Of a stretch of DNA of 27,720 bases, positions 1 to 27,720 are shown piece by piece. The stretch is taken from IMG/VR virus record IMGVR_UViG_3300036780_000034, positions 1 to 27,720 of that record; one strand, given 5' to 3'. Numbering within the stretch: position 1 is the first letter of the stretch; each line of letters begins with the position of its first letter. This DNA is from a virus. The notes under the pieces are model-generated. The model did no database searches. It was given only the letters and a program-made list of their open reading frames with translations, and had not been told where the DNA came from. The position numbers and the translations under genes are program-made.

Positions 1-1
1 G

Positions 2-1135
2 CGGAATGCCGACGAGGTGATCGCACGGGCCAAGGAAGCCGGCTTTACCAGCACGCTCGAACCCGACGACATGCACGTCACCATCGCGTTCAGCCGCGCG
101 CCGCTGGATTGGGACAAGGTCGGCGATCACTTTGACGAGATTGAATGCAGCTCGGGCCAGCGTTCGGTCGAACAGCTCGGGGACAAGGGCGCGGTTGTGC
201 TCAAATTTGAGAGCACCGAACTCGCGCAGCGATGGCAGCAGATTTGCGATGCCGGCGCCTCCTGGGATCACGACAGCTATCAGCCGCATGTGACCCTGAG
301 CTACGAGGGCGCACCGCCTGATCTGGACGCCATTGAGCCGTGGCGAGGTTCGCTCGTCTTCGGCCCGGAAGTGTTCGATGAAGTCGACGACGACTGGGCC
401 GACGGCATCAAGGAGCAAGCCTCCGCTTCCGTCGATCTCACCAAGGCGCCAGACGATGGCCGGCCGATCTCAGCGCAGGACGCCGCAGCGGCTCACGAGG
501 CGGCGCGTCGGCAAGCCGAGGCTTTGCTTGCCGCAATCGATCTCGGCGACTGGTCGGATCTCGAGGGGATACTCGCGAGCGCCTTGGTTGAGGCCTACGC
601 CGACGCCTATTGGCGCGGGCTTGGCGCCGTTGCGGTCAGCGCCGGAATGCCGGCTGACGACGATGAAACAGTCCGGTTCGGGGTTTCGCTCGACCAGGTC
701 GAGCCGCGCGCGGTCGCCTGGGCCAAGGCGCACGCCGCCGAGCAGGTGACCGGGATCGAGGACCGCACCCGCGGGATGATCCGCAATACCGTCGCCCAGT
801 CGATCGAGGAAGGCTGGGGTGCGGTCAAGCTCGGCGACGAGCTCGCCGCGAGCCAGGGCTTTTCCAAGGCGCGCGCGGGACTGATCGGCAGAACGGAGAC
901 GGTGGAAACCTACAACCGGGGCAACCTTGCCGCTTACGAAGACAGCGGCGTCGCGACCGGCAAAGAGTGGGTCACTTCGGGCAATCCGAACGTCTGCCAG
1001 ATTTGTCTCGACAATGAAGCGCAAGGGCCGATTGCTCTCGAAGAGGATTTTCTATCGGGCGATCCATGCCCTGCAAGTCATCCCGATTGCGATTGCATTG
1101 TCACCGCCGTGACGACGCCACCGGACGAGTGGTAA
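2..1135 (+). CDS. 2H phosphoesterase-MuF minor head fusion protein (5' partial)
   Basis: The frame is open to the left edge, so the N-terminus is missing; an internal GTG at 17 is unlikely to be the true start. The first third carries two HxT motifs, HVT at 74-82 and HVT at 287-295. This spacing is the signature of the 2H phosphoesterase superfamily (LigT/CPD-like; the anti-CBASS protein Acb1 also belongs to it). The last third is a phage head morphogenesis (SPP1 gp7 / Mu gpF) domain: a GRTETVETYNRG-like helix, then VCQIC, and a terminal HPDCDC motif (nt 1079-1096). MuF proteins are minor capsid components next to the portal, which matches the protease and capsid genes downstream. The middle is alanine-rich and helical. 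The 2H domain could cleave 2',3'- or 3',5'-cyclic nucleotides or RNA ends; substrate unknown. The domain calls are strong; any anti-defence role is inference. Confidence 0.85.
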   Translation, partial: RNADEVIARAKEAGFTSTLEPDDMHVTIAFSRAPLDWDKVGDHFDEIECSSGQRSVEQLGDKGAVVLKFESTELAQRWQQICDAGASWDHDSYQPHVTLSYEGAPPDLDAIEPWRGSLVFGPEVFDEVDDDWADGIKEQASASVDLTKAPDDGRPISAQDAAAAHEAARRQAEALLAAIDLGDWSDLEGILASALVEAYADAYWRGLGAVAVSAGMPADDDETVRFGVSLDQVEPRAVAWAKAHAAEQVTGIEDRTRGMIRNTVAQSIEEGWGAVKLGDELAASQGFSKARAGLIGRTETVETYNRGNLAAYEDSGVATGKEWVTSGNPNVCQICLDNEAQGPIALEEDFLSGDPCPASHPDCDCIVTAVTTPPDEW

Positions 1136-1164
1136 TCCCTACTTTACAACTGAGGCGACATCAG

Positions 1165-1389
1165 ATGGCAGTGCGTTCTATGATGCGATTGGTTGCTGTC
1201 ACCCATCATGAAGGTGGCGGCAAGACGCTGAAGTTCGAGGCCCGTTACGACAGCACGGATACCGAGCATCAGCGTTTCACCCAGGCGACCCCGTGGGGCA
1301 CGATCGAAATGCAGATCGACAACCCCGCGGCACTGGAACAGTTCGAGATCGGCAAACAGTATTACGCTGATTTCTCACCAGTCGGGTAA
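1165..1389 (+). CDS. Conserved small phage protein, 74 aa
   Basis: ATG at 1165 is preceded by GAGG at 1152-1155, about 9 nt upstream, so it is preferred to the upstream in-frame start at 1066, which overlaps the previous gene. The product is acidic and probably beta-rich. It begins MAVRSMMRLVAV and ends with a motif around EQFEIGKQYYADFSPVG. I recognise this style of C-terminus from small proteins in phage structural cassettes but cannot assign a function. There are no Cys pairs, membrane segments or signal peptide. Its place between the minor head protein and the DNA-binding gene suggests expression with the head genes. Confidence 0.7.
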   Translation: MAVRSMMRLVAVTHHEGGGKTLKFEARYDSTDTEHQRFTQATPWGTIEMQIDNPAALEQFEIGKQYYADFSPVG

Positions 1390-1409
1390 CCGGCCGCCGC
1401 ATTTATTTG

Positions 1410-1457
1410 TTGACAGCATCGCGCAACAGCGCGACACGCAGGCGGTGTACAACCGCC
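1410..1457 (+). promoter_or_regulatory. Candidate promoter/operator upstream of the DNA-binding gene
   Basis: The 86-nt gap before the gene at 1476 contains a perfect TTGACA (1410-1415), matching a sigma70 -35 box, but no good -10 box 17 nt downstream (GACACG is there). Two inverted repeats follow: CGCGC-aaca-GCGCG (1420-1433) and GGCGGT-gtaca-ACCGCC (1441-1457). The second ends 18 nt before the ATG. The arrangement could be an operator for the downstream DNA-binding protein or simple mRNA structure. The sequence is visible; the function is inferred. Confidence 0.35.
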
Positions 1458-1475
1458 ACTGAGGCATGTTCCGCA

Positions 1476-1994
1476 ATGACACCGAGGGAATACGTCGCCC
1501 AGGAGTATGCGCGCATTATCGGCCGTCTCGACGAGATCCGCCCCGAGTTCGAATCTCTGCAGGCTCAATTGGTCGAGATGGAAGCAACGCAGTGCGTTCT
1601 CGACCGCTTTGCCGAAGCCAACAAGACATCCCGAAGCGCGCCGCAAGCTACCGCAACGGAGGGACAGTCGAAGGGCCGGGGCCGACCGCAAGGATCGCGC
1701 AATCGCGTCGCTGCGGCACCTGCCCCCGAAGCCGGAAAACCGCCGCTCGGGGAAGCCATCTTGCGCGTCGTCAGGGCGCACGAGGCCGGGGCAACACCGC
1801 AGTCGATCGCAACCGGACTGCTCGGCGTCGGCATGCAAGCGCGGCCAAACCACATTGGCATTGCATTGTCGCGGCACGCGAAGGCCGGCCGCCTCGTCGA
1901 GAAGGACGGCCTCTGGTACGACCCTGATTTGATCCACCCGGCCCCAAAAGCTGCGGCCGCAAACACCAAGCGCGAAGACCGCCCTGCGGCCTGA
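1476..1994 (+). CDS. Putative DNA-binding protein (AT-hook-like plus C-terminal winged-helix-like region)
   Basis: ATG 1476 is chosen over the in-frame TTG at 1407 because TGAGG lies 12 nt upstream and the extra N-terminus would cross the inverted repeats. The 172-aa product starts with a helical, probably coiled-coil segment (EYVAQEYARIIGRLDEI...). It then has a basic GRGRPQGSRNR stretch (nt 1677-1709) resembling an AT-hook core. A C-terminal region of about 65 residues reads like a winged helix: a helix with RVVRAHEAG, a helix with QSIATGLLG, a helix with IGIALSRHAKAG, and a wing RLVEKDGLWY. The tail is Lys/Ala-rich. This layout suggests a phage DNA-binding or regulatory protein made with the head genes. 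I cannot name a family. A terminator follows 45 nt after its stop. Confidence 0.65.
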   Translation: MTPREYVAQEYARIIGRLDEIRPEFESLQAQLVEMEATQCVLDRFAEANKTSRSAPQATATEGQSKGRGRPQGSRNRVAAAPAPEAGKPPLGEAILRVVRAHEAGATPQSIATGLLGVGMQARPNHIGIALSRHAKAGRLVEKDGLWYDPDLIHPAPKAAAANTKREDRPAA

Positions 1995-2039
1995 TCTGAT
2001 CTAAACCTCCGACCTCATCCCCTCGCGGGATGGGCAAAG

Positions 2040-2065
2040 CGGCCAGCTACATGCTGGCCGTTTTT
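2040..2065 (+). terminator. Intrinsic terminator
   Basis: An 8-bp perfect stem, CGGCCAGC (2040-2047) with GCTGGCCG (2053-2060), encloses a 5-nt loop and is followed directly by TTTTT (2061-2065). It sits 45 nt after the stop of the DNA-binding gene and 47 nt before the next coding frame. Confidence 0.8.
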
Positions 2066-2112
2066 GTTATCTCGACCAATACCCGTTTCTCCCATCCCAA
2101 GAGGGTTGACCG

Positions 2113-2709
2113 ACGAAAGCCATTCTGCGGGCGGCTGGCCTTTGTGCTGCCCTGACCGTCCTCGCGCCGTTGTCGGCCCACGCGCTGACCTATCAATGCG
2201 CGCCCAATCAGGTGATCGCCGCTGGCGCTTATCCGACGGGTGGCCCGTACACCGCGGCGTCCGACGGCATCGTGACCGGCGTCTCGGCAAATGATGTCCA
2301 TGCGCTCGACGCCTCCGGCTGCGCAAAAGTCGGCGTCGCGGGCCCGACGCTGATCGGGCGGCTGATCGGCGCGAACATGAATGCAACGACCGACCAGCCG
2401 ATTCCGATGTTTCTCGCGGCCGGGACCTCGTACACGCCAATCGCGCTGATCACGCGGAATTGCAGCGTCTCTCTGACGACCGTTCAGGGCGGCGTCTATT
2501 CGGCGGCCAGCAAATCCGGCTTGGTGATCGGCGCCACCACCACGCCGTTCACCGGATGTACCGGGACGGGGTTGACCAGCAATGTGTTCCCGACGGTCAC
2601 CACGCAGGCAGCGGCGGTCAATCCATCGACGGCGTTCCTGTCGCTGACAACCGCGCAAGGCGCCGCGGCAACGGCAGACATATACTTGTATGGGTATGTC
2701 TATCCATAA
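2113..2709 (+). CDS. Exported phage protein with atypical start codon
   Basis: The frame is open from the stop at 2107 to 2709. It has no ATG, GTG or TTG before TTG 2170, which lies inside the coding sequence of a clear signal peptide. Reading from ACG 2113 gives K-A-I-L-R, then a hydrophobic core, then an AHA cleavage site just before LTYQC. AAGAGGG (2099-2105) is about 8 nt upstream of ACG 2113, ideal for a start there. The mature part has two beta-rich segments: one with DVHALDASGC, one ending with SLTTAQGAAATADIYLYGYVYP. The latter ending is familiar from small proteins near phage capsid genes. Function unknown; a surface or decoration role is possible. The start could be a real near-cognate ACG, a mutated ATG in a decaying gene, or a sequence error. 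If only TTG 2170 were used, the product would be 179 aa without a complete signal peptide. Confidence 0.65.
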   Translation, partial: TKAILRAAGLCAALTVLAPLSAHALTYQCAPNQVIAAGAYPTGGPYTAASDGIVTGVSANDVHALDASGCAKVGVAGPTLIGRLIGANMNATTDQPIPMFLAAGTSYTPIALITRNCSVSLTTVQGGVYSAASKSGLVIGATTTPFTGCTGTGLTSNVFPTVTTQAAAVNPSTAFLSLTTAQGAAATADIYLYGYVYP

Positions 2710-2744
2710 AGGAACGGCCTGACGATCTGGCGGCGGCGGAGTGA

Positions 2745-5186
2745 ATGATGATGAAGTTCTTTGTCCCGATCGCCAAGGTCGATGCCGAGCGCCGGGAAGT
2801 CTGGGGCTACGCCTCGACCGAGGCGCGCGACGACCAGGGCGAGGTCATCAAGCGCGACGCCCTCCAGGCCGCCTTGGGCGACTACATGCAATTCGCCAAT
2901 ATCCGCGAAATGCACCAGCTCTCGGCGGTCGGCACAGCCAAAGAAGCCGCAGTCGATGACAAGGGCCTTTATGTCGGGGCAAAGATCGTCGACCCGCTCG
3001 CTTGGGAGAAAGTCGTCGAGGGCGTCTACAAGGGCTATTCGATCGGTGGCCGTGTGACGCAGCGTGACCCGCATGACTACAAGACGATTACCGGGCTGGT
3101 GCTGAACGAGATCTCATTGGTCGATCGCCCGGCCAATCCCGAGGCTGTGTTCGACTATTGGAAGGCGGCCGGCACTGGCCCCGCCGGGGAGCTCGCGGAG
3201 AAAAGCATGTCCGATCCCTTCAACGCGCCGTTTCAAATCTGGGCCTGCGGCGACCCGGCGCATCGCCACATCGCCAAGGCGGACGCGATCAAATGCGTCG
3301 AGAGTGCTGCCGCGAAGGCCGCAGGCGCGACCGCGGCGGAAGCAGCGGCGGCAGTTGCAGCCCCGGTCCTCGACGCGCTCGCTAAGGCCGAGGCAGCTGC
3401 GGTCGCGGCCAAGGGCGGCGATGACCCGGGCGACGGCAAGAAGCCCTATGGCAACGTCGAATACGCGGACCCTGGGCTGCAGTCGGATGGCAAAAAGCGC
3501 TACCCGATCGACAGCGAGAAGCACATCCGCGCCGCCTGGAATTACATCAACAAGCCGAAGAACGCGAAGAAGTATTCGGCCGCGGACCTCGACAAGGTAA
3601 AGGCCAAGATCGTCGCGGCGTGGAAGGCGAAGATCGACAAGGACGGACCGCCCTCCGCCGACGACAAGGAAAAGGCCGCGGGAAGCGGCATGCTGAAGGC
3701 GCTCTGGGATGTCGGCCATGTCGCGCACATCATCCTCGACCTCGATTGGCTCCAGGGGGCGCTTGAAGTCGAAGCCGCGATGGAGGGGGACGAGTCGCCC
3801 CAGCCGGCGCGGCTGCAGGCGATTGTCGGCGAGCTCTGCGGCTTTCTGAACGCGCTTGTCGCCGAGGAAACCGCGGAGGTGCTCGAGGACACCGAAGTGT
3901 CGCCGGGTGCGATGGCAATGGCGCCGATGGCGATGGCCTCCCATGCGCCCTTCGGCAAGGGGCTGATGGCGGCGCTCGACGGCCTGATCGCAGCCTCCGC
4001 GCAATCGGCCGGGGCAGCCTCGCAAGACGGCGTCGCCGCCAAGGCGCGAGCCGACGCTGAGCGCTACCAGAAATTCAAGGCCGATTTGGCGGAAGCGATG
4101 GTCGCCAGCAGCGGGGCGCTGGGCAAGGCTGGTGCCAAGCACTCGGCCCACGATCAGGCATTGCTCGATCTCGGCTATCACGCCTGCGCCAAATGCGCCG
4201 GGATGGACGGGCTCGGCGAGGCCGCCAAAGGCCACATGGACGAGGCGGCGAAATGCTTCAAAGCAGCCGGGGCCGGTGAAGCCGCCGCAGTCGACGCGGC
4301 CGCGATGCATTCGGGAACGACCGACAGCGAGGCCGGGGTCAAGTCCGGCGACGGCAATACCGCCGTGCCGCAGTCGCATCCGCCCGCCCCCGAATATCAC
4401 GGGCAGAACGCGACGGTCGACACCCGCGACAACCCGGAGAGCAAGCCGCCGATGGTCGACCCGGCCGGGACCGGTGCCGGATCGCACATCGACCAGGTGA
4501 AGGCGGCGCTTTTCGCCGGCATCGACGCCATCCTCAAGCGCAACGGCGGCCATCAGGCGCTGATGGATGCAGCGCACGATTGCTGCGCCAAGGTCAGCGG
4601 CGGGATGACCTGCGGCTCAGCCGAAAAGGCGGGTGCCCGGCATTCGGCCGAGACGATGAGCCACCTCCACAAGGCGCACGAGCACCTGATGATGGCGGGC
4701 GCCACCTGCGACAAGGCCGCGAACGCGGTTCCCGGCGGCACGCCAAACGCCAAGGGCGAAACCGAGGGCCAGGGCACTGAATTCGAGGCCGGCAAGGCCG
4801 CCGGCACGGCGGATTTGACGAAAGTCGCGGCCGAGCGGGATGCGCTCGCCAAAGCGATCAACGACATGGCGCCGCGGATCGATGCCTTGATCAAGCAGGG
4901 CGACGCCGATCGCGCCGAGCGTGATCAGCTCAAAAAGCGGGTCGAGGAGATCGAAAAGCAGCCGCTGCCGCCCAAGACCGTCATCAGCGAAGAGGCCCTC
5001 GCCGAACTCGGGTTGCGCGCCATCGCCAAGGGCGGCACGGCCAAGACGGCCGACGCGGAGATTTCCGACGATGACCTTGCAAAGGCTTGGGCCAACAAGA
5101 CCGAGGAAGAGCGGAGCCTCTTTCTGATCAAAGCCGCCCAAAGACGCCCGATGGCGGTTCCCGGATCGGGGACGCGCCTTTCGTAA
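2745..5186 (+). CDS. Prohead protease (XkdF-like) / scaffold fusion protein
   Basis: Three consecutive ATGs (2745, 2748, 2751) follow GGAG at 2738-2741; spacing favours the second or third. Residues 1-140 resemble XkdF-like/prohead serine proteases (WGYAST, MHQLS, GYSIGG, LNEISLVDRPANPEA), with His57 and Ser99 as the likely catalytic pair. Residues 234-290 form a DUF6582-like module (PYGNVEYADPG, KKRYPIDSEKHIRAAWNYIN). Alanine-rich helices follow, with two similar His/Cys-containing segments near residues 465-500 (AKHSAHD...HACAKC) and 630-660 (ARHSAET...HEHLMMAGATC). A coiled coil near 694-740 and an acidic C-terminus complete it. Protease plus long helical tail directly before the capsid gene fits a maturation protease fused to a scaffold that is cleaved away during head assembly. 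The protease assignment is good; the roles of the repeats are unknown. Confidence 0.82.
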   Translation: MMMKFFVPIAKVDAERREVWGYASTEARDDQGEVIKRDALQAALGDYMQFANIREMHQLSAVGTAKEAAVDDKGLYVGAKIVDPLAWEKVVEGVYKGYSIGGRVTQRDPHDYKTITGLVLNEISLVDRPANPEAVFDYWKAAGTGPAGELAEKSMSDPFNAPFQIWACGDPAHRHIAKADAIKCVESAAAKAAGATAAEAAAAVAAPVLDALAKAEAAAVAAKGGDDPGDGKKPYGNVEYADPGLQSDGKKRYPIDSEKHIRAAWNYINKPKNAKKYSAADLDKVKAKIVAAWKAKIDKDGPPSADDKEKAAGSGMLKALWDVGHVAHIILDLDWLQGALEVEAAMEGDESPQPARLQAIVGELCGFLNALVAEETAEVLEDTEVSPGAMAMAPMAMASHAPFGKGLMAALDGLIAASAQSAGAASQDGVAAKARADAERYQKFKADLAEAMVASSGALGKAGAKHSAHDQALLDLGYHACAKCAGMDGLGEAAKGHMDEAAKCFKAAGAGEAAAVDAAAMHSGTTDSEAGVKSGDGNTAVPQSHPPAPEYHGQNATVDTRDNPESKPPMVDPAGTGAGSHIDQVKAALFAGIDAILKRNGGHQALMDAAHDCCAKVSGGMTCGSAEKAGARHSAETMSHLHKAHEHLMMAGATCDKAANAVPGGTPNAKGETEGQGTEFEAGKAAGTADLTKVAAERDALAKAINDMAPRIDALIKQGDADRAERDQLKKRVEEIEKQPLPPKTVISEEALAELGLRAIAKGGTAKTADAEISDDDLAKAWANKTEEERSLFLIKAAQRRPMAVPGSGTRLS

Positions 5187-5211
5187 TTCGGCCGGATCAG
5201 CGCCGTAACCG

Positions 5212-5235
5212 ACCCGCCCTCCGGCGGGTTTTTTT
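5212..5235 (+). terminator. Intrinsic terminator between scaffold and capsid genes
   Basis: Stem ACCCGCC (5212-5218) pairs with GGCGGGT (5223-5229) around a 4-nt loop. The T-run from 5229 to 5235 has seven Ts. Only 30 nt separate it from the capsid ATG, so a promoter could hardly fit after it; it may act as a leaky attenuator or as the structured 5' end of processed capsid mRNA. Confidence 0.8.
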
Positions 5236-5265
5236 GTTGCCCCCCTATCGGGAGGAGCCTCGAAC

Positions 5266-6783
5266 ATGAATTCCACAACCTACGACTCGCTGGAGCTGCT
5301 CAAGCGCGCTCTGGCGGCCCCCAACGACACCCTCGCCAAGTCGATTTCGACCGCGACGGGGCTGATCGCCTACGATTTGCAGGCGCCGGCGAAAAACCTC
5401 TATCCCTTTGTCACCCCCATCCGGAACGTCATGCCGCGGATCGGCGGCGGCACCGGCACCGCAACCAACTGGCGCCAGGTCAACGCGATCATCGGGTCGG
5501 GCTTTGACGCGATGGGGTGGGTCCCGGAAGGCCAGCGCTCCGGGCAAATGAGCTATTCGACCTCGAACAAATCGGCAAGCTTCGTCACCCTCGGCGAGGA
5601 AGACGCCGCGACCTTCGAAGCGATCGCCGCCGGCCGCGAATTCGAAGACATCCAGGCACGGATGACCTTTCGTCTCCTCCAAAAGATGATGTTGAAGGAA
5701 GAGATGGCGATCCTCGCCGGCAACGCCTCCCTAGCGCTCGGCACGCCGGCCGTCCCGGCCGCCTCAGCGGTCGCCAATACCGGCTCGACGCTCGCCACCG
5801 CCACCTATTACGTCAAGGTCGTGGCCCTGACCCTCGAGGGCTATCAGAACTCGAGCGTCATGGGCGGCGTCGCGACCACCAAGAACATCCTCGGCGTCGA
5901 CGGCAAGACCTTCACCCTGTCGGGCGGCTCTTCGAACCTCAGCGCCGAGAGCTCGGGCATCAGCATCACGTCCGGCACCAACATGCTGGCCGCGGCCGTC
6001 ACTGCGATCCAGGGTGCGGTTGCGTATGCTTGGTATATCGGCGCCGCGTCCGGGGCCGAGACCCTGCAGCAGATCACAACGATCAACAGCATGACCCAGT
6101 CGGTTCCGCTGATGACCGGAACCCAAGCCGCGACCGCGGTCACCGGCGACAACTCGCGCAACGCGAGCTACGCCTATGACGGGCTGCTGACGACGGCGCT
6201 CAATTCGGCCAATAACGCCTATGTCAACAGCCTGCCGACCGGAACCGCCGGGACCGGCACGGTTCTGACCTCGTCCGGCCGCGGCTCGGTCAATGAAATC
6301 GACACGATGTTCCAGACGATGTGGAACAGTTTTGAACTGTCGCCGACCGTCCTCTACGTCAATGCCCAGGAACTGAAGAACATCACCGCCAAGGTGCTGA
6401 ACGGCTCCTCCGCTCCGCTGCTGCGCTACAATGCGTCAGCCGACGGCAGCGGCGAATACGGGATTGCGGCGTCGGGATCGGTCGATTTCTACTACAACCC
6501 GTACAATACCTCGAACGGCACGCAGACTGGTGTCCGCATCCCGATCAAGATCCACCCGCGCGTTCCGCCGGGCACGATCATCGGCTGGGCGGAAAACCTG
6601 CCGGTCCAGTACCAGTCGAACGAAGTCCCCAATGTCGCCGAAGTCAAGGTGCGGCAGGACTATTACCAGATCGACTGGCCGATCACGACCCGCCAGCGCC
6701 AGGTCGGCGTCTATGCCGAAGAGGTGCTGGCCGTCTATGCGCCCTTTGCGATGGGGGTGATCACCAACATCGCGAACGGCTGA
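5266..6783 (+). CDS. Major capsid protein with inserted Ig-like domain
   Basis: ATG 5266 has a strong GGGAGGAG ribosome site about 8 nt upstream. The 505-aa product has the features of an HK97-fold capsid protein: an N-terminal helix, then NLYPFVTPIRNVMPR, a GWVPEGQRSG segment, a long helix with EDIQARMTFRLLQKMMLKEEMAILAGN, and late strands with IHPRVPPGTIIGWAENL and a conserved DYYQIDWPITTRQRQVGVYAEEV end. Residues about 165-285 break the fold with a Thr/Ser/Ala-rich beta region (ATYYVKVVALTLEGYQ...AYAWYIGAASG) that reads like a fibronectin/Ig-type insertion, probably surface exposed. It follows the protease/scaffold gene, as expected. The double stop TGATAA ends the gene. Confidence 0.88.
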   Translation: MNSTTYDSLELLKRALAAPNDTLAKSISTATGLIAYDLQAPAKNLYPFVTPIRNVMPRIGGGTGTATNWRQVNAIIGSGFDAMGWVPEGQRSGQMSYSTSNKSASFVTLGEEDAATFEAIAAGREFEDIQARMTFRLLQKMMLKEEMAILAGNASLALGTPAVPAASAVANTGSTLATATYYVKVVALTLEGYQNSSVMGGVATTKNILGVDGKTFTLSGGSSNLSAESSGISITSGTNMLAAAVTAIQGAVAYAWYIGAASGAETLQQITTINSMTQSVPLMTGTQAATAVTGDNSRNASYAYDGLLTTALNSANNAYVNSLPTGTAGTGTVLTSSGRGSVNEIDTMFQTMWNSFELSPTVLYVNAQELKNITAKVLNGSSAPLLRYNASADGSGEYGIAASGSVDFYYNPYNTSNGTQTGVRIPIKIHPRVPPGTIIGWAENLPVQYQSNEVPNVAEVKVRQDYYQIDWPITTRQRQVGVYAEEVLAVYAPFAMGVITNIANG

Positions 6784-6784
6784 T

Positions 6785-6818
6785 AAAAACCGGGCCGCTT
6801 TGTAAAGGCCGCGGCCCG
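6785..6818 (-). terminator. Stem-loop after the capsid gene; would act as a terminator only on the minus strand
   Basis: CGGGCCGC (6791-6798) pairs perfectly with GCGGCCCG (6811-6818) around a 12-nt loop. On the + strand no T-run follows. On the minus strand the stem is followed after one base by five Ts (complement of AAAAA 6785-6789). It could stop antisense transcripts or simply protect the capsid mRNA 3' end. The structure is seen; direction and role are inferred. Confidence 0.45.
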
Positions 6819-6873
6819 CAGATTGTAAAGGGCTACCAGCGGCCGGCTCAGAGATGGGCCGCCCGCTATTCCC

Positions 6874-6886
6874 TGTCTCAGAGACA
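6874..6886. repeat. 13-nt palindrome before the small membrane protein gene
   Basis: TGTCTC-A-GAGACA forms an odd palindrome ending inside the AAAGGA ribosome site (6886-6891) of the gene at 6902. It could be a protein-binding site; it is too tight for an RNA hairpin without losing pairs in the loop. Confidence 0.3.
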
Positions 6887-6901
6887 AAGGAACTGCACCT
6901 G

Positions 6902-6997
6902 ATGGGCGTACCCTTTTGGGCGCTGCTCGCGATTGTGGGACTGGCCGCGGTTTTCTTTGTTGGCCACCTACTGTTCGCGGGTTCCTATCTGAGCTGA
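6902..6997 (+). CDS. Small single-span membrane protein, 31 aa
   Basis: ATG 6902 is preceded by AAAGGA (6886-6891) at a 10-nt spacing. The product MGVPFWALLAIVGLAAVFFV plus a short GHLLFAGSYLS tail is almost entirely one hydrophobic helix, with no Lys or Arg. It lies in the 224-nt gap between the capsid gene and the next gene, whose ATG is 10 nt after its stop. Function unknown. Single-span miniproteins in phages include holin-like and superinfection-exclusion peptides, but nothing here chooses between them. Its good ribosome site and clean hydrophobic profile make chance less likely. Confidence 0.6.
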   Translation: MGVPFWALLAIVGLAAVFFVGHLLFAGSYLS

Positions 6998-7007
6998 TCG
7001 GCAGCCT

Positions 7008-7565
7008 ATGGAAAATCTGATCCTCGTCGTCCCCGACGGCGCGGTCGGGGCTCCGATCAGCCATGGCGATCGCCAATTCCGACCCTATTTGGCCGACCCG
7101 GCCGACCCGGCAAGCCGGTGGCTGCTCGACGTGCCGCCCGAGGTCGGGGTTCATCTTGTGAAAAATGGAGGTTTTGCCGTGGCAAAATCGAAATCCGCAT
7201 TGGCTGATATCCCGCCGGGCATGGTGAGATTACGCGCGCCCGCCGACTGGGCCTGCCCGAGCTTTGGCGGCATCACCTACACGCCCGACGAAAACCTTGT
7301 CGTCGTCGTGCCCGCCGGTGCGGCAGGGCAGCTCGTCGAGGCGCTGGGCTACCGCCCGGTCAGCGACAGCGACGATCCGGCCGAGCCAGTCGAAGACCCA
7401 CGCGACGCCGAAATCGCCCGACTGACGGCCGAGAACGAAGCGCTCAAAAAGCCGGCCGACGACAAAGACAAGGCGGCGGCGAACGGCAAGGCGGACGCGG
7501 ACGCCGCCAAGTCCAAACCGGACGCTGCCAAATCGGACGCTCCCGCCTCCGAGCCAAAGCGCTAA
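7008..7565 (+). CDS. Phage protein of unknown function, 185 aa
   Basis: ATG 7008 lies 10 nt after the small membrane protein gene. The first 120 residues look like two small beta-rich units: one around FRPYLADPADP...WLLDVPPEVGVHLVKNGGF, the other around VRLRAPADWACPSFGGITYTPDENLVVVVPAGAAGQLVEALGY. A short helix (EIARLTAENEALKKP) follows, then a low-complexity Lys/Asp/Ala tail rich in KPDAAKSDAP. Its position between capsid and head-tail adaptor suggests a head decoration or neck role, but I recognise no family. Confidence 0.7.
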   Translation: MENLILVVPDGAVGAPISHGDRQFRPYLADPADPASRWLLDVPPEVGVHLVKNGGFAVAKSKSALADIPPGMVRLRAPADWACPSFGGITYTPDENLVVVVPAGAAGQLVEALGYRPVSDSDDPAEPVEDPRDAEIARLTAENEALKKPADDKDKAAANGKADADAAKSKPDAAKSDAPASEPKR

Positions 7566-7622
7566 GAGCCGAGAGCGAGGCTAACCCGCCAGCGGTGCGG
7601 CCAGCACCAGAAAGCTGAATTG

Positions 7623-7856
7623 ATGCGACAGGCGTGGATGACTTCGGTGCGGGCGCATTGCCCGACACATAACGCGGAGCACCTCCAGCTGTGTTTTCTG
7701 TTATGCGAGACGCGCGGCGAAGCGAGCGCGCAGGCCACGCGATCGATCCATGACAGCTTTCCTGAATGCCCCTTGATCGTTCGCGAGATCGTGACGATCC
7801 CGATCGATCCGGAACTCGTGCGCGAGGCGGCGCGGGAACTCGGGGAGACGGCTTGA
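7623..7856 (+). CDS. Small hypothetical phage protein, 77 aa
   Basis: ATG 7623 directly follows an in-frame TTG at 7620; GAAAG lies 10 nt upstream of the ATG. The product has four Cys and several His in its first half (AHCPTHNAEH...CFLLCE) and an amphipathic helix at the end (PELVREAARELGE). A zinc-binding function is conceivable but the spacing matches no motif I know. Its stop overlaps the next start as TGATG (7854-7858), so the two are probably translationally coupled. Confidence 0.55.
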   Translation: MRQAWMTSVRAHCPTHNAEHLQLCFLLCETRGEASAQATRSIHDSFPECPLIVREIVTIPIDPELVREAARELGETA

Positions 7857-8068
7857 TGGGGATATTCTCGGCCCCGATAGGTGCGCCTGTATATCGCGCG
7901 ATCGTTACCGTCATTGATGAATGGGGCCGATCCCAAACCGCCGGCGGCGAAACGGTAATCGAGCAAGATCTCGCTCCGGTGAACAGCGGACTCGTCAACG
8001 CTCAGGGCGTTCCGCTTTATCGGATGCCGACGCGCGACCCTATCGGCTTTGATCTACGTGGTCGCTGA
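7856..8068 (+). CDS. Small hypothetical phage protein, 70 aa
   Basis: ATG 7856 overlaps the previous stop (TGATG). The product starts MGIFSAPIGAPVYRAIVTVI and ends with basic residues (FDLRGR). It is beta-rich, without membrane segment or recognisable motif. Codon use and tight coupling support it as real. It precedes the head-tail adaptor by 15 nt. Confidence 0.6.
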   Translation: MGIFSAPIGAPVYRAIVTVIDEWGRSQTAGGETVIEQDLAPVNSGLVNAQGVPLYRMPTRDPIGFDLRGR

Positions 8069-8083
8069 GAACCGAGGCTTCTG

Positions 8084-8725
8084 ATGGCGTTTGGCGACCT
8101 GACAACGCTGGCCGACGTCAAAGCCTGGCTCTCCACCGGGCAACAAGGCTTCCCGCCGACCGATGACGGGCTGCTGACCGGCCTGATCAGCGCCGCGAGC
8201 CAGTGGATCCAGACCTGGCTCAACCGGCAGGTCGTCTCGCAGGACTGGATCGAGATCCGCGACGGCACCGGCGGCCAGAGGATGGTCTTCGGTGCCTACC
8301 CGGTGACGGCGGTCCTCTCGGTCGTCGTCGACACCCTGACAATCTCACCGGTCCCGGCCGGGTCGCAGCAGGGCTTTGCCTCGGGCTATCTTTTCAGCCC
8401 GACGGTGCTGGCGTTGCGCGGCCATTGCTTCTCTCGCCGGCTGCAGAACGTGGCGCTGACCTATACCGCCGGCTATTCGACCGTGCCGCCCGATATCGCC
8501 CAGGCCTGCATCGAGCTTGTGGCGCTGCGCTACCGCGAGCGCACCCGCATTGGCGAAATGTCAAAGCATCTGGGCGACGGATCGACCGTTTCGTTTTCGC
8601 AGCGCGACATGCCGCCCGATGTGAGGACGGTGCTTCAGCAATACCGGCTGGTGGCGCCAGTCACCGGGTTTCTGACGCCAGCGGCGACGCAGACCGACCC
8701 GGCGACCCTGGTAGCGGCGGCATGA
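8084..8725 (+). CDS. Head-tail connector / adaptor protein (HK97 gp6-like)
   Basis: ATG 8084 begins MAFGDLTTLADVKAWL. The 213-aa product has the layout of gp6-like adaptors that form the ring below the portal: an N-terminal helix (TLADVKAWLS), a helix with LLTGLISAASQWIQTWLNR, a central beta region (GGQRMVFGAYPVTAVLSVVVDTL), and a late conserved helix (PDIAQACIELVALRYRERTRIGEMSK). It is the first of three genes joined by ATGA overlaps (8722, 9195), a typical neck-gene cluster. Family assignment is by pattern; it is also comparable to GTA gene 6. Confidence 0.78.
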   Translation: MAFGDLTTLADVKAWLSTGQQGFPPTDDGLLTGLISAASQWIQTWLNRQVVSQDWIEIRDGTGGQRMVFGAYPVTAVLSVVVDTLTISPVPAGSQQGFASGYLFSPTVLALRGHCFSRRLQNVALTYTAGYSTVPPDIAQACIELVALRYRERTRIGEMSKHLGDGSTVSFSQRDMPPDVRTVLQQYRLVAPVTGFLTPAATQTDPATLVAAA

Positions 8726-9198
8726 TCACGATCAGCGTCGATGACAGCACCGTCCAGGCGCACCTCGGCGCGTTTCCCGCAAAACTGCGCGAGCGCATCG
8801 TCCAGATGACCAAGCGGCTTGGCCTCGACCTTCAGCGCCATGTCCAGGCCGGCAAACTCTCGGGCCAAGTTCTGAAGGTCCGCACCAACACATTGCGCTC
8901 GTCGATCAACCTGCGGGTCGAGGAGGACGGCAGCGCTGTCACGGCAACCGTCGGAACGAGCGTAAAATACGCGGCCGCGCACGAATTCGGGTTTCAGGGC
9001 GTGGTGACGGTGCGCGCTCATCTCCGCCAGATCACCCAGGCCTTTGGGCATTCGATCAACCCGACGACACAGAACGTGCGCTCCTACCAGCGGCGCGTTG
9101 ACCTGCCGGAGCGGTCGTTTCTGCGCTCGGCATTGCGCGACATGACGGCGGATATCGAGGCGGGGTATCGGCGGGCAGCCGAAGAGGCGACGCGATGA
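8722..9198 (+). CDS. HK97 gp10-like head-tail/tail completion protein
   Basis: ATG 8722 overlaps the adaptor stop (ATGA). The 158-aa product has the gp10-like pattern: an N-terminal helix around LRERIVQMTKRLGLDLQRHVQ, then LSGQVLKVRTNTLRSSINL (the conserved K-x-G/T-x-L-R-x-S-I element), VGTSVKYAAAHEFGF (Y-A-x-x-x-E-F-G core), and a C-terminal PERSFLRSALRDM element. All are typical of the family sitting between adaptor and tail terminator. It is comparable to GTA gene 7 in position. Confidence 0.82.
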   Translation: MITISVDDSTVQAHLGAFPAKLRERIVQMTKRLGLDLQRHVQAGKLSGQVLKVRTNTLRSSINLRVEEDGSAVTATVGTSVKYAAAHEFGFQGVVTVRAHLRQITQAFGHSINPTTQNVRSYQRRVDLPERSFLRSALRDMTADIEAGYRRAAEEATR

Positions 9199-9629
9199 TC
9201 AGCCGCGAGGCGATCTACAACGCGCTGTGGACTTTGGCGAGCGGCGTCAACGGCTTTGCCACCGTCAACCGGCGGCTGCGTCATTGGGCCGATATATCGC
9301 CGCCGGAGCAACCGGCGCTGTTCATGGCGGAAAAGGGCGGTCATGCCGTGATCAAGGCGCTCGGCGCCCCGACCGTGTGGACGCTCTTCGCCGATTTCTA
9401 TGTCTATGCTCACTCGAGCGACCCTTACGCCGCACCGGCGACGATCCTCAATCCGCTCCTCGACGCGCTCGATCAGGCATTGGCGCCATCGCCGGCGACC
9501 GGGATCCAAAACCTCGGGCTTCGACTGATGGTCCAGCACGCCTATATCGCCGGCAAGATCGAAACGGATGAGGGCGTGCTCGGCGACCAGGCCGTTGCCG
9601 TCGTGCCGGTCGAGATACTCTGCATCTAA
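9195..9629 (+). CDS. Tail terminator-like protein
   Basis: ATG 9195 overlaps the previous stop (ATGA). The 144-aa product starts MISREAIYNALWTLASGV, then FATVNRRLRHWADISPPEQPALFMAEKGG, and later a helix ILNPLLDALDQALAPSP, ending in a strand VAVVPVEILCI. Size, helix/strand order and place directly before the tail tube region match tail terminator (lambda gpU-like, GTA gene 8-like) proteins that cap the tail tube. The family call rests mainly on position and fold pattern. Confidence 0.68.
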   Translation: MISREAIYNALWTLASGVNGFATVNRRLRHWADISPPEQPALFMAEKGGHAVIKALGAPTVWTLFADFYVYAHSSDPYAAPATILNPLLDALDQALAPSPATGIQNLGLRLMVQHAYIAGKIETDEGVLGDQAVAVVPVEILCI

Positions 9630-9690
9630 CCCGCAATGCTGACGGCTCACCGCGAGCCTAGCCCCCTCCTTTCTTCGAAAGCCAAATCCG

Positions 9691-9957
9691 ATGGACGACA
9701 CCGACGCCGGAAAGCCTGCGGCGCCCGTAGAGAAGCCTGTTGCGCTGCCCGCCTCTCCGGTCGCGGAAAAGCGCGACGCGCCACCGGCGCCCGCCGCCGC
9801 TGCCGAGGCACCCCATCCGCTCGCCGAGCTGGTCGATCGCTGGTGGGCCGATCACTTCCCCGGCTCGGTTGTCGGCCGCGACACGCAAATCTGGAACCAC
9901 GCATTCCGCGCGACGCAGGACCTGAAGCGCCGGCTGCGAAACTTCGGGAAGGTGTAA
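9691..9957 (+). CDS. Small hypothetical phage protein, 88 aa
   Basis: ATG 9691 has no clear ribosome site. The first half is Pro/Ala-rich and acidic (low complexity). The second half is compact: HPLAELVDRWWADHFPGS...DTQIWNHAFRATQDLKRRLRNFG, with two Trp in a helix and a basic end. Its stop is one nucleotide before the tail tube ATG, and the tube gene's GGGAAGG ribosome site is inside its last codons. That arrangement and its codon use support it. Function unknown. Confidence 0.6.
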   Translation: MDDTDAGKPAAPVEKPVALPASPVAEKRDAPPAPAAAAEAPHPLAELVDRWWADHFPGSVVGRDTQIWNHAFRATQDLKRRLRNFGKV

Positions 9958-9958
9958 C

Positions 9959-10711
9959 ATGGCCGTCCAACTTGATTTTGGCGTCGGCGCATTGTGGGGC
10001 GAGCGCACCGACGTGACCGGCTCCGGTATCGGCCCGCGCCAGTTCGGTATCCTTCAGGATGTCCAGGTCAGCTTCGACTACACCGAAAAGCCGCTGATGG
10101 GGCAATTCCAGTTCCCGGTCGCCATCGCGCGCGGCCAGGGAAAGATCACCTATTCGGCCAAATTCGCGCAGATCCTCGGCAACCTCTACTCCGATATCTT
10201 CTTTGGCTCGACACCGGCAGTGGGGCAGTTCGGGGTCTCCGAATACGAGGCGGGCAACATCCCGGCGACGACCCCCTTCCAGGTCACGGTCGCCAATGCC
10301 GCCACCTACAACGACGACCTCGGCGTCACCTATCTGGCAAGCGGGCAGCGCTTCAACCGCGTCGCCACGCCTTCGACCGCCGGCCAGTACAGCGTCAATC
10401 TCGCCACCGGCGTCTATACTTTCTCCTCGGCCGACGCCTCGGCAGCGGTGCTGATCTCGTATACCTACAACATAACCTCGTCCGGGCTCAAAACCACGAT
10501 CACCAACCAACTGCAGGGCACGACCCCGGTGTTCAAGCTGACCCTGTTCGAGACCTTTCAGGCGAACGGGCAAGCGCTCCGGCTCAACGCCTGCATCGCG
10601 AACAAGCTGACCTTGCCCAACAAAATCGACGAATGGTCGATCACCAGCCTCGACGGCTCGGCCTTTGCCGACGCGTCGGGCACGATCGGCGTTATCTCGA
10701 CGGCGCAATAA
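9959..10711 (+). CDS. Major tail tube protein
   Basis: ATG 9959 has GGGAAGG (9946-9952) upstream. The 250-aa product begins with LDFGVGALWGERTDVTG and a conserved tail-tube run (GILQDVQVSFDYTEKPL, FPVAIARGQGKITYSAKFA), and ends with ANKLTLPNKIDEWSITSLDGSAFAD. Residues about 100-180 form a separate beta module (FQVTVANAATYNDDLGVTYL...GVYTFSSADASAAVLISYTY), an Ig-like motif common in phage structural proteins and probably displayed outside the tube. Position before the chaperone frameshift pair and tape measure supports the call. Confidence 0.82.
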   Translation: MAVQLDFGVGALWGERTDVTGSGIGPRQFGILQDVQVSFDYTEKPLMGQFQFPVAIARGQGKITYSAKFAQILGNLYSDIFFGSTPAVGQFGVSEYEAGNIPATTPFQVTVANAATYNDDLGVTYLASGQRFNRVATPSTAGQYSVNLATGVYTFSSADASAAVLISYTYNITSSGLKTTITNQLQGTTPVFKLTLFETFQANGQALRLNACIANKLTLPNKIDEWSITSLDGSAFADASGTIGVISTAQ

Positions 10712-11079
10712 TGGTCCCCGGTATCGCGATCGCGATGAGCGGCCAGGAATTCACCGTTCCGCCACTAACTCTCGGCCAATTGCGCCGGATGCTGCCCAAG
10801 GTGCAGCAGTTGACCGATATCGGGGCCGGGATGGGCGAGGCGCAGATCGGCGTGTTGGTCGAGATCGTGACCGCCGCCTTGCAGCGCAACTATCCCGACA
10901 TGACCGCGGAAGCGGTCGAGAACCTGCTCGACCTCGGCAATGCCCGCGCCGTGCTAAACGCCGTTCTGACCGGCTCCGGGCTCAAGGAACGCGAGCCGGG
11001 GGAAGCGAGGGCGGTGTCGGGTTTGGGCACATCTACGGTCTCCTCGCCACCGCCTGCGGATACACCTACCCAGCCATAG
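10711..11079 (+). CDS. Tail assembly chaperone, short form (lambda G-like)
   Basis: ATG 10711 overlaps the tube stop (TAATG). The 122-aa unshifted product has FTVPPLTLGQLRRMLPKVQQL, a helix around VLVEIVTAALQRNYPDMTAE and a helix VENLLDLGNARAVLNAVLTGSG, the usual make-up of gpG-like chaperones, which bind the tape measure protein before tube assembly. The last 17 residues after the slippery site are Ser/Thr/Pro-rich and look like non-conserved read-out. Confidence 0.78.
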   Translation: MVPGIAIAMSGQEFTVPPLTLGQLRRMLPKVQQLTDIGAGMGEAQIGVLVEIVTAALQRNYPDMTAEAVENLLDLGNARAVLNAVLTGSGLKEREPGEARAVSGLGTSTVSSPPPADTPTQP

Positions 11080-11333
11080 ACGCGATGACGCTCTTCGATG
11101 TCGAGGAACTCGGCGAGTATTGGGCTTCGCACCCGCCGGTGCACCTGATGGTGGCGGCGTTTCTCGGGGTCAAGCCGGAGCGCGGCGGCAAGAGTGGGCG
11201 CGGGCAGGCGGAGCGGGTCGACCAATTGCGCGCCGAGGCGCCGCACCTGTTCGCGGCCGGCGCCGATGTTCTGCAGGGATTGGGGCCGGTGACGCTCGAT
11301 TTGGCCGAGTTGAAGCGACGCAGCGCGGCTTAA
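10711..11333 (+). CDS. Tail assembly chaperone, frameshifted long form (lambda GT-like)
   Basis: A -1 shift at 11019-11025 joins the first 105 residues of the short form (to 11025) to the frame that ends at 11333, giving about 207 aa. The T part continues GHIYGLLATACGYTYPAIDAMTL, then FDVEELGEYWASHPPVHLMVAAFLGVKP and a helical end LDLAELKRRSAA. The DAMTLFDVEELGEYW pattern is typical of T domains in such chaperones. The T frame has no good ribosome site before ATG 11085, so frameshifting rather than separate initiation is likely. The longer form is expected to be the minor product. Confidence 0.78.
11019..11025 (+). other. Programmed -1 frameshift slippery heptamer
   Basis: G GGT TTG in the frame of the short chaperone (codons TCG-GGT-TTG) is an X-XXY-YYZ heptamer, analogous to lambda GGGAAAG. 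It lies in the overlap of the two frames, and the downstream frame encodes a recognisable T domain. I see no obvious strong stem-loop just after it. Confidence 0.8.
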
Positions 11334-11722
11334 TTCGTGGCCTGGCGGTTTTCCATCTCGGGCCAGGGTGCCATTGCCACATCGTCGCAAGGTGCTGCGC
11401 TGAGCAGCTTGTCCACGACCTCGTCGCCACGCATCAGGTAGGCCATCGTCCTTACCCCGGCATAGCCGCCCAAGCGGTTCTTGGCATTGGCGCTAAGGCA
11501 AACGACCCAGCCGGGGTTCATCAGCGCCTGATGTGGAAATGGCTCGCTGATCGCAACCTCGCGCAGCGAATACGGATCAAAAAACGTGCCCTCGATCATG
11601 GCGGCCATTGCCGCCTTGTAGTTGGCCGGTTCCGGCCCGGCACTCTGTGCGCCGCCAAGCGCGCAGCCGGCAACAACGGTCATACCGGCGCAAGCGGCGG
11701 CAATCCGTCCAATGGTTAACAT
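11330..11722 (-). CDS. Antisense lipoprotein gene (moron-like)
   Basis: This is the only gene I support on the minus strand. The 130-aa product starts MLTIGRIAAACAGMTVVAGC, a lipoprotein signal with lipobox V17-A-G-C20 and Ala at +2, which predicts outer-membrane placement. The mature part has EGTFFDPYSLREVAISEPFP, NPGWVVCLSANAKNRLGGYAG, and two further Cys that may form a disulfide. It sits between the chaperone pair and the tape measure gene, and its 3' end overlaps the chaperone stop by four bases. Many of its codons end in A or T, unlike the flanking structural genes. A lone exported gene of opposite strand in a late operon fits a lysogenic-conversion gene acting on the host envelope. Function unknown. 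Confidence 0.78.
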   Translation of the reverse strand: MLTIGRIAAACAGMTVVAGCALGGAQSAGPEPANYKAAMAAMIEGTFFDPYSLREVAISEPFPHQALMNPGWVVCLSANAKNRLGGYAGVRTMAYLMRGDEVVDKLLSAAPCDDVAMAPWPEMENRQATN

Positions 11723-11730
11723 TTCTCGCG

Positions 11731-11763
11731 GTGCTTTCTCTCAAGAACGGTCTTCGAGAGCAC
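11731..11763. repeat. Imperfect inverted repeat upstream of the lipoprotein gene
   Basis: CTCTC-AAGA (11738-11746) pairs with TCTT-C-GAGAG (11751-11760) around ACGG, with one bulged C; GTGC and CAC extend the arms imperfectly. It starts 9 nt upstream of the lipoprotein ATG and could be an operator or a 5' leader hairpin. Confidence 0.4.
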
Positions 11764-11791
11764 ACCTAGCGCGGGCTGCCCTCGGCTTCAA
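11763..11791 (-). promoter_or_regulatory. Weak candidate promoter for the lipoprotein gene
   Basis: Reading the minus strand, TTGAAG (complement of 11786-11791) is followed after exactly 17 nt by TAGGTG (complement of 11763-11768). The -35 matches consensus at four positions and the -10 is poor. It is the best candidate in the 88-nt gap. Confidence 0.25.
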
Positions 11792-11810
11792 TGGGAATGG
11801 GTGAGGGGCG

Positions 11811-14621
11811 ATGGCCGGCGAAGCAGTCGTCAATGTCAGGTTCGGCGCGCAGCTTGGCGATCTGAACGAAGGCACCGATCAGGCGCGTACCAAGATCAGG
11901 GATTTGCGCGCCGAGCTGGAACGCATCCGCGCCCCGATCGAAATCGAGAAGCTCGAAGGGCAGATCAAAAACGCGGGTGCCGCCAGCACCAGCCTGACCG
12001 CGCAGCTCAATCGGATGTTCGAGCATGTCAGCGCGCCGCTGCGCGAGATGCTCGACGGGTTTGCGATGCTGGGCTCGCGGATGCGCGAGACGGCGGAGAT
12101 CGCCGGCGTCGCCTTTGTCGTCGACAAGCTGCGCGAATATGCGGAGGAGATGGGCGAACTCGGCGAGCACGCGGTCAACACCGCCGCCGCGCTCGGCATG
12201 ACGGCGGAGCAATACCAGACCCTGTCGGAATCGATGGAGGAGTCGGGCGGCAGCGCCGACGCGCTGCTGCGGACGCAGCGCCAATTGGCTTCCGCCTCCG
12301 AAACGGCGGTGTCGAGCCCGCTCAGCCGGCAAGCCGACGCCTTTCGCGCCTTGGGGATCGACGCGGCACGGTTCGCCGAGACATTGCGCAGTGATCCGAT
12401 CGCGGCCCTGAAGGAACTCGCGGATAAATACAAGGAAAACGGCGGAGCCGGCGGCGAGGCTGGACCATTCGGGTTTATTGTCGGCCGCAATCTGGCGCAG
12501 CTGATCCCTTACCTGAAGGACGGGTCCGAGGGGATCGAGCGGCTTCAGGCTGATGTCAAAAACCTCGGCGCCCCGGCGCAATCGACTCTTGAAGACCTCG
12601 ACAAAATGGGCGAGTCGTTTCACCGGCTTGAGATCGCCGCAACGAATTTCAAGATCGCGATTGCCGATCTGGTCAGTGGCCCGCTGACCAGCATGCTCAA
12701 CCTGATGGCCGAGAATTTCGGCACGTTGCGCGACTGGGCAGCGCTCCTGGGCGGCGTCGGCGGCGTCGAGGGCGCGCCGGGACCGGGCGGCGAGATGCCG
12801 GAGGATACGCGGCAGCGCTACACTGCGGCGCGCGGCTCTGTGAGTGATTTTGCCGGCAAAGGCGCCAATAACAAAGATCAGATCAAAGCCTGGCTATATG
12901 CTGCCGGCTACACGGATGACGCCGTAGCCGCGATCTTGGGAAACGCGAAAGTCGAGAGCGGATTTAACCCTGGAGCGCGCAACGCCAGCGGGCATTTCGG
13001 CTTGTTCCAGTGGGACAAGCAACGCCAGCGACCGCTCGGCGGCTCAACCGACATTTCAACCCAGATGGAACTGATGGATCGAGAGCTTGCCAAGCTCGAC
13101 CCCGCGTTCCGTACCGCGACCGGCGATGTCGCGGCGTTGACGACCCGCTTCGAGCGGACCTTTATACGATCCGGCGGCCAAGAAAACGCCAAGCGCGTCG
13201 CTGCGGCTGAAGGCAGCGTCACGGTGCCCGATGTCGGGGTAACGGCCAAAGCCCCAGGCTCGCCCGGCTTCGCTAATTCGGCCGAGGAAAAGCGCCTCCT
13301 CGACGAGAAACTCAAAAATCTCGAAGCCGCGAACAAGGCAACCCAGGCGAGCTTCGACTATGAGATCGCCGCAGCGAAGGGCAACGAGGAGCAACAGTCG
13401 GCCCTCGCCCAACAGAAAGCCGCCGCTGACCAGAAATACTTCGCCCAGCGCAAGGCGCTGATCGAAGGCGCTTCGGCTGCGGTTCGCTCCGAATATGCCG
13501 ACGAGGGTGCCGGTGCTGTGGAAGCCGCGACAAGGGCATTGCAGGCGCAGCAGCGTGCCGACGATGCGAATGTCGCCGAGAAATTGCGCGCCTTGCAGCA
13601 GAAGCTGCGGCTCGATGAGCAATCCGAGGCCTCCGATCTGCGGCTCGCGGAAGGCCGCGCCCGGCTCGCGCGCCAGACCGCAACCGAACTCGCGGGCGTC
13701 GAGACCGGCATCGTCCGAAGCCATGAAGAAGCGCAGCAGCAGATCCTCGCCGACGAAGCGACGGTCGCCACAGGGCGCCGCAAGTTGGAAGAGCAGGTCG
13801 CAGCCGAGCGCACGGCGCTTGAACAGAAGAGCGCCGATCAGATCGAGCAGATCAACCTCAAGGCCGCCGACAAGGTCGCCGAAGGGTGGCAGAAGACGAT
13901 CGACCAGATCTCGACTTCGCTCTCGAGCGCCATAACGGATGTGCTGACCGGCACAAAGACGATGGGCGAAGCCTTCAAGCAGCTCGGCGACAGCATCCTC
14001 AAGGATTTCATCAACAGCTCGCTCAAGTCGGTTCTCGGCGGTAGCGGGAGCGGTGGTGGCAGTAGCGGCATTTCAGGTCTTTTGTTTGGCGAGGGCGGCC
14101 TTGGCGGTCTTCTAGGTCTCGGCAGCGGCGGCTTGCTGGGTGCTGGCGCCGGAGCGCTCGGCCTCAGCTCGGGTGCGGGTGGCTTACTCGGCAGCCTCTT
14201 TGGGGGCGGGGTCAACCAGGATTTCGCGGGCGGCATCAACGGTGCCGGTCAGGCAATCGAGTCGTCCACGTCAGGGGGCGGACTGCTCGCCAGCCTGTTC
14301 AGCGGCATCGGCTCGCTTTTCGCATTCGCGAAAGGCGGGATCGTGCCGTCCGCAGCGGGCGGCTGGTCGGTCCCGCAATTGAGCGGGGGCAGCACCTTGG
14401 CGCAGCTCCACTCCAATGAAATGGTGTTGCCCGAAAACATCAGCCAAGGCCTGCAAGGGATGATCGCCAATGGCGGCGGATCGCCTGCGGTCAATGCGAA
14501 TTTCAGCGTCTCGGCGATGGACTCGCAATCCGTCTCGAAATTCTTTCAGCAGAACGGATCGCTGTTGGTCGCCTCGATCAACAAGGCAATGCGAAACGGG
14601 GCGGCGCTGCAAACGTCATGA
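11811..14621 (+). CDS. Tail tape measure protein with internal lysozyme domain
   Basis: ATG 11811 follows GTGAGGGG. The 936-aa product has an N-terminal helical part starting MAGEAVVNVRFGAQLGDLNE, typical of tape measure proteins. Residues about 345-460 form a phage tail lysozyme domain: IKAWLYAAGYTDDAVAAILGN, then KVESGFNP with Glu382 as likely catalytic residue, SGHFGLFQWD, and FERTF. Residues about 485-690 are coiled coil rich in Ala/Glu/Gln. From Trp693 the C-terminus matches the lambda gpH-like tail (WQKTIDQISTSLSSAITDVL, GEAFKQLGDSILKDF), followed by long Gly-rich hydrophobic stretches. It sets tail length; the enzyme domain probably opens peptidoglycan during DNA entry. It starts 478 nt after the chaperone, across the antisense gene. 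Confidence 0.9.
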   Translation: MAGEAVVNVRFGAQLGDLNEGTDQARTKIRDLRAELERIRAPIEIEKLEGQIKNAGAASTSLTAQLNRMFEHVSAPLREMLDGFAMLGSRMRETAEIAGVAFVVDKLREYAEEMGELGEHAVNTAAALGMTAEQYQTLSESMEESGGSADALLRTQRQLASASETAVSSPLSRQADAFRALGIDAARFAETLRSDPIAALKELADKYKENGGAGGEAGPFGFIVGRNLAQLIPYLKDGSEGIERLQADVKNLGAPAQSTLEDLDKMGESFHRLEIAATNFKIAIADLVSGPLTSMLNLMAENFGTLRDWAALLGGVGGVEGAPGPGGEMPEDTRQRYTAARGSVSDFAGKGANNKDQIKAWLYAAGYTDDAVAAILGNAKVESGFNPGARNASGHFGLFQWDKQRQRPLGGSTDISTQMELMDRELAKLDPAFRTATGDVAALTTRFERTFIRSGGQENAKRVAAAEGSVTVPDVGVTAKAPGSPGFANSAEEKRLLDEKLKNLEAANKATQASFDYEIAAAKGNEEQQSALAQQKAAADQKYFAQRKALIEGASAAVRSEYADEGAGAVEAATRALQAQQRADDANVAEKLRALQQKLRLDEQSEASDLRLAEGRARLARQTATELAGVETGIVRSHEEAQQQILADEATVATGRRKLEEQVAAERTALEQKSADQIEQINLKAADKVAEGWQKTIDQISTSLSSAITDVLTGTKTMGEAFKQLGDSILKDFINSSLKSVLGGSGSGGGSSGISGLLFGEGGLGGLLGLGSGGLLGAGAGALGLSSGAGGLLGSLFGGGVNQDFAGGINGAGQAIESSTSGGGLLASLFSGIGSLFAFAKGGIVPSAAGGWSVPQLSGGSTLAQLHSNEMVLPENISQGLQGMIANGGGSPAVNANFSVSAMDSQSVSKFFQQNGSLLVASINKAMRNGAALQTS

Positions 14622-14633
14622 CGATGCGCCGAG

Positions 14634-15572
14634 ATGGCTGACATCGGCATCATGGCGCTCGGCGCCGGCGGGTTGAACATCGCGCCGCTGTCGGGCAGCC
14701 CGGTGACGACGATCCCGGGCATCGGCTGGCCGACAAAGACGCCGATAATGCAGACCAGAATCCAGCGCGCGGTGTCGGGGCGCGAGTTGCGCGCGCAGGA
14801 TTACCCTTACCCTTTGTGGCAGTTCGAGCTGCCGTTCAATTTCTTGCGCGACCATTGGGATGGGCGGGGCAACGGGATCGCCGCGGCCGGCAATTACGAC
14901 GAGCTGCGCACGCTCTTCGGGTTCTACCTGGCCTGCGGCGGGGCGTTCGGGACGTTTCTGTTCGACGACCCGAGCGACGATTTCGCGACCGGTGCGGCAT
15001 TGCCGGCTGCGGTCAGCACCTTGACCGGCGCCGCGGTCGCAGCAGCAGGCGGCGGCTACAATGTCGGCGACAAGCTGGCACCCACCGGCGGCTCGCCACC
15101 CGTCGCGGCCGCGCTCGCGGTCACCAGCGTCGGCGGCGGCGGCGCGATCACCGGGCTCAGTGTCACCTTGGGCGGCGTCTACAACACGGTTCCCGGCTCG
15201 ACCGGCGTTGGCCTGACTTCGGTCACCGGTAGCGGATCGGGGGCCACGGCGAACCTGACCTGGTCGACGACGACACAGTTGCAGCGCCAGCTCGGGACGG
15301 CGCCCGCTTTCATCGAGCCGATCGTCGCGCCCAATTCGGTCAGCGCGATCTACTACAACGGCATCAACCAGGCGGACGCGGGCTGGACGGTCAATGCCGC
15401 CAATGGGGTTGTCACACTGCCGGTGCCGTTCACCGCGGCACAGCCGGCGATCACGGCCGACTTTAGCTATCGGTTCAGGTGTAGATTTGTCGACGACAGC
15501 TACAGCTTCGAGGGCCTGATGCTGCAACTGTGGCAGATCAAGAAGCTTTCATTTATTTCGGTTCGGCCGTGA
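14634..15572 (+). CDS. DUF2460 distal tail protein (GTA gene 12-like)
   Basis: ATG 14634 starts 13 nt after the tape measure stop; the ribosome site is weak (GAG). The 312-aa product has the DUF2460 pattern: QTRIQRAVSGRELRAQDYPYPLWQFELPFNFLRD, then NYDELRTLFGFYLACGGAFGTFLFDDPSDDF, and a C-terminal YRFRCRFVDDSYSFEGLM...IKKLSFISVRP. Residues about 122-222 are a Gly-rich beta insertion (GGGYNVGDKL...GGGGAITGLSVTLGGVYN) not needed for the core. In GTAs the DUF2460 protein forms the distal tail ring, matching its place after the tape measure. Confidence 0.85.
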   Translation: MADIGIMALGAGGLNIAPLSGSPVTTIPGIGWPTKTPIMQTRIQRAVSGRELRAQDYPYPLWQFELPFNFLRDHWDGRGNGIAAAGNYDELRTLFGFYLACGGAFGTFLFDDPSDDFATGAALPAAVSTLTGAAVAAAGGGYNVGDKLAPTGGSPPVAAALAVTSVGGGGAITGLSVTLGGVYNTVPGSTGVGLTSVTGSGSGATANLTWSTTTQLQRQLGTAPAFIEPIVAPNSVSAIYYNGINQADAGWTVNAANGVVTLPVPFTAAQPAITADFSYRFRCRFVDDSYSFEGLMLQLWQIKKLSFISVRP

Positions 15573-15583
15573 CTGCGTTAACC

Positions 15584-15600
15584 CCGCGTGTTCAGCGGGA
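15584..15600. repeat. Small stem-loop upstream of the accessory pair
   Basis: CCCGC (15584-15588) and GCGGG (15596-15600) form a 5-bp stem with a 7-nt loop, 12 nt after the DUF2460 stop. No T-run follows, so it is a weak terminator at best. It may mark the left edge of the two-gene insert. Confidence 0.35.
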
Positions 15601-15636
15601 TTAGAGTGCTCGGGGGCAATAGGAAAGACTGGCACG

Positions 15637-15888
15637 ATGATCGCTGACTGGAAGACATTCGACACCGCCCCAAAGCAGTTGCTTGACGGCGAGTTTGTCG
15701 GTCGCAGGATCCTAATCTGTGATCGGTGGAATGACGTGTTCTGCGGGTGCTGGTCCGAGGACTTGAACAGCACCCCAGCTAAGCCCGGTTGGCATGATGA
15801 TGTTGGGGCGCTTCTCGGCCCTGATATGTCTGACTTCCGATGGGATGATCTCCCGGACGGATATATCGCCGGCTTTCGGAGCTCGTAA
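15637..15888 (+). CDS. Small accessory protein, 83 aa (DUF551-like layout)
   Basis: ATG 15637 has AGGAAA (15621-15626) at 10-nt spacing. The product opens WKTFDTAPKQLLDGEFVG, then ILICDRWNDVFCGCWSED and ends FRWDDLPDGYIAGFRSS. The W-x-x-x-x-x-A-P-x...D-G-x...I-L-I layout resembles the small DUF551-type phage proteins, though I cannot be sure. By my count 27 of 83 codons end in A or T, against 10 of the first 80 codons of the DUF2163 gene. That supports separate acquisition. It is not a standard tail component. Confidence 0.65.
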   Translation: MIADWKTFDTAPKQLLDGEFVGRRILICDRWNDVFCGCWSEDLNSTPAKPGWHDDVGALLGPDMSDFRWDDLPDGYIAGFRSS

Positions 15889-15890
15889 AA

Positions 15891-16193
15891 ATGCCATTCG
15901 CTCCCGTCGATGGAAAGAACTTCTCCGAGGTCGCCCAGGGGCTCGAACACTATCTGAGCCTTCTGGAAAAGGCCGCGCAGGTCCTACCGGAGTTTAACGG
16001 GTGGGACTTCGCGCACTACCGTGCTGCCGCCGTCACGATGGTTGGCGAAGCATCCGACAGTGCCTACGAGGACCTGCATGGCCTGCTAGACGCCAAGCTG
16101 GACGAGCGGCTGAAGCACGTCGAGCTGATCCTCGGCCGAATGGATGAGCAGATCCAGGCTTTGGGCGGCCCCGCCGCATCAAGATCCCCGTAA
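15891..16193 (+). CDS. Small accessory protein, 100 aa, helical
   Basis: ATG 15891 starts 2 nt after the previous stop, with GGAG at 15878-15881. The product is almost all helix: FSEVAQGLEHYLSLLEKAAQVL, then DFAHYRAAAVTMVGEA, then KLDERLKHVELILGRMDEQIQALGG, which looks like a coiled coil. It has no signal or membrane segment. The stop codon lies in the loop of a small GC stem. With the gene at 15637 it forms a two-gene insert between DUF2460 and DUF2163. Function unknown. Confidence 0.62.
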   Translation: MPFAPVDGKNFSEVAQGLEHYLSLLEKAAQVLPEFNGWDFAHYRAAAVTMVGEASDSAYEDLHGLLDAKLDERLKHVELILGRMDEQIQALGGPAASRSP

Positions 16194-16202
16194 GGGGCTT
16201 TT
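16186..16202 (+). terminator. Weak terminator-like stem with GNRA loop
   Basis: CCCC (16186-16189), loop GTAA, GGGG (16194-16197), then CTTTTC. The stem is only 4 bp but a GUAA tetraloop is unusually stable. It closes the two-gene accessory insert and lies 17 nt before the DUF2163 start. Confidence 0.35.
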
Positions 16203-16218
16203 CGTTGCCCGCAGCCGA

Positions 16219-17079
16219 ATGAAGCCAGCTTCATCGGCGCTGATCGCGCTGCTCAATTCCGGGCAGGCGTTTCAGATGGCCGACCTATACACCTTCACGC
16301 TCTCCGGCGGGACGGTGCTGCGCTACTCGGGTGCGATGACGCCGGTCGTCGACACCTCGACCGGGCGCATCTTTGTCCTTGGCCCCAAATTCGAGCGCGC
16401 GCTGATCAACACCGTCGTCGGGGTGCAGGTCGACCAGCTCGACGTCAAGATCTACCCGGAGACGACGGACCTGATCGGCACGATCCCGTTTTTGCAGGCG
16501 GCATGGACCGGCCAACTCGACGGCGCCTTGCTGCAGATCGAGCGCGCGTTCTTTGCCGGCAGCTGGGGCAACACGACGCCCGGAACCGCGGTGCTGTTCG
16601 CCGGCCGGGTGTCCGACCTCGACTGCTCGCGCTCCGGCATCGACATGAAGTGCGCCTCGCATCTCGAATTGCTGAACATCCCGATGCCGCGGCGGCTCTA
16701 CCAAGCGGCGTGCAGCCACGTATTCGGCGACGCGATGTGCCAGTTCAACCGGGCGAGCCTGGCGCTGACCTTCTCGGCCGCCGCCAATTCCTCGCAAACC
16801 ACGATTTTGGGCGTGCCCTCGACGACCTCGCCCTTTCTGCAAGGCTCGATCGTCGGCGTGTCGGGTGCCAATGCCGGGCAGACGCGCACGATCTACGGCT
16901 TCCTCGCGGGCAGCTCGGTGACGGTTAAGCTCGCCTTTCTGTCGCCGGTCAGCGCGGGCGATCAGTTTCAGCTCTTGCCGGGGTGCGACCACACGCTTGC
17001 GACCTGCGACGGCACCTTCAACAACAAGATCCATTTCGGCGGGATGCCCTTTATCCCGACGCCTGAGACGGCAATCTGA
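16219..17079 (+). CDS. DUF2163 / phage BR0599 tail-tip protein (GTA gene 13-like)
   Basis: ATG 16219 (MKPASSALIALLNSGQAFQMADLY) is preferred to the in-frame upstream ATG 16144, which would overlap the previous gene. The 286-aa product has the DUF2163 beginning (YTFTLSGGTVLRYSGAMTPV, VGVQVDQLDVKIYPE, LDGALLQIERAFFAG, GRVSDLDCSRSGIDMK). The C-terminal BR0599 motif has C165-S-H-V-F-G-D-A-M-C174 and a final HTLATCDGTFNNKIHFGGMPFIP. In GTAs this protein forms a baseplate ring joined to the distal tail and to the hub, and the cysteines bind a metal cluster in homologues. The next gene starts one base after its stop. Confidence 0.85.
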   Translation: MKPASSALIALLNSGQAFQMADLYTFTLSGGTVLRYSGAMTPVVDTSTGRIFVLGPKFERALINTVVGVQVDQLDVKIYPETTDLIGTIPFLQAAWTGQLDGALLQIERAFFAGSWGNTTPGTAVLFAGRVSDLDCSRSGIDMKCASHLELLNIPMPRRLYQAACSHVFGDAMCQFNRASLALTFSAAANSSQTTILGVPSTTSPFLQGSIVGVSGANAGQTRTIYGFLAGSSVTVKLAFLSPVSAGDQFQLLPGCDHTLATCDGTFNNKIHFGGMPFIPTPETAI

Positions 17080-17080
17080 G

Positions 17081-17473
17081 GTGATCCTCGCCAACGGCAC
17101 GGTCATTGAACCGTGCGCAGAGGGTAGCCGGATCGTTCTGCCGTCGGGAGAAGTCGTCGAGGGGCGCCCGCACGCGACGGATGCCTATCGCGCGACTGCG
17201 GCGCGGCTCGGCTACGGCCCCGACACCCTGGCAATGTGCCGCGACCACGATCCGCTGCACGCGCGGCTCTGCGACTGGCTCGGCCTACTGGACAGCTTCG
17301 CGTTGCGCGACGCCGCGGGACTGCTCGACCCGAAGGAGCAAGCATTGGCGCTTCTCGAAGAGGAGGCGGTGCTGGCCCTGCAGAAGTTCATCCGCGCTTT
17401 GGATTTTCGGCGCGCTGGGTGCCGAATTTTCGGAGGCATCGATCCTCCACCAATCAAAGGTAGCATTCCATGA
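17081..17473 (+). CDS. Conserved hypothetical tail-region protein, about 130 aa
   Basis: GTG 17081 is the likely start: it is one base after the DUF2163 stop, and conserved-looking sequence begins there (ILANGTVIEPCAEGSRIVLPS). An in-frame start at 16997 would overlap the upstream gene. The rest reads HATDAYRATAARLGYGPDTLAM, HDPLHARLCDWLGL and a helix DPKEQALALLEEEAVLALQKFIRAL. The early part is beta, the later part helical. I do not recognise the family. Tight spacing on both sides (ATGA overlap with the lipoprotein gene) supports a real gene co-expressed with the tail tip. Confidence 0.65.
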   Translation: MILANGTVIEPCAEGSRIVLPSGEVVEGRPHATDAYRATAARLGYGPDTLAMCRDHDPLHARLCDWLGLLDSFALRDAAGLLDPKEQALALLEEEAVLALQKFIRALDFRRAGCRIFGGIDPPPIKGSIP

Positions 17474-17820
17474 ATCGCACAATCAAATCGGCGGCGCTCG
17501 TCGCAGTGCTTGCGGCAGGCGGTCTCGGTCTCGCCGGGTGTAGCGGCCTGTCGGGCATTTTGGGCGGTGCCGCAGCTGGCGCTGGCACCGCAGCCGGCGG
17601 CAATGCCACGGTCCAGCAGGCCTGCGTCGCCGCACAACCCGTCCTGACCGCCGGGGCCATGTCGACCAATTCGACCGCCACGAACATTGCTTCCTACGGG
17701 AACGCGTTCTGCGGCCCGGTCCTCGCCGGAACGATGCCGGCCACGACCGATTCCAATTCGGCGAGCTGGGTCCTGGGGCTGGTGCAAACCTTGTCGCCGC
17801 TGCTGCTCGCGGCGCTCTAA
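17470..17820 (+). CDS. Small lipoprotein, 116 aa
   Basis: ATG 17470 overlaps the previous stop (ATGA). The N-terminus MNRTIKSAALVAVLAAGG leads to lipobox L21-A-G-C24 with Ser at +2, predicting outer-membrane sorting. The mature part is Gly/Ala-rich (GLSGILGGAAAGAGTAAGG), has two more Cys (QQACVAAQPV and AFCGPVL), and ends with a hydrophobic helix VLGLVQTLSPLLLAAL. It might be an envelope protein made by lysogens, a superinfection-exclusion lipoprotein or an outer spanin-like component; nothing in the sequence decides. It precedes the sulfotransferase-like gene by 18 nt. Confidence 0.72.
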   Translation: MNRTIKSAALVAVLAAGGLGLAGCSGLSGILGGAAAGAGTAAGGNATVQQACVAAQPVLTAGAMSTNSTATNIASYGNAFCGPVLAGTMPATTDSNSASWVLGLVQTLSPLLLAAL

Positions 17821-17838
17821 GCCGCAAAAGCACAGCGC

Positions 17839-18573
17839 TTGGGGGCTCAATTGCCGCCGTTTATCATCTGGTGCCGCCAGCGCACCGGCTCGATCAGTCT
17901 CTACAAAGGCCTGACGGCGGCGGTCAGGGATCACCCAGCGGCGCAACTAGAACCGTTCGATTATGACGCCGAGGGCCCGCGCCAGTTCGCCTCCGCCGCC
18001 TTCCACGCCGATCCAGGCCATGCCGCGGCAAGGGTAATCTGCGCGGAGGGCTGGCTGCTCAAGCACGTTTACGAGCCGTCAAAGCGCTTTGGCGAATGCG
18101 ACGAGCAGATTCCGGTCGGATTCCATCTAGCACTCGCCCAGGCTACATCAGCGCACGGCTACAGGCACATCCACCTCTATCGCAGAGACCGGCTGGCGCG
18201 GCTGGTCAGCAAGGGGTTGGCCGAGCAGCTCGGGACGTGGTTTCCGGGCGGCTGGGTCGACGACATCTTCGCTGACATCAAGTCCGGGCGGCGAAAGATC
18301 GAGCCATTGGATGCTGAGCGGCTGATCCGCTGGGATCGCGAGGCGGATGACCTGTGGCGGCACATTGGGCCGCAAGTCAGTGCCCTACATATCGCGGCAG
18401 AGGACGTGTTCGGGCCGCATCGCCTCGATCATCTGCAAGAGATCGCGGACTTTCTCGGCATCGCCAGCGTCCATTCGATTGCCTCTCATCTCGGCCGCGG
18501 CCAAGACAGCCAGCGGGTCCAGGATTTCGTGCCGAACCTCGACGAATTGCGCTGCGCTGTGGAGGCTTATTGA
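17839..18573 (+). CDS. Sulfotransferase-like protein
   Basis: TTG 17839 gives 244 aa; TTG 17851 is another possible start, and the ribosome site is weak. The N-terminus FIIWCRQRTGSISLYKGL carries R15-T-G-S-x-x-L21, matching the 5'-phosphosulfate loop of PAPS-dependent sulfotransferases. An EPFDYD element follows. Further on, HIHLYRRDRLARLVSKGLAEQLGTW has R116-D-x-x-x-R121-x-x-S124, matching the 3'-phosphate-binding motif of Stf0/NodH-type enzymes. The rest is helical, ending QEIADFLGIASVHSI, a typical C-terminal helix of this group. The expected reaction is transfer of sulfate from PAPS to a carbohydrate or other acceptor in the cytoplasm. Its stop overlaps the glycosyltransferase start (TGATG). 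The family call rests on the two motifs; the acceptor is unknown. Confidence 0.7.
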   Translation: MGAQLPPFIIWCRQRTGSISLYKGLTAAVRDHPAAQLEPFDYDAEGPRQFASAAFHADPGHAAARVICAEGWLLKHVYEPSKRFGECDEQIPVGFHLALAQATSAHGYRHIHLYRRDRLARLVSKGLAEQLGTWFPGGWVDDIFADIKSGRRKIEPLDAERLIRWDREADDLWRHIGPQVSALHIAAEDVFGPHRLDHLQEIADFLGIASVHSIASHLGRGQDSQRVQDFVPNLDELRCAVEAY

Positions 18574-19688
18574 TGGCACCGCCGCTGGACTTCGCGGACG
18601 AAGGCCCCACCGCGCGCCGACCGCACCTGATCGCGCCGACGCTCGCCAGCGCGCATGCCGTACTGATCTCCGAGCGGATGGGCGACCCTCTGCCGGGCGG
18701 CAGCGATGCGGGCTTGGCGGTGACGGTCAATGCCAACGCGCGGGTATTGCGCCGCGCTGGCGTGCATGCCGAGACGTGGAAGGTCAAAAACGCCGACGAG
18801 CTGATGGCGCGCATTTCCAGCGTGATGCCGGGAGCAGCCCGACCGATCACGCATGTCGTCATCAACAACCCGCGGTTTATCCTGCCGATTTCCTATGCCG
18901 AGATGGCGGGCAAGTGGCCCGATATCGAGTTCGTGCAGCTCAACCACTCGGGCCAGTCGTATCTGTCGATCGACCATCACGGGATTCAGAACATCCGCGG
19001 CGTCGCCGACCTCGAAACAGCGCTGCACAATGTCCGGGTCGCCGGCAACAACCCCCGCTTCCGCCACTGGCTCAATGACGATTACGGGATATCGAGCCTG
19101 CTGTTGCCAAACCTCTATGACGTGGAGACCTTTCGCAACCCCGTCACGGTACGGCGCTGCCCGGACCCGCTGCGCATCGGCAGCTTCGGCGCCGGCCGCT
19201 ATCACAAAAATCAGCTCGTCGCCGCTCAGGGTGCGATTGGTCTTGCGCGCCGGCTGGGGGCCAATCTCGAACTCTACGTCAACTCCGGGCATTGGGACAC
19301 GACCGGGCCGCTTGATCAAAGCCGGGCAGAATTGTTTGCGGGTTTGCCAAATGCCCGACTGATCCCGGTGCCGTGGGCCGCATGGCCGCGGTTTCGCCGC
19401 ACCGTCGCGTCGATGGACCTGATGATGTCGCCCTCCTTTGACGAGACGTTCTGCGTCATCTGCGCTGATGGGATCGCTGAGGGTGTGCCGAGCGTCGTCG
19501 GGCCGGCTCTCGAATGGACGCCGCGTTCGTGGCAGGCCGAACCGCATGACCCCGCCTCGGTGGCGCGCGTCGGGCTTGGGCTGCTCCACGACGTAGCGGG
19601 TGCTGTCCATGACGGTCGCGCGGCACTGAAAGCCTATGTCGCGGCCGGGACCCGCCTGTGGCTCGATTATCTGACGGGGTCTCCCTGA
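18573..19688 (+). CDS. GT-B glycosyltransferase (GT4-like)
   Basis: ATG 18573 overlaps the sulfotransferase stop as TGATG and has GGAGG about 9 nt upstream. The 371-aa product has a Rossmann-like N-terminal half (AHAVLISERMGDPLPGG, THVVINNPRFILPI, IEFVQLNHSG). Its C-terminal half has LRIGSFGAGRYHKNQLVAAQGA, LELYVNSGHW and SPSFDETFCVICADGIAEGVPSVVG. The last matches the GT-B donor-site element, with Glu291 and an Asp at the usual second Glu position (E-x7-D). It probably transfers a sugar from a nucleotide-sugar donor in the cytoplasm. Coupling with the sulfotransferase suggests the two modify one acceptor, for example a tail protein or host surface polysaccharide. Fold confidence is good; the donor and acceptor are unknown. 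Confidence 0.78.
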   Translation: MAPPLDFADEGPTARRPHLIAPTLASAHAVLISERMGDPLPGGSDAGLAVTVNANARVLRRAGVHAETWKVKNADELMARISSVMPGAARPITHVVINNPRFILPISYAEMAGKWPDIEFVQLNHSGQSYLSIDHHGIQNIRGVADLETALHNVRVAGNNPRFRHWLNDDYGISSLLLPNLYDVETFRNPVTVRRCPDPLRIGSFGAGRYHKNQLVAAQGAIGLARRLGANLELYVNSGHWDTTGPLDQSRAELFAGLPNARLIPVPWAAWPRFRRTVASMDLMMSPSFDETFCVICADGIAEGVPSVVGPALEWTPRSWQAEPHDPASVARVGLGLLHDVAGAVHDGRAALKAYVAAGTRLWLDYLTGSP

Positions 19689-19716
19689 GTTGCCGCGTCA
19701 GTCGGCTCAATTTTCG

Positions 19717-19732
19717 CAGCTATATAGCTGCT
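19717..19732. repeat. Perfect 16-bp palindrome between glycosyltransferase and HExxE genes
   Basis: GCAGCTATATAGCTGC is a perfect palindrome in the 71-nt gap. Flanking ATTTTCG and CTCGAAAT extend it imperfectly to about 30 nt. The AT-rich centre stands out in this GC-rich DNA. It could be an operator, a -10 region or a recombination scar; no matching -35 is seen. Confidence 0.55.
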
Positions 19733-19759
19733 CGAAATCACCCAGGAGATAAAAGCGCG

Positions 19760-20506
19760 ATGACGAAAGTTGTCCTTGTCAATCAGACGAGAAGCGTCCT
19801 GACCGATGACGAAGTCGCGGCGGTTGTGCCGGTGCTGCAAACGCTGTTCGACCGCGATTTCGAGCCGGTCTGGGGCACGGCGCTTGCCGTGCGGGTGAGC
19901 TCGATCCCGACCGGCGCCGAGGTGCCCATCGATTGCTGGCCGATCTACCTTCAGGACACGACCGATCAGCCCGGCGCTGGCGGGTATCACGAGGATCAGG
20001 GCCTCCCGTTTGGCAAGGTGTTCGCCCGCGACGCGATGGAAGCAAATGAATCCTGGACCGTCGACCTGACGCACGAATTCCTCGAAATGTGCGGCGACCC
20101 GACGACCCAGGTCCTGATCGACCTGCCGCAGATGGCGGGCTTTGCCTGTCTCCGCGAGGTAGGCGATGCCGTCGAAGAAGACACGCTCGGCTACCAGATC
20201 GACGGCGTTCTCGTCACGGACTGGTGCACGCCGGAGTATTTCTACCAGAAGCCTGCCGATGGTGGCCCGATCGTACCGCGTCCCGGTACAAGGCTTGCCG
20301 GCCTGACTCCGCGTGGTCTGTACGACTTCATGGGGCACATCAACGCCCCGGCCCCCGCGCTGCTGCATGGCGGCTATCTCGGGATCAGATACCCTGATGG
20401 CGAATGGGGATCGGTCAATATGTTCAAGCGCGACGGCCGGCAAAGCCGCCGGTCGATGCGGACGCACGGCCGGCTGAACCGGAAGGCCGCGGGTTCGCTC
20501 CGATAA
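19760..20506 (+). CDS. Protein with HExxE motif, possible metal-dependent enzyme
   Basis: ATG 19760 has AGGAGA at 19744-19749, a strong ribosome site; in-frame starts further upstream would overlap the glycosyltransferase. The 248-aa product starts TKVVLVNQTRSVLTDDEV, then VPIDCWPIYLQD, GYHEDQGLPFGKVFA, and WTVDLTHEFLEMCGDP. The H105-E-F-L-E109 sequence inside a helix resembles zinc-binding helices of metallopeptidases, though the usual second His is absent. Later come VTDWCTPEYFYQ and GYLGIRYPDGEWGSVNMF; the C-terminus is very basic (RQSRRSMRTHGRLNRKA), perhaps a nucleic-acid or surface contact. A structural protein that kept an enzyme-like fold is the main alternative. Confidence 0.6.
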   Translation: MTKVVLVNQTRSVLTDDEVAAVVPVLQTLFDRDFEPVWGTALAVRVSSIPTGAEVPIDCWPIYLQDTTDQPGAGGYHEDQGLPFGKVFARDAMEANESWTVDLTHEFLEMCGDPTTQVLIDLPQMAGFACLREVGDAVEEDTLGYQIDGVLVTDWCTPEYFYQKPADGGPIVPRPGTRLAGLTPRGLYDFMGHINAPAPALLHGGYLGIRYPDGEWGSVNMFKRDGRQSRRSMRTHGRLNRKAAGSLR

Positions 20507-20566
20507 GGCGGAGACAAAGGCCGGTGACCGATCTGCGTCGCGCGCTTTGCCGGCAATGGAATTGCA

Positions 20567-21031
20567 ATGGAATCCCATTGTTTTGATCCGCGCCGCGCCG
20601 CGGTCGTCGCTGAGGCGCACGACTGGCTGCGGACCCCTTATCACCATATGGGGCGCGTCAAGGGAGCGGGCACCGACTGCCTGACCTTCCTCGCCGAGGT
20701 CTATGAGCGCGCCGGTGTATTGCCGCATCTCGAGATCGCATTCTACCCGCCGGACTGGCACCTGCACCGCGGCGAGGAGCGCTATCTCGATGGGCTTCTC
20801 GGCTACGCCCGCGAGATCGAGGGGCCGCCGCAGCCAGGCGACATCGCGATGTGGCGCTACGGCCGCTGTTTTGCCCATGCGGCGATCGTCGTCGCCTGGC
20901 CGCAGATCATCCATGCCGCCGCCGAACTGCGGATGGTGTCGCTGGGCGATGCGAGCCAGGGCCAGCTTGCGCGCCGCGCGGTGCGGTTCTTCGACCCGTT
21001 TATTGCTGCTGAACGTCAGCCGGTAAACTGA
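20567..21031 (+). CDS. NlpC/P60 family cell-wall peptidase (GTA gene 14-like)
   Basis: ATG 20567 begins MESHCFDPRRAAVVAEAHDWL; the ribosome site is weak. The 154-aa product has TPYHHMGRVKGAGTDCLTF with catalytic Cys38, and FAHAAIVV with His104 followed by a second polar residue near His116. This is the Cys-His arrangement of NlpC/P60 peptidases. GTA gene 14 and related phage proteins of this family sit at the tail tip and cut peptidoglycan cross-links during DNA entry. It directly precedes the tail hub gene, as in GTAs. The 60-nt gap before it holds no gene I can support. Confidence 0.85.
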   Translation: MESHCFDPRRAAVVAEAHDWLRTPYHHMGRVKGAGTDCLTFLAEVYERAGVLPHLEIAFYPPDWHLHRGEERYLDGLLGYAREIEGPPQPGDIAMWRYGRCFAHAAIVVAWPQIIHAAAELRMVSLGDASQGQLARRAVRFFDPFIAAERQPVN

Positions 21032-21047
21032 GCGGAATGCTTGACGG

Positions 21048-23642
21048 TTGACCAACATTCTCGGCGGCGGCCCGAACGCCAAACAGCAGCAGCTCGCGGG
21101 GTCGCTACGGTTTCAGGCGTCTCAGGCGGGCGGCGTCATCCCGCTCGTCTACGGCACGACGCGGGTCAGCCCGATCCTTCTCGACTACCAGGATTTTGAG
21201 GCGCATGGCGGAAGCGCCGGCAAGGGCAAGGGTGGTGGCGGCGGCACACCCGTCGGCGGCGGTACTACGAGTGGCAAGGCGGGCAAAGGCTCGCAAACCC
21301 AGTATTCGGCCTCGTTCATCCTTGGCGTCTGCCAGGGGCCGATCGCCGCCTTCGCCAACGTCTGGTACAACAAGTCGATCACGTTCCTGTCGGATTTCGA
21401 CGGCGTGGCGACAATCAACCTTGGTGCCGACGCCCAACCGGCCGACCCCTATTGGGTCACCAACCACTCCGACAACGCGATCGGCTATTCCGGGACCGCG
21501 AACGCCACCTTCGACAATTACAACCTCGGCCCCTCGGCCTCATTGCCGAATTTCGGCTTCGAGGTCTACGGCATCGAGTCGAGCAGCGGGATCAACACCT
21601 TTGACGCCAACCCGGCGGCGATCGTCACCGACTTTCTGACAAATCCTCGCTACGGGGCGAACTTCCCGGCGGCAAACCTCGACAGCCTCGCCTCCTACCA
21701 GGCTTATTGCACCGCACTCGGGATTGGCCTCTCGCCGGTGCTCGACGCCCAGCAGGCGGCCTCGCAATCGCTTTCGACCCTGGTGCAACTGACCAACGCG
21801 GCCGTCGTCTGGTCCGGCGGTCTCTTAAAGATCATCCCCTACGGCGACCAGCCGATTTCGACGGCGTTCACCCTCGTCGCGATGTCGGGGCCGCCAGCGG
21901 CGGGCGACGAGATCGTCATCATCTTTTCCGGCGGCGCGCTCGGCTCGCCGGTCACGGTCAATTACTACGCTGCGGCAGCGAACACCAATGCCGACACCGT
22001 CTACACCGCGTCCTTCGCCGGCGCCATCTGCGCGATGATCGCTGGCCACGGCACATTGCAGGCGGCCAAGGTCTTTGCCTCGGTGACGCCGACGGGATTG
22101 ATGATCCTCGACCAGTCAGGCTCGGGGATCGGGGTCAGCGCCTCGATCAGCGGCACCGGCGGCGAAGGGATCACGGCAAGCCCGCTCGGCACCTATTCAT
22201 GGTCGCCCTACACGGTCCCGGCCTACAACCTCGACGACGACGACTTTATCGTCCAGGAGTCGACGGTCGGCTCGTATCTGGGCGTGACACCCGGCACCGC
22301 GGCGTTGCGGCAGGGAGCGACCCCGGTCACCGGCGGGTTTACCGACGACCCGGTGCACATTCAGCGCTCGTCGCCGGCCGACGCCAACAACTGGGTCGAG
22401 ATCGAGGTCAACGACCGCCACAATTCGTACAACCGCTGGCCGGTCGCCGCCTTCGACCAGGGCATGATCGACCAATACGGGGTGCGCAAAGGGTCGACAG
22501 CGAACGGCAACGCGGTCACCGACCCCTATTACGTCGGGCCGATCGTGGCGCAGCTCGTCCTGCAGCGCGCGGTCCATTACCGCAACACCTACAGCTTCAG
22601 CTTGGGGTGGAATTACTGCCTCCTCGAGCCGATGGATTTGGTGCAAATCAGCGACCCCTATCTCGGGGCCGGGTCGATCACGGTGCGGATCACCGGCGTG
22701 CGCGAGGATCAGGAAGGCACGCTCGCGATCACCGCCGAGGATTTTTTCGGCATGGCCGGGTCGGTGCTCTACCCGAAGTCGGGGCCACCCGCGATCCCGT
22801 TGCCAAACGCGGTCAGGAGCCTCGGGCTCGGTGCCGGGACGGCGTTGCCGGCACCGCACCAGGCGAGCGCGGCGACCGCCTCGACGCCGGTCTACAACGC
22901 TGCCGCACCCAGTGTGAACACGCCCTTTATCCTCGAGCCGACCGGGCAGCTGCTGGCGGCGCAGGGCCTATCGTCGCCGCAGGTCATCATCGGTCTCTCG
23001 GGTGGGCCCGGCGGCACATACAGCCCGCTTTGGGGCGGTGCACAGGTCTGGGCCTCGCTCGACGGGACGAATTTCGGCCAGCCCTTTCCGGGCGACGTGT
23101 TCAACGGTGTCTCGACGATGGGCGTCGTGACGTCGGACGCGGTCACATCGCTGAGCGTCAACCTCGCCGAGAGCAACGGCAGCTTGCAAAGTGTGAGCGC
23201 CATCACGGCGGCAAAAAACGTCGCCCTCTGCGCGGTGCGCGGGCCGGGCGGCCTCGAGTTTTTGAGCTTTACGACCGCGACCCTGACCGGCGCTAACCAA
23301 TACACGCTAAGCGGGCTCAACCGCGGGCTCTACGGCACCCCGCAGATTTCGCAGCCCGCGGGGGCGCAGTTCCTCTATCTCGGTGCGGGCGAATACTTCG
23401 CGCAGACGTTGCCGACCAATTATGTCGGCCAGACGATCAGCTTCAAGTTTCCGTCCTTCAACACGGTGGGCAGCGGTCAGCAGAGCCTCGCGGACGCCGC
23501 GGCCTACATCTACACACCGCAAGGCGCTCAGGTGAACCCGGCGACATTTCCGATCCTCGTAGCGCGCGGCATGCCGATCGCTGCCGAATTGCGCAGCAAC
23601 ACGGTGCGCCGCGACATGCCGATCCAAGCCGAAAGCAGGTAA
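21048..23642 (+). CDS. Central tail hub / tip attachment protein (Phage-tail_3, GTA gene 15-like)
   Basis: TTG 21048 is the only usable start, because an in-frame stop lies at 21042; AGCGGA is about 12 nt upstream. The 864-aa product starts with PNAKQQQLAGSLRFQASQAGGVIPLVYGTTRVSP, a typical opening for this family. A Gly/Lys-rich loop and SFILGVCQGPIAAFANVWYNK follow. The Phage-tail_3 core appears at DDDFIVQESTVGSYLG...NWVEIEVNDRHNSYNRWPVAA and YSFSLGWNYCLLEPMDLVQI. Residues about 272-385 are a beta-rich insertion (SGPPAAGDEIVIIFSGGALG...). The C-terminal third is a set of beta modules (TYSPLWGGAQVWASLDG, YTLSGLNRGLYGTPQ). It forms the hub to which the fibre binds. The fibre gene starts 5 nt after its stop. 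Confidence 0.85.
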   Translation: MTNILGGGPNAKQQQLAGSLRFQASQAGGVIPLVYGTTRVSPILLDYQDFEAHGGSAGKGKGGGGGTPVGGGTTSGKAGKGSQTQYSASFILGVCQGPIAAFANVWYNKSITFLSDFDGVATINLGADAQPADPYWVTNHSDNAIGYSGTANATFDNYNLGPSASLPNFGFEVYGIESSSGINTFDANPAAIVTDFLTNPRYGANFPAANLDSLASYQAYCTALGIGLSPVLDAQQAASQSLSTLVQLTNAAVVWSGGLLKIIPYGDQPISTAFTLVAMSGPPAAGDEIVIIFSGGALGSPVTVNYYAAAANTNADTVYTASFAGAICAMIAGHGTLQAAKVFASVTPTGLMILDQSGSGIGVSASISGTGGEGITASPLGTYSWSPYTVPAYNLDDDDFIVQESTVGSYLGVTPGTAALRQGATPVTGGFTDDPVHIQRSSPADANNWVEIEVNDRHNSYNRWPVAAFDQGMIDQYGVRKGSTANGNAVTDPYYVGPIVAQLVLQRAVHYRNTYSFSLGWNYCLLEPMDLVQISDPYLGAGSITVRITGVREDQEGTLAITAEDFFGMAGSVLYPKSGPPAIPLPNAVRSLGLGAGTALPAPHQASAATASTPVYNAAAPSVNTPFILEPTGQLLAAQGLSSPQVIIGLSGGPGGTYSPLWGGAQVWASLDGTNFGQPFPGDVFNGVSTMGVVTSDAVTSLSVNLAESNGSLQSVSAITAAKNVALCAVRGPGGLEFLSFTTATLTGANQYTLSGLNRGLYGTPQISQPAGAQFLYLGAGEYFAQTLPTNYVGQTISFKFPSFNTVGSGQQSLADAAAYIYTPQGAQVNPATFPILVARGMPIAAELRSNTVRRDMPIQAESR

Positions 23643-23647
23643 CCCGA

Positions 23648-26600
23648 ATGAACCGATGGCTCGGCCTCGCGGCAGCCGCCCTTGTGGCGGCTTTTTTGTT
23701 GCCCGCGCCGGCCCATGCGCAGACCGCGGGCTGGCTGTTCCCGACGGGCTCGTCGCTGTCGCTGACCAACGCCAACAACGGCCAGATCGTCGCCAGCGAC
23801 GATGCGCCAGGAGCCAGCCTCACCGTCAACCTGCCGTCGTCGGGGATCAGCGCCGGCTGGCTTGTCGGCTTCAGCGAGGGTGCGGGCCGCGGCTTCACGA
23901 TCAATGCACCCGGGGGCGCCTACATCCTCAGCGGCCAGAAGACGCTGACCTCGTTCGCAGCTCCCAGCGACACGAATTACGAATATTTCGCCGTCTCGTA
24001 TGATGGGGCGAATTTCCGGCTTCTGACTTCGACCCAGGCGACAAGCCTCTACAACGGCATCATCGGGGCACCCGGCGGGTCGTCCTGGACCTATCTATTT
24101 TCCTCCGGGTATGCGGCGACCCCGGTCGACAACGGCCACATCTTTTCGAGCGCCTTTGCCGGTGCCGCGACCACGGTCACGCTGCCCTCGACCCCGCTCG
24201 TTCCGAACGGCTGGGCCGTCTCCTACTATGCTGCGACCAATTCGATCACCCTGAAGACGAACTCGGTCTCGGGCGGATCGATCATCACCCCCGGGGGCCT
24301 TTCGAATAGCTCCTACATGGTCGCCGCCGGCAGCTTTGTGATTGTCAGCTTTGACGGTGCTGCGTTTCGCCTGCTGACGGTCACCAAGCCCGCAAACTCC
24401 ATCTCGCTCGTCTCCTACGGCGGCAATGGCGGCGGATCGGTCGATAACCTGAGTGCTCTTGCCCTCGCCGATGCGGCGGGCGCCGCGGCCGGCGGTGCGA
24501 TGATCGTCATTCCAGCCGGCAGCTATTACGTGTCGGCGCAGCCTGCCTTTTCTGCGGTGAACCAGTGGGTTTTCCTGCCCGGAGCACTCTTGACCGGGCC
24601 AGGCTCGCTCGCCGCGCAGACCCCGATGCTGGGCGGCTACATCTCCGGGCCCAGCACCTTCAACCCCTACGCATACAACACCTATACCGCCGCTGCGCCG
24701 CTCTCGCAAAACGTGCTCTACGCGCCCAACGGCTCGCTCACGGTCAACAACCCGGTGCCGCACGGCATGCTGAGCTCAGGTGGGGCGGCGGTATTCTCGG
24801 CCGGCGGCAACCTCGACACCAACACCGATGTTTCGGAGTGCTATGCCGGGTGGCCCGACTATCCGACGCTGGCGCAGAACTGGAATGTCTTTGGCGGCGT
24901 CGCGGTGTGCGAAATCTTCAACGCCAAGGCGCCGCTCAACATGGCGGGCACCTTTTCCGCCACCGCGTTCTTTCCGACGGTGCCGTTCTCGCCGGCATTG
25001 CTCCCCGGTGGTCTGCCGCTACAGGACGTGATCATTGCCTCCGATGACCTGCCGATCCCCTATGGCGGGATGTCCTCGCACACGGTGCTGAACGGCTCGG
25101 GGCTCGTCACCGAAATCGACGTTCCGGGCTGGTATCAGCCAGGGGCGGCATCGCCCGGCACGCCGACCGGGCACACGGCCTTTATCAACTGGGGCGGCGA
25201 CCAGTTTGCCCGCAACACCAAGAGCCTCTTGACCTCGCTCAATGGGATGACGGTGTCGACGGTTTCCGGCAGCCCCAATGTGACGCTCGCCGGCACCGAC
25301 ATTTCGTTTGTCTCGATCTACCAGTTTATCGGCGACGGCGGGCTCGCGATCCCGGCAAACGCGGTCGTCACCGATTTCACGCCCTCGACCGGGGTTGCGG
25401 TCATCGACCCGCCGGCGACCGCGACAATGGCGGCGCACACGGCGACGATTTCGACCCAGCCGTTCAATCTCGGCCAGGTCGCCGAGGAAGACGCCCGCAA
25501 TCACTCCGGGTTCGATTTCGATCCGACGATCTATCCTGAGAGTGGCACGATCACCACCGGCAGCAACATCGTCACCGCGGTCTCCGACATTGCCGATCTG
25601 CGGATCGGGATGAATTGCGCCGGGGCCGGGTTCTCCGGGTCAACCATTCTGTGGATTGATCGCGGCGCCGACAACATCTACACCTCGGTGCATTACGCCG
25701 CGTCGGGCGCGAAGACCTTCAACTGTTTTTGGGGCTACCAGACCGGCAATGCCGGGATCGTTGTCTCGGCGCAAAACAACATCAACCCATCGGCGTTCAA
25801 CGCGCGCGGCCAGTCGGCCTTTGGATTCATCGTGCAGGGCGCCGCCGACACGGCGTATCTGGTCGGGCGGCAGACCGGCTCGGACGCGCACCCGAAATGG
25901 GGCTTCCGCTCCGACCGGACATTTACGGGAGCATCGCAATGCGACTTTGCGATAACCACCGGCGAGAAGGCGGCCATCGACGGGAACACCATCTGGTGCG
26001 CCGATCAGTTCGAGGAGTTTTTCAATACCAGCGGGATGCCGCTCCCGGTGCCGACGGTCAGCGGCATCGTTGCCCAGTGGGCCAGCCCGAATGCCACGCT
26101 GCTGAACCCGGTATCCTATGGCGGCAACGCATCCTACCTGCTGCCGACCGCCTCCGGCGGAACAGCTAGCGCCCCGACAGCGCTCGCCAGCGGCGCGATC
26201 ATCGGCGGCATCCAGGCCGGCGGCTACGACGGCTCGGTATGGAATTACAGCGCCGGCGATATCCAGCTCGCGACCGCCTCGGCCTGGTCGACGTCATCGC
26301 ACGCGACGGACATCCAGTTCATGGTCGTGCCCAACGGGGTGACCACGTCGATCAAGCCCTTTGCCATGGAGCAGGACCGCACGCTGGTTTCGTTCCGCCC
26401 AGCGGGATCGCCGCCGACAGTCAGCAGCGGCTCCAGTGCATGCGGTGTGTCGCCGAGCGTCGTCGGCTCGGTCATGGCCGGGCTGATCTCGGTCGGCACC
26501 GGAACGGTCGGCTCGTCCTGCACCGTCGCGTGGCCGACCGCAACCGAGTTTGCGCCGCATTGTCTGCTGAGCGACCGCACGACGGCGACGGCGATCCGCA

Positions 26601-26689
26601 TGACCGCCGCTGACACCAACGGGTTCACGTTCGCCGGCTCTTTCGCGGCCTCGAACCAGATCGACTACGTCTGCTCCTTCACGAATTGA
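23648..26689 (+). CDS. Tailspike-like fibre protein with signal peptide
   Basis: ATG 23648 has AGG (23637-23639) at 8-nt spacing. The 1013-aa product opens with a clear signal peptide (MNRWLGLAAAALVAAFLL, cleavage after AHA), unexpected for a virion protein. Two similar modules of about 100 residues follow (about 26-125 and 147-244); both end in Y/FDGANFRLLT-like sequence. Near residue 252, VSYGGNGGGSVDNLSALALADAA...MIVIPAGSYYVS matches the entrance to a beta-helix tailspike domain. The long middle part is repetitive beta. The end (CGVSPSVVG...SSCTVAWPTATEFAPHCLL...YVCSF) has paired Cys. Position after the hub supports a receptor-binding fibre or polysaccharide-degrading spike. Catalytic residues cannot be assigned. 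Confidence 0.75.
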   Translation: MNRWLGLAAAALVAAFLLPAPAHAQTAGWLFPTGSSLSLTNANNGQIVASDDAPGASLTVNLPSSGISAGWLVGFSEGAGRGFTINAPGGAYILSGQKTLTSFAAPSDTNYEYFAVSYDGANFRLLTSTQATSLYNGIIGAPGGSSWTYLFSSGYAATPVDNGHIFSSAFAGAATTVTLPSTPLVPNGWAVSYYAATNSITLKTNSVSGGSIITPGGLSNSSYMVAAGSFVIVSFDGAAFRLLTVTKPANSISLVSYGGNGGGSVDNLSALALADAAGAAAGGAMIVIPAGSYYVSAQPAFSAVNQWVFLPGALLTGPGSLAAQTPMLGGYISGPSTFNPYAYNTYTAAAPLSQNVLYAPNGSLTVNNPVPHGMLSSGGAAVFSAGGNLDTNTDVSECYAGWPDYPTLAQNWNVFGGVAVCEIFNAKAPLNMAGTFSATAFFPTVPFSPALLPGGLPLQDVIIASDDLPIPYGGMSSHTVLNGSGLVTEIDVPGWYQPGAASPGTPTGHTAFINWGGDQFARNTKSLLTSLNGMTVSTVSGSPNVTLAGTDISFVSIYQFIGDGGLAIPANAVVTDFTPSTGVAVIDPPATATMAAHTATISTQPFNLGQVAEEDARNHSGFDFDPTIYPESGTITTGSNIVTAVSDIADLRIGMNCAGAGFSGSTILWIDRGADNIYTSVHYAASGAKTFNCFWGYQTGNAGIVVSAQNNINPSAFNARGQSAFGFIVQGAADTAYLVGRQTGSDAHPKWGFRSDRTFTGASQCDFAITTGEKAAIDGNTIWCADQFEEFFNTSGMPLPVPTVSGIVAQWASPNATLLNPVSYGGNASYLLPTASGGTASAPTALASGAIIGGIQAGGYDGSVWNYSAGDIQLATASAWSTSSHATDIQFMVVPNGVTTSIKPFAMEQDRTLVSFRPAGSPPTVSSGSSACGVSPSVVGSVMAGLISVGTGTVGSSCTVAWPTATEFAPHCLLSDRTTATAIRMTAADTNGFTFAGSFAASNQIDYVCSFTN

Positions 26690-26699
26690 GGGGAACCCC

Positions 26700-27020
26700 A
26701 TGCTGAAATTGGCTGCCAGCGTCGCGGCGCGCTTTCTGTGCGCGTCCTTCGGGGCCTGCCTGTTATTCGCGCCGCTTGCGGCGCTGGCACAGACCCCGCG
26801 CGCGCCCTCGCAACAGCAGATGACGGCGCTGATCGGGGCGGTGCGCGACCAACGCGACGCCGCGCTCGACCGCATCGCCGAGATGGAGGCCGACAAAGAG
26901 CAGGCGACCGCCACCGTCAACCAGATGACCGCGGCACTCGCCAAGGCGCATGCGACGGCAAAGTGGTGGCAGGATTATGCCAAGGGCCTCGCACCGGCAA
27001 AGGCGCCCGCGGGCAAATGA
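26700..27020 (+). CDS. Exported small coiled-coil protein, 106 aa
   Basis: ATG 26700 follows GAGGGG, 10 nt after the fibre stop. The N-terminus has a basic start (MLKLAASVAARF), a hydrophobic run, and ALA-Q as a likely signal-peptidase site. If uncleaved, it would be a membrane anchor. The rest is a coiled coil (LIGAVRDQRDAALDRIAEMEADKEQATATVNQMTAAL) with an aromatic and basic end. Size and layout resemble an inner-membrane spanin as well as a small periplasmic virion accessory. It overlaps the next gene (ATGA). Confidence 0.65.
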   Translation: MLKLAASVAARFLCASFGACLLFAPLAALAQTPRAPSQQQMTALIGAVRDQRDAALDRIAEMEADKEQATATVNQMTAALAKAHATAKWWQDYAKGLAPAKAPAGK

Positions 27021-27523
27021 GCGGCGACCCGAGCGGCGCGCTCGCCAACGCAGCGGCCGAGATCGCGAGCCTGCAGGCGCAGATCGCCCAGCGCGATCAT
27101 GATCTCGCCGCCGCCCGCGCGCAGGCCGCGAGTGCGGGTGCAGCGGTTGATGGTGCCAACGCCCGCGCCGCCGCTGCCGAAAATGCGCGCGCAGCGGCCG
27201 AAAGAGTGGATGCGGCACGGATCGCCGAATTGCAGGACCATGTCGACACCGCACAACAGGCCATGACGGCGGCCCGTGCCTCACGCGATGCGCTCGCCGC
27301 GAAGTTCGAGGCGATGTACGGCGACCCGGTCGAAGACGGGATCGCCCGCGGCCCGGCTCCCTACGTGACAATGACCGATGGTGCGGCGCATCCAACACTC
27401 GCTGACGCGCGGCTGCACCTGATCGCCGTGACCGCCGGCCTGTCGACCCAGCAGGCGCGCGAGCTCGTCGGCAAGCAGGACGCCGTGATCCCGCTGCTGC
27501 GGCGCATGACGCCAGTGGCTTGA
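27017..27523 (+). CDS. Coiled-coil protein of unknown function, 168 aa
   Basis: ATG 27017 overlaps the previous stop (ATGA). Residues 1-100 are Ala-rich coiled coil (IASLQAQIAQRDHDLAAARAQ...VDAARIAELQDHVDTA). A small domain follows, FEAMYGDPVEDGIARGPAPYVTM, then a helix LADARLHLIAVTAGLSTQQARELVGKQDAVIPLLRRM. There is no signal or membrane segment. Coupling to the exported coiled-coil gene suggests joint function. Family not recognised; a fibre chaperone is one possibility. Confidence 0.65.
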   Translation: MSGDPSGALANAAAEIASLQAQIAQRDHDLAAARAQAASAGAAVDGANARAAAAENARAAAERVDAARIAELQDHVDTAQQAMTAARASRDALAAKFEAMYGDPVEDGIARGPAPYVTMTDGAAHPTLADARLHLIAVTAGLSTQQARELVGKQDAVIPLLRRMTPVA

Positions 27524-27549
27524 CGCCTGCTCTTTTCGAGGAGAACCCC

Positions 27550-27720
27550 ATGTTCAACCGGGCGACTTGGCGCGAGTTCAAGGTTTGCGTCCACGCCATC
27601 TTTGGCTTCGCGGTCGGCTACAAGTGCGGTGAGAAATACCGCCTTGGTGCCATCCTCGAAAAGCCCGGCAAGAAGTCCGATTACGACGCGTGGCAACTCG
27701 GTTACGACCTCGCCACCAAA
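27550..27720 (+). CDS. Hypothetical protein (3' partial)
   Basis: ATG 27550 has a strong GAGGAGAA ribosome site and continues for 57 codons to the right edge. The visible part starts MFNRATWREFKVCVHAIFGF, possibly with a short hydrophobic stretch, then AVGYKCGEKYRLGAILEKPGKK. It is too incomplete to assign. The same GAGGRGAACCCC leader precedes the gene at 26700. Confidence 0.6.
   Translation, partial: MFNRATWREFKVCVHAIFGFAVGYKCGEKYRLGAILEKPGKKSDYDAWQLGYDLATK

Follow-up and report, generated by a model that had tools for sequence, protein, structure and literature searches.

A co-inherited pair of sulfotransferase-like and glycosyltransferase genes in otherwise dissimilar phages: a candidate glycan-tailoring cassette

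Why would a phage carry a sulfotransferase-like gene and a glycosyltransferase gene side by side among its tail-tip genes? Scattered sulfotransferases are known in marine phages, and their role in phage genomes has been stated to be unclear (PMC10580990). Here we report an analysis of such a pair, designated ST and GT, in a virus record from IMG/VR (27,720 bases; the window), including its predicted protein structures, its occurrence in other phages and the candidate acceptors of its products.

The gene pair and its setting in the window

The pair lies between a DUF2163 gene and an NlpC/P60-like gene, as an initial sequence-only reading of this DNA had stated, and the genes of this slot and its borders are as follows (all on the plus strand).

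16144..17079, plus strand: DUF2163/phiJL001 Gp84-type tail protein, the left border of the slot (Pfam PF09931, 2.9e-28; PF09356, 4e-18).
17081..17473, plus strand: small ORF in the slot, with no Pfam match and an ATGA overlap with the next gene.
17470..17820, plus strand: small predicted lipoprotein in the slot, with a signal peptide and a cysteine in its sequence and no strong family match.
17839..18573, plus strand: ST, Stf0-like putative PAPS-dependent sulfotransferase of 244 aa; the true start is possibly 17851.
18561..18575, plus strand: overlap TGATG of the ST stop and the GT start, with GGAGG in front.
18573..19688, plus strand: GT, predicted GT4-type GT-B glycosyltransferase of 371 aa (AlphaFold2 model and Pfam family matches).
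19760..20506, plus strand: 248-aa protein with a HEFLEMCGD stretch, the last slot gene, with no match in Pfam and none in phages.
20567..21031, plus strand: NlpC/P60-like tail peptidase, the right border of the slot (PF00877, 1.3e-4; phrog_329 minor tail protein, 1.5e-12).

The PF00877 score of the last protein (22.3) is just below the cut-off of 23, and a gene for an Rcc01698-type tail protein lies downstream of it. The ST/GT junction reads TTATTGATGG, with the TGA stop at 18571-18573, the ATG start at 18573, and GGAGG at 18561-18565 before this ATG. The claimed TGATG overlap is therefore present, and both ORFs have a coding-type codon composition (GC3 of 0.75 for ST and 0.79 for GT) like that of the neighboring genes. 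The GC and GC3 of the pair match those of its neighbors, giving no sign of recent acquisition by base composition, and no sigma-70-like promoter site was found in the ST-GT region. The annotated ST start is the TTG at 17839. Because most ST homologues have the FIIW strand within a few residues of their start, and the alternative TTG at 17851 (M-P-P-FIIW) is preceded by GGGGG, translation may begin at 17851 rather than at 17839.

Other features of the window were recorded in passing. Between GT and the gene after it lies a perfect 16-base palindrome, GCAGCTATATAGCTGC, at 19716-19731 with TTTTC/CGAAA flanks, which is possibly a regulator or processing site. The HEFLEMCGDP stretch of the 19760-20506 protein is suggestive of a zincin-like site, and positions 2745-5186 encode a protein of 813 aa that resembles a head-maturation protease at its N-terminus and continues into a long stretch with no assignment.

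Predicted folds and cofactor sites of the two proteins

Searched by themselves, neither the window ST nor the window GT gave anything useful in Pfam, NCBIfam, PHROGs or PDB sequence searches; detecting their relationships required profiles and family members, since single-protein queries were insufficient. ST homologues were obtained via back-translated and degenerate-pattern scans, and the resulting alignment of seven phage family members served as AlphaFold2 input. The sites discussed below are the following.

17881..17901, plus strand: 5'-PSB loop RTGSISL, ST residues 15-21; R15 is invariant in 10 homologues.
18181..18210, plus strand: 3'-PB motif RRDRLARLVS, ST residues 115-124; 10 homologues show no variation at R115, R121 or S124.
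19434..19469, plus strand: GT donor-site motif SFDETFCVICAD, residues 288-299, E-x7-D.

The sulfotransferase fold proposed for ST is borne out by its AlphaFold2 model (pLDDT 88.6, pTM 0.86), for which ranks 1-4 of a Foldseek search against the PDB are chains of Stf0 from Mycobacterium smegmatis, an enzyme of trehalose sulfation (PF09037; PDB 1TEX; best 8e-5), followed by SULT, TPST and Teg14, which are either sulfotransferases or proteins sharing that fold. The superposition on Stf0 is moderate by TM-score (0.44-0.52) and has a large rmsd, the sequence identity is about 12-15%, and the ST profile aligned to 1TEX across both cofactor motifs with an E-value of only 0.86. The two proteins share the PSB arginine, the R-to-S spacing of 9 (HRPDVVSQAVS in 1TEX) and a similar A-x-Q-x-x-x-W stretch after the PB serine. 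The ST residue that we align with the catalytic Glu36 of Stf0 is not conserved, whereas the neighboring E38 is. In Pfam, PF09037 was matched by 3 of the 7 ST family members and PF13469 (Sulfotransfer_3) weakly by two, with a best value of 4e-4; the three phage relatives fall under the PF09037 cut-off, the gathering score of 22 was passed by one full-length plasmid homologue (22.8), and the window ST had no PF09037 match. The window ST is Stf0-like, not a Pfam Stf0 member.

Both PAPS signatures read from the sequence are present in ST, and their conservation holds in part: R15, R115, R121 and S124, which make up the functional core, are invariant over ten homologues, as are E38, K75, H76, H110 and W134, whereas G17 and R116, the second R of RRD, vary. 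Over the homologues the PAPS loop follows the pattern R[ST][GSR][SG], with RTSS in two members and RSRS in one. The motif signal goes beyond chance, because seven divergent homologues keep the key residues, in agreement with the predicted fold. According to a published definition, sulfotransferases have a PSB Lys/Arg in a strand-loop-helix, a PB Ser and a characteristic sheet architecture (PMC11625862). In the ST model, R15 lies in the loop after strand 8-12 and is followed by helix 18-28; S124 is on helix 118-131, with R115 nine residues earlier, so that the serine of the 3'-PB helix is present; and the best PDB matches are sulfotransferases, in line with the PAPS-binding beta-sheet architecture. 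By sequence and predicted structure, ST qualifies as a putative sulfotransferase under this definition. The invariant E38 and H76 are candidates for the catalytic base (His or Glu), and H110 is likewise invariant.

By family, the closest functional relatives of ST are Stf0 and LpsS of Sinorhizobium meliloti, with trehalose and LPS as their substrates. LpsS, an Stf0-family protein of LPS sulfation (PMC12445080), shares with ST the same broad family and acts on a surface glycan; however, it is a cellular gene, and the likeness drawn here is one of family. NodH (Sulfotransfer_3, PF13469; PMC11625862) has an RxG-type PSB loop as in ST; the fold ranking, which prefers Stf0, was made among structures other than NodH itself. 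The partner of Stf0 is trehalose metabolism, whereas that of the window ST is a GT4. Like ST, the sulfotransferases of marine phages (PMC10580990) and the BFVD sulfotransferase entries from Xanthomonas phage FoX4 and Synechococcus phage S-SCSM1, which have low structural similarity to ST, belong to tailed phages, but they are not known to be paired with a dedicated glycosyltransferase.

For GT, the model built with twelve homologues (pLDDT 82.4, with poor quality at residues 1-19 and 37-45) had 291 PDB matches at E<=0.001, the best 50 of 291 being overwhelmingly GT-B glycosyltransferases; TreT, SenB, BshA and PimA, all GT4-type GT-B enzymes, are among the matches. Glyco_trans_1_4 of Pfam was matched by 10 of the 12 GT family members (best 2.7e-6), and the phage glycosyltransferases of phrog_2170 by 9 of the 12 (best 5e-6; the window GT only at 0.27). 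The protein, in which a GT-B donor motif had been noted, reads SFDETFCVICADG; here E291-x7-D299, a conservative change from the GT4 E-x7-E donor motif, is invariant and a candidate donor site. Among the twelve homologues, S288 F D E T F, A298 and D299 are invariant, as are R209, K212 and E291. GT shares the GT-B fold and the G-R-x-x-K and E-x7-[DE] pattern of a putative donor site with the retaining GT4 enzymes TreT, BshA, SenB and PimA, at about 12-16% identity and with the second Glu replaced by Asp. As modeled, GT has the GT-B double Rossmann fold of GT4 type.

Co-inheritance and mobility of the pair

The coupled pair recurs in other phages, at varied genome positions. Seven other IMG/VR contigs carry the genes in the same ST-to-GT order, and since two of these contigs are near copies they represent six distinct phages, or seven distinct pairs including the window. 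ST and GT overlap or abut in 5 of the 7 distinct pairs, and a short ORF or spacer separates them in contigs L009/L011 and L020. A separate scan anchored on ST recovered these seven contigs and no others, and no ST without GT. GT-only phages are common; ST was absent from 17 such phage records, which could be incomplete contigs. When 22 GTs were placed in a maximum-likelihood tree, those with an ST partner grouped as a single clade (support 100/100), and therefore the two genes were probably joined in a single event. The identities of ST and GT co-vary (Mantel r=0.83, p=0.002), partly driven by one close pair, without which the correlation drops to r=0.54 (p=0.04). ST diverges faster, with a mean identity of 38% versus 53% for GT. 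No close relatives of either protein were found in phage GenBank searches, a GT-profile scan of genome contigs gave one distant Acidobacteriota match only, and a search of 149 Acidobacteriota genomes for ST, run without a positive control, found none.

Three full-length ST homologues with 26-29% identity are located on Roseobacteraceae plasmids beside glycosyltransferases of ~2,000 residues, with other polysaccharide-type genes nearby in two of the three (a pyruvyl transferase on one plasmid and an acylneuraminate cytidylyltransferase on one); GT had no match on plasmids. These plasmid homologues are found near position 7000 in L057-L059, and in L057 a gene for a tail-fiber-domain protein comes after them.

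When all ORFs of the window were compared with those of the six distinct partner contigs, ST and GT were the sole shared proteins at E<=1e-5, and searches of the partner contigs for the window tail J and DUF2163 proteins, run without a positive control, had no match. In these contigs the pair comes after tail-spike/fiber genes (L025), or lies near an endolysin (L002) or terminase (L019) gene. As no other detectable protein is shared with the window, the pair is, judging by gene content, mobile cargo rather than a part of the tail tip. Functional membership of the tail tip is at odds with partner phages that have no detectable window tail protein and with the varied positions of the pair. A gene for a sedolisin/S53-like protease, perhaps a further cargo partner, occurs downstream of ST-GT in L009 (2790-3821), L020 (7970-9001) and L025 (6105-7130), with 43-84% mutual identity.

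The tail proteins of the window have their nearest relatives, at about 32-38% identity, in phages of Acinetobacter, Brevundimonas and Pseudomonas. The rhizobial host suggested by the sequence-only reading was rejected as unsupported. ST-GT is not conserved with the tail cassette, being missing from the slot in backbone relatives and present without a detectable tail-gene match elsewhere. The expectation that DUF2163 and NlpC/P60 genes normally adjoin each other holds for Brevundimonas phage Polewnik and Pseudomonas phage KT1, in which the slot is empty, but not for the closest Acinetobacter relatives, in which it is occupied by a SASA carbohydrate-esterase, an SGNH/GDSL hydrolase or a BNR sialidase-like protein. 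The DUF2163-NlpC slot of Acinetobacter phages is a diversification site, and its proteins appear interchangeable (L046 2729-4555, L047 2798-4951, L048 2171-3925). Since the slot recurrently takes glycan-directed proteins, a glycan role for ST-GT is supported, in keeping with the host-interaction role proposed earlier. The slot proteins of the Acinetobacter relatives are probably virion-bound; ST and GT need not be.

Proposed role and alternative explanations

We propose, at about even confidence, that the pair is a mobile glycan-tailoring cassette in which GT adds a sugar to a host-derived acceptor and ST sulfates the product. GT would transfer the sugar from a host nucleotide-sugar to a glycan acceptor, and ST, encoded just upstream and translationally coupled, would sulfate the resulting glycan with host PAPS. 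Both folds, the conserved cofactor-site residues, one pairing origin and persistence across phages sharing little or no other content are computed results; both enzymes would have to be catalytically active and to act in series on one glycan. That the acceptor is a glycan or glycolipid of host origin, for example surface polysaccharide or a precursor of it in the cytoplasm, is a reading we hold at slightly less than even confidence. The plasmid ST homologues beside giant glycosyltransferases and the glycan-directed proteins in the slot of relatives point toward a host glycan, and the lack of a flippase or membrane protein in the cassette counts against it. An altered host glycan would reduce the binding of other phages, or that of the phage's own progeny on debris.

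Alternatively, the pair may glycosylate and then sulfate the phage's own tail-tip, fiber or other virion protein, altering adsorption or shielding the particle, a serious if somewhat doubtful possibility. In cluster F1 mycobacteriophages, virion glycosylation has been connected with phage-encoded glycosyltransferases (PMC11256854), which provides a precedent. ST and GT run in the same direction as the tail-tip operon around them, and no promoter of their own was recognized there; both look soluble; and the L025 pair follows tail-spike/fiber genes. The tail-operon position also suggests late expression, which leaves little time for remodeling of the host surface and fits virion decoration better. 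However, other contigs have the pair close to endolysin or terminase genes, and no virion protein common to the carriers and the window is detectable, so that each phage would need a different acceptor. As no other shared protein was found at E<=1e-5, it is unlikely that all carriers share one dedicated virion acceptor, and a host-derived acceptor is slightly favored over a phage protein; this absence is at the BLAST level, and distant virion homologues could exist. The neighboring lipoprotein, once suggested as a possible target, has no relative in the other ST-GT loci (E<=1e-4) and is unlikely to be a dedicated substrate.

Two further explanations concern the substrate and the activity of ST. 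Phage DNA glucosyltransferases belong among the GT-B enzymes, the GT4 fold relatives of GT include the small-molecule enzymes TreT, BshA and SenB, and GT often occurs without ST; the two proteins might then be merely co-inherited, acting on a small molecule, a glycolipid used as a signal, or the bases of phage DNA. We consider this improbable in view of the single origin of the pair, the finding of ST with this GT clade alone, the glycosyltransferases adjoining the plasmid ST homologues, and the lack of a recognized base-hypermodification gene among the annotated genes of the 27.7-kb window. It is highly improbable that ST is a catalytically dead sulfotransferase-fold protein supporting GT: its faster divergence, the RTSS and RSRS loop variants and the loss of R116 in some members would agree with such a role, but the PSB Arg, PB Arg and PB Ser are invariant over the 10 homologues including the plasmid ones, and the canonical motifs are complete in the window copy.

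Within the literature searched, which was limited and included few subscription journals, we found no description of a coupled sulfotransferase-glycosyltransferase phage cassette, and nothing on sulfated phage receptors together with sulfotransferases. Phage sulfotransferases are already known; the co-inherited ST-GT cassette appears to be a new arrangement of them. Tied to one GT clade and moving with it as a unit among unrelated phages, ST offers a concrete and testable two-gene system. Our broader and still tentative view is that this once-assembled, horizontally mobile, phage-specific system makes a sulfated glycan during infection, with which unrelated environmental phages would re-code the surface of the host or their own virions. 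If active, ST-GT would add sulfation to the ways in which phages edit glycans in infected cells.
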